Part shown: positions 1 to 64,000 of the stretch, one piece after another
How positions within the stretch are numbered: the first letter of the stretch is position 1
Layout of the letters: the number at the start of each line of letters is the position of its first letter
From: Desulfuromonadales bacterium
GTDB lineage: Bacteria > Desulfobacterota > Desulfuromonadia > Desulfuromonadales > JAHYIW01
DNA length: 64,000 nt
Assembly: GCA_029210745.1 (NCBI GenBank)
Contig: JARGFI010000005.1
Span: 1-64,000 of the forward strand
Reading direction: 5' to 3'
The notes under the pieces: model-generated
The model's input: only the letters and a program-made list of their open reading frames with translations
What the model was told of the DNA's origin: nothing
Database searches by the model: none
Program-made: the position numbers and the translations under genes

Positions 1-1
1 A

Positions 2-112
2 CGCGATCTGTGGCTGTTTGACCAGAAAAAAGATGAAGTCGGCAAGGTAGCGGGGGTTGTGGGTTGGGACGAATTTATCCTGTATCTTGACCTCCCCGGT
101 GGAATACGGTAG
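2..112 (+). CDS. C-terminal end of an unidentified protein (truncated by window start)
   Basis: Open frame 2 reads RDLWLFDQKKDEVGKVAGVVGWDEFILYLDLPGGIR* to TAG at 110-112, just upstream of the next CDS. Confidence 0.5.
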   Translation, partial: RDLWLFDQKKDEVGKVAGVVGWDEFILYLDLPGGIR

Positions 113-145
113 CTTCACCGGACACACACAGGAGCATGTTGGACA

Positions 146-1879
146 ATGTCGCACTATACAGAAGCAAAACGGCGCAAGCGCCTGGCTGGTGAACAGGGCG
201 CGGTGCTCAAACCGTGGGGAACCAGGGTGACGGTTGCACTGCTCTACCCGAACACTTATGCCCAGGCGATGTGCAACCTCGGTTTTTTGACCATCTATCA
301 TTTACTCAACAGTCGTGACGATATCTTGTGTGAACGTTTTTTTCTCCCCGATAAAGAGGAGCTGTCCGCGTTCGGCCAAGGCGCTGCGCCGCTGGTCTCC
401 CTCGAATCGGGGCGTGCGTTGCGCGATTTTGATCTGGTTGCCATCTCGATTTCGTTTGAAAATGATTATCTGCACCTGCCGACCCTCTTTGAGCTGGGAC
501 GGTTACCTCTTTTTGCGCTCGATCGCGATGCACACGCGCCGCTGGTGCTGTGCGGCGGGGTCTGCTCCTTCATCAATCCGGAACCTCTCGCCGAGATCAT
601 GGATCTGTTCGTTGTCGGTGAAGGGGAGCCGGTTCTGCCTGTGCTGCTCGATCTGTTGACCGGCGCAACCGCCTCGCGCACCGAACTGCTCAAGGCTTGC
701 GCAAGGATCCCCGGTGTCTACGTCCCGTCCCTTTACGCCGCGCGCTATCATGACGATGGCACCTTTGCCGGACACCGCGCCGCCGCGGGAGCTCCGGCGC
801 GGATCGTCCGCCAATGGCTGCCTGACCTTGATCGCTCGGCAAGCCGTTCTTTTGTACACAGTGCCGAAAGTGAATTTGGCGACATGTCGCTGGTTGAGAT
901 TTCGCGCGGTTGCAGCCGTGGCTGTCGCTTCTGCGCCGCAGGGTTTGTCTATCTCCCCCCGCGTGAACGCAGTCTTGCCGTGCTGGTTGATCAGGTGGCC
1001 GCTGGTCTGTGCCAACGCAATAAAATCGGATTGATCAGCCCGTCGGTCTCCGATCATGCGGCCCTTGCTCCTTTGCAACAGGAAATCCTTGCTCGCGGCG
1101 GAGAATTTTCGATGTCGAGTCTGCGCATCGATTCGATTGATGCCGGGCATGTGGTGGCGTTGCTCGCGGCGGGGCATCGCAGTGTGGCCCTCGCCCCGGA
1201 GGCCGCGAGTCAGCGGCTGCGCAACCTGATCAACAAAAGCCTCGACGAGACGCAGATCCTTGACGCCGTCAAGACTCTGGCCGCAGGGGGGATGCTGAAT
1301 CTCAAACTCTATTTTCTGCTCGGGCTGCCGACGGAGACCGATGCGGATATCGACGCCCTGCTGGCGCTGACGGAAAAGATCCGCTCGATATGGCTGGAGG
1401 CCGGGCGGAGTCGGGGACGACTCGGTAAGATCATCTTGTCAGTAAACCCGTTTATCCCTAAACCGTTCACCCCGTTACAATGGGCAGCGATGGAGGGGAA
1501 GTCCTCACTGGAGCGTAAATTCAAGCGGTTGCGCACGGCGCTGGCAAAAGTGCCGAACACCGAGATACATTTTGAATCACTCAAAGCCGCTCGTTTGCAG
1601 GCGCTGCTGGCAAGAGCCGATCGGCGGGTCGGTCGCGCCTTGCCGCTTCTGGCAGCGGGGGCGAATTTGGATGCGGCCTGTCGTGATACAGGAATCAGCC
1701 CCGATTTTTTCATTGAACGCCAGCGCGAAGATCAGGAAGCCTTTCCGTGGGAAATTATTGACAACGGCACCCGGCGCAGCTACTTGCGGGCGGAATACCG
1801 CGGGGCATTGGCGGGACAGTTGACTGCCCCATGTCATCCGGCCTGCCGACGTTGTGGCGTGTGTGGTGGCGGTGCGTGA
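146..1879 (+). CDS. B12-binding-type radical SAM protein
   Basis: 577 aa ORF; radical SAM motif SRGCSRGCRFCAAGF (CxxxCxxC-type), EPLAEIMDLFVVGEGE motif; AGGAG upstream. Confidence 0.9.
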   Translation: MSHYTEAKRRKRLAGEQGAVLKPWGTRVTVALLYPNTYAQAMCNLGFLTIYHLLNSRDDILCERFFLPDKEELSAFGQGAAPLVSLESGRALRDFDLVAISISFENDYLHLPTLFELGRLPLFALDRDAHAPLVLCGGVCSFINPEPLAEIMDLFVVGEGEPVLPVLLDLLTGATASRTELLKACARIPGVYVPSLYAARYHDDGTFAGHRAAAGAPARIVRQWLPDLDRSASRSFVHSAESEFGDMSLVEISRGCSRGCRFCAAGFVYLPPRERSLAVLVDQVAAGLCQRNKIGLISPSVSDHAALAPLQQEILARGGEFSMSSLRIDSIDAGHVVALLAAGHRSVALAPEAASQRLRNLINKSLDETQILDAVKTLAAGGMLNLKLYFLLGLPTETDADIDALLALTEKIRSIWLEAGRSRGRLGKIILSVNPFIPKPFTPLQWAAMEGKSSLERKFKRLRTALAKVPNTEIHFESLKAARLQALLARADRRVGRALPLLAAGANLDAACRDTGISPDFFIERQREDQEAFPWEIIDNGTRRSYLRAEYRGALAGQLTAPCHPACRRCGVCGGGA

Positions 1880-2132
1880 TGCTCCGCGTCATCTCTGGGT
1901 TTTGACCGGAAAGTTCAGTGATACGGCGGATAAAAATTAGTGGCTATGTATAATGCTTGCTAATAAAATTCTTTGAGATGTTGCTATTTTGCTCTATGTT
2001 GCTGATTTTAAAGAGAATGTCTGTGAAGTAGTGTTGTGGTGAGATGGCCCCGCAGCTGTGGGGCTGCTGCGCGCATGATTATTGCAAGTTCGGGTATCAT
2101 TCTATGATACTCATCACTGTTGCGAGGTCCGC

Positions 2133-2885
2133 GTGAAAAAGCCTTTAATCGCCGTGTGTTATCGTGGGCAGAAACTGGTCAAGCTGGCGAATATCCTCCA
2201 GCAAATGGGGTATCGGACGGAGTGCCGTCCAGACCCTGTCGATTTGTCGATGCTGGCCGGCAAGCGGATCCCCGATCTGCTGATTTTTGATCAGGAATCG
2301 TATGCCGCACTTGCCGACCAGTTAAGCCAGCGGGGGGTGCAGATGCCGGTAATCGTCGCCGGTACCCCGGACACCATCCCGGCGAAGTACAACCCGCACG
2401 ATTATCTGTCGCAGCCGGACGATGTTGACTCAATCCATGATCTGCTCACCCGTCATCTGGCCAGCTTTTCCCGCCAGCACCTGCGGATCGCTGTGCGCCT
2501 GCCGGGAATCTATTCCCTCGACGGTCAGGACGAGCTGTGCGATATCCACAGTCTGGGCACGGGTGGAGTCTTTCTGCAAACCCAGAGCCTGCGCCTCGGC
2601 AGGGACCATCAGCTGCAACTGGTGATTCCGCTGCTGGGGATGAAACGCGAACTGGAAATCACCGGCCAGGTGATTTATCAGGTCTTGCCGAGTGCGGAGA
2701 ATAATTACAACCAGGGCATCGGCATTCAGTTTACCGACGCCTGCCCCGCAGACATCAAGATGCTCCGCGACTACATCTATTTTGCCCTGCTCAACGGGCA
2801 TCACGGGATCGCCGAGGTGCACTCTTTTGATGAGCAGTTGAAGCCGAAAATGCCGACGATGGGCATGGCGCTGCGTTTCAGCTGA
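2133..2885 (+). CDS. PilZ domain protein
   Basis: RIAVR (RxxxR) and DIHSLGTGG (D/NxSxxG) PilZ motifs; GTG start at 2133 with GAGG upstream preferred over the 2082 ORF start. Confidence 0.75.
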   Translation: MKKPLIAVCYRGQKLVKLANILQQMGYRTECRPDPVDLSMLAGKRIPDLLIFDQESYAALADQLSQRGVQMPVIVAGTPDTIPAKYNPHDYLSQPDDVDSIHDLLTRHLASFSRQHLRIAVRLPGIYSLDGQDELCDIHSLGTGGVFLQTQSLRLGRDHQLQLVIPLLGMKRELEITGQVIYQVLPSAENNYNQGIGIQFTDACPADIKMLRDYIYFALLNGHHGIAEVHSFDEQLKPKMPTMGMALRFS

Positions 2886-2910
2886 AGATCCAACTCATTG
2901 CTGCCATTTT

Positions 2911-2954
2911 TACACGACAAGGCCCCTGGAATTCCGGGGGCCTTGTCGTGTTTG
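2911..2954 (+). terminator. Rho-independent terminator / bidirectional hairpin
   Basis: acacgacaaggcccctggaattccgggggccttgtcgtgt long inverted repeat after the PilZ gene. Confidence 0.8.
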
Positions 2955-3112
2955 GCGGCGATCCGGGTGTGCGCTGCAAGCAGCAGTTTACGCTGGACTA
3001 GAGAGGGGTGAACTGCTATTAATATCGTGGTTTTGGAGGGATATCGCGGTTGTTTATCCCGTTCGTCATTTATTTTATCAGCGGAACCGCACAGGATGGG
3101 AGGTCATCGATA

Positions 3113-4093
3113 ATGAGCGAGATGGTGCATTTTACGGAACTGGGTCTGGCCAACACCAGACAGATGTTTGCTCAGGCGTTTGCCGGCGGTTATGCGATTC
3201 CGGCCTATAACTTCAACAATCTCGAACAATTGCAGGCGATCATCACCGCCTGTGCCGAAACCGGGTCGCCGGTCATCATTCAGGTCAGCAAGGGGGCGCG
3301 GGAATATGCCAATGCCACCATGTTGCGCTACATGGCGCTCGGGGCGGTGAAGATGGCGCGGGAGATGGGTTCCACCATCCCGGTCTGTCTGCATCTTGAT
3401 CACGGCGATTCGTTCGAAATCTGCAAGTCGTGCGTCGATAACGGCTTTTCCTCGGTGATGATCGATGGTTCGCATCTCCCCTACGACGAAAACGTGGCCC
3501 TGACCAGAAAAGTCGTCGAATATGCGCATCAGTTTGACGTCACCGTCGAAGGGGAACTCGGCGTGCTCGCTGGTATTGAAGATGAGGTACAGGCCGCGGC
3601 TTCGACCTACACCAAGCCCGAAGAGGTTGAGGACTTCGTCAAAAAGACCGGCGTCGATTCGCTGGCAATCTCCATCGGCACCAGTCACGGTGCCTACAAG
3701 TTCAAGCTCAAGCCGGGGGAGTCGGTGCCGCCGCTGCGTTTCGATATCCTCGAAGAAGTCGAAAAACGCATCCCCGGTTTTCCGATTGTGCTCCACGGGG
3801 CATCAAGCGTGGTGCAGGACTACGTCACACTGATCAACCAGTACGGCGGCAAGATGGACGGCGCGGTCGGGGTGCCCGAAGAGCAGCTGCGCAAGGCGGC
3901 CAAGAGCGCCGTCTGCAAGATCAATATCGATTCCGACGGCCGCCTGGTAGTCACCGCCAAAGTCCGCGAATATCTCGCTAACCATCCCGGCGAATTTGAC
4001 CCGCGCAAATACCTTGGTGCCGCCCGTAAGGAACTGACCGAGCTGCTCAAGCACAAGAATGAAACGGTTCTCGGGAGTGCCGGTAAAGCCTGA
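3113..4093 (+). CDS. fba: Class II fructose-bisphosphate aldolase
   Basis: PAYNFNNLEQLQAI, HLDHGDSFE, VMIDGSHLPYDEN, VLHGASS motifs; ATG 3113 preceded by GGGAGG. Confidence 0.93.
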   Translation: MSEMVHFTELGLANTRQMFAQAFAGGYAIPAYNFNNLEQLQAIITACAETGSPVIIQVSKGAREYANATMLRYMALGAVKMAREMGSTIPVCLHLDHGDSFEICKSCVDNGFSSVMIDGSHLPYDENVALTRKVVEYAHQFDVTVEGELGVLAGIEDEVQAAASTYTKPEEVEDFVKKTGVDSLAISIGTSHGAYKFKLKPGESVPPLRFDILEEVEKRIPGFPIVLHGASSVVQDYVTLINQYGGKMDGAVGVPEEQLRKAAKSAVCKINIDSDGRLVVTAKVREYLANHPGEFDPRKYLGAARKELTELLKHKNETVLGSAGKA

Positions 4094-4096
4094 TTG

Positions 4097-4117
4097 ATGG
4101 CTTAGCCATTCTTTTTT
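4097..4117 (+). terminator. Probable intrinsic terminator after fba
   Basis: atggc-tta-gccat followed by tcttttttg. Confidence 0.5.
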
Positions 4118-4223
4118 GCTATGCTATGTTTTTCTACATGAACCGCTTTGCTGACCTCTGGACGCGTGTTATATTCAGCAACTGTTCAGAATTATAAGCT
4201 TTTGCGATTCACTATATGCGGTT

Positions 4224-4294
4224 CTGACAACCTTTGCCCCAGCTTCCCGCCCCACGCGGACTTGAGCCCTGATAGCTGGTTGTCAGGGCTCTTT
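4224..4294 (+). promoter_or_regulatory. Candidate attenuator: terminator hairpin plus competing upstream strand before yacG-queD-queE
   Basis: gagccctga(4264-4272)/tcagggctc(4283-4291)+TTT; ctgacaacc (about 4225-4233) is complementary to ggttgtcag (4278-4286), overlapping the terminator 3' arm. Confidence 0.45.
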
Positions 4295-4311
4295 GATTGA
4301 ATTGGAGAGAA

Positions 4312-4533
4312 ATGAGCACACAACTCACCGTTAACTGTCCGATCTGTTGTAAAAAGGTCCGCTGGGAGGATAATCGTCATCGTCCGTTTTGTTCCGAACG
4401 CTGTCGTCTGATCGATCTTGGCCAATGGGCGGATGAGGGGTATCGTATCCCCGGACGCACGCCGATGGCTGATGAACTGGACAATCTGATCAAATTTCCC
4501 GGTGTTGATGACTCGGACCCCAAGGAGGAATGA
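4312..4533 (+). CDS. yacG: DNA gyrase inhibitor YacG-like zinc protein
   Basis: [12 protein letters not shown]...[25 protein letters not shown] signature. Confidence 0.9.
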
Positions 4534-4536
4534 CGC

Positions 4537-4908
4537 ATGTATCGATTGAAAATTCAGACCCACTTTGCCTCGGCGCATAATCTGATTAATTATCAGGGGG
4601 AATGCGAAAATCTCCACGGGCACAACTGGAAGGTGGAAGTCACCGTTGCTGCGCGTGAACTTGATGTCGCGGGGCTGGGGATCGATTTCAGGATTCTCAA
4701 ACGTGAGAGCGCGGCGGTTGTAAAGCTGCTGGATCATAAATATCTCAATCAGATTCCGCCCTTTGATAAAATCAGCCCATCGTCGGAAAATATTGCGCGT
4801 TTTCTTTTTGAACAACTCGGTGATTGTCTGAACAGCGACAATGTAGCCGTCGAGTTGGTGAATGTTTGGGAATCTGACTATGCCTGTGCCAGCTACAGCC
4901 TCACCTGA
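4537..4908 (+). CDS. queD: 6-carboxytetrahydropterin synthase QueD
   Basis: FASAHNLINYQGECENLHGHNWKVEV; LDHKYLNQ; 123 aa. Confidence 0.92.
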   Translation: MYRLKIQTHFASAHNLINYQGECENLHGHNWKVEVTVAARELDVAGLGIDFRILKRESAAVVKLLDHKYLNQIPPFDKISPSSENIARFLFEQLGDCLNSDNVAVELVNVWESDYACASYSLT

Positions 4909-5635
4909 TATCCCGCTTATTGAAATATTTTCCTCGTTACAGGGGGAGGGCTTGCAGATCGGCTGCCGACAGGTTTTTATCCGCTTTCCCGGCTGCCAGC
5001 TCGACTGCGCCTATTGTGATACCAAATTTGAAGCGCGCGATATTTGCCGCATCGAAACCCTTCCCGGTAATGGCGTTTTTCGTCATGTGTCGAATCCCCT
5101 TTCTCTTTTCTCGGTCATCGATGTGATTGACGGCTGGCAGCTGCAACTGCCGCATCAAGCGATCAGTATTACCGGCGGTGAGCCGTTGCTTCATGCCGCG
5201 CAGCTGTCGGCCTGGTTGCCTGTTCTGCGGCAACGGCTGCCGATCGTGCTCGAAACAAATGGCTTGTTGACGCCACAACTGATAGAACTCCGGCCACATA
5301 TCGATTTTATCTCCACGGATATCAAGCTCCCCTCGGTTTCTGGTCAGGCCGATTTGTGGGGTCAGCACGAGGCTTTTTTGCGTGAGCTGCATCCCCTTGA
5401 AGGGCAGATCAAGGTGGTGGTGTCCGCACAGACCAATCCGGCGGAAATAAGCCGCGCCGCACAGCTGGCGGGAGCTTATGCCCCGCATCTACCGTTGATC
5501 CTGCAACCGGAAACCCGCGCCGGAGTGCCGTCAGTCTCCGGTGAGCGACTCCTTGAATGGCAGTGTCTGGCGAGTCGTTATCATGCTCAGGTCAGGGTTA
5601 TCCCGCAGATGCACCCCTTGCTCGGCTTGCTTTAG
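4880..5635 (+). CDS. queE: 7-carboxy-7-deazaguanine synthase QueE
   Basis: IFSSLQGEGLQIGCRQVFIRFPGCQLDCAYCDTKF, SITGGEPLLH; start inside queD 3' end (translational coupling). Confidence 0.92.
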   Translation: MPVPATASPDIPLIEIFSSLQGEGLQIGCRQVFIRFPGCQLDCAYCDTKFEARDICRIETLPGNGVFRHVSNPLSLFSVIDVIDGWQLQLPHQAISITGGEPLLHAAQLSAWLPVLRQRLPIVLETNGLLTPQLIELRPHIDFISTDIKLPSVSGQADLWGQHEAFLRELHPLEGQIKVVVSAQTNPAEISRAAQLAGAYAPHLPLILQPETRAGVPSVSGERLLEWQCLASRYHAQVRVIPQMHPLLGLL

Positions 5636-5682
5636 CGTGAAGTAGAAATCCACAGGTGTGTTTTCGCACCAAACCAAATATC

Positions 5683-5725
5683 TTGACAGCCTTTTGTTAA
5701 TTGCCTATATTGATAATCATTTTCA
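5683..5725 (+). promoter_or_regulatory. Sigma70-type promoter overlapped by a Fur box
   Basis: TTGACA (5683-5688), 17 bp, TATATT (5706-5711); TGATAATCATTTTCA (5711-5725) is 14/15 to TGATAATnATTATCA. Confidence 0.75.
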
Positions 5726-5737
5726 TGTGGAGGCGAT

Positions 5738-6166
5738 ATGGAAGAGGGTTTTGAAAAGTTTCGGCAGTACCTCTGTGAAAAAGGTTTGAAATCGACCCGG
5801 CAGCGCAAAATTATTCTTAAAGCGTTTCTGAAATCAACTTCCCACTTGTCGACCGAAGATCTTTATCTCAGTCTACGTAAAAAATACCCAGGGATCGGTT
5901 ATGCGACCGTTTACCGGACGCTCAAGTTGTTTGCCGAATGTGGCATTGCTGAAGAGCAGAATTTTGGTGACGGCCAGACCCGTTTTGAGCCTTCTCATCA
6001 GGAAAATCATCACGATCATCTTGTGTGTACCGCTTGTCACTCCATTATCGAGTTTGAGAATCCGCAAATTGAAAAACTGCAGGAAGAGGTCGCGGCCAAT
6101 CACGGCTTTACAACGACTCATCACCGCCTTGAACTCTATGGGTTGTGTCATAAATGTTCATCCTGA
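5738..6166 (+). CDS. fur: Fur family transcriptional regulator
   Basis: KSTRQRKIILKAF, ATVYRTLKLFAECGIA, HHDHLVCTACHSIIEF motifs. Confidence 0.9.
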   Translation: MEEGFEKFRQYLCEKGLKSTRQRKIILKAFLKSTSHLSTEDLYLSLRKKYPGIGYATVYRTLKLFAECGIAEEQNFGDGQTRFEPSHQENHHDHLVCTACHSIIEFENPQIEKLQEEVAANHGFTTTHHRLELYGLCHKCSS

Positions 6167-6218
6167 CACCTGTTTGTTTTTGATTTGAATATGATGTTCA
6201 TTTTTACAAGGAATAATG

Positions 6219-8189
6219 ATGTCTGATCAACGCGTGGGCGACAATTCCGGGGGGTTGCCTCAAATACTTCTGGTCGGTAATCCGAATGTGGGCAAGAGCG
6301 TCCTCTTTAACGCCCTGACGGGGACGTACACGACCGTTTCCAATTATCCCGGGACCTCCGTTGAGGTTTCGCGAGGTACCTGCGAGATTGACGGGCGGCG
6401 TTTTGAAGTTCTTGATACGCCCGGTATGTACGCACTCATGCCGATCACTGAAGAGGAGCGTGTGGCCCGCGAAATTTTGCTGGACGAAACAGCGCATCTC
6501 GTTTTGCATGTTGTTGACGCCCGCAATTTGGAGCGGATGCTGCCGATGACATTGCAGTTGGTTGAGGCGGGACTGCCGGTCGCGCTGGTCGTCAATATTC
6601 TTGACGAGGCGGAACGCATCGGCATGCAGATTAATCTCGAATTGCTGCAGGAAAAACTTGGCATTCCGGTGATCGGTACGGCGATTGCGCGTAAACGTGG
6701 TGTGAAGGAATTGCGCAGTGTCATCGCCGATTATGTGGATAAGCGCACGGCCTGCTTCGGTTACGCTGCCGACCTGGAACGGGATATCGAGAAGGTTGTT
6801 GCCACGCTGGAGGGTGAATATCGCATCAAGCCACGCGCCGTTGCGTTATTGTTGCTGCAAAAAGATGAAGATCTGTTGCGCATCGTCCAGGAGTCCGAAG
6901 GGGATCGTTTTGGTCACATTATGGCGACGCTTAACGAAGTAACTTTTGCGCGGCGCAGTGATCTGCACCTGCGCATTAATCTGGAACGCAAACGGGTCTG
7001 TCGCGGATTGTTGCAGGGGGTCATTAGCGAGGAGCAGGGGCGACGCCCGCCGTTTGCTGAGCGTCTTTCGGCCTGGACCATGAATCCGGTGAGCGGGGGG
7101 GCGCTGCTGCTGATCGTTCTCTATTTTGGTTTTTACAAATTCGTTGGCGGTTTTGGTGCCGGAACGGTGGTCGATTTTCTTGAAGGGACGATTTTTGAAG
7201 GGCACCTGAACCCCTGGATGATTTCACACGCTGATCAATATATCCCCTGGTACTGGCTGCATGAACTGCTGGTCGGAGAATACGGCATTCTGACGTTGGC
7301 GATTCGCTACGCTGTTGCGCTGGTGATGCCGATCGTCGGGGCTTTCTTTATTGCTTTTTCCATCATTGAGGATACGGGCTATTTTCCGCGACTGGCGATG
7401 CTGGTTGATCGGATTTTTAAACGTATCGGGCTCAATGGTCGGGCGGTGATCCCGTTGGTCCTCGGTTTCGGTTGCGACACCATGGCGACGATGGTAACGC
7501 GTACCCTGGAAACGGTGCGTGAGCGGATTCTCGCCACCGTTCTGCTGGCGCTGGCAATCCCGTGCAGTGCTCAACTCGGCGTTATCCTTGGTCTGCTCGC
7601 CGAAGTGCCGGGGGCTTTACTCATTTGGTCATCTGTGCTGATGGGTGTTTTTATGCTTGTTGGCTTGTTGGCTGCCAGGCTGGTGCCAGGTGAACGTCCG
7701 ATGTTTTACATGGAAATTCCGCCGTTACGTCTGCCGCAACCGCGCAATGTACTGGTCAAAACCCTGACGCGGATGCAATGGTATTTTTTCGAGATATTCC
7801 CTCTTTTCGTGATTGCATCCGTCCTGCTCTGGGCGGGTAAAATGACCGGTGGCCTCGATTATCTGGTGCGTGGCATGAACCCGGTGATGCGCCTGCTCGG
7901 GTTGCCGCCTGAAGCGTCCGCGGCGTTTATTTTCGGTTTTTTTCGCCGCGATTTTGGTGCCGCCGGGCTTTATGATTTACAGAGTAATGGATTATTGACA
8001 GCAGTGCAGCTGACCGTCGCAGCGGTTACTCTGACCCTCTTTGTCCCCTGTGTTGCCCAGTTTCTGGTCATGCGCAAGGAGCGGGGCTGGCGGGTATCGC
8101 TGGGGATTTTTACCGTCGTCACCGCACTTGCATTTTCGGTCGGCTTCATCCTCAACCGGTTGCTCTTGACTTCGGGAGTGTTAAGTTGA
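6219..8189 (+). CDS. feoB: Ferrous iron transport protein B
   Basis: GNPNVGKSVLFNALTG, SNYPGTSVEVSRG, DTPGMYAL G motifs; GFGCDTMATMVTRTLE; FFRRDFGAAGLYDL. Confidence 0.95.
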   Translation: MSDQRVGDNSGGLPQILLVGNPNVGKSVLFNALTGTYTTVSNYPGTSVEVSRGTCEIDGRRFEVLDTPGMYALMPITEEERVAREILLDETAHLVLHVVDARNLERMLPMTLQLVEAGLPVALVVNILDEAERIGMQINLELLQEKLGIPVIGTAIARKRGVKELRSVIADYVDKRTACFGYAADLERDIEKVVATLEGEYRIKPRAVALLLLQKDEDLLRIVQESEGDRFGHIMATLNEVTFARRSDLHLRINLERKRVCRGLLQGVISEEQGRRPPFAERLSAWTMNPVSGGALLLIVLYFGFYKFVGGFGAGTVVDFLEGTIFEGHLNPWMISHADQYIPWYWLHELLVGEYGILTLAIRYAVALVMPIVGAFFIAFSIIEDTGYFPRLAMLVDRIFKRIGLNGRAVIPLVLGFGCDTMATMVTRTLETVRERILATVLLALAIPCSAQLGVILGLLAEVPGALLIWSSVLMGVFMLVGLLAARLVPGERPMFYMEIPPLRLPQPRNVLVKTLTRMQWYFFEIFPLFVIASVLLWAGKMTGGLDYLVRGMNPVMRLLGLPPEASAAFIFGFFRRDFGAAGLYDLQSNGLLTAVQLTVAAVTLTLFVPCVAQFLVMRKERGWRVSLGIFTVVTALAFSVGFILNRLLLTSGVLS

Positions 8190-8371
8190 TGCAATGCGGC
8201 TTTTGCGCACGAGAATTACCTGAAAAATTACCAGAGACCGCTTGTGGCGCCTGTCCCGGCGGATGTCGCAAGATTCATTGTCCCTGGTGTGGTTACGCCA
8301 ATCCGGCCCCTCCCAAACTGCTGAAAAAAATACTGAATAAAAATATTGACAGTGAGGAGAATACTCAATGA
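8189..8371 (+). CDS. Small Cys-rich protein of the feo operon
   Basis: MQCGFCARELPE...CGACPGGCRKIHCPWCGYANP; start overlaps feoB stop (TGATG), end overlaps next ATG. Confidence 0.7.
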   Translation: MQCGFCARELPEKLPETACGACPGGCRKIHCPWCGYANPAPPKLLKKILNKNIDSEENTQ

Positions 8372-9015
8372 GACTGCCAGAAAATGCGGAAGAAATTCTG
8401 GAAGCGTTGTGGATTGCAACCGTTGAAAAAGGCGACAATGCCGCCCCTTTTGATGTGTTGAAAACATCAGCGGATGATGCTGCCCTGGCTGAACTGGTGC
8501 GCCTGTCCTATGTTGAGATTAAGGGGGAACGGGTCTATCTGCGCCAGGAAGGTCGTCATGAAGCGATGATGACTGTGCGTCGCCATCGTCTGGCAGAGCG
8601 CCTGATGATGGACATCCTTGACATCAAGGGCCGTCAGGGGGATGAAAAGGCGTGTGAGTTTGAGCACTTGCTGCATCAAGGCGTCGATACTAAAATATGC
8701 ACACTGCTGAATCACCCTGAAACCTGCCCCCATGGCCGTCCGATTCCACCGGGTGAATGTTGTGAGCGGGCGCGTCATTCCGGCGAAGTCGGGGTGGTTG
8801 CCCTTACTGAGTTGAAAGCCGGTGAATGCGGCGAAATTGCCTATTTCTCAACCACGGATATGAAAAAGATGCAGAAGCTGATGAGTATGGGTGTGTTACC
8901 CGGATGTGAGCTGTTGCTGACCCGCAGCTATCCGTCCTTTATTTTCAAGGTCGGACATTCGGAATTTGCCGTTGATGATGAACTGGCACGTGAAATTTTT
9001 ATTCGCAAGTCATGA
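8368..9015 (+). CDS. DtxR-like metal-dependent regulator fused to a FeoA domain
   Basis: N-terminal winged-helix/dimerisation (RRHRLAERLMMDIL, CPHGRPIPPGECC) and C-terminal FeoA domain (LTELKAGECGEIAYFST...KLMSMGVLPGCELLLTRSYPSFIFKVGHSEFAVDDELAREIFI). Confidence 0.85.
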   Translation: MRLPENAEEILEALWIATVEKGDNAAPFDVLKTSADDAALAELVRLSYVEIKGERVYLRQEGRHEAMMTVRRHRLAERLMMDILDIKGRQGDEKACEFEHLLHQGVDTKICTLLNHPETCPHGRPIPPGECCERARHSGEVGVVALTELKAGECGEIAYFSTTDMKKMQKLMSMGVLPGCELLLTRSYPSFIFKVGHSEFAVDDELAREIFIRKS

Positions 9016-9527
9016 CCCGGCGCACCATTATCTTTGATCTGGAAACGACCGGGTTGTCCCCCCGACAGGGACATCGTGTGATTGAAGTCGGCGCGGTCGC
9101 TCTGCACGGAGGGGAGGTCGTTGAGGAGTTTCACTCTTTAATTAATGCCGGGTGTCCGATCCCCTGGCAGGCGCAACAGGTGCATGGTATCAGCGATGCG
9201 ATGTTGATCGACGCGCCTCAGCCGCTAGAGGTCTTTGCTGATTTTCATAATTTTATCGGTTCCGCGCCAATCGTCGCTCATAATGCGGCTTTTGATATAA
9301 GTTTTTTAACCGCCGAATTTTCGCGCCTTGGCCGCGTGCTCTCAAATTCTGTCCATTGTACACTCAAACTCGGCCGGGAAAAGCTGCCGACCCTCCCTAA
9401 CCATCGTCTCGAAACAATCTTTTATCACCTTGGGGGAAGAATGCCCGCCGGGAATCAACGCCACCGGGCACTGGATGATGCACGTATCACCGCGTTCGTT
9501 TGGCGTGAACTGAACGAAATACCCTGA
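9012..9527 (+). CDS. DEDDh 3'-5' exonuclease (DNA polymerase III epsilon-like)
   Basis: TIIFDLETTGLSPRQGHRVIEVGAV; VAHNAAFDISFL; HRALDDARIT Exo I-III motifs. Confidence 0.88.
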   Translation: MTRRTIIFDLETTGLSPRQGHRVIEVGAVALHGGEVVEEFHSLINAGCPIPWQAQQVHGISDAMLIDAPQPLEVFADFHNFIGSAPIVAHNAAFDISFLTAEFSRLGRVLSNSVHCTLKLGREKLPTLPNHRLETIFYHLGGRMPAGNQRHRALDDARITAFVWRELNEIP

Positions 9528-9540
9528 TTATTCGAGTTCG

Positions 9541-10377
9541 TTACTGCCTTGGCAGGCGCAAGTTCGCAACGGTTGTTTCAAAATTGCTGCGAAAGGGATT
9601 GATATCGAGCCCCCCCCGGCGGGTGTAGCGCGCGTAGACCGTAAGCTGTTCGGGGTGGCAATAGTGCAGCAGGTCACAAAAGATCCGTTCGATACACTGT
9701 TCGTGAAATTCATTGTGGCGGCGGAAAGAAATCAGGTAACGCAACAGGGCTTCAGGGTCAATTCGCGGCCCGTGATAGCGAATCACAATGCTGCCCCAGT
9801 CGGGTTGACTGGTGATCAGGCAATTACTGCGTAGCAGGTGGCTGTGAAGGGTTTTGGTGATTATCGCGTCGTGATTAGCCGCTTCCGACAGCAAGGAAGG
9901 GTTTAGCTCATAGTTGTCGACACTAATATCGAGATCGTCGATGCAATCACCAGGTAGCTGGTTGGTGAAATGATCCGTTTGCTCATTGACGGTGAACAGT
10001 TTTACCTCGACTGGTGCCTCGACAGCGGTGCTGAGGTCGTCAGCAAGGGTGCGACCGACGGTGGCGAAGTCGGCAAAGCAACTTTGGTTGAGTGAGTTGA
10101 GGTAGAGTTTGAGTGATTTCGATTCAATCAGCTTCGGTGATGTACAGGGAACGCGGAACTCGCCCATGGCGACAACCGGTTTGCCTGACGGTGATAACCA
10201 GGAGAGTTCGTAAGCGTTCCAGATATCGACACCATCGAACGGCAGATCGTCCGTGAGTCCGAGCTCGTGACGTTTATGACATCGCGGGATCGGATAGAGC
10301 AGGGCCGGGTCGTACTGGTCTGTGTAGGTGGTTTTTTTGCCCAGTGCAAGGGATGGATCATTGTGGTCCAAGTGCAT
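9541..10377 (-). CDS. queF: NADPH-dependent 7-cyano-7-deazaguanine reductase QueF (long form)
   Basis: SKSLKLYLNSLNQSCF; RRHNEFHEQCIERIF; GGLDINPFRSN; 278 aa. Confidence 0.93.
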   Translation of the reverse strand: MHLDHNDPSLALGKKTTYTDQYDPALLYPIPRCHKRHELGLTDDLPFDGVDIWNAYELSWLSPSGKPVVAMGEFRVPCTSPKLIESKSLKLYLNSLNQSCFADFATVGRTLADDLSTAVEAPVEVKLFTVNEQTDHFTNQLPGDCIDDLDISVDNYELNPSLLSEAANHDAIITKTLHSHLLRSNCLITSQPDWGSIVIRYHGPRIDPEALLRYLISFRRHNEFHEQCIERIFCDLLHYCHPEQLTVYARYTRRGGLDINPFRSNFETTVANLRLPRQ

Positions 10378-10622
10378 GTTCCTTAAATGAGTTGAGTTGT
10401 TTTATTCTGGCTAGGGTTCATGGAAAAGTCAACGAACCATTTTTACCGATATCAACGGTGCGCGACGGTGGTCATAAGCTGTTACTAATATGTTGTGATC
10501 ATCATAAATTGCAGATTAAAATTAGGCGCCGCTAGTAAAACTACCCTTGCAGAGCATGGAGACTGCCAACTGTGCCATTTTGTTTTAATGCAAACAAGGT
10601 CTTTTTTGAGGCCATTTCTGAC

Positions 10623-10706
10623 CTGTCAACTATTTATTTTTCAACGCTTTCATCGTTTTTAACGATGTTTGAAAAGCGTATACTGTGTACAAAATTAAGT
10701 TGACAG
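10623..10706. repeat. Nested inverted repeat upstream of sdhCAB
   Basis: Outer arms ctgtcaact/agttgacag; inner cgcttt-catcgt-tttttа-type loop-acgatg-...-aaagcg; TATACT -10-like element inside. Confidence 0.5.
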
Positions 10707-10948
10707 CTGCGGTTTTCAGGTGGTAGATAATCCTTATTGTTTTCTCGTCGGATTATGTGGCTGTTTTCGGCTTCCGTTTCCTTTAATAAGAAATCACAAA
10801 CGAATGTAGTTTAATGGAGAGTGGTGCGGGCCACCAGAGAGAGCGTGTCGTTTCCCGTAGGCACAACGACACATGGTCTGTTGGACGTCAGGGTACAGTC
10901 GGAGTTTCCGTATGATGCGGTTCTCTAATTCTTGATGAGGGAAAAAAC

Positions 10949-11623
10949 ATGCAACTGACAGAAAATTCGGTAGGCAGAAAGCTGTTGATGGCGGTAACCG
11001 GGGCATTGTTGCTTGGTTTCGTCATCGTCCATTTACTGGGGAACAGTTCAGTGTTTCTTGGTCCCGACGGGATCAACTCATATGCTGAGAATCTCCACAA
11101 CCTTGGTCCGATTGTCTGGGTATTTCGCCTGGTCATGTTGGGCCTTATCGTGGTGCACATCTGGTTTGGTGTTTCATTGACGCTGGAAAACAGCGCCGCT
11201 ACACCGATCGGGTACGCGTCTCAAGAGTATCGTCGTGCGACCTTCAGCAGTCGGACGATGATTTATACCGGTCTTGCGCTGTTGGCATTCATCATTTATC
11301 ACTTGTTGCACTTTACCGTGCAGATTACTGATGTGGAATTTGCTGCGCGGCAGAATATGGACGCAATTAATCGTCCTGACGTGTTCGGCATGGTGGTTAA
11401 CGGCTTTAAACAGACGTTTACCACGGTTTTGTACGTCGTTGCGATGATTGTGCTTTTTCTGCACCTGAGCCACGGTGTTCAGAGTATTCTGCAAACCGTG
11501 GGTCTGAGTAACGACAAAAGTCTTCCGGTGGTTACGCTCGCAGGCAAGGGACTGGCATTCGTTTTGCTGCTGGGCTATATTTCGATTCCGATTCTCATCA
11601 TTGCTGGCATCGTAAAGATTTAG
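10949..11623 (+). CDS. sdhC: Succinate dehydrogenase/fumarate reductase cytochrome b subunit
   Basis: [26 protein letters not shown]; multi-TM; followed by flavoprotein and Fe-S subunits. Confidence 0.9.
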
Positions 11624-11633
11624 GGGGTATACA

Positions 11634-13550
11634 GTGATACTCGACGGTAAATGTCCTACTGGGCCAATTGAAACTACCTGGGATCGTCATCGTTTCGAAT
11701 CGAAACTGGTGAATCCCTCGAACAAGCGTAAATTCAAGATTCTCTGCGTCGGTACCGGCCTCGCCGGTGGTGCTGCCGCTGCTTCGCTCGGCGAACTTGG
11801 CTACAACGTGCATGCGTTCTGTTATCAGGACAGTGCCCGCCGTGCTCATTCGATCGCCGCGCAGGGAGGTATCAACGCGGCCAAAAACTATCCAAATGAC
11901 GGTGACAGTATCTACCGCCTTTTTTACGACACGATCAAGGGGGGCGACTTTCGCGCCCGTGAGGCCGATGTCTGGCGTCTGGCGCAGGTCTCGAACAATA
12001 TTATCGATCAGTGCGTGGCGCAAGGTGTGCCGTTTGCGCGCGACTATGCCGGTTATCTTGACAACCGTTCTTTCGGCGGTGCGCAGGTGTCCCGGACTTT
12101 TTACGCTCGTGGCCAGACCGGTCAGCAGTTATTGCTCGGAGCGTACTCAGCGCTCTGTCGTCAGGTCAAAGCGAAGACCGTGACTTTGCATGAGCGGCGT
12201 GAAATGCTCGATCTGGTTGTGGTTGATGGCGTGGCGAAGGGGATTACCTGCCGCAATATGGTGACGGGAGAAATCGAGTCCCATTGGGGCGACGCGGTGA
12301 TTCTCGCAACGGGTGGTTATGTCAATGTCTTTTATCTTTCAACCAACGCCATGGGATGCAGCGTCACTGCTGCCTGGAAAGCTGCCCGTAAGGGTGCCTA
12401 TATGGCGAACCCGTGTTATACCCAGATTCATCCGACCTGTATCCCCCAATCGGGCGAGCATCAGTCAAAACTGACCTTGATGTCCGAGTCGCTGCGGAAT
12501 GACGGTCGTTGCTGGGTGCCGAAGAAGAAGGAAGATTGCGACAAGCCTGCCGGCAGTATCCCGGAGGAGGATCGCGATTATTATCTGGAGCGCAAGTATC
12601 CGTCTTTCGGCAATCTTGCTCCGCGGGATATTGCTTCCCGTGCGGCAAAAGAACAGTGCGATGACGAGCGTGGCGTCGGCCCCGGTAAACGTGGTGTGTA
12701 TCTGGACTATCAGTCCGCGATCGATCGTGTCGGCGAAGACACGATTCGTGAACGCTACGGCAACCTTTTCGAGATGTACGAAAAAATCACCGATGAGAAC
12801 GCCTACAAGCAGCCGATGCGTATTTACCCGGCTCCGCACTATGCCATGGGCGGTCTGTGGGTTGATTACAACTGCATGAGCAATGTTCCGGGCCTTTTCG
12901 TTCTTGGCGAAGCCAACTTTTCGGTTCACGGTGCCAACCGCCTCGGCGCTTCGGCGTTGATGCAAGGGCTGGCCGACGGTTACTTCGTTATTCCTTATAC
13001 CATTGCCGGTTATCTGGCAACGGTCAAGCCGGGCGAAATTACTGCCGAGCATCCCGAATTCAAGAAGTCTGCTGACGAGGTGAAGGGCACTATCGACAAG
13101 ATGTTGTCGATCAACGGTAAGAAAACGCCGGCGGAACTGCATCGTGAGCTGGGCAAGGTGATGTGGGAGAATGTCGGTATGGCGCGCAGTGATTCAAGTC
13201 TCAAGGCGGCGCTGAAAATGATTCCGGAAATTCGTGAAGAATTCTGGAACAATGTTAAAGTCACCGGAAAAAATGGTGAGTTCAACCAGCAACTGGAAAA
13301 TGCCGGTCGTTTGGCCGATTTCCTGGAATTTGCTGAAATCCTCACCAAGGACGCACTCAATCGCGAAGAGTCGTGTGGTGGTCACTTCCGGGTTGAGCAT
13401 CAGACAGACGACGGCGAGGCAATGCGTAACGATGAAGATTTCTGTTATGTAGCGGCTTGGGAATTCAAGGGTAACGGCGTAGAGCCTGAGATGCACAAAG
13501 AGCCCCTGAAGTTTGAGAATATTAAACTTGCCGTGAGGAGTTATAAATAA
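11634..13550 (+). CDS. sdhA: Succinate dehydrogenase/fumarate reductase flavoprotein subunit
   Basis: [56 protein letters not shown]. Confidence 0.95.
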
Positions 13551-14290
13551 TGAACCTGACACTGAATGTATGGCGTCAGAACGGCGCCGGGGATAAAGGA
13601 AGAATGGAGCAGTACCAGGCCAAGAATGTCAGCCCGGACTCTTCTTTTCTTGAGATGCTCGATGAAGTCAATGAAGAACTGATTCGTGAGGGGAAAGAGC
13701 CGATTGCCTTTGATCACGATTGTCGTGAAGGGATCTGCGGCATGTGTTCTCAGGTCATCAATGGCAAGCCTCACGGGGGCCAGGATCGTACGACCGTTTG
13801 TCAGCTGCATATGCGCTCATTTAAGGATGGAGATGCTATCTTCATCGAACCGTGGCGCGCCAAGGCGTTCCCGGTTCTGCGTGATCTTGCTGTTGACCGT
13901 AACGCACTCGACCGGATTATGGAAGCGGGTGGCTACACCTCCTGCCATACTGGTGGTGTTGCTGATGGCAACGCGCTGTTGATCGGCAAGCCGGAAGCTG
14001 ATTATGCGATGGATGCTGCCGAGTGTATCGGTTGTGGCGCGTGTGTGGCCGGTTGCCTGAACAGCTCAGCTATGCTGTTCACGTCAGCGAAGGTTGCCCA
14101 GCTGGCAACTTTACCGCAAGGCAAGGTTGAGGCTGCAAAACGTGTCAAGTCGATGACGGCTGAGCTCAAAGCGCAGGGCTTCGGTAATTGCACCAATCAC
14201 TATGAGTGTCAGGCCTCCTGCCCGAAAGGGATTGATGTCAAGTTTATCGCGACGCTCAATCGTGAGTATATCAAGGCGCTGGTCAAGTAA
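13550..14290 (+). CDS. sdhB: Succinate dehydrogenase/fumarate reductase iron-sulfur subunit
   Basis: [52 protein letters not shown] or ATG start at 13550. Confidence 0.95.
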
Positions 14291-14312
14291 TATTAATTTC
14301 CATCGCAGCATG

Positions 14313-14344
14313 AAAAGGGTGGCCCGTCCGGGCCACCCTTTTTG
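14313..14344 (+). terminator. Rho-independent terminator of sdh operon
   Basis: aaaagggtggcccgtccgggccaccctttttt. Confidence 0.9.
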
Positions 14345-14429
14345 CATTGATTTAAATGCTACAAAGACGTGACTTCCGAGCTTATCAAGAATCGCTTGTC
14401 ATCTCCGTTCAGATAAGTCAAAATCTCCT

Positions 14430-15359
14430 ATGCCCTTACAACTCCCTGATTACCTCAATTCCGTCGAATTCATGCGTCTGCGCATCACTCTTGAATTCGT
14501 GGAGGATATTGAGCTGCCCCTTGCTGCCCTGTTGACACTGCGCCGCGAACTTCTTGAGGCCGCGCGCTCCCTCGACAAGCAGTTTGGTGGTGACTTTACG
14601 CACCTGCTGACTCCCCACCTTGGAACCGACCCCGCAGTTATCAGGCGTTTTCAGAAACCATCCCCCCCGCTGGTCTTTGAAATTGATCCTGAGATGGTTG
14701 GAAGCTATGTTGCCGGTGATCAATTGCAGATTGGTGTTTTGTTATTGGGCAACGCGATAACTGAGGCGCAGTCGTTGTTGCGCATACTTGCGCGTCTCGG
14801 CGAGATTGGATTGCACAAAGGGGGAGGGCGCTATGAGCTGATCGCGATCGACTCATTGCGCCCTGACGGGACGACCTTACCGGTATGGGCTGAAGGTCAG
14901 CCGTGGAACACGCTGGAGTTTCTGGTTGACCCTTTCAGCTGGTGGTTTGAAGCGCAACGGTTAGACGCCGTCACGTTTGAATTTATCACCCCGGCACGTC
15001 TGGTTTCTGGAGGGAAACCACTTTTTTGTCCGACATTCAAAAACCTTTTCCCCTTTATCCTGCGCCGTGTTGGCAGTCAGTTGTCTGCTTACTGCTTTAT
15101 TGAAATAGATGACATGAATAGCCTTCTTGATGCTGCTGCGCAAGTGCAGGTTGAGGATAATCGTCTGCGCTGGAAAGACTGGAAATTATTTGCAGCACGC
15201 GAGAAAAACCGTGAACTCGGCGGGTTTATGGGCAGCTTGACGTGCAGTGGTTCTCCCTTGAATGATTTATTGTGGGTATTGCGCCTGGGGGAATTGTTTA
15301 ATGTTGGCAAGAATGCTGCCTGGGGGGCAGGGCGATTCAAACTTAATTTTTCAAGCTGA
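14430..15359 (+). CDS. Orphan Cas6-like RAMP protein (Cas6 C-terminal domain family)
   Basis: IRRFQKPSPPLVFEID...YVAGDQLQIGVLLLGNAI...LARLGEIGLHKGGGRYELIAI... and LGGFMGSLTCSGSPLNDLLWVLRLGELFNVGKNAAWGAGRFKL resemble the Cas6 C-terminal RAMP domain (PF10040-type); no cas1/2 or repeats nearby. Confidence 0.7.
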   Translation: MPLQLPDYLNSVEFMRLRITLEFVEDIELPLAALLTLRRELLEAARSLDKQFGGDFTHLLTPHLGTDPAVIRRFQKPSPPLVFEIDPEMVGSYVAGDQLQIGVLLLGNAITEAQSLLRILARLGEIGLHKGGGRYELIAIDSLRPDGTTLPVWAEGQPWNTLEFLVDPFSWWFEAQRLDAVTFEFITPARLVSGGKPLFCPTFKNLFPFILRRVGSQLSAYCFIEIDDMNSLLDAAAQVQVEDNRLRWKDWKLFAAREKNRELGGFMGSLTCSGSPLNDLLWVLRLGELFNVGKNAAWGAGRFKLNFSS

Positions 15360-15421
15360 CTTGTCAGTTGCGAAATTTTCGCTATAATCTACAAAATGCA
15401 ATGATTTAAGGAGGTTCCGTT

Positions 15422-15736
15422 ATGAATGATGCTTGGGATGAACGTAAAAAAGCTTTGGAAAACGAGTATTTTTACAAGCATGAAAAAGAACTTATTGAGC
15501 GCTTGCGCAATGAGAAACGTAATGAAGTGATTGTTGACTGTTGTAAAAACCGCTGTCCCAAGTGTGGTGACGTGATTGAAGCAATGACGTTTCGTGGTGT
15601 ACCGCTGGACAAATGTGTTTCTTGTGGTGGTGTGTGGCTTGGTCCGAAGGATTTTCAGATCCTGGCGTCAAAGGATCATCGTACCTGGTTCGATCTGTGG
15701 TTTAAAGCCGGTGACGAAAATCGCTCAGAAGATTAG
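15422..15736 (+). CDS. TFIIB-type zinc-ribbon protein
   Basis: CPKCGDVIEAMTFRGVPLDKCVSCGGVWLGPKDFQIL; AAGGAGG RBS. Confidence 0.8.
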   Translation: MNDAWDERKKALENEYFYKHEKELIERLRNEKRNEVIVDCCKNRCPKCGDVIEAMTFRGVPLDKCVSCGGVWLGPKDFQILASKDHRTWFDLWFKAGDENRSED

Positions 15737-15753
15737 ACCGGAGGTTTACGCTG

Positions 15754-16110
15754 ATGGGCTGGATACTCTTATTGTTAGTGGTTGCGGGGTGCTTTTGGTT
15801 GTATCGGGAATTACGCTGTCTCGAAGGGGAGATCTTGACTGAGATTGCACAAGACAAAGAGACGCGGCGCAGTGAAAATGCTGTTACTCCCTCTGTGCCA
15901 AGCCAGGACGTTGTGAATGACGAGGATTCGCAACAGAGACGTATTGTAGCTTTTGTGGCATCGCTGCCTGGTTGTGCGCAAAAAGAAGTTTACGCCCATT
16001 TTTCCGAGATTGATCGTGATAATTTGCAGAATTTATTGCGTGGTATGGCCAACGATGGACTGCTACGCCGCGAACGCGCCGGGAACAGCTATCGCCTTTA
16101 TCCGGTTTAA
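15754..16110 (+). CDS. Membrane-anchored protein with winged-helix-like C terminus
   Basis: N-terminal TM (GWILLLLVVAGCFWLYREL), C-terminal ...CAQKEVYAHFSEIDRDNLQNLLRGMANDGLLRRERAGNSYRLYPV. Confidence 0.6.
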   Translation: MGWILLLLVVAGCFWLYRELRCLEGEILTEIAQDKETRRSENAVTPSVPSQDVVNDEDSQQRRIVAFVASLPGCAQKEVYAHFSEIDRDNLQNLLRGMANDGLLRRERAGNSYRLYPV

Positions 16111-16240
16111 TGCTGGATGTCCATCGTTATAGTCTATTTTTAGGTTCAATACCTCTTTTTTATATCCCATTGAAAAGATTTGACAAATCTACCTGTTCCT
16201 CCTTATAGTGCCTGCTGTTTCTGTACCGGTTTTTATATAA

Positions 16241-17353
<1,113 letters not shown>

Positions 17354-17412
17354 AAGTTTCGTGGTTGTCGGGCTGAAGGTTGATGCTGATCAGCGTTCCG
17401 CCCGGGATTGCA

Positions 17413-17442
17413 TTGAAGGGGACCGCTTGCGGTCCCCTTCAA
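17413..17442 (+). terminator. Perfect inverted repeat between leuB and ecfT
   Basis: ttgaaggggaccg-cttg-cggtccccttcaa; no clear T tract. Confidence 0.6.
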
Positions 17443-17454
17443 CATTAGAGAACG

Positions 17455-18249
17455 ATGGCATTGTTTGAAGATTTAACCTCAGGGCAGTATCAAGCGGGAA
17501 ATTCCTGGTTGCACCGGTGTGACCCCCGGTTGAAGTTGCTCTGCTTGCCACTGCTTATCGTCCTGGTCTTTTCATCAACCTCTTTTCTCCCTCTTTTAGC
17601 CCCGGCGGGAGTGATTGTGTTGCTGGTTGCCATTTCAGGGGTCGAATTGCGTTTGTGGTGGCGTGGTATCCGGGTGTTACGCTGGCTATTGCTCTTTTCC
17701 CTGGCACTGCATCTGTTATTTTCCCCCGGACGAACTCTCTTTGGCACCAGTTGGCTCTCTTACGATGGCTTGCTGCATGGACTGCTGGTTGATACGCAGG
17801 TGGTGCTGGTTGTGCTTTGTTCATTGCTGCTGACATTAACGACGCTGCCACGTCAGCTGGCGGCGGCATTTTCACGCTTGATCCGACCGTTGGGGCGTTT
17901 ACGCTTCCCGGTCGATGAGACGGCCGCGCTGTTGATGATGATGTTTCATTTTTTCCCCTTGTTGTGCAGCGAAACGCGTCTGGCGATCAATGAGCTCCGG
18001 ACCAGTGACACATCTTTACGACATGGATCATTAGTGGCGCGTATTGAGCAGCTGCGCCAGCTGATTCCGCCGTTGGTATTTCGTCTGATTGAACAGGCCG
18101 ACCGCTTGGCCATCGGTTTGGTAACGCATGATCCGGCAATCGAAGCGCTTGTCCGGTTGCCTGCAATCCCGCCGCTAAAGGGTGGCCAGGTTTTATTGAC
18201 AAGTACAGCAGGGGGTGTGCTCTGCCTGGTTTATTGGGCATTATCATGA
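17455..18249 (+). CDS. EcfT/CbiQ-family transmembrane protein
   Basis: WLHRCDPRLKLLCLPLLIVLVFS; multiple TM helices; RFPVDETAALLMMMFHFFPLLCSETRLAINELRTSD. Confidence 0.8.
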   Translation: MALFEDLTSGQYQAGNSWLHRCDPRLKLLCLPLLIVLVFSSTSFLPLLAPAGVIVLLVAISGVELRLWWRGIRVLRWLLLFSLALHLLFSPGRTLFGTSWLSYDGLLHGLLVDTQVVLVVLCSLLLTLTTLPRQLAAAFSRLIRPLGRLRFPVDETAALLMMMFHFFPLLCSETRLAINELRTSDTSLRHGSLVARIEQLRQLIPPLVFRLIEQADRLAIGLVTHDPAIEALVRLPAIPPLKGGQVLLTSTAGGVLCLVYWALS

Positions 18250-18980
18250 GAAAGATATGTCTGACTATCGAGTATGATGGCACCGATTTTGTCGGCTGGC
18301 AATATCAACCCAATGGTTTATCTGTCCAGGAGTCAGTCGAAATTGCGCTTGCGGAACGACTCGGTGAGTCGGTTCGTTTAATCTCTGCCAGTCGTACTGA
18401 TGCCGGAGTTCATGCTCGGGGGATGGTGGCCCACTTTGAAACATCCACCAACCTCCCCATCGCAGCGTACCGTGAAGGGGTTAATACCCTGCTGCCGTCG
18501 ACGATAGCGATTGCTGCGGCACGTTCAGTGGCCAACGATTTTCACGCCCGTTATGATGCCCGCGGTAAATGGTATCGCTATACAATCATGACCGGTACCG
18601 TGCGTTCACCATTAAATCATCGTCAGGCGTGGTTTATGCGTTCCCGGCTCGATTTGTTCAACATGCGCCAGGCCGCGGAAGATTTTGTTGGAGAACACGA
18701 TTTCGGTGCATTTCGCACCAGTGGTTGCACTGCCCGGACGACACGAAGAACCGTTTATTCCGTAGACATCTGCGCGCATAATGAATTCATTATCATTGAT
18801 GTTCGCGGGTCGGGTTTCTTAAGAAATATGGTGCGCATGATGGTCGGAACTTTGGCAGAAATCGGGGCAGGCAAACGTCCGGTTACAGCAGTGGCAGAGC
18901 TCTTTGCCGGTAGCAGTGAACGCACCGCTTTTACCGCTCCAGCTCATGGTTTATGTCTCATGGCGATAGAATATCAGTAA
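18246..18980 (+). CDS. truA: tRNA pseudouridine(38-40) synthase TruA
   Basis: IEYDGTDFVGWQYQPNGLSVQESVE; SASRTDAGVHARGMVAHFET; GSGFLRNMVRMMVGTL. Confidence 0.95.
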   Translation: MRKICLTIEYDGTDFVGWQYQPNGLSVQESVEIALAERLGESVRLISASRTDAGVHARGMVAHFETSTNLPIAAYREGVNTLLPSTIAIAAARSVANDFHARYDARGKWYRYTIMTGTVRSPLNHRQAWFMRSRLDLFNMRQAAEDFVGEHDFGAFRTSGCTARTTRRTVYSVDICAHNEFIIIDVRGSGFLRNMVRMMVGTLAEIGAGKRPVTAVAELFAGSSERTAFTAPAHGLCLMAIEYQ

Positions 18981-19100
18981 AGCTGTCATAGTTGCATAAT
19001 ATACACAATAAAGCTTGACATCCCCGCGACTTTTATATATTCATATGAGCTTCTGTGAGCCCCGTTAAACTTACAGAATTCACGATAGAAAGAGGATTTC

Positions 19101-19535
19101 ATGAGTACACAATCAGCGAAGAAAACAGATGTTGTCAGAAGCTGGTACGTTATCGATGCCGAGGAGATTGTTCTGGGGCGCGCCGCGTCACAGATCGCGA
19201 CGGTTTTGCGTGGTAAGCATAAGCCGATCTATACTCCGCACGTTGACACCGGTGATTTTGTCATCGTTTTGAATGCCGACAAGGTCAAATTGACTGGCAA
19301 CAAACTGAATGACAAGATGTATTATCATCACAGCGGTTTCCCCGGTGGAATCAAGTCGATCAATGCCGGAAAACTTTTGGCGAAAAAGCCGGAAGAGTTG
19401 ATTAAAAAGGCGGTTAAGGGTATGCTGCCGAAAAACAAACTGGGTCGGCAAATGTTTAAAAAACTGAAGGTTTATGTCGGGACAGATCACCCTCATGCTG
19501 CCCAGCAACCGCAACCTTTCAAACTGCAAGATTAG
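19101..19535 (+). CDS. rplM: 50S ribosomal protein L13
   Basis: [42 protein letters not shown]. Confidence 0.97.
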
Positions 19536-19550
19536 TTCTAGGAGACTTCG

Positions 19551-19943
19551 ATGGCAGAACAAAGATACTATGCGACCGGTAAAAGAAAGACGTCCGTGGC
19601 GCGTGTCTGGATGCAGCCTGGTACCGGTAGCATTACTGTAAATAAACTTTCTATCGATGACTTTTTCGGGCGTGAAACGTCGAAGATGGTCATTCGCCAG
19701 CCACTTGAATTGACCGACAATGTCGGCAAATTCGATATTTCTGTCAATGTCAAGGGGGGTGGTCCTTCCGGTCAGGCCGGCGCGATCAAACACGGGATCA
19801 CCAAGGCGTTGCTCGAGGCTGACCCTGAATTGCGTGCAGTTCTCAAAAAAGCCGGGTTTATTACCCGTGACAGCCGTATCAAGGAACGTAAGAAATACGG
19901 TTTGGCCGCAGCACGCCGCAGTTTCCAGTTTTCGAAGCGTTAA
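19551..19943 (+). CDS. rpsI: 30S ribosomal protein S9
   Basis: [27 protein letters not shown]-terminal [15 protein letters not shown]. Confidence 0.97.
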
Positions 19944-19971
19944 TCATTCACTTCGAAAACACACTGTTGTT

Positions 19972-20005
19972 GTACAAAGGGAAGCTTGCGGGCTTCCCTT
20001 TGTAC
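19972..20005 (+). terminator. Hairpin terminator after rpsI
   Basis: gtacaaagggaagcttgcgggcttccctttgtac. Confidence 0.75.
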
Positions 20006-20035
20006 GTTTAATTTTAGTATTCATGCAGGAGTCAT

Positions 20036-21076
20036 ATGGTGCTGAAGGTTGCCGTTGTTGGCGCAAGTGGATATACCGGCGTTGAGTTGTTGAGGTTGCT
20101 CTATTCCCATCCGCTGGTTGAGGTGACCTTCGTTACATCGCGTCAATATGTCGGGACACCAATCGCAGAAGTGTTTCCATCGCTGGGAGGCTGTTTTTCA
20201 CTGGTTTGCAAACCAATAGACCCGGAGATGATAGCCGCGGTTGCAGACGTGGCGTTTGTTGCCTTGCCACACAAAAACGCCATGCAAGTCGTTCCCGAGC
20301 TGCTGGACAAGGGGATGAAGGTGATAGATCTTTCCGCTGATTACCGGCTGCACGATCAGATGGTGTACGAACAGTGGTATCAAAAACATACCAGCCCAGG
20401 CCTTCTCGAAGAAGCCGTTTATGGCTTGCCGGAACTTTTTCGCAAGGATATTTCGTCAGCTCGACTGGTAGCTAATCCCGGTTGTTATCCTACCAGTGCC
20501 GCTTTGGCGCTCGCGCCACTGATTGTCAATGGGTTGATTGACCTCAATTCAATTATTATCGACAGTAAATCGGGAGCCAGCGGGGCAGGGCGGGGCGCGA
20601 AAACCGAAAGTCTTTACTGTGAAGTCAACGAGGGGTTCAAGGCGTACGGCATTGCCGCTCATCGCCATACACCGGAAATTGAACAAACGCTGTCTGGTCT
20701 TGCTGGTCAAGATGTAAAAATCAGTTTTACGCCCCACTTGTTGCCGCTGAACCGGGGGATTTTGACAACTGCTTACGCTTCACTTGACCGGAAATTGCTG
20801 ACTGCTGAACTGAGAGATATTTTTCTTCACTATTACGCTGACGAAAAATTTGTCCGCATTTGCGCGGTTGATGTGACCCCCAATATTCAACAGGTGCGCG
20901 GAAGTAATTTCTGTGACATCGGGGTCGTCGCGGACCAACGGACGGGGCGGGTGATCGTTGTTTCGGTAATCGATAACCTGGTGAAAGGGGCTGCCGGTCA
21001 GGCCGTACAAAATTTGAATTTGATGGCAGGCTTTAGTGAGTCAACAGGGCTTGATACCGTAGCGATTTATCCATAA
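20036..21076 (+). CDS. argC: N-acetyl-gamma-glutamyl-phosphate reductase
   Basis: [54 protein letters not shown]. Confidence 0.96.
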
Positions 21077-21098
21077 TTGAAAATCGTATCCAAACTCA

Positions 21099-21144
21099 GA
21101 AACAGGAGTGGCGAAACAACGATTTGTTTCGCCACTGCTGTTTC
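21099..21144. terminator. Bidirectional terminator between convergent argC and GGDEF gene
   Basis: aaacag-ga-gtggcgaaaca-acgatt-tgtttcgccac-tg-ctgttt inverted repeat. Confidence 0.75.
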
Positions 21145-21147
21145 TGG

Positions 21148-23370
21148 TTATGTTGTGACGTCTGATCGGTTCGGGGTGTTTTGATCTGTGTCGATCGTAA
21201 GCGTTTCGCAACGATTTCTGCCGTTACGTTTTGCCAGGTAAAGCGCCCGGTCGGCGCGGTCGATGAATTGTTGCATAGTGTCATGATCGCCTGGTGCGAA
21301 GATGGTCACTCCAATGGACAGGGTGAGGCTCTTTTCAGGCTGGTCCTGTTCAAGTGATTCAAAAGACTCGCAACTGATAAGTTTCCTGATCTTTTCCGCC
21401 AGATTAGCCGCCCCGTCAAGATCGGTGTGAGGCATCAGAACGATAAATTCCTCACCACCATAACGGCCGACGATATCAGCTTCTCGCGTATGCTCATTAA
21501 GCAGTTGCGCCACTTTTTTCAATACGCGGTCGCCCATCAAGTGACCATGCGTGTCGTTCAGACTCTTGAAATAATCGATGTCAATCATGGCCAGTGAGAG
21601 TGGAGAATTAAAACGAATTGACTGGGCCATTTCTCGTTTACTTACTTCAAAAAAGTAGCGCCGGTTGGCGAGTTGTGTCAGTTCGTCAGTATAGGATAGA
21701 TTTTTTGTTTGTTCATAAAGCAGTGCATTTTCCAGCGCCATTGCAGCCTGGTTGGCTGCTGCCTGAATTAATTTAAATTCATTGTTAAGAAAACCATCAG
21801 TTCTGTTTTTATGTAAATTAATTACACCATAGGTGCGCATTTTTACACACAGTGGCACCGATACCATGGAGCCGTGTGCTTTCAACTTACCTTTATAGTT
21901 AAGGTTTTTCTTCTCGGCGTTCATATCTTTGATGTAAACAAGCTTTTGTTTGCGAGCCGTGAGCCCGGTAATCCCTTCGTCAAGTTTCATTGTGACGCCG
22001 TCAAGAAGTTCACGATCAATGCCGCTGCTGCTGACAATTTTCAGGCAATTGTCTTCGTCACGGTAGGAGAAAATAACAACCATGTCACAATTGAGGGTCG
22101 CGTACAGGGTCTCGACGATTCTTTCAAACAGCTCCTTGGTATCGATGGTTGTAATCATCGCCCGGTTTAATTGAAAGAGTGCTGTTAGTTCAGTGATATG
22201 TTCCTGCAGTAAGTGATTGGCTTTTTCAATTTCATAATTTTTTTGAGCAATGGTTTTCTGATGGTTCAATTTCTCATTTGCAACAGCAAGTTCATTTTGA
22301 CGCTGCATTTTTTCTTCATAAAGATGCTTGAGGTCTATCGTCATGTCATTGAAGGAGGTCCTCAATAACCCGAATTCGTCAACCGAAATATTGTCAATGC
22401 GATAATCCAGATTCCCCTTACGAACTTCATCGATTGCAATCAACAGACTGTTTATCGGTTGCATCAATTTATTGAGCATGCGGATAAAGACATATCCTCC
22501 GACAATCAAGGCAGCCAGAAGAGTCAAGATGGAACGCAGTGCTATCGTCTGGATAATGACGCCAAGCTCATTGAGCTTGGCCGATGTTGCCAGGATCAGC
22601 ATGTCATTGGTTCCCAGCGGCACCGCATGAAACAAGTGGCGGCTTGAAAACAGCGACCCAGAGCTTAGATACAAGTGCTCCCCTTGCTGGATAGCGGATA
22701 ACTGTTCGGCGTTCAGCTCCGGGAGCGAGATATCGTCACTGTTGCTGATGATCGGTGCCCCGGTGGCTGACAGTAACGTTATATAATAAGTCGAATTTGG
22801 GCTCAGTCGTGTCAAAAAACTTTTGTCCATTGGCGTTTGGAGAAAATAGATACCGATGCCATTGTTGTCACGTTCAGGGAAGGGGGCGGCGACTGCGAGC
22901 GTAGGAACGGTCCCGGTTTGACCGAGGTAGCGAAATTTTGGCTGACCGCTTTGCAGCGCTTGTGAAAAAAGTTCCTGAATTGGCTCATAATAGAGATAAT
23001 CACCGGCATTCCCCGGAAAAGAGGCAACGAATATATTGTCGTTTTCCAGCGTCGAAAAAAAACTTTCACGGAGCAGCGAGGTGGTGTTGTCGTTGTCGTT
23101 CAATGGGGACGAAACAACGTTGGTAATAAAGAGAAGTCGTTTCGAATATTCACTCAGTTTTATTTCGAGCGATTTGATTTCCCGGTAAAGGATTTCATGG
23201 GTTGAATACAGTCGTTCATCAATGGATTTTTCGATCACCGTCCGAATAAACCCAATCGAGCCGACTGTCGCAGCGGTGCCAAAAAGGATGATTGAGAAAA
23301 AAAATGGCAGAAGAATTTTATTACGTAGTCGATTGCGGCGACGTAGCTGGCTGAGGGGAAGGATGTCCAT
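21148..23370 (-). CDS. Membrane diguanylate cyclase (sensor-HAMP-GAF-GGDEF)
   Basis: Two TM segments, HAMP-like linker, GAF region, GRYGGEEFIVLMPHTD; I-site-like READ upstream of GGEEF. Confidence 0.9.
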   Translation of the reverse strand: MDILPLSQLRRRNRLRNKILLPFFFSIILFGTAATVGSIGFIRTVIEKSIDERLYSTHEILYREIKSLEIKLSEYSKRLLFITNVVSSPLNDNDNTTSLLRESFFSTLENDNIFVASFPGNAGDYLYYEPIQELFSQALQSGQPKFRYLGQTGTVPTLAVAAPFPERDNNGIGIYFLQTPMDKSFLTRLSPNSTYYITLLSATGAPIISNSDDISLPELNAEQLSAIQQGEHLYLSSGSLFSSRHLFHAVPLGTNDMLILATSAKLNELGVIIQTIALRSILTLLAALIVGGYVFIRMLNKLMQPINSLLIAIDEVRKGNLDYRIDNISVDEFGLLRTSFNDMTIDLKHLYEEKMQRQNELAVANEKLNHQKTIAQKNYEIEKANHLLQEHITELTALFQLNRAMITTIDTKELFERIVETLYATLNCDMVVIFSYRDEDNCLKIVSSSGIDRELLDGVTMKLDEGITGLTARKQKLVYIKDMNAEKKNLNYKGKLKAHGSMVSVPLCVKMRTYGVINLHKNRTDGFLNNEFKLIQAAANQAAMALENALLYEQTKNLSYTDELTQLANRRYFFEVSKREMAQSIRFNSPLSLAMIDIDYFKSLNDTHGHLMGDRVLKKVAQLLNEHTREADIVGRYGGEEFIVLMPHTDLDGAANLAEKIRKLISCESFESLEQDQPEKSLTLSIGVTIFAPGDHDTMQQFIDRADRALYLAKRNGRNRCETLTIDTDQNTPNRSDVTT

Positions 23371-23373
23371 GGT

Positions 23374-25413
23374 TTAGAAGGAAATTTCGTCCTGCTGACA
23401 CATTTCGATAAAAGCTTCGACAATCTGCGGATCGAACTGTCGTCCGGCATTGGCTTCTATCTCCTCAATGGTAATCTCGTGGGATAACGCATCATGATAG
23501 GGGCGGTCAGAAGTCATTGCATCGTAGGTATCAGCGACAGCAAGAATACGTGCTTCAATAAGGATTTCTTCTCCTTCGAGCCGATTTGGGTAGCCGTTAC
23601 CATCGTATTGTTCATGATGCTGTTCAATGATTTTACGAATGTCGGTGAGAAAATCGATTGGTTCAAGGATCTTGACGCCGATCGACGGATGCTGACGCAA
23701 AATGTAAATATCGTCATCCGTAAGCGTGTCCTTTTTGTGTAACAATGCCGCATCAATGCCGATTTTTCCGATATCGTGAAGTACCGCCGCCTGTTCGAGG
23801 CGGTGCAGGCTTTCGGTGGGGAGGCCAATCTTTTGTCCCAGTGTCAGGCTGTAGCGGGTGACACGTTCGGAATGACCGCGGGTATATGCATCGCTGGCTT
23901 CCACCGCCGAGACCAACGCCTGCACAGTACTGAGATAAGCCGCCTGCTGTTGTTTATAAAGTCGGGCATTCTTGATTGCGCCACTGGCTTGTGTGGCAAT
24001 CGTGACCAGCAGCTCCAGGTCGCTTTCGTTGAAGCAACTGTCGTTATGTCGATTTGAGATTGAAATTGCACCGATGACTTCATCATTGATTACCAGCGGT
24101 GCGCTGATCACCGTCTTGCGCACAAAACCAAGCAGACTGAGTTTGTTGAATTCTTGTGTTTCTTCGATATTTTTGATCAGTATCGGTTTTTTGTGGGCAA
24201 CGACCCAATGAACGATGCCACCGGCTTTAAACGGAATCTCTTTGGATAAACCAAGGTGATCAGGAAAACCGACGGATCCTTTCGGAATAAGAGTCTTTTT
24301 ATCTTCGGAGAGGATCAGAATGTGGGCAAAGCGCCCTTCCAGTATTGTGCAGGCATTACGAATAAGGAGCGAAAAAAGTTCTTCCAGGTCCATCGTGGAG
24401 TTAACCGCCAGCCCTATTCTGTGCAGCGCTGACAGGCGCGCAACCGCGTTTTCGAGAAAGGTGTTTTTGTCTTCAAGTTCACTGGCCAAATCGGCGATCT
24501 TGAAATTCGCTTCTTCAATCTCTTCAATGCGCTCTTCCAGCGTAATGTTCAGATATTCAATCTCTTTAAGCCGCTCCTCCAGGGTGTTGTTCATGTTGTG
24601 AAGTTCATCGTGGTACATAAGCTTTTCTTTGCTGGTGGCCAGTTCGCGTTCGTGATTGACAACCGTGTCGAGCTGATTTTTTAAGCGTTTCACCATCTGG
24701 TTGAATTTGCTGCTGAGCAGCGACATTTCCTTGGAATTGTCAATTTCGGCGGTAGCGTTTTCAAAATCACCCTGTTCGAGGTGGGTCATGGCCCTGATCA
24801 GTTTGCGGATAGGATAGTCCACATAAAAAAGAATAAACAAGGTAATGGACAGAACCAACACCACAATCATGCCAACCGATGAAATGATTGTGGCGCGACG
24901 ACCATTGTTCTGGAGAATTTTAATGTCGTCCACGGAGTAGTGAACATTCAGAATTCCAAGAACTTTTTGGGCAGCATTATGGCAGCTATAACAGGCCGGG
25001 GCATTGTTGATGGGCAAGACAGATCGATAGAGACCATTGTTCTGGTGATCGGCATAGAATGAAAAGCGGTTGGATCGAAACGCAAACAGATCGCTCGCCG
25101 GAACCAGGTCGCCGATCTCGGAAGGGACAGCGGAGATTAGAATTTTTCCTGATTCATCAAAGATTCTGATATTTTGAATCGTTTCTTCGCTTTTGATATT
25201 GTCAAAAATCTTGGATACTTCGTCATTTTTACCCGCCGCCATGCTATTGATGATGCTGCTGCGGATGGTTTCGCCGAGGATTTTACAGTTCTGTGCGGCA
25301 ACCTTGCTGAGCATCGCATCTTGCGTGCGCAGGTTCTGCCAGACGGTCAGGCTGACCGCGAAGATGACAATAATCGTGGTCAGACCGATAAATTTAAATT
25401 TTAATGAATTCAT
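23374..25413 (-). CDS. HD-GYP phosphodiesterase with periplasmic CXXCH (haem c-type) sensor, HAMP, GAF
   Basis: APACYSCHNAAQKVLG between TM segments; HAMP; GAF; HSERVTRYSL, LHDIGKIGI, HHEQYDGNGYPNRLEGEEI HD-GYP motifs. Confidence 0.88.
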   Translation of the reverse strand: MNSLKFKFIGLTTIIVIFAVSLTVWQNLRTQDAMLSKVAAQNCKILGETIRSSIINSMAAGKNDEVSKIFDNIKSEETIQNIRIFDESGKILISAVPSEIGDLVPASDLFAFRSNRFSFYADHQNNGLYRSVLPINNAPACYSCHNAAQKVLGILNVHYSVDDIKILQNNGRRATIISSVGMIVVLVLSITLFILFYVDYPIRKLIRAMTHLEQGDFENATAEIDNSKEMSLLSSKFNQMVKRLKNQLDTVVNHERELATSKEKLMYHDELHNMNNTLEERLKEIEYLNITLEERIEEIEEANFKIADLASELEDKNTFLENAVARLSALHRIGLAVNSTMDLEELFSLLIRNACTILEGRFAHILILSEDKKTLIPKGSVGFPDHLGLSKEIPFKAGGIVHWVVAHKKPILIKNIEETQEFNKLSLLGFVRKTVISAPLVINDEVIGAISISNRHNDSCFNESDLELLVTIATQASGAIKNARLYKQQQAAYLSTVQALVSAVEASDAYTRGHSERVTRYSLTLGQKIGLPTESLHRLEQAAVLHDIGKIGIDAALLHKKDTLTDDDIYILRQHPSIGVKILEPIDFLTDIRKIIEQHHEQYDGNGYPNRLEGEEILIEARILAVADTYDAMTSDRPYHDALSHEITIEEIEANAGRQFDPQIVEAFIEMCQQDEISF

Positions 25414-25746
25414 GTGGGTGGCAAGTGCTCTTAAGTGTTGTCCCGCTGTCAGGCGGAGTCGTGATCCGCTGTGGAATCGCGTTGTTAAATGGTGATTTGC
25501 CGCTATACTGCAAAGTCCCTTTTGTCAGCAGCGCACTTTTTCATTTAAAAACAGAGCAATGTGTCGAGGTAAATGCCCGCTATACAAGTGTCGGTGCTTG
25601 ACAGTCCAACCCTGACCAATTAATATGTCGCACTCCGTCGCAGGAGCTGTTTGTTTTGTGTGCAACTGAACGATTGAGTTCTGCAATAAGTTTGCCAATC
25701 ACTTTGCCAGATTTTTCATGTAACTTATTGTTTTCAGGTAACTTTA

Positions 25747-25932
25747 ATGAAGTTTATATTATGTGTCGCAGGGGTGGTCCTGATCATTGAAGGCGCTCCG
25801 TGGTTCTTGTCTCCCGCCGCGATGAAAAAAATGCAACGACAGTTGTTGCTCAGTTCGTCGCGCGCGCTGCGCATTTGGGGATTGCTGACGATGTTGGCTG
25901 GCCTTTTACTGGTTCGTTTTGCAACCTTGTAA
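25747..25932 (+). CDS. DUF2065-family small membrane protein
   Basis: 61 aa: GVVLIIEGAPWFLSPAAMKKMQRQLL...RIWGLLTMLAGLLLV. Confidence 0.7.
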   Translation: MKFILCVAGVVLIIEGAPWFLSPAAMKKMQRQLLLSSSRALRIWGLLTMLAGLLLVRFATL

Positions 25933-26020
25933 AGGGCTTAAATGATTTGACAATATCCCTTATCTGTGTTTGAGTTAGGGCCGTTTTTCGGGCGATTTGA
26001 AGGTGGAGAATTTTAGGTAG

Positions 26021-27052
26021 ATGCGCCTGGATAAATATAATTTTGAACTGCCTGAATCGTTAATTGCCCAGTACCCTCCGCCAAGTCGTGAGGACGCACG
26101 GTTAATGGTTCTGGCGCGCACCGGCGGCTTGCCGCGCTGCACATCATTTACCGAAATCATTGATCATTTCCAATCTGGAGATGTGCTGGTTTATAACGAT
26201 ACCCAGGTTATCCCCGCACGGCTGTTAGGGCGTAAAGAGTCGGGGGGGAAGATCGAGGTGTTGCTGGTGCGTCGGCGCGTCGGCGATGACGAAATCTGGT
26301 CTTGCCTGACAAAATCTTCCAAAGCACCGCGTCCGGGGATGCAGATCGATTTTGGTGAGCGGTTGACAGCGACGGTTCTTGACCAGGGTGAGGAACCATA
26401 TCGTTATTTGCGTTTCAATAGTCACGGCGATTTTCGCGAGCAGCTTGAACGGCTTGGCCGGATTCCGTTGCCACCATACATCCTGCGTGATGACGAACCA
26501 CTTGATCGCGAACGATATCAAACCGTTTTTGCTGCGCAACCGGGTGCCGTGGCCGCACCGACTGCCGGGTTGCATTTTACTCCCGCTCTTCTCGACCGGT
26601 TACGGGACAAGGGGGTGGTGTTGTGTCCGGTGACCCTGCATGTTGGATTAGGCACGTTTCTGCCGGTGCGAGTCGAGCATATTGACCAGCATCGGATGCA
26701 TGCCGAGGAGTATCACGTCCCGGCGGCGACAGCTGCTGAAGTCAACCGTGCCCGTCAGGAGGGACGCCGTGTTGTCGCTCTGGGGACAACGACGACGCGC
26801 ACACTTGAATCAGCGGCTGACGATGCAGGACAGGTGATTCCAGGATCCGGCGAAAGTCGCTTGTTTATTCGACCCGGTTTTCATTTTCAGGTGATCGACG
26901 CGTTGATCACAAATTTTCATTTGCCCGGTTCGACCCTGCTTATGATGGTCGCCGCCTTTGTCGGTCATGAGCGCATCATGGCTGCATATCAGCAGGCTAT
27001 CGCTGAAAAGTTCAGATTTTTCAGCTATGGTGACTGTATGATGATTATTTAA
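26021..27052 (+). CDS. queA: S-adenosylmethionine:tRNA ribosyltransferase-isomerase
   Basis: MRLDKYNFELPESLIAQYPPPSREDARLMVL; TAGLHFTPALLDRL; TTTTRTLES. Confidence 0.96.
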   Translation: MRLDKYNFELPESLIAQYPPPSREDARLMVLARTGGLPRCTSFTEIIDHFQSGDVLVYNDTQVIPARLLGRKESGGKIEVLLVRRRVGDDEIWSCLTKSSKAPRPGMQIDFGERLTATVLDQGEEPYRYLRFNSHGDFREQLERLGRIPLPPYILRDDEPLDRERYQTVFAAQPGAVAAPTAGLHFTPALLDRLRDKGVVLCPVTLHVGLGTFLPVRVEHIDQHRMHAEEYHVPAATAAEVNRARQEGRRVVALGTTTTRTLESAADDAGQVIPGSGESRLFIRPGFHFQVIDALITNFHLPGSTLLMMVAAFVGHERIMAAYQQAIAEKFRFFSYGDCMMII

Positions 27053-28189
<1,137 letters not shown>

Positions 28190-28235
28190 TTAAAAACAAA
28201 TATTTCACTTATTACGTCAAGAAGGAGGAAACTCA

Positions 28236-28541
28236 ATGGTTAACAACGCTTATGCTATGGCGAACAACGCAGCGCAGAAAAGTGGTGGCGGGTATGAGGG
28301 TATCATCATGCTGGTCGTTATGTTTGCGATCTTCTATTTCCTGCTGATTCGTCCACAACAGAAACGTGCAAAACAGCACAAGGAAATGGTCGAGGCTTTG
28401 AAAATCGGCGATCAGATTGTTACTGCCGGGGGGATTCATGGACGAATTGCGGCGGTTCAGGATGACATCATCAGTGTAGAAATTGCATCAGGTGTCAAAA
28501 TTAAAGTTAATCGCGCCTCGGTCATGACGGTCAGCAACTAG
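28236..28541 (+). CDS. yajC: Preprotein translocase subunit YajC
   Basis: FAIFYFLLIRPQQKRAKQHKEMVEALKIGDQIVTAGGIHGRI. Confidence 0.94.
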   Translation: MVNNAYAMANNAAQKSGGGYEGIIMLVVMFAIFYFLLIRPQQKRAKQHKEMVEALKIGDQIVTAGGIHGRIAAVQDDIISVEIASGVKIKVNRASVMTVSN

Positions 28542-28662
28542 TTTCGTTGCGCCAATCCGTCTGCGAACTGTGCTCCGACGGTTAGGTGCGAATTCATGTA
28601 TGCGGTTTACGTAGAACCGCTACGCAATTGACTCAAGGTCTCGGTAAGGAGTTATTTTTGTC

Positions 28663-30261
28663 ATGTCTACCAACACTAAATGGCGCGGACTACTGATTTT
28701 TTTCTGCCTGCTCCTTTCACTCGTGTCGTTGGCCCCAACATTTATCGGTGATTCACTGCCAGGTTTCTGGACAAGGTTATTTGACCCGATTCGTCTTGGT
28801 CTCGACCTTCAGGGGGGGATGCACCTGGTGCTTGGCGTCGACGTTGACAAGGCGGTAGAAAGTCGTGTTGACGGGCTTATCGACCAGGCCGAAAGTCAGT
28901 TGCGTGAGCAGGATATTATCTTTAAACGCATCGAACGCCAATCCGGTGATCGCTTGGCAATTACTGTTTATGATGATGCAGCCGGTGCTGAAGTCGATGC
29001 CCTGATGAACAAAAACTTTCCCAACCTGGAAGCGTTGACCGTTCCGGTTTCCGGGGGGTATATCGAAAAACAGTATCGACTTGGTGATCAAGAGATTGAA
29101 GAGGTTCGTGATTATGCAGTACGACAGGCGCTTGAAACGCTGCGCAACCGGGTTGATGAATTCGGCGTCAGTGAACCGACCCTGCAACGTCAGTCTGGCA
29201 ACCGCATCCTGATTCAGCTGCCGGGCGTCAAGGATCCCGAGCGGGCCATTGCGTTACTGGGAAAGACCGCCCGCCTGGAGTTCAAAATGGTTGTCGAAGA
29301 CGGCAATATTGCCGAGGCTCTGAAGGGGAATTTGCCTCCCGGAGTTCAGTTGCTCTACGAAAAAAATGTTGATGCACGGACCGGCGCAACGAGTGAAACA
29401 CCGCTGCTGGTCGAGCAGAAGACAGCACTGACCGGTGATCTGCTCAGCGATGCACAGGTGCGGATCGATACGCGTTTCAACGACCCTTATGTTTCGATTG
29501 ATTTCAATCCGGTCGGGGCCAAACGGTTTGATCAGTTGACCGCCGCTTCGGTTGGCCGACGGATGGCTATCGTTCTCGACGATACGGTGTACTCGGCCCC
29601 GGTGATTCGTGAACGGATTTCCGGCGGCAGTGCGCAAATCAGCGGTTCGTTTACCGAACAGGAGGCGACTGATCTGGCTATTGTTCTGCGTGCCGGATCG
29701 CTCCCCGCACCGGTCAAGATCCTTGAAGACCGGACCGTCGGACCGTCCCTGGGGCGTGATTCGATCAGGCAAGGGATAATCTCTGTCATGATCGGCGGCG
29801 TGCTGGTTATCGTGGCGATGTTGATATATTACAAGCTTTCCGGGCTGGTGGCCAATGTCGCGCTGATTCTCAATCTGTTCTTTATCCTTGCCTTGCTGAG
29901 TATTTTAGGCGCGACGCTGACCCTTCCGGGTATTGCCGGGATCGTTCTCACCGTCGGAATGGCAGTCGATGCCAACGTTCTTATTTTTGAACGGATTCGT
30001 GAGGAGGTTCGCGTCGGCAAGACAGCGCGAGCGGCACTTGACGCGGGGTTCAGTAAAGCTTTTCTGACGATTATTGACGCAAACGTTACCACCCTGATTG
30101 CGGCTCTGGTTCTGTTTCAATTCGGTACCGGCCCGGTCAAAGGGTTTGCGGTTACGCTTTCGATCGGAATTGTCGCATCGCTGTTCACGGCGATCTTTGT
30201 TTCGCGGACGATTTTTGATTATTTCCTTAATCGTCAGCAAATCAAGCAGCTGAGCATTTAA
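28663..30261 (+). CDS. secD: Protein translocase subunit SecD
   Basis: RLGLDLQGGMHLVLGVD; VGMAVDANVLIFERIREE. Confidence 0.96.
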   Translation: MSTNTKWRGLLIFFCLLLSLVSLAPTFIGDSLPGFWTRLFDPIRLGLDLQGGMHLVLGVDVDKAVESRVDGLIDQAESQLREQDIIFKRIERQSGDRLAITVYDDAAGAEVDALMNKNFPNLEALTVPVSGGYIEKQYRLGDQEIEEVRDYAVRQALETLRNRVDEFGVSEPTLQRQSGNRILIQLPGVKDPERAIALLGKTARLEFKMVVEDGNIAEALKGNLPPGVQLLYEKNVDARTGATSETPLLVEQKTALTGDLLSDAQVRIDTRFNDPYVSIDFNPVGAKRFDQLTAASVGRRMAIVLDDTVYSAPVIRERISGGSAQISGSFTEQEATDLAIVLRAGSLPAPVKILEDRTVGPSLGRDSIRQGIISVMIGGVLVIVAMLIYYKLSGLVANVALILNLFFILALLSILGATLTLPGIAGIVLTVGMAVDANVLIFERIREEVRVGKTARAALDAGFSKAFLTIIDANVTTLIAALVLFQFGTGPVKGFAVTLSIGIVASLFTAIFVSRTIFDYFLNRQQIKQLSI

Positions 30262-30272
30262 GGAGGATCACC

Positions 30273-31205
30273 GTGGAATTTATTAAAGCGGATATTAATA
30301 TTGATTTTGTCGGTAAGCGCAAGCTGGCACTTTTCTTTTCATTAGCGTTGATTGCCATCGGACTGATCTCGTTGATTATCAAAGGGGGTCCCGATTACGG
30401 CATTGATTTTACTGGCGGGACGTTGGTGCAGGTCTCATTTACTGAACAGACCGGCCCGAAAGCGATTAAAGATGCTTTGGCGCAGGTTGAACTTAACGGT
30501 CTTGTTGTTCAACAGTTCGGTGACGATCCGCGCGAGTTTTTACTCCGGGCACAGGAATCGACCACTGCGCTGAAGGGGCTTGCCCAGCAGATCGGTGCCG
30601 CCTTGGAAAACGCCTACGGCGTAAACACGTTCGAAGTTCGCCGTACCGAGATGGTTGGACCGCAAGTTGGCAAGGAACTGCGCTCGCAGGGGTTGATGGC
30701 AATCCTTTACGCCATGATCGGTGTTCTGGCTTATGTCACCTGGCGGTTCGAATTTCGTTTTGCGGTCGGTGCGATTGTCGCACTGTTACATGATGTGCTG
30801 ATTACTCTTGGTGTTTTTTCGTTGTTTGGCAAGGAAATCGATCTGCCGATCATTGCCGCATTTCTGGCTATTGTCGGTTATTCACTCAACGACACCATTA
30901 TCGTTTATGATCGCATTCGTGAAAACAGTGGCAAATATTCACGCAAGGACCTGGCCTTCATCATTAATCGGAGTATCAACGAAACACTTTCACGAACTGT
31001 TTTAACGTCGGGGACAACGTTGCTGGTGGTGCTGGCGCTCTTTGTTTTTGGCGGTGGGGTCATTCACAACTTTGCCTTCGCCTTGCTGGTCGGCATTATC
31101 ATCGGAACCTATTCATCAGTCTTTGTTGCCAGTCCGGTTCTGGTTTACTGGGATGAATATCGTAAAGGACGCAAATCAGAAACAGATGCAAGGAGTGCCG
31201 CATGA
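30273..31205 (+). CDS. secF: Protein translocase subunit SecF
   Basis: GPDYGIDFTGGTLVQV; VGYSLNDTIIVYDRIREN. Confidence 0.96.
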   Translation: MEFIKADINIDFVGKRKLALFFSLALIAIGLISLIIKGGPDYGIDFTGGTLVQVSFTEQTGPKAIKDALAQVELNGLVVQQFGDDPREFLLRAQESTTALKGLAQQIGAALENAYGVNTFEVRRTEMVGPQVGKELRSQGLMAILYAMIGVLAYVTWRFEFRFAVGAIVALLHDVLITLGVFSLFGKEIDLPIIAAFLAIVGYSLNDTIIVYDRIRENSGKYSRKDLAFIINRSINETLSRTVLTSGTTLLVVLALFVFGGGVIHNFAFALLVGIIIGTYSSVFVASPVLVYWDEYRKGRKSETDARSAA

Positions 31206-31774
31206 AAAAAGAAACCTGGATTCTGGTCGGTGGTGCCCTGATTATTGGTATTTTGGTGGGGATATTGTTGAGTAAAGGAGGGAAACCCTCTCCTGCAACA
31301 GTTGCTCAATCCTCGCCACAAGCAGCACCGGTCGTTGATTATCAACGTGACATCGCCATGCTTGAACAAGTTGTTGCCCGCGAGCCTGAAAACCGTAACG
31401 CCTGGATTCAGTTGGGAAACCTCTATTTCGATTCTGATCAACCAATCAAGTCGGTCGAGTCCTACGACAAGGCTTTGGCAATTGATAATCGTGATCCCAA
31501 CGTGTTAACCGACCAGGGCGTGATGTTTCGTCGACTTGGCTGGTTCGACAAGGCGGTCGAAAACTTCACCAAGGCGGTTGCGATTCAACCCAACCATCTA
31601 CAGGCTTATTACAATCTCGGCATTGTCTATCGCTATGATCTGCAAAACTTCGATGCCGCCAAAACGGCCTGGGAAAAATACCTGTCGATGAATCCGACCG
31701 GTCCCGGTGCTGATCAGGTGCGGGAACAAATGCAATTTCTAACGACTCACCCGCCCGTATCACAAAACAAATAG
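31202..31774 (+). CDS. Membrane-anchored TPR protein
   Basis: N-terminal TM then tandem TPRs (NAWIQLGNLYFDSDQPIKSVESYDKALAI...NHLQAYYNLGIVYRY); overlaps secF stop. Confidence 0.8.
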   Translation: MKKETWILVGGALIIGILVGILLSKGGKPSPATVAQSSPQAAPVVDYQRDIAMLEQVVAREPENRNAWIQLGNLYFDSDQPIKSVESYDKALAIDNRDPNVLTDQGVMFRRLGWFDKAVENFTKAVAIQPNHLQAYYNLGIVYRYDLQNFDAAKTAWEKYLSMNPTGPGADQVREQMQFLTTHPPVSQNK

Positions 31775-31786
31775 GCAGTTTTTTTT

Positions 31787-31816
31787 AAGACGGGCCGAGA
31801 ACTCGGCCCGTCTTAA
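31787..31816 (+). terminator. Rho-independent terminator/hairpin
   Basis: aagacgggccgag-aa-ctcggcccgtctt. Confidence 0.75.
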
Positions 31817-31825
31817 TTTACTCCA

Positions 31826-32692
31826 ATGCGTAAATTTTATTATCGGCATCTTTTAGTTATCCTGTCTCTTCTGGTTGTGCCCACTCTCACCGCCTGTCTT
31901 GCGGTGCGCAACATTTCGGGTGACATTCATGGTCAGCACATTTGGCGGGGGATCGTCTATGTTGATGGTGATGTCGAGCTTTCTGCCGGGTCATTACTGC
32001 GTATTCTTCCGGGCACAGAAGTTGTTTTTCTCCCCCCCCGACCGGGACAGCGCTCTGCACATCCTTTTTTTCATGGCAGTGAGCTGATCGTGCGCGGACG
32101 TCTGATCGCTGAAGGCACGGCAAGCGAGCCAATTGTATTTCGCTCCATTAAAAGCAATGCACCCCCCGGCGCCTGGGGGAGTGTGAACCTTACGGAGAGT
32201 CCTTACGCCAGCTTTCGCTTCTGCCGTTTTAAACAGGCTGACAGTGCCATTCACAGCCAGCAGTCGCGCGAGGTTTATATCAGGGAGTCGGTGTTTGAAG
32301 ATAATCTGGTTGCTATTCGTTTTCACTCAACGCCGATCATCATTGAAAACAACCTTATTCAACACAATGGAGCGGGGATTCGCTTCCATTTCGATGCTCC
32401 GGTTATCAACCGGAATCTGATTGTCGATAATGAAAAGGGGATTTTTATTACCGCGCATCCGCGTGAATACCAGATAAAAAACAATCACTTTGCACGCAAC
32501 AATACACACGTGGTCCTTGGTGAAGAAGTTGCCGAGGATGTTGACCTGACCCTCAATTACTGGGATTCACCCAATCTCCCTGGCGCCGCGCTATTCTTTG
32601 ATAAAAATCGCAGTTCATATCTGGGCACTGTGCAGCTGCTGCCGCTGCTGCGACAGGCTGATCCCTCAACCGGTCCTTCATGGAACAGATAA
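31826..32692 (+). CDS. Lipoprotein with right-handed parallel beta-helix (NosD-like repeats)
   Basis: Lipobox-like LTAC; repeated IIENNLIQHNGAGIRFHFDAPVINRNLIVDNEKGIFI pattern. Confidence 0.7.
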   Translation: MRKFYYRHLLVILSLLVVPTLTACLAVRNISGDIHGQHIWRGIVYVDGDVELSAGSLLRILPGTEVVFLPPRPGQRSAHPFFHGSELIVRGRLIAEGTASEPIVFRSIKSNAPPGAWGSVNLTESPYASFRFCRFKQADSAIHSQQSREVYIRESVFEDNLVAIRFHSTPIIIENNLIQHNGAGIRFHFDAPVINRNLIVDNEKGIFITAHPREYQIKNNHFARNNTHVVLGEEVAEDVDLTLNYWDSPNLPGAALFFDKNRSSYLGTVQLLPLLRQADPSTGPSWNR

Positions 32693-34398
32693 TTGCCAGA
32701 CGCTGGGTGTTGCGCTCCACTGAACCGGATGTCGAGCGTGTTGTTGCGTTGGGAAAAGCGCTCAATGTCATGCCTTTGACCGCCCGGGTTCTCGCTTTAC
32801 GTTGCATCATGCAGCCTGATGCCGGACAAAATTTTCTCACTGCCCGCCTTGCTGATCTCCCCGACCCTTATTTGCTCACCGACATGGATGTTGCGGTTTC
32901 CCGGTTATCTTCAGCGCTGGAGCGCGGCGAGAAGATAACTGTTCACGGGGATTACGATGTCGATGGCATTACCGCTACGGCACTGTTGGTCGAAACCCTC
33001 CGCGCCTGTGGTGCCGATTGCGATTATTTTATCCCGCTGCGTCTTGAGGACGGTTATGGTCTGTCGGCAGCGGCTATCCGCAGAATGGCGACGGCGGGTG
33101 TTGCTTTGCTGATTTCGGTTGATTGCGGGATCAGTGCTGTTTCCGAGGCCCAGCTCGCTGCCGAACTGGGGCTTGATCTGATCATTACCGATCATCATCA
33201 ACCCCCGAAAACGCTCCCCCAGGCATGGGCAATCATTGACCCGCACCGTCCCGATGATCTGTTCCCGGCCAAGGAGCTTGCCGGGGTCGGGGTCGCATTC
33301 ATGTTGTTAGTGGCGTTGCGGCAGCGGCTGCGTGAGCAGGGCTGGTTCGGGTCGCGTCCGGAACCCGACCTGCGCCATAGCCTTGATCTGGTGGCCCTGG
33401 GCACGATTGCGGATGTTGCGCCATTGACCGGACTGAATCGTACCTTGATTAAACCGGGGCTGTCCCTATTGGAACACAGCCGTCGGCCAGGGATTGCAGC
33501 ACTGAAATCGGTTGCCGGGGTTAAGGTTGTTACCCCCGGAACGGTCGGTTTCCAGCTGGCTCCGCGCCTCAATGCAGCGGGACGTCTGGAAGATGCTGCA
33601 TTAGGGGTGGAGTTGTTGTTAAGCGACGATCCGGTGCGTGCCCAGGATTATGCAGAGCAGTTGGATGCGTGTAATCAGGAACGACGCGAAATCGAGCGGC
33701 AAACCAGCGAAGAAGCGATTGAACTGGCTGCAAAGTGTGATGAATCGTGCCGCTCACTGGTCCTCGCACGTGAAGAGTGGCATCCCGGTGTGATCGGGAT
33801 TGTGGCCAGTCGCCTGGTTGAACGTTACCACCGTCCGACCATCCTGGTGGCGCTTGAGGGTGATCAGGGGAAAGGTTCGGCGCGTTCAATCCCCGGCTTC
33901 AATCTTTACCGCGCTCTTGGCGCATGTGCCGAATATCTGAGTGCATTCGGCGGTCACGCATATGCTGCGGGAATAGCGATTACCCGTGAAAATCTGGCGG
34001 CATTTGCGGATGCTTTTGAAGCCGTAGCGAGGGCCGATGTGGATGAGGACGACTATGTGCCAAAATTGTTCCACGATGGCGAAATTACCCTCGAAGAGAT
34101 ATCCCTGCCACTCATTCACGAGCTGGCGACGCTGGCCCCTTATGGTGTTGGCAACCCGGAACCGCTTTTTGTTGCTCGCGCGGTCAATCTGCAACAGATA
34201 CAGGTGGTCAAAGAGAAACATTTAAAATTCACGGTGCGGCAGGGGGGGTACAGTTTTTCCGCAATCGCCTTTGGTCTGGCGGAAGGATTTGTCGCCGGTG
34301 CCGGTGCGCTGGACATCCTTTTTACCCCGGACATCAACCGGTGGCGCGATCGTGTTGAGATTCAGCTCAGAGTGAAAGCGTTGCAGGCAGTTACGTGA
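32680..34398 (+). CDS. recJ: Single-stranded-DNA-specific exonuclease RecJ
   Basis: ITVHGDYDVDGITATALLVE; SVDCGIS; ITDHHQPP; DLVALGTIADVAPL. Confidence 0.95.
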   Translation: MEQIIARRWVLRSTEPDVERVVALGKALNVMPLTARVLALRCIMQPDAGQNFLTARLADLPDPYLLTDMDVAVSRLSSALERGEKITVHGDYDVDGITATALLVETLRACGADCDYFIPLRLEDGYGLSAAAIRRMATAGVALLISVDCGISAVSEAQLAAELGLDLIITDHHQPPKTLPQAWAIIDPHRPDDLFPAKELAGVGVAFMLLVALRQRLREQGWFGSRPEPDLRHSLDLVALGTIADVAPLTGLNRTLIKPGLSLLEHSRRPGIAALKSVAGVKVVTPGTVGFQLAPRLNAAGRLEDAALGVELLLSDDPVRAQDYAEQLDACNQERREIERQTSEEAIELAAKCDESCRSLVLAREEWHPGVIGIVASRLVERYHRPTILVALEGDQGKGSARSIPGFNLYRALGACAEYLSAFGGHAYAAGIAITRENLAAFADAFEAVARADVDEDDYVPKLFHDGEITLEEISLPLIHELATLAPYGVGNPEPLFVARAVNLQQIQVVKEKHLKFTVRQGGYSFSAIAFGLAEGFVAGAGALDILFTPDINRWRDRVEIQLRVKALQAVT

Positions 34399-35600
34399 GT
34401 TTCCCGTCAGGTGCTATCGTCCCGCTGTTATTTCCGGGCGGACTGCTTGTCGGCATGATGATTTGGGTGTTGCACAACCCGCCTCTGGCGCTGATGATAG
34501 AGCCGTTTATCGACGTTCTATTCCTGGTGATCGTTGTTGCCGCCTTTTTTTTCGGCTGGCGCTTCAATCGCTGTCGTCTGCTCTATGCACTGGCGCTGCT
34601 GGTGTTGACCGATCGTCTCCTTGGCTGGAATTCCGCCGCCCATGAATTCATTCGTCTTGTCGCTGGAATCGCTTTGCCGCTGAATCTGGCGGTTATCGTC
34701 TGGTTCGGAGAACGGGGAATGTTGACCGGACGCGGGATCCGTCGTTGGCTATTCTTTGCTCTCCAGATCGCACTTTTGGGCTGGTTGTATCATCGTTATT
34801 CGAATATCACGATTGATTTGCTGGAGCGCAAGTTTATTCCCTGGCCGGTTGCCGACCTTTGTCCTCTGCCGCACAGTGTTCAAAGCGCATTTTCCCTTGC
34901 CTTTGTTTTGCTCCTGTTCCGCTATGGTTGTTATCCCAAAGTTTTTGAAGGGTGTTTTATCTGGGCGACAATGGCCGCTTTGTTCGCCATTGCGCAATCT
35001 TTTATCGCTGCACCAGCGACTCCGTATATTGTATGTTCCTTACTGATTCTCCTTGTCGGCGTGGTCGAATCATCCTACTCGCAGGCGTTTCGAGACGAGT
35101 TGACCGGACTCCCGGGGCGGCGCTCACTGAACGAAGCATTGTTGAAACTCGGCAGTCGTTATGCGATTGCAATGGTTGATATTGACCATTTCAAAAAGTT
35201 CAACGATACCTATGGCCACGATGTCGGCGATCAGGTGTTACGGATGGTGGCTGAATCGTTGCGTGTAGTTCGCGGGGGAGGGCGGGCATTTCGCTACGGT
35301 GGTGAAGAATTTGCGATCATCTTTCGCGGCAGGGAACTGCCAGAGACCGTGCGGCATCTGGAAGCGTTGCGCGAGGAGCTTGCCACCAGTGTTTTTATTC
35401 TGCGCGGAAAAGACCGTCCGCATAAAAAGCCTGAAAAGCCTCGTCCAGCCACGGGCAAGGAGCAGGAGCTGAGGATCACCGTCAGTATCGGGGTGGCGCA
35501 ACGCAGTGGTGAGAACAACTCCCCTGAAGAGGTGATCAAGGCCGCTGATGAGGCCTTGTATCGGGCCAAATCAGGTGGGCGTAATCAGGTGGCCGACTGA
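34395..35600 (+). CDS. Multi-TM diguanylate cyclase (GGDEF)
   Basis: N-terminal hydrophobic segments; MVDIDHFKKFNDTYGHDVGDQVL; FRYGGEEFAIIFRG; GTG start overlaps recJ stop. Confidence 0.88.
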   Translation: MSFPSGAIVPLLFPGGLLVGMMIWVLHNPPLALMIEPFIDVLFLVIVVAAFFFGWRFNRCRLLYALALLVLTDRLLGWNSAAHEFIRLVAGIALPLNLAVIVWFGERGMLTGRGIRRWLFFALQIALLGWLYHRYSNITIDLLERKFIPWPVADLCPLPHSVQSAFSLAFVLLLFRYGCYPKVFEGCFIWATMAALFAIAQSFIAAPATPYIVCSLLILLVGVVESSYSQAFRDELTGLPGRRSLNEALLKLGSRYAIAMVDIDHFKKFNDTYGHDVGDQVLRMVAESLRVVRGGGRAFRYGGEEFAIIFRGRELPETVRHLEALREELATSVFILRGKDRPHKKPEKPRPATGKEQELRITVSIGVAQRSGENNSPEEVIKAADEALYRAKSGGRNQVAD

Positions 35601-35601
35601 T

Positions 35602-35913
35602 TCAGCGCAACCAGAAGAACGCGCCCAGAATAATAATCACCACAAGTGGCATCAACCACAGCGCTTTTATGCTCTTTTTTTGTGACGGTGTCTCTTCCAG
35701 TCGTCCGACGACGGGAAAGCGTTCAATCAATGAGCGGACATGGGGGGCGGATTTAAGTTCTTCGGTCAAATCAGCCCCCGCCTGATGCGTGTCTAGGTGG
35801 TTGCCATCAACCCAGCGCGAACTGTCGCTTACGTCGTAGATCACCTGCGCGACGGCAACGTATGCCTTGCGTCCCTCCCGACCATCATAGTGAGCCAAAT
35901 CTGTGAGTTTCAT
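35602..35913 (-). CDS. Cytochrome b5-like haem-binding protein with C-terminal membrane anchor
   Basis: YVAVAQVIYDVSDSSRWVDGNHLDTHQAGADLTEELKSAPH cyt b5 fold pattern; C-terminal LWLMPLVVIIILGAFFWLR. Confidence 0.8.
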   Translation of the reverse strand: MKLTDLAHYDGREGRKAYVAVAQVIYDVSDSSRWVDGNHLDTHQAGADLTEELKSAPHVRSLIERFPVVGRLEETPSQKKSIKALWLMPLVVIIILGAFFWLR

Positions 35914-35940
35914 TGCCTGTTGTCCTTTTCGTGAGGTGAA

Positions 35941-36753
35941 TTATCGCGTTGTTCGCTGGTTGCGCAAGTGGATAAACCAGTAGGCACAGGAGACGAAGAC
36001 GACCCCGCCGACGATGTTGCCGAGAGTTACCGGCAGCAGATTGCCGAAAAAAAAGTTGTTCCAGGTGAGCTCCGGCGCGATTATTCCGCTATGCTTTTTC
36101 AGCAACAGACCGGTGGGAATAAGGTACATATTCGCCACCGAATGTTCAAAGCCACTGGCCACAAAGGCCATGATCGGCACATAACAGGCGAGCATTTTGC
36201 CACCGATGTCTCGGGCTGCCACGGCCATAAAAATCGCCAGGCAGACCAGCCAGTTGCAGAGGATGCCACGGATCAGTGCGACTTCAAAGCTGAGTTGACA
36301 TTTAGCGCTGGCGATTGCTACCGCATGATCTGCAATTGTGCCCGAACGCCAGAGATCTGAGCGATACATCAGCCAGGCAAAAAAGAGGGAACCGACGAAA
36401 TTACCGAGCAGAACGACGCCCCAGTTTTTGCCCATCTTGCCCCAACTTAACTGGCGATCAAGGACTGTTTTGGTCAGCAGGCTGTTGCCGGTAAAAAGTT
36501 CTGCGCCACAAATGACCACCAGCATCAGGCCGAGCGAAAAAACACTGCCGCCGAGCAGACGGGTAATACCGTAGCCGACAAACGGGGCCGCGTCCTGGGT
36601 AACGACGGTGGTGAGTTGTGCGCCGAAGGCGATATAGAAACCGGCCAGCAGGCTGAGCACAATTGTCCGCGCTAATGGTTGACTGTTGACGCGCAAACCG
36701 TTCGCAACGATCTGTTCCGTGGTCTCGGCGGGGCTGAGGAACCGCTTTTCCAT
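35941..36753 (-). CDS. Formate/nitrite transporter family protein
   Basis: GFYIAFGAQLTTVV; LFTGNSLL; NLYLIPTG-like SVANMYLIPTGLLL; start ATG 36753 adjoining aminotransferase stop. Confidence 0.88.
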   Translation of the reverse strand: MEKRFLSPAETTEQIVANGLRVNSQPLARTIVLSLLAGFYIAFGAQLTTVVTQDAAPFVGYGITRLLGGSVFSLGLMLVVICGAELFTGNSLLTKTVLDRQLSWGKMGKNWGVVLLGNFVGSLFFAWLMYRSDLWRSGTIADHAVAIASAKCQLSFEVALIRGILCNWLVCLAIFMAVAARDIGGKMLACYVPIMAFVASGFEHSVANMYLIPTGLLLKKHSGIIAPELTWNNFFFGNLLPVTLGNIVGGVVFVSCAYWFIHLRNQRTTR

Positions 36754-36754
36754 C

Positions 36755-37942
36755 TTAAAGCCCAAGCTCGTGCGCAAGTTTCTCCCAGGCCGACAGGCTA
36801 CGTTCAATCATCTTCATCTCGCTGCAATAGGCAATGCGGAAGAAACCGGGGGCACCGAACCCGGTTCCCGGTACCAGCAGGATATTTGCACGCTGGGCGA
36901 TGGTCACAAATTCAATATCATCGGCAAGGGGAGATTTCGGGAAAAGATAAAATCCGCCCCCCGGTTTGACCATTGCAAAGCCGAGTTCCGTCAAACGGTT
37001 ATAAAGTAAATCGCGTTTGGCACGATATTCGTCGATATCAACGCTGGCCCGCTGAAGTCTGGTGACCAGTCGCTGCGCCAGTGCCGGGGCATTAACGAAG
37101 CCGAGGGTGCGATTGCAGAAAATCGCGCCCTCGATAAATTCACCAACATCGGTCATCTTCGGATTCGCTGCCAGATAGCCGATCCGTTCGCCGGGAAGGG
37201 CCAGATCTTTCGAGTGGGAGGTGACCACCACCGCATTGTCGATACAGGTGAAGATGCTCGGGACACGTTGACCATCGTAGGCAATGCGTGCGTACGGTTC
37301 GTCAGAGATGACAGTAATTGATCCACCGAATTCAGCTTCTTTGGCGCGCAACAGCTTGCCAAGCGCGCGCAGGCTGTCGGCAGGATAGATCACTCCGGTC
37401 GGGTTGTTCGGAGTATTGACGATAATGGCTCGGGTTTTCGTCGTAATTGCAGCGTCGATGGCCGCCAGATCAAGCTGAAAGGTATTCCGGTCGGTCCAGA
37501 CCTCGACCGGCACCCCGCCGTGATTGTCGATATAAAACTTGTACTCGACAAAAAACGGCGTAAGAATGATGACCTCTTCACCGGGGTTAAGGAGGGTTTT
37601 CAGCACGACATTGAGCGCTCCGCCGGCACCGCAGGTCATGACAATATGTTGCGCGTTCACCGCCAGACCGGACTGCTCGGCAAGCACCTCGGCCACCGCC
37701 GCGCGGGTTTCTTCGTAACCGGCATTGCTCATATAGCGATGCATGCCGGGGATCGGTTTGCGGGCCAGCTCCAGCAGCATCTCATGGAGCTCGGCCGGTG
37801 GTTCGACGGAAGGATTGCCGATCGTAAAATCGAAGACGTTTTCCGCGCCGTAGCGGGCGCGAAGGCGGTCACCTTCTTCAAACATTTTTCTGATCCATGA
37901 GGAGCGTTCAATCGACGCTTTTATTTTGGTGGCTATCGGCAT
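36755..37942 (-). CDS. PLP-dependent class I/II aminotransferase
   Basis: FDFTIGNPSVEPPAEL; NTPNNPTGVIYP; SHSKDLALPGERIGYLA. Confidence 0.92.
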   Translation of the reverse strand: MPIATKIKASIERSSWIRKMFEEGDRLRARYGAENVFDFTIGNPSVEPPAELHEMLLELARKPIPGMHRYMSNAGYEETRAAVAEVLAEQSGLAVNAQHIVMTCGAGGALNVVLKTLLNPGEEVIILTPFFVEYKFYIDNHGGVPVEVWTDRNTFQLDLAAIDAAITTKTRAIIVNTPNNPTGVIYPADSLRALGKLLRAKEAEFGGSITVISDEPYARIAYDGQRVPSIFTCIDNAVVVTSHSKDLALPGERIGYLAANPKMTDVGEFIEGAIFCNRTLGFVNAPALAQRLVTRLQRASVDIDEYRAKRDLLYNRLTELGFAMVKPGGGFYLFPKSPLADDIEFVTIAQRANILLVPGTGFGAPGFFRIAYCSEMKMIERSLSAWEKLAHELGL

Positions 37943-38078
37943 GCTGTTCTCCGTTAAGTGATGTAGGGCGCAGTTTAAACGTCGCAAACACGATGGTCAA
38001 GAGAAACGGTCATCAAGAGCGAACAACCCCTTCAGTGACAGTCTGGTTGCAGCTGGCGGCGCCGAAATTTATTTAAAC

Positions 38079-38092
38079 TTGATTCTCATCAA
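38079..38092. promoter_or_regulatory. FNR/CRP-family-type palindrome
   Basis: TTGATTCTCATCAA = TTGAT-N4-ATCAA, 35 bp upstream of the YgbA-like ATG. Confidence 0.7.
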
Positions 38093-38126
38093 GGTTTAAC
38101 GTGCCCGGAAATGTTATCTTCAGACC

Positions 38127-38504
38127 ATGACAACTTGCCACGACAAAAATGGCGCACCATTAACCGCCAGGGAGAGCAAGGATCTCGGTATCCTGGTTCA
38201 GTTTACCTCAGTCTACTGTCGAGCCCGACACGGTGACATCAGCCGCAGAGATTTTCCGGAACGTGAACGGTTTGGGATCAGGGAGGGGGGCTTTCCAGTG
38301 TGTCAGGAATGTACTGGTTTTCTCGCCTATGCCTGTGACCGGCGGATGCGTTGCCCACTCGACCCCAAACCGACGTGTAAAGAGTGTGCGCTGCATTGCT
38401 ACCGTCCCGGACACCGGGAGAGGGTGCGCGAAATCATGCGCTTTTCCGGTATGTATCTGATCAAACGCGGGCGGCTGGATCTGCTCTGGCACTATTTTTT
38501 CTAA
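38127..38504 (+). CDS. Nitrous-oxide-stimulated promoter family (YgbA-like) protein
   Basis: Cys-rich: VCQECTGFLAYACDRRMRCPLDPKPTCKECALHCYRPGHRERVREIMRFSGMYLI. Confidence 0.8.
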   Translation: MTTCHDKNGAPLTARESKDLGILVQFTSVYCRARHGDISRRDFPERERFGIREGGFPVCQECTGFLAYACDRRMRCPLDPKPTCKECALHCYRPGHRERVREIMRFSGMYLIKRGRLDLLWHYFF

Positions 38505-38517
38505 CCCATTGCGAGAC

Positions 38518-38531
38518 TTGACGTCGGTCAA
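38518..38531. promoter_or_regulatory. Second CRP/FNR-type palindrome
   Basis: TTGACGTCGGTCAA = TTGAC-N4-GTCAA, upstream of the ferredoxin gene. Confidence 0.6.
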
Positions 38532-38625
38532 ACTAACTTTCCCGGTAACGCGTTAACGTAGACTCAACAATCGCGCAGAATAAATCAACAAATGACAGAT
38601 GCTAACGATATTCAAGGAGTAACTC

Positions 38626-39417
38626 ATGATCAGAGAAGTGGTAACAATCGACGAAGAAAAATGTGACGGCTGCGGCCTCTGTGTCCCCTCCTGTGCCGAA
38701 GGTGCCATCAAGATCATCAACGGCAAAGCCAAATTGATCGCCGATAACCTCTGCGACGGTCTCGGTGCCTGCCTCGGCCATTGCCCCCAAAATGCGATTA
38801 CCGTCGAGCGGCGGGAAGCCGATGAATTCGACGAGGTTGCGGTTGAAGAGCATCTCAAAACTGAGGGTAAAGCGGCTCCGGCGCACAATCATGACCATGC
38901 TCCGCAAGCTCATCACAGTGGTGGCTGTCCCTCGGCTCAGGTTCAGAGTCTGCCAAAAATGGCTCCGGCGGCGGCTGGTGGGTGCCCCGGTTCGCGGCTG
39001 ATGAATTTTGACAAGCCTTCCTCTACCGGTGCGGACAACAGTGGCCAGCGTCCCTCCGAACTGCGTCAATGGCCGGTGCAGCTGCACCTGGTGCCACCGA
39101 CCGCACCCTTTTTGCAGGGCGCCGACGTGCTGCTCACCGCCGATTGCGTTCCTTTCGCCTACGCCGATTTTCACAAGGATCTGCTCAAGGACAAGGCGTT
39201 GCTGATCGCTTGCCCGAAGCTTGACGATACCGCCCCCTACGTTGACAAGCTGACCGCGATGATTTTGCACAGCAACATCAACAGCTTGACCGTAGTGCAC
39301 ATGGAAGTTCCCTGTTGCACCGGTTTGATTCACCTCGCCCGCCAGGCGGTCGCCGCCAGCGGTAAAGAGATCGAACTGAACACCATCCGGATCGGCATTC
39401 AGGGTGAAATCAAGTAA
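38626..39417 (+). CDS. 2[4Fe-4S] ferredoxin-domain protein with His-rich linker
   Basis: CDGCGLCVPSCAEGAIKI; CDGLGACLGHCPQNAI; HNHDHAPQAHHSGG linker. Confidence 0.9.
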   Translation: MIREVVTIDEEKCDGCGLCVPSCAEGAIKIINGKAKLIADNLCDGLGACLGHCPQNAITVERREADEFDEVAVEEHLKTEGKAAPAHNHDHAPQAHHSGGCPSAQVQSLPKMAPAAAGGCPGSRLMNFDKPSSTGADNSGQRPSELRQWPVQLHLVPPTAPFLQGADVLLTADCVPFAYADFHKDLLKDKALLIACPKLDDTAPYVDKLTAMILHSNINSLTVVHMEVPCCTGLIHLARQAVAASGKEIELNTIRIGIQGEIK

Positions 39418-39447
39418 CTGACCTGCTACGCGTTCAGGATTGAAAAG

Positions 39448-39476
39448 CCCGGTTGCCGATGCAACCGGGTTTTTTT
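39448..39476 (+). terminator. Rho-independent terminator
   Basis: cccggttgccgatgcaaccgggttttttt. Confidence 0.9.
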
Positions 39477-39735
39477 GGTTTGCCCAGCGGAGCTGGCAAA
39501 CCCGGCCCGTTGCAAGATACGGGCGTCACCCCGATCAGGGGGAAGACAATCCGAATCGCAAGGGCGTTGCTGGCAACGGCAGGGTCTGAAGGAAGCGATA
39601 GGAAGGCAGCGGCACATAGCGCAAGCGAACCTGCTTCGGCGCTACGGGTGGGTAAGCGTGCAAAATAGCGCAAAGCCCGGTAACTGATCAGACCCCAAGC
39701 GTGACGTCTGCAACGATTAAACGGGAGAAAATCTT
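39477..39735 (+). ncRNA. Candidate structured RNA, possibly a 5' (domain I) fragment of a group II intron
   Basis: ggtttgcc/ggcaaacc stem; gggtctgaaggaagcgatagg motif; long-range gggtctga (39582-39589)/tcagaccc (39688-39695) pairing; no domain V or reverse transcriptase. Confidence 0.4.
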
Positions 39736-39803
39736 GTCTTTTTCAGCCAATTATAGTATGTGAGATCGATGTAATTCATAGATATGGTTGAAAAGGGTCG
39801 GTG

Positions 39804-40661
39804 ATGACGATGACAATGCAGGACGGAATAAAGCGGGGGGTTGGCGTACTGATACTTGGTTGCATGCTGTTGCTGACCGGTTGTTTTGGCCGGATCCCCG
39901 TTGCGCTCAATGATGCAATTCTCAATCAAAACGACCCGGAGACCGTTTCTGCCGGGGTTCCTGCCTACCTGATCCTCCTTGACACGCTGATTGCCGATGA
40001 TCCTGCCGATACGGACTTGTTGCGTGCCGGGGCCAAACTCTATGCATTTTACGGGACCTCTCTGGTTGAAGATAGACAACGGGCGGCGCGCCTGACTGAA
40101 CGAGCCCGACATTATGGCGAAGCGGCATGGTGTGTAGCCAGACGTAATGATTGTGACTTGACAGCGCGTCCCTATGATGAATTCAATCAGTTACTTGCCG
40201 GGGTTGATAACGATGAATTGCCTGAGCTCTACGCTCTGGCGGTCAGCTGGCTGGCGTGGATGCAGGCGCATAGTGATGACTGGTCAGCGCTTGCCGATCT
40301 GCCGAAGATTGAATCGTTGCTGACGCGTATCGTGACCCTTGACAATCGCTACGAAAAAGGCAATCCGCACCTTTATCTGGGGATTCTCAAGTCGTTGCGT
40401 CCGGCCGCTTTGGGAGGGCGACCTGAAGAAGGGCGGATCCATTTTGATCAGGCGCTTGTTCTTTCCGGTGGTAAGGCGTTGAATTTCAAGGTTGCGTATG
40501 CCCGGTATTATGCCCGAACAGTTTTTGACCGCGAAGTGCATGATCGTTTATTGACCGAGGTTCTGGACGCCGAGACTGAACAGCCAGGGTTGACCTTGCT
40601 GAATGTGCTGGCACAACGTGAGGCGCGACAATTGTTGTTGTCTGCCGAAGAATATTTTTAG
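39804..40661 (+). CDS. TRAP transporter TatT-component family lipoprotein
   Basis: Lipobox LLLTGCFGR; helical repeat protein directly upstream of dctP-dctQ-dctM genes. Confidence 0.82.
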   Translation: MTMTMQDGIKRGVGVLILGCMLLLTGCFGRIPVALNDAILNQNDPETVSAGVPAYLILLDTLIADDPADTDLLRAGAKLYAFYGTSLVEDRQRAARLTERARHYGEAAWCVARRNDCDLTARPYDEFNQLLAGVDNDELPELYALAVSWLAWMQAHSDDWSALADLPKIESLLTRIVTLDNRYEKGNPHLYLGILKSLRPAALGGRPEEGRIHFDQALVLSGGKALNFKVAYARYYARTVFDREVHDRLLTEVLDAETEQPGLTLLNVLAQREARQLLLSAEEYF

Positions 40662-40666
40662 ACGGG

Positions 40667-41689
40667 ATGATAGATAAAGCTATGAATGCTTTCAAAGTTG
40701 GTGGACTCAGCCTGTTGCTGCTTGCCCTGTTAATGTCAACTGCGACCGCGATGACCTTTAAGGTTGCCACGATTGCGCCGGAGGGTTCGTACTGGATTAC
40801 CGAGATGCGCAAAGCCTCTGCAACGATCAAGGCGCAAACGGCTGGCCGCGTCAATTTTAAATTTTATACCGGCGGGGTGATGGGGGGAGAAAATAACGTC
40901 TTGCGCAAGATTCGTCTGGGGCAGTTGCACGGAGGGATGTTTACCGGCGGCGGGCTTGAACCGGTTTATCCCGACCTGCGTCTGTATAGTTTGCCGTTGC
41001 TTTTCAATAACCTGGAAGAAGTTGATTACGTGCGTAAGCGTCTTGACGGGCCTTTGCGGGCCGGTTTTGAACAGGCTGGTTTTGTCAGTTTTGGTTTTGC
41101 CGAGGGCGGTTTTGCGCTGATGATGAGCAAGACTCCAATCCGTACCTTGGTAGATATGGACGGACGCAAAGTCTGGGTACCGGAGGGGGACCGGGTTTAT
41201 TACGAATCGATGGCTGCCCTGGGTTTATCCCCGGTATCATTGCCAATTACCGACGTGCTGACCGGGTTGCAGACAGGTCTGGTGGAAGTTGTTGGCACTT
41301 CACCGATTGGTGCCTTGATTTTTCAATGGCAGACTAAAATTGCCTACTTGACGACCACTCCAATGACCTATGTGATGGGGGTTTTTGCCCTGGATAAAGG
41401 TGCCTTTGATAAAGTCAAAGAGGAAGATCAGCAGGTGGTTCGAGACGTGATGGAACCGCTTTTTATCGCTTTTGATCGTCGTAACCGGATTGATAATCGT
41501 GAAGCACTGAATGTGTTGCGTGAGCAGGGGGTGACAATTATTGATCAGACTCCGGTAGCGGCGGCCGAGTTTCGGCAGCGGACCCGCAAGGCCATCGATA
41601 TTCTTGCCGCAGAAGGTTTTTTTGATCGTGAACTGTTGCGGCAACTCGAAGCACATCTTGACGACTTCCGACGTTCACACCAGCCGTGA
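40667..41689 (+). CDS. TRAP transporter substrate-binding protein (DctP family)
   Basis: TFKVATIAPEGSYWITEMRKASATIKAQTAGRVNFKFYTGGVMGGENNVLRKIRLGQLHG. Confidence 0.93.
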   Translation: MIDKAMNAFKVGGLSLLLLALLMSTATAMTFKVATIAPEGSYWITEMRKASATIKAQTAGRVNFKFYTGGVMGGENNVLRKIRLGQLHGGMFTGGGLEPVYPDLRLYSLPLLFNNLEEVDYVRKRLDGPLRAGFEQAGFVSFGFAEGGFALMMSKTPIRTLVDMDGRKVWVPEGDRVYYESMAALGLSPVSLPITDVLTGLQTGLVEVVGTSPIGALIFQWQTKIAYLTTTPMTYVMGVFALDKGAFDKVKEEDQQVVRDVMEPLFIAFDRRNRIDNREALNVLREQGVTIIDQTPVAAAEFRQRTRKAIDILAAEGFFDRELLRQLEAHLDDFRRSHQP

Positions 41690-42213
41690 TCGATTCGTCA
41701 GGCAAAAAAAGCGCCGCGCGCGTACTGACCATCCTCTGGAAGATTGGCAAGGGGGGGGAAGATCTGTTGCTGGTGGTGTTGTTGCTGGTGATGATCGGTT
41801 TGGCGGGATTGTTGATTCTGCTGCGCAATGTGTTCGATAGCGGGTTGATCTGGGGGGACGAGCTGCTGCGCATCCTTATCCTGTGGCTCTGTCTGGTCGG
41901 TGCCGTTGCTGCAAGCCGCGATGATAATCACATTAATATTGACCTGTTATCCCGCTTTTTACCCCCCTCTGTTCAACTGATGATGCGGATGTTCACCGAC
42001 ATGTTTACCGCCGTCGTCTGTCTGGTTCTCGCGTGGTACTCGTGGTCATTTGTCCGCATGGAGATCGAATTCGGTTCGCAGGTTCTCATTGATTATCCAT
42101 CCTGGCTGGCACAGATCATTCTCCCGGCTGGATTTGGACTGATCGCGTATCGTTACCTCTGGCACTTCATTCGCCGGGCGTCATGCCTGCTGGGGAAACG
42201 GGGGGCATCGTGA
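41686..42213 (+). CDS. TRAP transporter small permease (DctQ family)
   Basis: Four hydrophobic helices; WGDELLRILILWLCLVGAVAASRDDNHINIDLLSRFL. Confidence 0.9.
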   Translation: MIDSSGKKSAARVLTILWKIGKGGEDLLLVVLLLVMIGLAGLLILLRNVFDSGLIWGDELLRILILWLCLVGAVAASRDDNHINIDLLSRFLPPSVQLMMRMFTDMFTAVVCLVLAWYSWSFVRMEIEFGSQVLIDYPSWLAQIILPAGFGLIAYRYLWHFIRRASCLLGKRGAS

Positions 42214-43487
42214 TTTTGGGAGGGGTGTTGCTGGCCTTGGTCGCGCTTTGCGGGGCGCCCTTGTTTGCGGTTATCGCCGCAAGCGCCCTGCTCGGTTTTT
42301 ATCGCGCGGAAATCGATCTTTCGGTGGTGCCGGTTGAGATCTACCGCTTGGCGGAAATGCCAATTTTGCTGGCGATCCCGCTGTTTACTTTTGCGGGCTA
42401 TTTGTTGAGCGAAAGCAATGCCCCGAGGCGATTGGTGCGTTTGACCCAGGCATTGATCGGCTGGGTTCCCGGCGGTCTTGCGGTGGTCTCGTTGGCGACC
42501 TGCGCGATCTTTACGGCATTTACCGGAGCTTCCGGGGTAACGATTGTTGCCCTTGGCGCGTTGCTCTATCCGGCCTTGCGCGAAGCCGGATATCCTGAGT
42601 CTTTCAATCTCGGACTGGTGACGACTTCGGGGAGCCTCGGATTGCTCTTCGCCCCGTCATTGCCATTGATCCTCTACGGGGTTGTTGCACAACAGGCGGA
42701 TATCGGGGCCCCGGTGACGATCGATGCCTTGTTTCTCGCCGGCATTATTCCCGGTCTGTTGATGGTGCTTTCGCTGTCGTGCTGGAGTTTTTGGGTCAAT
42801 CGTGGACGACGGCGTTCGCTGACAGAATTTTCCTGGCTGGAGGTTGCCCATGCGTTGCGCGCTGCGGCGTGGGAGCTGCCGCTGCCGATTGTGGTTTTGG
42901 GGGGGATCTACAGCGGCTACTTTGCAGTTTCTGAAGCTGCCGCGGTCACCGCTTTTTATGTGCTGATTGTCGAAATCCTGATTTTACGCGATGTTTCTGT
43001 GCGTCAGTTGCCCGCGATCATCCGCCAGTCAATGTTGATGGTGGGGGGGATTCTTCTGATTCTCGGAGTTTCACTGGCTTCGGCGAATTACATGATCGAC
43101 TCCGGTGCCCCCCAGAAGCTCTTCAGCTTGATCAATGATCATGTTTCAAGCAAATTTACATTCTTGATTTTGCTCAATATTTTTTTGCTACTGCTCGGGG
43201 CCTTTCTTGATATATTCTCTGCTCTGGTTCTGGTGGTCCCGCTTATTTTGCCGGTTGCCGTCGGCTATGGTGTTCATCCGGTCCATCTTGGAATTATATT
43301 TCTGGCCAATATGCAGATCGGTTATCTGACACCGCCAGTCGGAATCAATCTTTTTATTGCCAGCTATCGTTTTAAAAAACCGATTACTGAACTTTATCTG
43401 GCGACACTGCCATTTTTACTGATTTTGTTACTGTGTGTTGCCTTGATCACCTATTTCCCGGTTCTATCGCTTTATCTGGCTGACTGA
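42183..43487 (+). CDS. TRAP transporter large permease (DctM family)
   Basis: Multi-TM; LAIPLFTFAGYLLSES; FTAFTGASGVTIVALGALLYPAL; GYLTPPVGINLFIA. Confidence 0.93.
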   Translation: MPAGETGGIVILGGVLLALVALCGAPLFAVIAASALLGFYRAEIDLSVVPVEIYRLAEMPILLAIPLFTFAGYLLSESNAPRRLVRLTQALIGWVPGGLAVVSLATCAIFTAFTGASGVTIVALGALLYPALREAGYPESFNLGLVTTSGSLGLLFAPSLPLILYGVVAQQADIGAPVTIDALFLAGIIPGLLMVLSLSCWSFWVNRGRRRSLTEFSWLEVAHALRAAAWELPLPIVVLGGIYSGYFAVSEAAAVTAFYVLIVEILILRDVSVRQLPAIIRQSMLMVGGILLILGVSLASANYMIDSGAPQKLFSLINDHVSSKFTFLILLNIFLLLLGAFLDIFSALVLVVPLILPVAVGYGVHPVHLGIIFLANMQIGYLTPPVGINLFIASYRFKKPITELYLATLPFLLILLLCVALITYFPVLSLYLAD

Positions 43488-43533
43488 CAGGACCTTTATA
43501 AAAATATTCTGCTCAATAGCTTCGGAGTGACCT

Positions 43534-44490
43534 TTGCCTTTTACCTCTGCACCACGTTATCTCGGAACTCTTCTGGATATGTCCTCTTCAGCGGTTGTTA
43601 TCACCGAGGTGAAACAATTGTTTCACGAAATTTATCCGCAGGCCGACTGCTTTTTATTTGATCACACCGCCCGGTCGGTTGTGGATCTTTATCGTGGGCA
43701 TTATCCGGGATATCTGGCGTGTAATGTCGGCTTCCATGATCTCCAGCATACGACCGATACACTTTTGGCGCTGATGCGTCTTGTTCACGGAGCCAGTCTG
43801 TCGGGACTTGTGCTCCCCGCTGATGATGTCGTTGTGGCCCTGAGTGCGGCGATGTTACATGACACCGGTTATATCCAACGCGAAGATGAGGTTGAGGGCA
43901 CTGGCGCACGTTTCGGTCCTGTCCATGAGGAACGCAGTGTTGCTTTCACCTTATCTTATTTTCGGCAACGTGGGGTTGCGCAGGCAACGACTGAATTATG
44001 TGTTGCGTTGATTTGTTGCACCCGTTTCAGCGAGTGTATCGAAGACCTGCCTTTGGTTGGACTTGCGGGGAAGACCCTTGGCAAAATGTTGGCGTCTGCT
44101 GATCTGGTCGGGCAGATTGCTGATCGGACCTACCTGGAGAAACTGCTCTTCCTCTATCGTGAATTTGACGAGGGGCAGATGGGAAACTACCGGGACGAAT
44201 TTGACCTTCTGCAAAAAACACTCGATTTCTATTCACTGGTTGACCGGCGATTGCGGACCGATCTTGAGGACATGCGTCGTTATTATCGACCGCATTTCTC
44301 CCAGCGATGGGGGATCGATGATGATCTTTACGCCTCGACCATTGAGCGCAATCTGGATTATTTGCACTACCTGCTGACCCACCACCCCCATGATTATCGT
44401 GAAAAACTGAATCGCGGCGGTTTGATCGATCAGCTTGAGGCGCTTGAGGCAGACGATCAGCAAGCGCATCGCACGCTTTCCGCAGATTAA
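43534..44490 (+). CDS. HD-domain metal-dependent phosphohydrolase
   Basis: VGFHDLQHTTDTLLALMRL; LSAAMLHDTGYIQ; TTG start. Confidence 0.75.
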   Translation: MPFTSAPRYLGTLLDMSSSAVVITEVKQLFHEIYPQADCFLFDHTARSVVDLYRGHYPGYLACNVGFHDLQHTTDTLLALMRLVHGASLSGLVLPADDVVVALSAAMLHDTGYIQREDEVEGTGARFGPVHEERSVAFTLSYFRQRGVAQATTELCVALICCTRFSECIEDLPLVGLAGKTLGKMLASADLVGQIADRTYLEKLLFLYREFDEGQMGNYRDEFDLLQKTLDFYSLVDRRLRTDLEDMRRYYRPHFSQRWGIDDDLYASTIERNLDYLHYLLTHHPHDYREKLNRGGLIDQLEALEADDQQAHRTLSAD

Positions 44491-44498
44491 ACGTTGCG

Positions 44499-44897
44499 CT
44501 ACCGCGGGCTTTTTTTATTTAACTTTTCCTGTTGCTTGATTTTGTCCCAGAGAATACTCTGCTCATCAGGACAATGGATGGTCGGGTGATCACCAAACAC
44601 GTGAGGGTGGCGTCTTTCAAGTTTTTGGTTGATGGAGGTGACGACATCCTCAATCGAGAAGCTACCCCGTTCTTCAAAAATACGGGCCAGAAAAACCACC
44701 TGAAGCAGGAGGTCTCCCAGTTCTTCGCAGATGGCGTCGGGGTCGTCACCGGTGAGTGCCTCAATAACCTCACACGCTTCTTCGGCAAGATACGGGATCA
44801 GGCTTTCGGGGGTTTGTTCTCGATCCCATGGACATCCTTCGGGCGAGCGTAATGTTGCCATGATTTGAATGAGGCGATGAAAAGCATTGTCGCGCAT
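44499..44897 (-). CDS. mazG: MazG-family nucleoside triphosphate pyrophosphohydrolase
   Basis: LIQIMATLRSPEGCPWDREQTPESLIPYLAEEACEVIEAL; EELGDLLLQVVFLARI. Confidence 0.9.
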   Translation of the reverse strand: MRDNAFHRLIQIMATLRSPEGCPWDREQTPESLIPYLAEEACEVIEALTGDDPDAICEELGDLLLQVVFLARIFEERGSFSIEDVVTSINQKLERRHPHVFGDHPTIHCPDEQSILWDKIKQQEKLNKKSPR

Positions 44898-45099
44898 AGA
44901 TCGTTCCGTCGATTCGGCGTGCCGCCACAGGGCTGAATTGATGGCGGGCAAGAGTGAATGAGTGAATTAAAATGGCTTGCATAATCCGGGCGGATAAGCT
45001 AATAGAGAGTCGGCCAAAAGTCGATCCTTGCCCGCGAAACGTCCTTGACAAACTGCGGCCGGTCTTTATACTAAGCGATTCTTGTCATCGGTGCAACCC

Positions 45100-45642
45100 A
45101 TGTTGATCAAACTTGAAGAACTAGGCTCAACCCCTCTGGTTATGGAGCGTAAAGAACCCATCGCGTCCTTTCCGGAGCTTGAGCGTATCGGCCGAACGAA
45201 TGAACTGACGTTTTCCGATACAGTCGATTTGCTTCTGCATTGCAGTCAGGTGGGCGGTTTTGTTGAAGTATGCGGGCGGCTTGAATTGATAGTGGAGGGG
45301 ATCTGTGGTCGGTGCCTTGCCCCTGCAGTCATGCCGATCACCAGCGACTTTACTCTCACCTATACATCGGATCCTCCCGGTGTCAGTGATGAAGAGACCG
45401 GGGATGAAATAGAACTGAGTGCCGAAGAGATGAATTTGATTTCATTCCACGGCGACGAGATCGATCTTGCCACCGAGATTCAGGAGCAGATTATTGTTGC
45501 GTTGCCCGTCAAGCTCCTGTGTCGGGAAGAGTGCCAGGGGCTTTGCCCGCGCTGTGGTACCGACTTGAACCAGCAACCTTGTGTGTGCGAGCCGGAAGTA
45601 TTCAATTCCCGCTTTGACGTTTTAAAAAAACTGAAGAGCTGA
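45100..45642 (+). CDS. DUF177 (YceD-like) protein
   Basis: [44 protein letters not shown]; upstream of rpmF. Confidence 0.88.
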
Positions 45643-45730
45643 GCCGAACAGGCAGCGTGATGATGTGCTGCCAATCGATAGATCATTAACCATTCATGAA
45701 CAATATGCAGTAGAAGGAGAACTTTCAGTC

Positions 45731-45910
45731 ATGGCAGTGCCGAAGAAAAAGACCTCAAAATCGAAGCGCGATATGCGTCGTTCACATGATTCGTTGATCG
45801 CCCCGGGAATTTCGACTTGTCCGGAATGTAAAGAACCGAAGCCGGCGCATCGCGTTTGTCCGAGTTGCGGCTTTTACAAGGGTAAAGAAGTCGTTTCCAC
45901 CGATAAATAG
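45731..45910 (+). CDS. rpmF: 50S ribosomal protein L32
   Basis: [47 protein letters not shown]. Confidence 0.96.
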
Positions 45911-45921
45911 GACCCAAACCC

Positions 45922-46968
45922 TTGCGTGATAAAATAATCGTTGCGGTTGATGTCATGGGCGGTGACAATGCCCCCGCTATTGAAGTCTCCGCCGCTGTGC
46001 AGGCTGCACGTGACTGGGGTTTTTCGATCATCCTAGTTGGCGACCAGGTGCGGATTGCAGCTGAATTACTCAAGCACGATCACCGTGGATTGTCACTGGA
46101 AATTCAACATGCCAGTGAAGTTGTCGGGATGGATGATTCCGCTTCCGATGCAGTGCGCAAAAAGAAAGATTCATCGATTCGGGTTGCTTTTGAGCTGGTC
46201 AAGGCCGGTCGGGCACATGCGGTTGTGAGTGCCGGAAATTCCGGTGCCACGATGGCGGCCGGCATGTTTGTCCTGAAGCGCCTCCCCGGGATCGATCGCC
46301 CGGCAATAGCGACAGTCATGCCGACAACCAAGGATCATGTCCTGGTTCTTGATGCCGGCGGCAATGTCGATTGCAAGTCACTCCATCTGGTGCAGTTTGC
46401 ATTGATGGGGGAGGTTTATGTCCAACAGATCCTTGGCAAGTCAAAACCGGTGGTCGGGTTGCTTTCAAATGGAGCAGAAGAGAGCAAAGGGACCGAGCTG
46501 ACACGTGAGGCACATCAATTGCTGAAGAACTGCTGCGCCGGTTATCGCGGTTATATTGAGGGGCGTGACGTTTTTAATGGTCAGGTTGACGTCGTTGTCT
46601 GTGATGGTTTCGTCGGAAATATCGTTCTCAAGGTTGCCGAAGGGCTGGCTGAAGCAATCAAAGTGATGTTGTCCCGGGAAATAAAATCACGATTTTGGGC
46701 AAAAACGGGTTATCTGCTGATGCAACCGGCCTTTAAAGCGTTCGCTAAAAAAATTGATTACGCCGAATATGGCGGCGCTCCACTGTTGGGGATTGGCGGT
46801 ACCGGAATGATCTGCCATGGTGGTTCAAATGAACGCGCGGTGATGAACGCGATCCGCATGGCACACGATTTTACCGCGCAACGTGTCAACGAAAAATTAC
46901 TAGCGCATTTGCACGAGGCGTATGATGGTTCTGCTCAGGCCGCTGACAAGCAGCCTCAGCCTGAGTAG
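45922..46968 (+). CDS. plsX: Phosphate acyltransferase PlsX
   Basis: [47 protein letters not shown] start. Confidence 0.95.
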
Positions 46969-47006
46969 AAAATGTTGATCGGAACAGTTTCAGGAGTCAT
47001 GCATTG

Positions 47007-47924
47007 ATGATAGCTTTTGTCTTTCCCGGGCAGGGATCGCAACATGCTGGAATGGGTAAGGATCTCGTCGACAACTTCCCTGTTGCCAGGGCGGTTTTTG
47101 AAGAAGCAAACGATGCCCTCGGCTTCGATCTGGCCACCCTGTGTTTTAATGGCCCCGATGAAGATTTGAAGTTGACAACCAATACCCAGCCGGCAATCTT
47201 GACAACCAGTATCGCTGCTCTTAAAGTGCTGGAACAGGAGACCGGGCTGGTTCCTGCGTACGTTGCCGGACATTCGCTCGGCGAATATTCCGCGCTGGTC
47301 TGTGCCGGCGGGTTGACGTTTGCTGATGCGGTACGCACCGTTCGCAAGCGCGGCGCGTTCATGCAGGAAGCTGTGCCGGTCGGGGTTGGAGCGATGGCCG
47401 CGGTAATCGGGCTTGATGCCGCACTGCTTGATGAGGTTTGCGCGACAGCTGCGGCGGGGGAGGTTGTTTCTCCTGCAAATTTCAACAGTCCCGGTCAGGT
47501 GGTGATTGCCGGTCATGCGACTGCCGTTGAACGGGCGATGTCGCTGGCGCTGGGAAAAGGGGCAAAACGGGCGCTGCGACTTCCGGTCAGCGCGCCATTT
47601 CATTGTTCCTTGATGACTCCTGCCGGTGAAAGGTTGGACAAAGTACTGGCAGCGATTGAACCCGGTGTGTTGCGTCTTCCGGTAGTGACAAATGTCGAGG
47701 CTGCGCCGAATGCCGACGCTTCACGCATCCGCCATTTGCTGGTCGCGCAAGTCAGCGCTCCGGTGCGCTGGGATGACTCCGTTGTCCGCATGGCCGAGCT
47801 CGGCGTCGAGCGTTTCATTGAGATCGGTCCCGGAAAAGTACTCTGTGGTTTGATCAAACGGATTGCCCGGCATGTCTCCGCGGCAAATATTGAGGATTGT
47901 GCCAGTCTGCAAAAAATCATTTAG
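47007..47924 (+). CDS. fabD: Malonyl-CoA:ACP transacylase
   Basis: FVFPGQGSQHAGMGKDL; VAGHSLGEYSALVCAG; SAPFHCSLM. Confidence 0.95.
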   Translation: MIAFVFPGQGSQHAGMGKDLVDNFPVARAVFEEANDALGFDLATLCFNGPDEDLKLTTNTQPAILTTSIAALKVLEQETGLVPAYVAGHSLGEYSALVCAGGLTFADAVRTVRKRGAFMQEAVPVGVGAMAAVIGLDAALLDEVCATAAAGEVVSPANFNSPGQVVIAGHATAVERAMSLALGKGAKRALRLPVSAPFHCSLMTPAGERLDKVLAAIEPGVLRLPVVTNVEAAPNADASRIRHLLVAQVSAPVRWDDSVVRMAELGVERFIEIGPGKVLCGLIKRIARHVSAANIEDCASLQKII

Positions 47925-47967
47925 TTTTTGCGCGGGCGTTATGTATTGATTGATGAGGAGATAAACG

Positions 47968-48705
47968 ATGCCAAAAAACAAAGTAGCTATCGTGACCGGT
48001 GCGTCACGCGGAATTGGTCGAAGTATTGCTTTTGCACTGGCAAATCAGGGGGCAAATATCGTTGCTGTCGATATCGACTTGCCAAGCACCGAAGCGACGG
48101 TGGCTGAACTTAAAGCGGTCGGGGTTGAGGCCATTGCCGTTCAGGGCAACGTGACCGCCGCTGCAGATGTCGAGAAAATGGTTGCTGCGGCTATGGACAA
48201 ATTCGGTAAAATCGATATTCTCGTCAATAATGCCGGAATTACCCGTGATGCGCTGCTGGTACGGATGAAGGATGAGGACTGGGATGCAGTTTTGTCGGTC
48301 AATCTCAAGGGGGCCTTTCTCTGTACCCGGGCTACCGCCAAGATTATGTCGAAGCAGCGTTACGGACGCATTATTAATATTGCTTCGATCGTCGGGCAGA
48401 TGGGGAATGCAGGGCAGGCGAACTATTGTGCCAGCAAGGCGGGGCTGATTGGACTTACCAAATCGAATGCGCGTGAACTGGCACGTCGCAACGTGACTGT
48501 GAATGCCATCGCTCCCGGCTTTATTGCCACCGAGATGACAGACAAATTGCCCGAGAGTGAACGTCAGAAATTGACGACGCAAATTCCGATGGAGCGTCTT
48601 GGCACTCCGGATGATATCGCCAACGCGGTACTTTTTCTAGCTGCGGAAAGTTCCGCTTATATTACTGGTCAAGTCGTCGCCGTCAATGGCGGCATGTATA
48701 TGTAA
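47968..48705 (+). CDS. fabG: 3-oxoacyl-ACP reductase
   Basis: VTGASRGIGRSIA; NNAGITRDALLVRMKDEDWD; YCASKAGLIGLTK. Confidence 0.96.
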   Translation: MPKNKVAIVTGASRGIGRSIAFALANQGANIVAVDIDLPSTEATVAELKAVGVEAIAVQGNVTAAADVEKMVAAAMDKFGKIDILVNNAGITRDALLVRMKDEDWDAVLSVNLKGAFLCTRATAKIMSKQRYGRIINIASIVGQMGNAGQANYCASKAGLIGLTKSNARELARRNVTVNAIAPGFIATEMTDKLPESERQKLTTQIPMERLGTPDDIANAVLFLAAESSAYITGQVVAVNGGMYM

Positions 48706-48759
48706 AACTGGATCCTGCCGATATTACGGTACGGCTAACTACAAACAGGAGGTTTAATA

Positions 48760-48993
48760 ATGGCTTCTATCGAAGAACGCGTAAAGCAGATTGTCACTGA
48801 ACAACTCGGAGTTGATGAGGAGCAGGTTACGAACGAGGCTTCTTTTATGGAAGATCTCGGTGCGGATTCTCTCGATACGGTTGAGCTGGTCATGGCGCTT
48901 GAAGAAGAATTCGATATCGAAATTTCTGATGAAGATGCCGAAAAGATTCAAAAAGTTCAAGATGCAATCGACTATATTACCGAGAAATCCTGA
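48760..48993 (+). CDS. acpP: Acyl carrier protein
   Basis: [33 protein letters not shown]. Confidence 0.97.
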
Positions 48994-49003
48994 GCTGTGT
49001 ACT

Positions 49004-49029
49004 GAAGGAGAGGCGATCGCCTCTCCTTC
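49004..49029 (+). terminator. Perfect palindrome after acpP
   Basis: gaaggagaggcgatcgcctctccttc. Confidence 0.6.
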
Positions 49030-49098
49030 TCCTTTGTTCTCCGTTCAGATGTAGCGCATGTCGTGAGATAGAGTCACTGACAAAGGAAATATCGAACC

Positions 49099-50331
49099 AT
49101 GAGAAGAGTCGTAGTTACTGGTCTTGGCGCTGTTTCTGCTCTTGGAACCGGCGTGGAAAAGAACTGGCAGGCATTGATGGATGGTCGCTCCGGTATTGGT
49201 ACGATTAGCCATTTTGATGCGTCGGACTTGCCAACGTGCATCGCGGGTGAGGCCAATGATTTCAATGTCGAAGATTACGTTGAAAAAAAAGAAATCAAAA
49301 AAATGGATCGGTTTATCCATTTTGCATTGGCTGCCAGTGAAATGGCCTTGCAGGATTCCGGATATGTTATTACCGATGATAACGCAGAACGAGTCGGTGT
49401 GCTGGTTGGCGCCGGTCTCGGCGGGCTGCCGGCGATCGAGCAGTATCACACAGCTTTGACCGAACGCGGCTATAAAAAAGTTTCCCCTTTCTTTATCCCG
49501 ATGGTCATTATCAATCTTGCTCCGGGAATGATTTCAATCCGTTTTGGTGCCAAGGGGCCGAATCTTTCATCGGTATCAGCCTGTGCGACCGGTACCCATT
49601 CGATTGGCGATGCCTACCACATGATTAAACGTGGTGATGTTGACATGATGTTTGCCGGGGGAACCGAAGCGACGATTACGCCCCTGGGCATTGCCGGATT
49701 CAGTGTCATGAAGGCATTGTCTTCGCGTAATGATGATCCGACTGCCGCCAGTCGTCCCTTTGATCGTGATCGTGATGGCTTTGTCATGTCGGAAGGTGCC
49801 GGGATCCTGATCCTTGAAGAATATACCTCGGCCAAGGCCCGTGGCGCAAAAATTTATGGTGAAATTTGTGGCTATGGACTGACCTCTGATGCCTATCATC
49901 TGACGACCCCCGCACCGAATGGAGAAGGGGCGGCACGCTGTATGAAGATGGCTCTCAAGGGGGCTGGCATTGCCCCGCAGGAGGTTGATTACATCAATGC
50001 ACACGGAACATCGACGCCATTTAACGATCTCTATGAAACGATGGCGATCAAGACAGTGCTGGGAGATCATGCGCGCAAGGTCATGATCAGTTCGACCAAG
50101 AGTATGACCGGACACGCCCTTGGCGCGGCCGGAGGGCTCGAAGCGGTTTACTCATTGCTGGCTATCGATCGGGGCGCCGTTCCGCCGACGATCAATCTCG
50201 ACAATCCTTCGCCTGAATGTGATCTTGACTATGTGCCAAAAATCGCCCGGCAGGTAGCGGTTAAAGTGGCGATGTCCAACTCTCTTGGTTTTGGCGGAAC
50301 CAACGCCACGCTGGTTTTCCGGAAGGTTTAA
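49099..50331 (+). CDS. fabF: 3-oxoacyl-ACP synthase II
   Basis: [58 protein letters not shown]. Confidence 0.96.
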
Positions 50332-50334
50332 TTG

Positions 50335-50790
50335 ATGCTGGTTATTGGCAGTGATCACGGTGGGCTGGAACTTAAAGAGGTTATCAAGGAGTTGCTTGTT
50401 GAGCGCCAGATTGCCTTTACTGATCTCGGTACTGACAATAACGCCTCGGTAGACTACCCCGACTTTGGCGAACATGTTGCTCGCGCAGTTGCGACCGGCA
50501 CGGCGCAGCAGGGGGTTCTGATCTGTGGCACCGGGATCGGTATGTCGATTGTTGCCAACAAGTTTCCCGGCGTGCGCGCCGCGCTGGTACACGACCCTTT
50601 TACGGCTCAAATGGCGAAAGAACACAATAACGCCAACATCATTGTTCTGGGGGGAAGAGTTCTTCAGCCAGAGGCCGCACGTGCAATTTTAGCGACCTGG
50701 CTTGATACCGATTTTGCCGGGGATCGTCATCAGCGTCGCCTCGATAAAATCGCACGTATCGAGAACGAAATCCGCTCAGGAAAGTTTTAG
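50335..50790 (+). CDS. rpiB: Ribose 5-phosphate isomerase B
   Basis: [40 protein letters not shown]. Confidence 0.95.
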
Positions 50791-50802
50791 TAAATCTCCA
50801 TA

Positions 50803-50826
50803 TTGGGCAGGCAAAAGCCTGCCCAA
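50803..50826 (+). terminator. Hairpin between rpiB and glyA
   Basis: ttgggcaggc-aaaa-gcctgcccaa. Confidence 0.6.
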
Positions 50827-50861
50827 GTCATTTTATCGTTCATCATCTGGAGGAAACTTCA

Positions 50862-52112
50862 ATGGCCGCAGACCTTGGTCTTTTTGACCCCGAGATCGCG
50901 AATGCGATTCAACAAGAAACCAGACGCCAGGAATATAGCCTGGAATTTATCGCGTCGGAAAACTTTGTCAGCGAGAATGTGCTTGAAGCACAAGGTTCGG
51001 TGTTGACCAACAAATACGCCGAGGGATATCCGGGCAAGCGTTACTATGGGGGATGTGAATTTGTCGATGTTGCCGAACAACTGGCCATCGACCGCGCCAA
51101 GGAAATTTTCGGGGCCGAACACGTTAACGTCCAGCCCCACTCCGGGTCGCAGGCCAATATGGCCGTTTACTTTACCGTTTGTGAGCCGGGTGATACGGTA
51201 CTGGGAATGAACCTTGCCCATGGCGGGCATCTGACCCACGGATCGCCGGTCAACTTCTCCGGAAAATTGTTCAATATCGTTGCCTATGGAGTTGATAAAG
51301 AAACCGGATTTATCGATTATGATGAAGTTGAGCGTCTGGCGCTGGAGCACAAGCCAAAGTTGATCGTGGTCGGTGCCAGTGCCTATCCTCGCGAGATCGA
51401 TGTCCCGGCATTTCGACGGATTGCTGACAGATGCGGTGCCCTGGTGATGGTCGATATGGCTCACATCGCCGGACTGGTCGCCGCCGGGGTTCACCCCAAT
51501 CCGGTCCCTTATGCAGAATTTGTGACCACAACAACGCATAAAACCTTGCGTGGTCCGCGTGGCGGGATGATCCTTTGTCGTGAGGAATATGCCAAAAAAC
51601 TCAACAGTAATATCTTTCCCGGTATTCAGGGCGGACCGTTGATGCACGTTATTGCTGCCAAGGCGGTCGCTTTCAAGGAGGTTTTGTCGCCAGAGTTCAA
51701 GGTTTATGCCCGGCAGGTCGTCAACAATGCCCAGGCATTGGCTGACGGGCTCACCCGACGTGGCTTCAACCTTGTCTCCGGTGGTACGGATAATCATTTA
51801 CTGCTGGTTGACTTGAGCGGTACTGAGCTGACCGGCAAAGTTGCTGAAGAGACACTGGAGAAAGCCGGGATTACCGTCAACAAGAACGCGGTGCCGTTTG
51901 ATACCCGGTCGCCGTTTGTGACCAGTGGTTTTCGCATCGGAACCCCCGCAACCACCACCCGGGGACTGAAAGAGGCGGAGATGGAGCAGGTTGCGGGATG
52001 GATTGAACGGGCGCTTGCTGATGTCGAGGATAGCGCTGAACTGGAAAAAATTCGTGAGGAAATTCGCGCGCTCTGCCAGCGTTTTCCTCTTTATGCCCAG
52101 CGTTTGAAATAA
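50862..52112 (+). CDS. glyA: Serine hydroxymethyltransferase
   Basis: [60 protein letters not shown]. Confidence 0.97.
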
Positions 52113-52588
52113 TGCTGCACGAGCGACCGTCCTGGGACGAATATTTTATTGATATCTCACGGCTGGTGGCGCGTCGTTCCACCTGTTTGCGGCGTCGGGT
52201 CGGCGCCGTGCTGGTCAAGGATCGCAATATCCTTGCCACCGGTTATAATGGCACCCCCTCCGGGATCACCCATTGTTCCGTGGTCGGTTGTCTGCGCGAT
52301 CAGCTGAATGTCCCCTCGGGCGAGCGTCACGAACTTTGCCGTGGCTTGCATGCGGAGCAGAATGCGATTATTCAGGCCGCCAAGCATGGTGTCAATATCA
52401 GTGGTGCGAGTCTCTATTGCACAAACTCCCCCTGTATCATCTGCGCCAAAATGCTGATCAACGCGGGAGTTAAACGGATTTTTTATCTTGACGGGTACCC
52501 GGATCAGCTTGCTGCAGAAATGTTGATTGAAGCCGGGGTCCGTGTTGAACAGTTTGTAAAAGATTCCGCCGACGGTGGAGAAGTCTGA
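52112..52588 (+). CDS. dCMP deaminase family protein
   Basis: [30 protein letters not shown] zinc deaminase motifs. Confidence 0.9.
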
Positions 52589-53052
52589 TGAAATGCCCGT
52601 TTTGTTCAAATCCTGATACCCGGGTTGTCGATTCACGTTTAGGCAAGGAAGGGAATAATATCCGCCGCCGCCGTGAATGTATCGCCTGTGAAAAACGTTT
52701 CACAACCTATGAACGTATCGAAGAGACGTTGCCGTTGGTGGTGAAAAAAGACGGACGCCGCGAGGTGTTTGACCGTTTTAAAATTATCAGTGGCATGCAA
52801 CGTGCCTGTGAAAAACGGCCAGTTTCGATTGCTACTATCGAAAAGGCCGTCGATCGACTTGAGTTTGCATTGCAGGAGATGGGCGAAAAAGAGGTTGCTT
52901 CGACGCGGATTGGCGAAGCTGTCATGGCGGCTTTGCACGACATCGACGAAGTCGCTTACGTCCGTTTTGCTTCAGTTTATCGTCAGTTCAAGGATATTAA
53001 CGAATTCATGTCTGAATTGACGGAGATTCTGTCGCGAGGAGGTCAGGCGTAA
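52588..53052 (+). CDS. nrdR: Transcriptional regulator NrdR
   Basis: [45 protein letters not shown]. Confidence 0.97.
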
Positions 53053-53074
53053 TTTTACCGAAGCGATGGCTCTG

Positions 53075-54181
53075 ATGACGTCGGATACGAAATATATGCG
53101 TGAAGCATTGCGCCAGGCGCGACGCGGTATCGGGCGAACCATGCCGAATCCGCCGGTCGGCGCGGTGCTGGTGCGTGACGACAAAATCATCGGGCGTGGC
53201 TTTCATCCACGCGCCGGTGAAGCACATGCCGAAATTTTTGCGCTACGTGCTGCGGGGTACGAAGCGTGCGGGGCAACGCTCTATGTTACCTTGGAGCCCT
53301 GCTCGCATCAGGGGCTCACCGGCCCCTGTGCCGATGAGCTGATTGCCGCTGGCGTCAGCCGCGTACTGATTGGTTGTCAGGATCCGAACCCCCGCGTCGC
53401 CGGGCGCGGAATTGATCGGTTACGTGCGGCGGGGATTGCGGTCGAAACAGGTATTTTAGCTGACGAGTGCCGTCGTTTGCTGCTCCCCTTTGCCAAACTG
53501 GTGACCACAGGTTCGCCTTACGTGATGGTCAAGTCAGCGGTCACCCTTGATGGCAAGATAGCCACCACCAGCGGCGATTCACGCTGGGTATCGAACGCGA
53601 AAAGCCGCCGTTTTGTCCATCGTTTACGCGATCAGTGCGACGCAATCATGGTCGGCAGCGGTACGGTGTTACACGACAACCCGCTCCTCAATGTACGGGG
53701 TATTCGTGGTGGGCGCGATCCGCTGCGGGTAATCGTTGATTCGCGACTGCGGACACCCGCCGATGCGCTGGTCATTACGCAAAACTCGACCGCCGGGGTG
53801 CTGATCGCCACAACCAGCGTTGCGCCCGCTGATAAGGTGCGACAGCTAAAGGCACGGGGCGCAGAAGTCGCGATTTTGACGGCGTGTCAGGGACGGGTTG
53901 ATCTCCCTGCGCTGTTGTGCTTGCTCGGTCAACGAGGGGTGATGAGTCTGCTGGTAGAGGGGGGGCGGACACTTAATTCGGCGTTGTTGGCGGAAAACCT
54001 GATTGACCGCCTGCTGCTGTTTATCGCTCCCAAAATTATCGGCGGCGACGGCCCTGGACTTTTTGCCGGAGCGGGCAAGGAATTGATGGCCGACGCCATT
54101 GCCTTACGTCATGTTCGTACCCGGCGATTTGGCACAGATATTCTGGTTGATGGAGAGTTGACGTCATGTTTACCGGACTGA
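53075..54181 (+). CDS. ribD: Bifunctional riboflavin biosynthesis protein RibD
   Basis: MREALRQARRGIGRTMPNPPVGAVLVRDDKIIGRG; HAEIFALRAAG; LEPCSHQGLTGPC; reductase domain SAVTLDGKIATTSGDSRWVSN. Confidence 0.96.
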   Translation: MTSDTKYMREALRQARRGIGRTMPNPPVGAVLVRDDKIIGRGFHPRAGEAHAEIFALRAAGYEACGATLYVTLEPCSHQGLTGPCADELIAAGVSRVLIGCQDPNPRVAGRGIDRLRAAGIAVETGILADECRRLLLPFAKLVTTGSPYVMVKSAVTLDGKIATTSGDSRWVSNAKSRRFVHRLRDQCDAIMVGSGTVLHDNPLLNVRGIRGGRDPLRVIVDSRLRTPADALVITQNSTAGVLIATTSVAPADKVRQLKARGAEVAILTACQGRVDLPALLCLLGQRGVMSLLVEGGRTLNSALLAENLIDRLLLFIAPKIIGGDGPGLFAGAGKELMADAIALRHVRTRRFGTDILVDGELTSCLPD

Positions 54182-54810
54182 TCGAAGATCTTGGCAGTGC
54201 TGTTGAGTGGCGTAAAGGGGCGCAGCGGTTACAGCTGGTTGTTGCCACCGCACTGCCGATGACGTCATTTCAACGCGGCGAAAGTATCGCTGTTAACGGT
54301 GTGTGTTTGACCGTTGTTGAGTTTGGAGGGGGACGTTTCGTGGCCGATGTTTCTCCTGAAACCTGGCAGCGAACCACACTGGAACAGTTGCATCCGGGGC
54401 AACCAGTGAATCTGGAGCGGGCCCTGCAACTGTCGTCACGTCTCGGCGGGCACCTGGTGTCCGGTCATGTCGATGGTCTGGCCACCGTAGTCCGCCGTGA
54501 GGAGCGCGCCAACGCGGTGCTCTTTGCTTTTCATTTTACAGCAGAGTTGAACCGGCTGGTGGTGGCAAAAGGGTCGATCACCATTGATGGCATCAGTCTG
54601 ACGGTCAATAGTGTCGGGGAAAGCGACTTTACGGTGATGATTATTCCCCACACCCTCGCGCACACCGCACTGCGTGAACGCCGGGTCGGTGATGCAGTGA
54701 ATATCGAGACCGACCTGATCGGCAAATATGTTGCGCGTTTGTTGGGGAAAGATGCTACCGTTCGTAACAGCGTCGATCTCGATTTTCTCGCGCGACATGG
54801 TTTTGTATAA
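54166..54810 (+). CDS. ribE: Riboflavin synthase alpha subunit
   Basis: MFTGLIEDLGSAVEW; GESIAVNGVCLTVV; LGGHLVSGHVDG. Confidence 0.95.
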   Translation: MFTGLIEDLGSAVEWRKGAQRLQLVVATALPMTSFQRGESIAVNGVCLTVVEFGGGRFVADVSPETWQRTTLEQLHPGQPVNLERALQLSSRLGGHLVSGHVDGLATVVRREERANAVLFAFHFTAELNRLVVAKGSITIDGISLTVNSVGESDFTVMIIPHTLAHTALRERRVGDAVNIETDLIGKYVARLLGKDATVRNSVDLDFLARHGFV

Positions 54811-54857
54811 TTGTTGTACAAACGTATTATTATTCTAACGACTAAAGGTTGTCTGTA

Positions 54858-56063
54858 ATGCCCATAAAAAGTATTGAAGCAGCAGTCGAAGACATGCGCC
54901 AGGGAAAGATGGTGATCCTGGTCGATGATGAGGATCGTGAAAATGAGGGTGACCTGGTGATGGCTGCGGAGCTGGTTACTCCCGAAGCAATCGCTTTTAT
55001 GGCGCGCGAGGGGTGCGGCCTGATCTGTCTGTCAATGACTGAAGACCGTGCGGATCATTTGGCCCTGCCGATGATGGTAAGGGACAATACCTCGTCGTTT
55101 GGAACGGCTTTCACCGTTTCTATCGAGGCCAAACGTGGTGTCACCACCGGGATCTCCGCCGCTGATCGAGCACAGACGATCAAGGTTGCCGTTGACGACG
55201 AATCAACCGCCGCGGATCTTGCACGTCCCGGCCATGTTTTTCCGCTGCGGGCAAAGAAGGGCGGGGTGCTGGTGCGGACCGGACAGACTGAGGGTTCGGT
55301 CGATCTGGCGCGACTGGCGGGACTTAAGCCGGCCGGGGTTATCTGCGAAATCATGAATGTTGATGGCACCATGGCGCGCATGCCGCAACTGAAGGTTTTT
55401 GCTGCAAAGCACGGACTCAAAATTGTCAGTGTCGCCGATCTGGTTGCCTACCGGATGCGTACCGAACTGCTGGTGAGGCGCGCCGCTGAAACGACCCTGC
55501 CGACGCTGTTCGGTGGTGATTTTCACGCCATTATTTATGAGAACGATGTCGATCAGGCCAACCATATTGCTTTGATCAAAGGTCAGATTGATCCTGAAAA
55601 GCCCGTTCTGGTGCGGGTACATTCCGAATGTCTGACCGGAGATGTCTTTGGTTCCATGCGCTGTGATTGTGGCGATCAGCTGCACGCCGCGATGGCGCAG
55701 ATTGATGAGGCCGGGGCGGGTGTGATTCTGTATATGCGTCAGGAAGGGCGCGGCATCGGTTTAATCAATAAAATCAAAGCTTATGCGCTGCAGGATCATG
55801 GCCATGATACGGTCGAGGCCAATGAAGAGTTGGGATTCAAGGCAGATTTGCGTGATTATGGTGTCGGTGCGCAAATCCTGAACGACCTCGGGGTACGCAA
55901 ATTACGTCTGATGACCAATAACCCGAAAAAAATTGTTGGTCTCGAAGGCTACGGACTTGAAATTGTTGAGCGGGTTCCGATCGAAATTGCCGCAAACAAA
56001 AATAATCGCAACTATCTTGAGACAAAAAAAGCGAAAATGGGACATATATTCGAAAACCTGTGA
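54858..56063 (+). CDS. ribBA: 3,4-dihydroxy-2-butanone 4-phosphate synthase/GTP cyclohydrolase II
   Basis: [68 protein letters not shown]. Confidence 0.97.
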
Positions 56064-56087
56064 TGTGCTTTAGCAAGGGAGACTCCT

Positions 56088-56555
56088 ATGCATAAAACAA
56101 TTGAAGGACAGCTTAACGCCAGTGGCAAGAAATTCGGGATCATTGTCAGTCGTTTCAACGGATTTATCGCCGAGCGTCTGGTCGAAGGGGCGATTGACGC
56201 TTTGGTTCGTCATGGTGCGGATGGCACGACGATCGAAATTGTCAGGGTTCCAGGAGCATATGAAATACCGCTGGTGTCCAAGAAAATGGCTGCGACCGGT
56301 CGCTTTGATGCCCTGATCTGCCTTGGTGCGGTCATCCGTGGTGCCACTCCGCATTTCGACTACGTCAGTGCCGAGGTCTCCAAAGGGATCGCCGCAGTCA
56401 GCCTTGATGCCGGACTGCCGGTTTCGTTCGGAGTGTTGACCACCGACAATATCGAGCAGGCCATCGAACGCGCCGGCACCAAAGCCGGCAATAAAGGCTT
56501 CGATGCCGCACTTGCTGCCATTGAAATGGTTGATCTGCTCGGGCGCATTGACTGA
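56088..56555 (+). CDS. ribH: 6,7-dimethyl-8-ribityllumazine synthase
   Basis: [59 protein letters not shown]. Confidence 0.97.
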
Positions 56556-57019
56556 TGTCCCAGGGCGTGCGACGTTACGGTCGGGAACTGGCACTCAAGG
56601 TTCTCTTCGGTTTACATGATCTGGTCATCACCCCGGAACAGGCGCTGGCGGACTTCTGGCGCAGTTTTCGTTTTGACAACGATGTGCTTGGCGAAGCGGT
56701 GGACAGCTTCGACGAGGAAATTTCTGGTGATGTCCGTGATTTTGCCGAGCAGCTGGTGCGCGGAGTTGTCGAACATCTGGAGAAGATTGACGCAGCGATT
56801 GAGCGGGCGGCGTCGAACTGGACTTTGCAGCGGATGGCGCGGGTCGATCTGGCGCTGTTGCGTCTGGGAACCTATGAGCTGCTCTATTGTGACGACATTC
56901 CGGTCAGTGTGTCGATCAATGAGGCGATCGAAATTGGCAAGCGCTTCGGCACCAAGGAAACTCCCGGCTTCGTTAACGGCATTCTCGACAAGATTTCCAA
57001 GGGTCGCTCCAAACCATGA
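56555..57019 (+). CDS. nusB: Transcription antitermination factor NusB
   Basis: RYGRELALKVLFGLH; RVDLALLRLGTYELLYCDDIPVSVSINEAIEIGKRFGTKETPGFVNGILDKI. Confidence 0.95.
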   Translation: MSQGVRRYGRELALKVLFGLHDLVITPEQALADFWRSFRFDNDVLGEAVDSFDEEISGDVRDFAEQLVRGVVEHLEKIDAAIERAASNWTLQRMARVDLALLRLGTYELLYCDDIPVSVSINEAIEIGKRFGTKETPGFVNGILDKISKGRSKP

Positions 57020-57042
57020 CACATGCAGTGAAGGGTCGTGTA

Positions 57043-58356
57043 ATGAAACAGATTAAAGCAGGACTTATCGGCTTCGGAACCATTGGTGCCGGAGTGGTCA
57101 AAGTTTTTCAACACAACGGGCCAGTCATCGCCGACCGGCTCGGGGCACAACTTGAACTGGTTAAAATCGCTGATCTTGATATTACGACAGAGCGCGGCGT
57201 AAGTGTAGCGCCGGGGCAGTTGACGACCGATGTCGAGGAAATCCTTGCCAACCCCGAAATTGATATTGTGATCGAGCTGATCGGTGGTTATGAACCGGCG
57301 CGGACCTTTGTCCTCAAGGCGATTGCCAACGGCAAGCATGTGGTCACCGCCAATAAGGCATTGTTGGCGGTACACGGCGAAGAAATTTTTGCCGCCGCGT
57401 CCAAACAAGGGGTCGATGTTTATTTTGAGGCCGCCGTTGCCGGGGGGATTCCGATCATCTCATCGATCAAGGAAAACCTCTGTGCTAATCAGTTTAGCAG
57501 TGTACTTGGTATTCTTAACGGCACCTGTAACTACATTCTGACCCGCATGACCCAGGCTGGCGACGATTTTGCGGATGTGCTCAAAGCTGCGCAAGACCTT
57601 GGTTATGCCGAAGCTGATCCGACTTTTGATGTGGAGGGGATTGACGCTGCGCACAAGCTGGCGATTCTGCTCTCTATCTGTTTCGGCACCAGAGTGAACT
57701 TTGCTGATATTTCCACTGAAGGGATCGGCAATATCTCGTCTCTTGATATCCAGTTTGCTGAACAGTTCGGTTACAAGATCAAATTACTGGCGATCGGCAA
57801 ACGTGATGGAGATAGCATTGAGGCGCGCGTTCATCCGACGATGATTCCTCTTTATCACCCCCTGGCTGATGTTGAAGGTGTTTTCAATGCCGTACGTCTG
57901 GTCGGCGACTTTGTCGGCCCATCGATGCAAATTGGCTATGGCGCGGGAATGGAAGCAACCGCCAGTGCGGTTATGGGTGATGTGATGGCGATTGCGCGCA
58001 ACATGCAACTTGGCGGGAAGGGGGTGCGGACTCCGGCAATGGCTTATTGTGCCGACAAGGTTTCGCAACTGGCGATCAAGCCGATGGCAGAGATTGTGAC
58101 ACAGTATTACCTGCGTTTTGCTGCCAATGATCAACCCGGTGTGCTGGCCCAGATTTCCACTATTCTGGGTAATCACCACATCAGTATCGCCTCAATGATT
58201 CAGCCTGAACGTCAAGTTGGCGGCGCAGTGCCGATCGTTGTTCTGACCCACGAAGCGATGGAAGATCACATTGTCAAAGCCTTGGCCGAAATCGACAAAT
58301 TAGCGGTGATCAAGGAACAAAGTCGTTTTATCCGAATTGAAAGTGAGTTGGAGTAA
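57043..58356 (+). CDS. hom: Homoserine dehydrogenase
   Basis: AGLIGFGTIGAGVVKVFQHN; NGTCNYILTRM; EADPTFDVEGIDAAHKLAIL; C-terminal ACT domain. Confidence 0.95.
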   Translation: MKQIKAGLIGFGTIGAGVVKVFQHNGPVIADRLGAQLELVKIADLDITTERGVSVAPGQLTTDVEEILANPEIDIVIELIGGYEPARTFVLKAIANGKHVVTANKALLAVHGEEIFAAASKQGVDVYFEAAVAGGIPIISSIKENLCANQFSSVLGILNGTCNYILTRMTQAGDDFADVLKAAQDLGYAEADPTFDVEGIDAAHKLAILLSICFGTRVNFADISTEGIGNISSLDIQFAEQFGYKIKLLAIGKRDGDSIEARVHPTMIPLYHPLADVEGVFNAVRLVGDFVGPSMQIGYGAGMEATASAVMGDVMAIARNMQLGGKGVRTPAMAYCADKVSQLAIKPMAEIVTQYYLRFAANDQPGVLAQISTILGNHHISIASMIQPERQVGGAVPIVVLTHEAMEDHIVKALAEIDKLAVIKEQSRFIRIESELE

Positions 58357-58378
58357 CCCGGTTTTAAGGGAGGTCAAC

Positions 58379-58726
58379 ATGTCGGAAGACCATCGAGTGA
58401 GCGAGCGTAAAGACACCCTCAACCTGCTTGATCTGGTGGTTATGGACGAATCGGATACGATCGTCGGTCGAGAGATGGGACGGACTTTGAATGTCAGTGA
58501 AACCGGAATCTTGATTGAGACTCCGGCACGCCTTGAAGTCGGGCAGCGAATTTGCGTCAGCGTTGCGGTCGAAGATGATGTCATTGAAATGATCGGGCGG
58601 GTGATGCGGGTGACCGTGAATGAAGATGGGAATGTCAATGCCGGGGTCGAATTCGTTGAGACTTATGAACGGGACCATGAGGTGTTGATCTATTTCCTCG
58701 ATGCGTGCCGGACAGCGCAGAAGTAA
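58379..58726 (+). CDS. PilZ domain protein
   Basis: MSEDHRVSERKDTLNL...TLNVSETGILIETPARLEVGQRI; GGGAGG RBS. Confidence 0.75.
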   Translation: MSEDHRVSERKDTLNLLDLVVMDESDTIVGREMGRTLNVSETGILIETPARLEVGQRICVSVAVEDDVIEMIGRVMRVTVNEDGNVNAGVEFVETYERDHEVLIYFLDACRTAQK

Positions 58727-58866
58727 CGTTACCGCGATGCGTGATTATACGCTGCTCAATTTGGGCAACTGCTTGTTTTTTTTATAAAAGAAAATGTTTC
58801 CTGCCGCGAAAAGTGCTTGACAGGGGAGGTGCCATTTTGTTAAAAGTTACCGGCATTACGGATTGC

Positions 58867-58941
<75 letters not shown>

Positions 58942-58969
58942 TTTAATATACTGCAACCAGTGAGAACCT

Positions 58970-58994
58970 GAGGCATCTAGATGATGCCTCTTTT
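58970..58994 (+). terminator. Hairpin plus T4 between tRNA-Val and thrS
   Basis: gaggcatc-tagat-gatgcctc-tttt, 15 nt before thrS ATG. Confidence 0.6.
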
Positions 58995-59009
58995 CATTCG
59001 GGAAGAACG

Positions 59010-60926
59010 ATGACCGAAATCAGCATAACCCTGCCGGACGGCGCTATTAAAAAATTTCCTGCCGGAAGCAATGCACATGATGTCGCATTGTCGATCAGCG
59101 AAGGCCTGGCTCGGCAGACTGTCGCCGCGCAGGTCAACGACGTATTGACAGATCTGTACAGGCCGTTGTCCGGTGATGCGAAAATTGAGCTGATTACCCT
59201 CAACTCGGCAGCCGGACTTGAAATCTTTCGACACTCTGCGGCGCATTTAATGGCACACGCCGTTAAGCTGTTATGGGGGGACGAGGTCCAGGTGACTATC
59301 GGCCCGGCTATAAAAGATGGCTTCTATTACGATTTCTTTTGTGAAGCCCACGCTTTTACGCCCGCAGATTTTGAGCGTATCGAAGCGAAAATGACGGAGT
59401 TGGCAAAGGCGGACCTGCCGATTACGCGTGAGGAAATGGGTCGCGATGAGGCCATTAAATTATTCCGGACATTGGGTGAGCACTACAAGGTCGAGTTGAT
59501 TCAGGATCTACCGAATGCAACCGTTTCGCTGTATCGCCAAGGGGATTTTGTCGACCTTTGTCGCGGTCCGCACCTGCCTTCGACCGGCAAGTTAAAGGCT
59601 TTTAAACTGACCAGCGTGGCCGGTGCTTACTGGCGCGGCAGTGAAAAAAATGCCATGTTGCAGCGCCTTTACGCGACAGCTTTTACTGACAAGAAAGAGC
59701 TGAGAAAACACCTCGATCGGCTCGAAGAGGCACGTAAGCGCGACCATCGCAAGCTCGGCAAGGAGCTCGATCTTTTTTCTTTCAGCGAAGAGGCCGGCGC
59801 CGGGTTGGTGATCTGGCATCCCAAAGGTGCGTTGTTACGGACCTTGCTCGAAGACTTTGAGCGGCGCGAACACCTCAAGCGCGGTTACGATATTGTTATG
59901 GGGCCACAACTCCTTAAAACCGAATTGTGGAAGACCTCCGGTCATTACGACAATTATCGCGAAAACATGTACTTTACTGAAATCGACGAACAGAGCTATG
60001 GCGTCAAACCGATGAACTGCCTGGCGCATATGTTGATTTACAAGACGCATACCCGTTCGTACCGTGATTTGCCGCTACGTTATTTTGAACTCGGCACCGT
60101 TCACCGGCATGAGAAGTCAGGCGTGCTTCATGGATTATTGCGGGTGCGTGGCTTTACTCAAGATGATGCACATATCCTCTGTACCCCCGAACAGCTTGAT
60201 GGCGAGATTAAAGGGGTGCTCTCCTTTGTCCGCGATGTCATGGCGATCTTTGGTTTTGAGTACGAGATGGAAATCTCAACTCGACCGGAAAAATCGATCG
60301 GCAGCGACGAAGATTGGGAGCGGGCCACCAGAGCACTCCAGGCAGCACTCGACGATACCGGGTTGCCTTATGAGATTAACGCCGGAGATGGCGCTTTTTA
60401 CGGCCCGAAGATTGATGTCAAGCTTAAGGACGCTCTTGACAGAGAATGGCAATGTGCTACAATCCAGTGCGATTTCACGCTGCCGGAGCGCTTTGATCTG
60501 ACGTATATCGGTTCCGACGGCGAAAAACACCGTCCAGTCATGCTGCATCGGGTTATCCTTGGCGCCGTCGAACGTTTTATCGGGGTGCTGATTGAACATT
60601 ATGTCGGTAGTTTCCCTCTGTGGATCTCTCCGGTACAGGCTATAATTCTCAATGTCACTGATGATCAGGCTGAATACGCAAAGCAGGTGTATAATGATCT
60701 GCGCGCCGCTGGAGTGCGGGTGCGTTTTGATGCGCGAAATGAAAAACTGGGGTTCAAGATTCGTGAAGCCCAGATGGAGAAAGTTCCCTATATGTTGGTG
60801 ATCGGAAATCAAGAGGTTGCCGATGGAACAATAACGCCGCGTCATCGTTCGGGGGAGAACCTTGAGCCGCTGACAACGGATGAATTTGTTCGCTTTGTTG
60901 CGGACGAGTGTCGACAGTATCATTAG
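59010..60926 (+). CDS. thrS: Threonyl-tRNA synthetase
   Basis: [92 protein letters not shown]. Confidence 0.97.
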
Positions 60927-60937
60927 GAGGTGCCGTC

Positions 60938-61453
60938 ATAGCTAAGCAGGAAACGAACATTAATAGTGATATTCGTGCGCGGGAAGTTCGTGTTATCGAT
61001 GACGAAGGCGAAATGCTCGGTGTGCTGTCGATTGAAGCCGCGCTGGCGGCGGCTGCCGAACGCGGACTTGATCTCGTTGAGGTGGCCCCCAACTCAGTGC
61101 CGCCAGCTTGTCGCATCATGGATTACGGCAAGTATAAGTACCAGGCGAGTAAACGCGCTGCGGAAGCGAAAAAGAAAACCGCACGGGTTGAGATCAAAGA
61201 AGTCAAGATGCGCCCCAAAACCGAGGAGCATGACTACCAGTACAAACTGAAAAACGCGCGGAAGTTTCTTTTGGAAGGGAACAAAGTCAAACTGACCATC
61301 ATGTTTCGTGGCCGTGAGGTGACGCATCCCGAGTTTGGACGTAAGATTCTGCTGCGGGTTGCCGAAGAGGTCAAGGATATCGCTCAGCCCGAATCGTTCC
61401 CGAGTATGTCCGGTCGCTTCATGACGATGATGATCAGCCCGCTTAAAAAATAG
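60938..61453 (+). CDS. infC: Translation initiation factor IF-3 (probable ATA start)
   Basis: [42 protein letters not shown] at 60925-60931 positions ATA 60938; no ATG/GTG/TTG suitably spaced. Confidence 0.9.
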
Positions 61454-61502
61454 TCGTAGTACGACGTCCTGCGTGGACGAAATTAACAAGAGGAGAGGTT
61501 GC

Positions 61503-61700
61503 ATGCCGAAAATCAAGACCAATCGCGGCGCCGCTAAACGGTTTCGTAAGACCGGTACCGGCAAGATTCGTCGCAACAAGGCGTTCACCAGCCACATCCT
61601 GACCAAAAAATCTCCCAAGCGCAAGCGTAACTTGCGTAAAGGAACCTTGGTCGCGGCTGTTGATGCCAGTAACATCAGACAGTTAATTCCTTATCTCTGA
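61503..61700 (+). CDS. rpmI: 50S ribosomal protein L35
   Basis: [46 protein letters not shown]. Confidence 0.97.
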
Positions 61701-61780
61701 TAAGGATTAACTGAATCGCGAACCGTAGGGATAAAGTCTCCCCCCGCGGATCCGACACTTAACCGGTAAAGGAGTTATAC

Positions 61781-62137
61781 ATGCCGAGAGTAAAAAGAGG
61801 GTTTAAAGCGAGACGCAGAAGAAACAAGATTCTCAAGTTAGCCAAAGGTTACCGCGGCGCACGGAGTAAATTGTTTCGGAGCGCCACGGAAGCGGTTGAT
61901 CGAGCAGGGAACTACGCCTATCGTGACCGTAAAGTGAAAAAGCGCGATTTCCGCGCACTCTGGATCGCCCGGATCAATGCTGCGGCGCGTGACAACGGAT
62001 TGTCCTACAGCCGTCTGGTTCATGGCCTTAAACTGGCCGAAATTGGGCTGGATCGCAAGATCATGGCCGACCTGGCGGTCTCCGACCCCGGTGGCTTCAG
62101 CGCGTTGGTCGTTCAAGCCAAGGCCAAGCTGCAGTAG
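61781..62137 (+). CDS. rplT: 50S ribosomal protein L20
   Basis: [39 protein letters not shown]. Confidence 0.97.
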
Positions 62138-62151
62138 CTATCGACTGCGAA

Positions 62152-62186
62152 AAGAGATGAGGCCGGTCCTCATCTCTTTTTTTTTA
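62152..62186 (+). terminator. Rho-independent terminator after rplT
   Basis: aagagatgaggccggtcctcatctctttttttttt. Confidence 0.9.
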
Positions 62187-62238
62187 AGTTGTACCCGGAA
62201 GCCGACAGCTTTCCACTATTTTATACGATGGATGAGCG

Positions 62239-63255
62239 ATGAAAGATAAACTCGATAATATGCTGCACAGCGCCCGGGAGTTGATTTCGACGGTCGCAAG
62301 CGAAGCCGAGCTGCAACAGATCAAAATCCGTTTTCTCGGCAAAAAAGGGGAACTGACTGCAATCATGAAGGGGATGGGGCAGCTCTCCGCAGCTGAACGT
62401 CCGGTGATCGGTGCCCTGGCGAATACCGTCAAGGATGAAATTGAATCGTTGTTGCATGAGCGCCTGGAGAGGACGCGTGCCGCCGAGATTGACCGTCGGC
62501 TGCAAGGGGAAAAGATTGACGTAACGCTCCCCGGACGTCGCGGTGAGCGCGGCTCAAAACACCCGATTACCATAGTTACGGAAGAGCTGGTGGCGATCTT
62601 TGCCGCGCTTGGCTTCGGTGTTGCCGAAGGGCCGGAGGTTGAAAAGGATTTCTATAATTTTGAAGCGCTGAATATCCCCAGGGATCATCCCGCGCGGGAT
62701 ATGCAGGATACCTTTTACATTACCGATGACGTGGTGTTGCGCACCCATACGTCACCAGTGCAGATCCGCACCATGATCAAACAGGCTCCGCCGGTGCGCA
62801 TTATTGCTCCGGGAACCGTCTATCGTCGCGATTCTGATTTGACCCACAGTCCGATGTTTCACCAGATTGAGGGTTTTATGGTTGATCGCGATATTTCTTT
62901 TGCCGATCTCAAAGGTGTACTCACCGCATTTGTTACCTCTTATTTCGGGGATAATGTCAAGGTTCGTTTTCGCCCTTCTTTTTTCCCTTTTACCGAGCCA
63001 AGTGCTGAAGTTGATATTGCCTGTGTCATCTGCGGCGGGGGTGGTTGCCGGGTTTGTGGCCAGTCTGGTTGGCTGGAAATTCTCGGTAGCGGCATGATCG
63101 ACCCGGAAGTATTCAAATCGGTCGGTTACGACCCTGAACTTTATAGCGGTTTTGCTTTCGGTATGGGGTTGGAGCGGATCGCCATGCTCAAGTATGGTGT
63201 CAATGACCTGCGCCTCTTCTTTGAGAATGACACGCGCTTTTTAAAACAATTCTGA
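62239..63255 (+). CDS. pheS: Phenylalanyl-tRNA synthetase alpha subunit
   Basis: [72 protein letters not shown]. Confidence 0.97.
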
Positions 63256-63281
63256 AGCTGCCCAGATAGAAAGAACGACAG

Positions 63282-64000
63282 ATGATCGTAACCGGAAGTT
63301 GGTTGAAAGATTTTGTTGACTATAATTATGCCCCTACTGAACTAAGCCACCGTTTGACCATGGCCGGTCTGGAGGTTGACAACCTTGAGCTTCTCGGCGA
63401 GGGACTCGATGCGGTGATTGTTGCCCGGCTGCTGGCTGTGGAAGCGCATCCCGACGCCGACAAGCTGACGCTTTGCCGGGTGGCCACCGGCAGCGAAGAG
63501 GTTCAGGTGGTCTGTGGTGCGACCAATCATCGCAGTGGTGATCTGGTGGCTCTGGCACAGGTCGGTGCGGTGCTGCCTGGTGACTTTAAGATTAAAAAAT
63601 CAAAGATTCGTGGTTGTGTTTCAATGGGAATGCTCTGCTCGGAAAAAGAGTTGGGGCTGGCCGATAATGCCGCCGGGATTATGATCCTGCCCGCCGGGTT
63701 GACCCTTGGTGAACCGGTTTTCAGTGCACTCGGCATCAAAGATGCGCGCTACGAACTCGGTCTGACGCCGAATCGTGCGGATTGTCTCAGTGTACTCGGA
63801 GTTGCCCGCGAAGTTGCGGCGATGACTGGCGGTAAACTCAAGCCACTGGTGCTCGATTTAGCAGAAGAGGGAGCTCCGGTCTTCGCGCAGACCTCGGTCA
63901 CGATTGAGGCCGCAGAGGACTGTCCGCGTTACGCCGCGCGACTGATCCGTGGTGTCAAAATCGGACCGTCACCAGCGTGGTTGGCACAACGGATCGAATC
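63282..64000 (+). CDS. pheT: Phenylalanyl-tRNA synthetase beta subunit (truncated by window end)
   Basis: ATG 63282: MIVTGSWLKDFVDYNYAPTELSHRLTMAGLEVDNLEL...; open to window end, downstream of pheS. Confidence 0.95.
   Translation, partial: MIVTGSWLKDFVDYNYAPTELSHRLTMAGLEVDNLELLGEGLDAVIVARLLAVEAHPDADKLTLCRVATGSEEVQVVCGATNHRSGDLVALAQVGAVLPGDFKIKKSKIRGCVSMGMLCSEKELGLADNAAGIMILPAGLTLGEPVFSALGIKDARYELGLTPNRADCLSVLGVAREVAAMTGGKLKPLVLDLAEEGAPVFAQTSVTIEAAEDCPRYAARLIRGVKIGPSPAWLAQRIE

Follow-up and report, generated by a model that had tools for sequence, protein, structure and literature searches.

What does a Cas6-like protein do when its gene lies among housekeeping genes, with no CRISPR array beside it? 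Cas6 is the known maturase of CRISPR systems, and the question is raised by a locus in a 64,000-nucleotide stretch of DNA from a Desulfuromonadales bacterium (contig JARGFI010000005.1, positions 1 to 64,000, forward strand; hereafter the window). The original prediction had placed there an orphan Cas6-like gene, possibly repurposed to act on host RNA. We call this gene cas6L and its product Cas6L.

A member of the Cas6 superfamily

The gene is an ATG-started open reading frame with exactly the boundaries first proposed (Table 1). Its product matches the Pfam CRISPR_Cas6 profile (PF10040) with 49.5 bits (E=7e-13; curated cut-off 25) and the PADLOC Cas6 profile, which gives no cut-off, over its full length (residues 12-306; E=2e-52). 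Both profiles agree with the Cas6/RAMP signature previously read in the C-terminal half, the quoted motifs of which are present. The NCBIfam equivalog TIGR01877 (cas_cas6) does not match the window protein, and it scores 16.8-16.9 bits for two sister-order orthologues against a curated cut-off of 58.65; the CRISPR-linked Cas6 at locus L053 likewise has no match to it. Cas6L is encoded by a real gene and belongs to the Cas6 superfamily. The family itself is already known, and Pfam and PADLOC label such proteins Cas6.

Table 1. Location of cas6L, its conserved elements and its neighbours in the window.
Feature	Position	Strand	Basis or remark
sdhB, upstream of cas6L (sdhCAB - cas6L) in many families of the class, an ancestral arrangement	13550..14290	+	gene order
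Intrinsic-terminator-like hairpin between sdhB and cas6L	14318..14345	+	sequence and fold
cas6L, Cas6-fold protein, 309 aa, two RRM-like (RAMP) domains	14430..15359	+	Pfam/PADLOC profiles, predicted structure, motif counts
R38-R39, first long helix (LxLRR)	14541..14546	+	alignment
R212-R213, invariant Arg pair (PF.LRRV)	15063..15068	+	alignment
GKNAAWGAG glycine-rich loop, residues 293-301, C-terminal	15306..15332	+	alignment
ZnR, 104 aa zinc-ribbon protein (Zn_ribbon_TFIIB)	15422..15736	+	usually follows cas6L within the order
TM helix + winged-helix protein, third cluster gene in many relatives	15754..16110	+	context only

Predicted structure and RNA-contact elements

The AlphaFold model of Cas6L, built from 48 orthologues, has a mean pLDDT of 92.7 and a pTM of 0.90. 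When it was compared with the PDB using Foldseek, the best 37 matches were all Cas6-type proteins, including Thermus and Sulfolobus Cas6, and the top match was the Cas6 domain of the Marinomonas Cas6-RT-Cas1 protein (E=3.5e-13). This comparison had been suggested at the outset, and because Cas6 folds were matched, the contrary outcome, namely the lack of any Cas6/RAMP fold, did not arise. As modelled, Cas6L has a tandem RRM fold with a C-terminal glycine-rich loop, as in the Cas6 superfamily.

In known Cas6 proteins, RNA is contacted by the glycine-rich loop and the second RRM. Cas6L retains an invariant arginine pair, the GG-x2-G hairpin and a lysine-containing glycine-rich loop, GKNAAWGAG, the classic Cas6 RNA-contact loop. 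Four residues of this loop (G293, K294, G299 and G301) are invariant in alignment A2, and they remain so, together with R212 and R213, despite large divergence. No conserved histidine was found anywhere in the 60 aligned sequences, including in or near the first helix, where the catalytic histidine would be expected. Some active Cas6 proteins lack this residue, among them the Sulfolobus Cas6 (Sso1437 type; PDB 4ill, 3zfv), which cleaves RNA with lysine and arginine residues (PMC3652601). The predicted fold of Cas6L is that of the Sulfolobus protein, the known role of which is in CRISPR RNA processing, with active-site lysines.

The Cas6 domain of the Cas6-RT-Cas1 fusions (PDB 6dd5, 7kft) is the best structural match to Cas6L, and these two entries are also the only, weak, sequence matches of our class profile in the PDB. 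Unlike Cas6L, these proteins are fused to a reverse transcriptase and Cas1 and belong to type III systems, where they cut repeats via the active-site residue R37 (PMC8102632). As a lead, R38 of Cas6L might be the counterpart of R37, a correspondence that sequence alignment did not confirm.

Distribution, descent and selection

Searching with the window protein gave matches in 100 of the 118 genomes of the window's order. One of them (G047), with a weak match of CRISPR-linked type, was set aside, leaving 99 carriers. A profile search matched 227 of the 254 genomes of the class, a figure that includes a few CRISPR-linked hits. The description as an orphan was thus right as regards the position outside CRISPR loci, but Cas6L is no stray gene: it is near-universal, single-copy and syntenic, and was inherited vertically. 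The gene order tgt (opposite strand) - sdhC-A-B - cas6L recurs in the sister-order families and across many families belonging to the window's order, the remainder of which mostly shows tgt - cas6L - ZnR. Named sister-order members with Cas6L include Geobacter sp. AOG1, Geobacter argillaceus and Geomobilimonas luticola, and a search of named genomes with a Geobacter-like sub-alignment yielded seven named loci. In G. sulfurreducens, the orthologue might be GSU1179, a guess based on gene order; no papers on GSU1179 were found in the open literature. A tree of 70 proteins separates three sets by fully supported branches, each set lying wholly to one side: the proteins of the window's order, those of the sister-order families, and the CRISPR-linked ones, among which the canonical Cas6 proteins of same-order genomes are placed. 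Genuine CRISPR-linked Cas6 in the order is a branch separate from Cas6L.

The window protein and its same-genus orthologue show a dN/dS of 0.16, so Cas6L is under purifying selection in this genus. Identity within the order, outside the genus, is about 30-43%. Such fast divergence is not typical of a core enzyme of RNA processing, and a role related to conflict would be compatible with it. The systematic gap in the order is a single family (f3), which lacks both Cas6L and ZnR and keeps sdhB in most of its genomes. As this natural loss of cas6L occurred without loss of sdhB, the job of Cas6L is dispensable.

Independence from CRISPR-Cas systems

Our array script was run over 1.5 Mb in total (the window and all fetched loci) and detected no CRISPR array in the former or at any of the Cas6L loci, in agreement with the absence of repeats first reported for the window. 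Nor is there any cas gene beside Cas6L in any locus examined. The placement of the gene among housekeeping genes, outside a CRISPR locus, is borne out, and more strongly than first stated, as it is class-wide and vertically inherited. Among the 118 order genomes, 33 encode Cas1 and five encode type III RAMPs; 67 of the 99 Cas6L carriers have neither (counted from the order tables), and the presence of Cas6L is not associated with that of Cas1 (Fisher p=0.27). By contrast, many CRISPR-linked-type relatives adjoin cas10, csm3-5 or cas1 genes, and arrays were found by the same script at five CRISPR-linked-type loci (one of which, L099, lies outside the 13-row alignment described below). One genome (G050) carries both Cas6L and, elsewhere, a canonical Cas6 within a type III-A-like locus.

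The host genome is not free of cas genes, as a 3.4 kb contig (C111) carries type I-C cas1, cas4 and a fragment of cas7. The Cas1 exceeds its curated cut-off, and the Cas7/Csd2 end is broken, with an in-frame stop. The cas4 gene (L032:986-2056, minus strand) is in frame with an upstream DUF559-like domain, to which it is joined by a PPFVKGG-type repeat element. This type I-C system may be decaying or rearranged. Neither Cas5 (PF09704) nor a second Cas6 was found in the host draft genome. A cognate array elsewhere had been named at the outset as the other contrary outcome; in the draft, one exact 13-base I-C repeat-end pattern, which arrays with other repeats would escape, gave no match. Because type I-C systems have no cas6 and process their RNA with Cas5 (PMC3652601), the host CRISPR system does not explain cas6L.

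Cas6L might still be a housekeeping maturase that acts in trans on the repeats of any arrays present in the cell, be they type III or orphan. The retained fold and RNA-contact residues would fit such a role, and type III loci often borrow Cas6 in trans (PMC12669027). We nevertheless consider it decidedly unlikely, given the 67 carriers with neither Cas1 nor RAMPs, the Cas5-based nature of the host system (PMC3652601), the fact that at least one type III genome (G050) brings its own CRISPR-linked Cas6, and the loss of the two motifs KGSxxRG and RYSxRQ.

A remodelled N terminus and the loss of CRISPR-linked motifs

For comparison, we assembled a reference set (A3) of 13 CRISPR-linked-type relatives (PADLOC PDLC01477 type; e.g. 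L053, L088 and L097), two of them from same-order genomes and the others from further lineages of the phylum (Desulfobacterota-type genomes). They belong to the same profile family as Cas6L and resemble it in length, C-terminal RRM, GG-x2-G hairpin and glycine-rich loop. They differ from it in context, several adjoining cas10, csm or cas1 genes and some adjoining arrays, whereas Cas6L has no CRISPR context, and in three motifs that all of them share and all 66 order-level Cas6L entries lack: KGSxxRGxxG, the four-cysteine cluster C-x6-C-x2-C-x5-C-x-Y, and W-x-D-x2-RYSxRQ. KGSxxRG is present in 13/13 reference proteins, versus 0/66 order-level entries (a few of which are overlapping fetches of one genome) and 0/25 sister-order entries. 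The same counts hold for the C-terminal RYSxRQ, which the original prediction had not listed, while the four-cysteine cluster occurs in 13/13, 0/66 and 16/25 (sister-order families), respectively. The N-terminal half had correctly been described as seeming to lack an RGAFG-like loop and a cysteine cluster; YKGSxxRGxxG is the form that the former motif takes in the closest CRISPR-linked relatives, and it is gone from Cas6L.

At the position of the RGAFG loop, Cas6L now has a conserved LxLRR helix; the N terminus is thus remodelled rather than random. Within this helix, R38 is retained in 58 of the 60 rows of the order-level alignment (one row being canonical) and shares an alignment column with the arginine of the canonical KGSxxRG motif. 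As sister-order orthologues lack KGSxxRG and RYSxRQ, yet 16 of 25 still have the cysteine cluster, motif loss seems to have been stepwise.

The loss of signature motifs would also be expected of a decaying, functionless relic of a lost CRISPR system. This is scarcely credible, as reading frames are intact across the order and the class, the dN/dS value reported above indicates purifying selection, and key residues are invariant over large divergence.

Neighbouring genes

ZnR adjoins cas6L in most loci of the order, and the two largely co-occur: 89 order genomes have both, 10 Cas6L only, one ZnR only and 18 neither, the joint absence being mostly one event (family f3). Between the two genes (positions 15360-15421), a strong sigma70-like promoter, TTGTCA-N16-TATAAT, precedes ZnR; its position is conserved across the order, and promoter-like sequences were found before ZnR in 23 of 47 loci, versus 1.1 expected. 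ZnR was not seen near Cas6L in sister-order loci. In G080, a ZnR gene occurs alone (L128, G080:C53, about 2641-2928): the 6 kb stretch examined there contains no detectable Cas6L. An operon of Cas6L and ZnR is weakened as a candidate by this lone ZnR and by the conserved promoter of its own that ZnR possesses. ZnR is a neighbour of Cas6L and may be its partner.

The same associations bear on a possible role of Cas6L as a defence or anti-mobile-element factor in its own right, for instance as an RNA-binding sensor acting with its zinc-ribbon and TM-winged-helix neighbours. Such a role would agree with the fast divergence of Cas6L and with the co-occurrence and adjacency of ZnR. We regard it as unlikely, as defence genes are patchy whereas Cas6L is near-universal, single-copy and syntenic; moreover, ZnR is independent in promoter, in sister-order location and in G080, and the joint absence amounts mostly to a single event.

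Turning to the upstream side, the sdhB - cas6L adjacency, which the sister-order families have in common with many families from the window's order, could reflect a regulator dedicated to the mRNA of the adjacent succinate dehydrogenase/fumarate reductase. This is improbable: a terminator-like hairpin separates the two genes in the window, sdhB is distant from Cas6L in many genomes, genus g2 (G002, G022 and G034) retains Cas6L yet lacks any sdhB match, and most f3 genomes have sdhB and no Cas6L. A link of Cas6L to sdh function was rejected on this distribution. Since some carriers lack sdhB and most f3 genomes have it, sdh is a landmark of Cas6L rather than its target.

A proposed role in host RNA recognition

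The explanation that we favour, with a probability of about 0.6, is that Cas6L is an old, vertically inherited Cas6 which would have been exapted to bind, and perhaps to process, host RNA. Fixation of a chromosomal Cas6 derivative downstream of sdhCAB would predate the divergence of the orders in the class (the Geobacter/Desulfuromonas group), with vertical inheritance ever since; the protein would have kept the two-RRM fold and the RNA-contact elements while losing motifs that are invariant in CRISPR-linked relatives. Its most likely target would be a small structured element found in one host RNA or a few of them, to which Cas6L would either stay bound or which it would cut slowly and specifically, thereby acting in regulation or RNA maturation, with no involvement of CRISPR arrays. 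We favour such recognition, with cleavage either slow or lost, because the RNA-contact parts are invariant and the CRISPR-linked motifs are gone. The repurposing put forward in the original prediction is the best remaining explanation; RNA binding, the RNA target and any cleavage are what we infer. Chances are about even for a wider reading, in which a Cas6 endoribonuclease would have been domesticated throughout the class and would serve, independently of CRISPR, as a core chromosomal factor for recognising a motif in host RNA within a housekeeping RNA-processing or regulatory system.

A precedent for a Cas protein outside CRISPR-cas loci is solo-Cas4, commonly encoded there (PMC5704561), although Cas4 is an adaptation-module nuclease of unrelated fold. 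We found no published description of a class-wide, CRISPR-independent Cas6 in the open-licence literature, and the Cas6 passages of CRISPR reviews from 2022 and 2025 mention none. If the proposal is true, Cas6L, which most members of the class retain whether or not they have CRISPR, would clearly exemplify the recruitment of a CRISPR enzyme to ordinary cellular work, for which culturable Geobacter relatives are a ready test bed. The annotation of cas6L-type genes as 'Cas6' does not imply a CRISPR system.

RNA features of the window and related loci

No known RNA families and no conserved structured RNA were found beside cas6L, and a k-mer and hairpin search of upstream regions returned terminators and shared upstream motifs, with no candidate substrate. 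In tgt-type loci (e.g. L013, L017 and L020), a conserved TAACAGAA...GGCAAT motif lies upstream of cas6L and is probably the divergent tgt promoter read backwards. Elsewhere in the window, positions 39567-39740 (plus strand) match a group II intron domain (Rfam group-II-D1D4-3), and positions 61714-61774 correspond to an L20-Deltaproteobacteria ribosomal protein leader.
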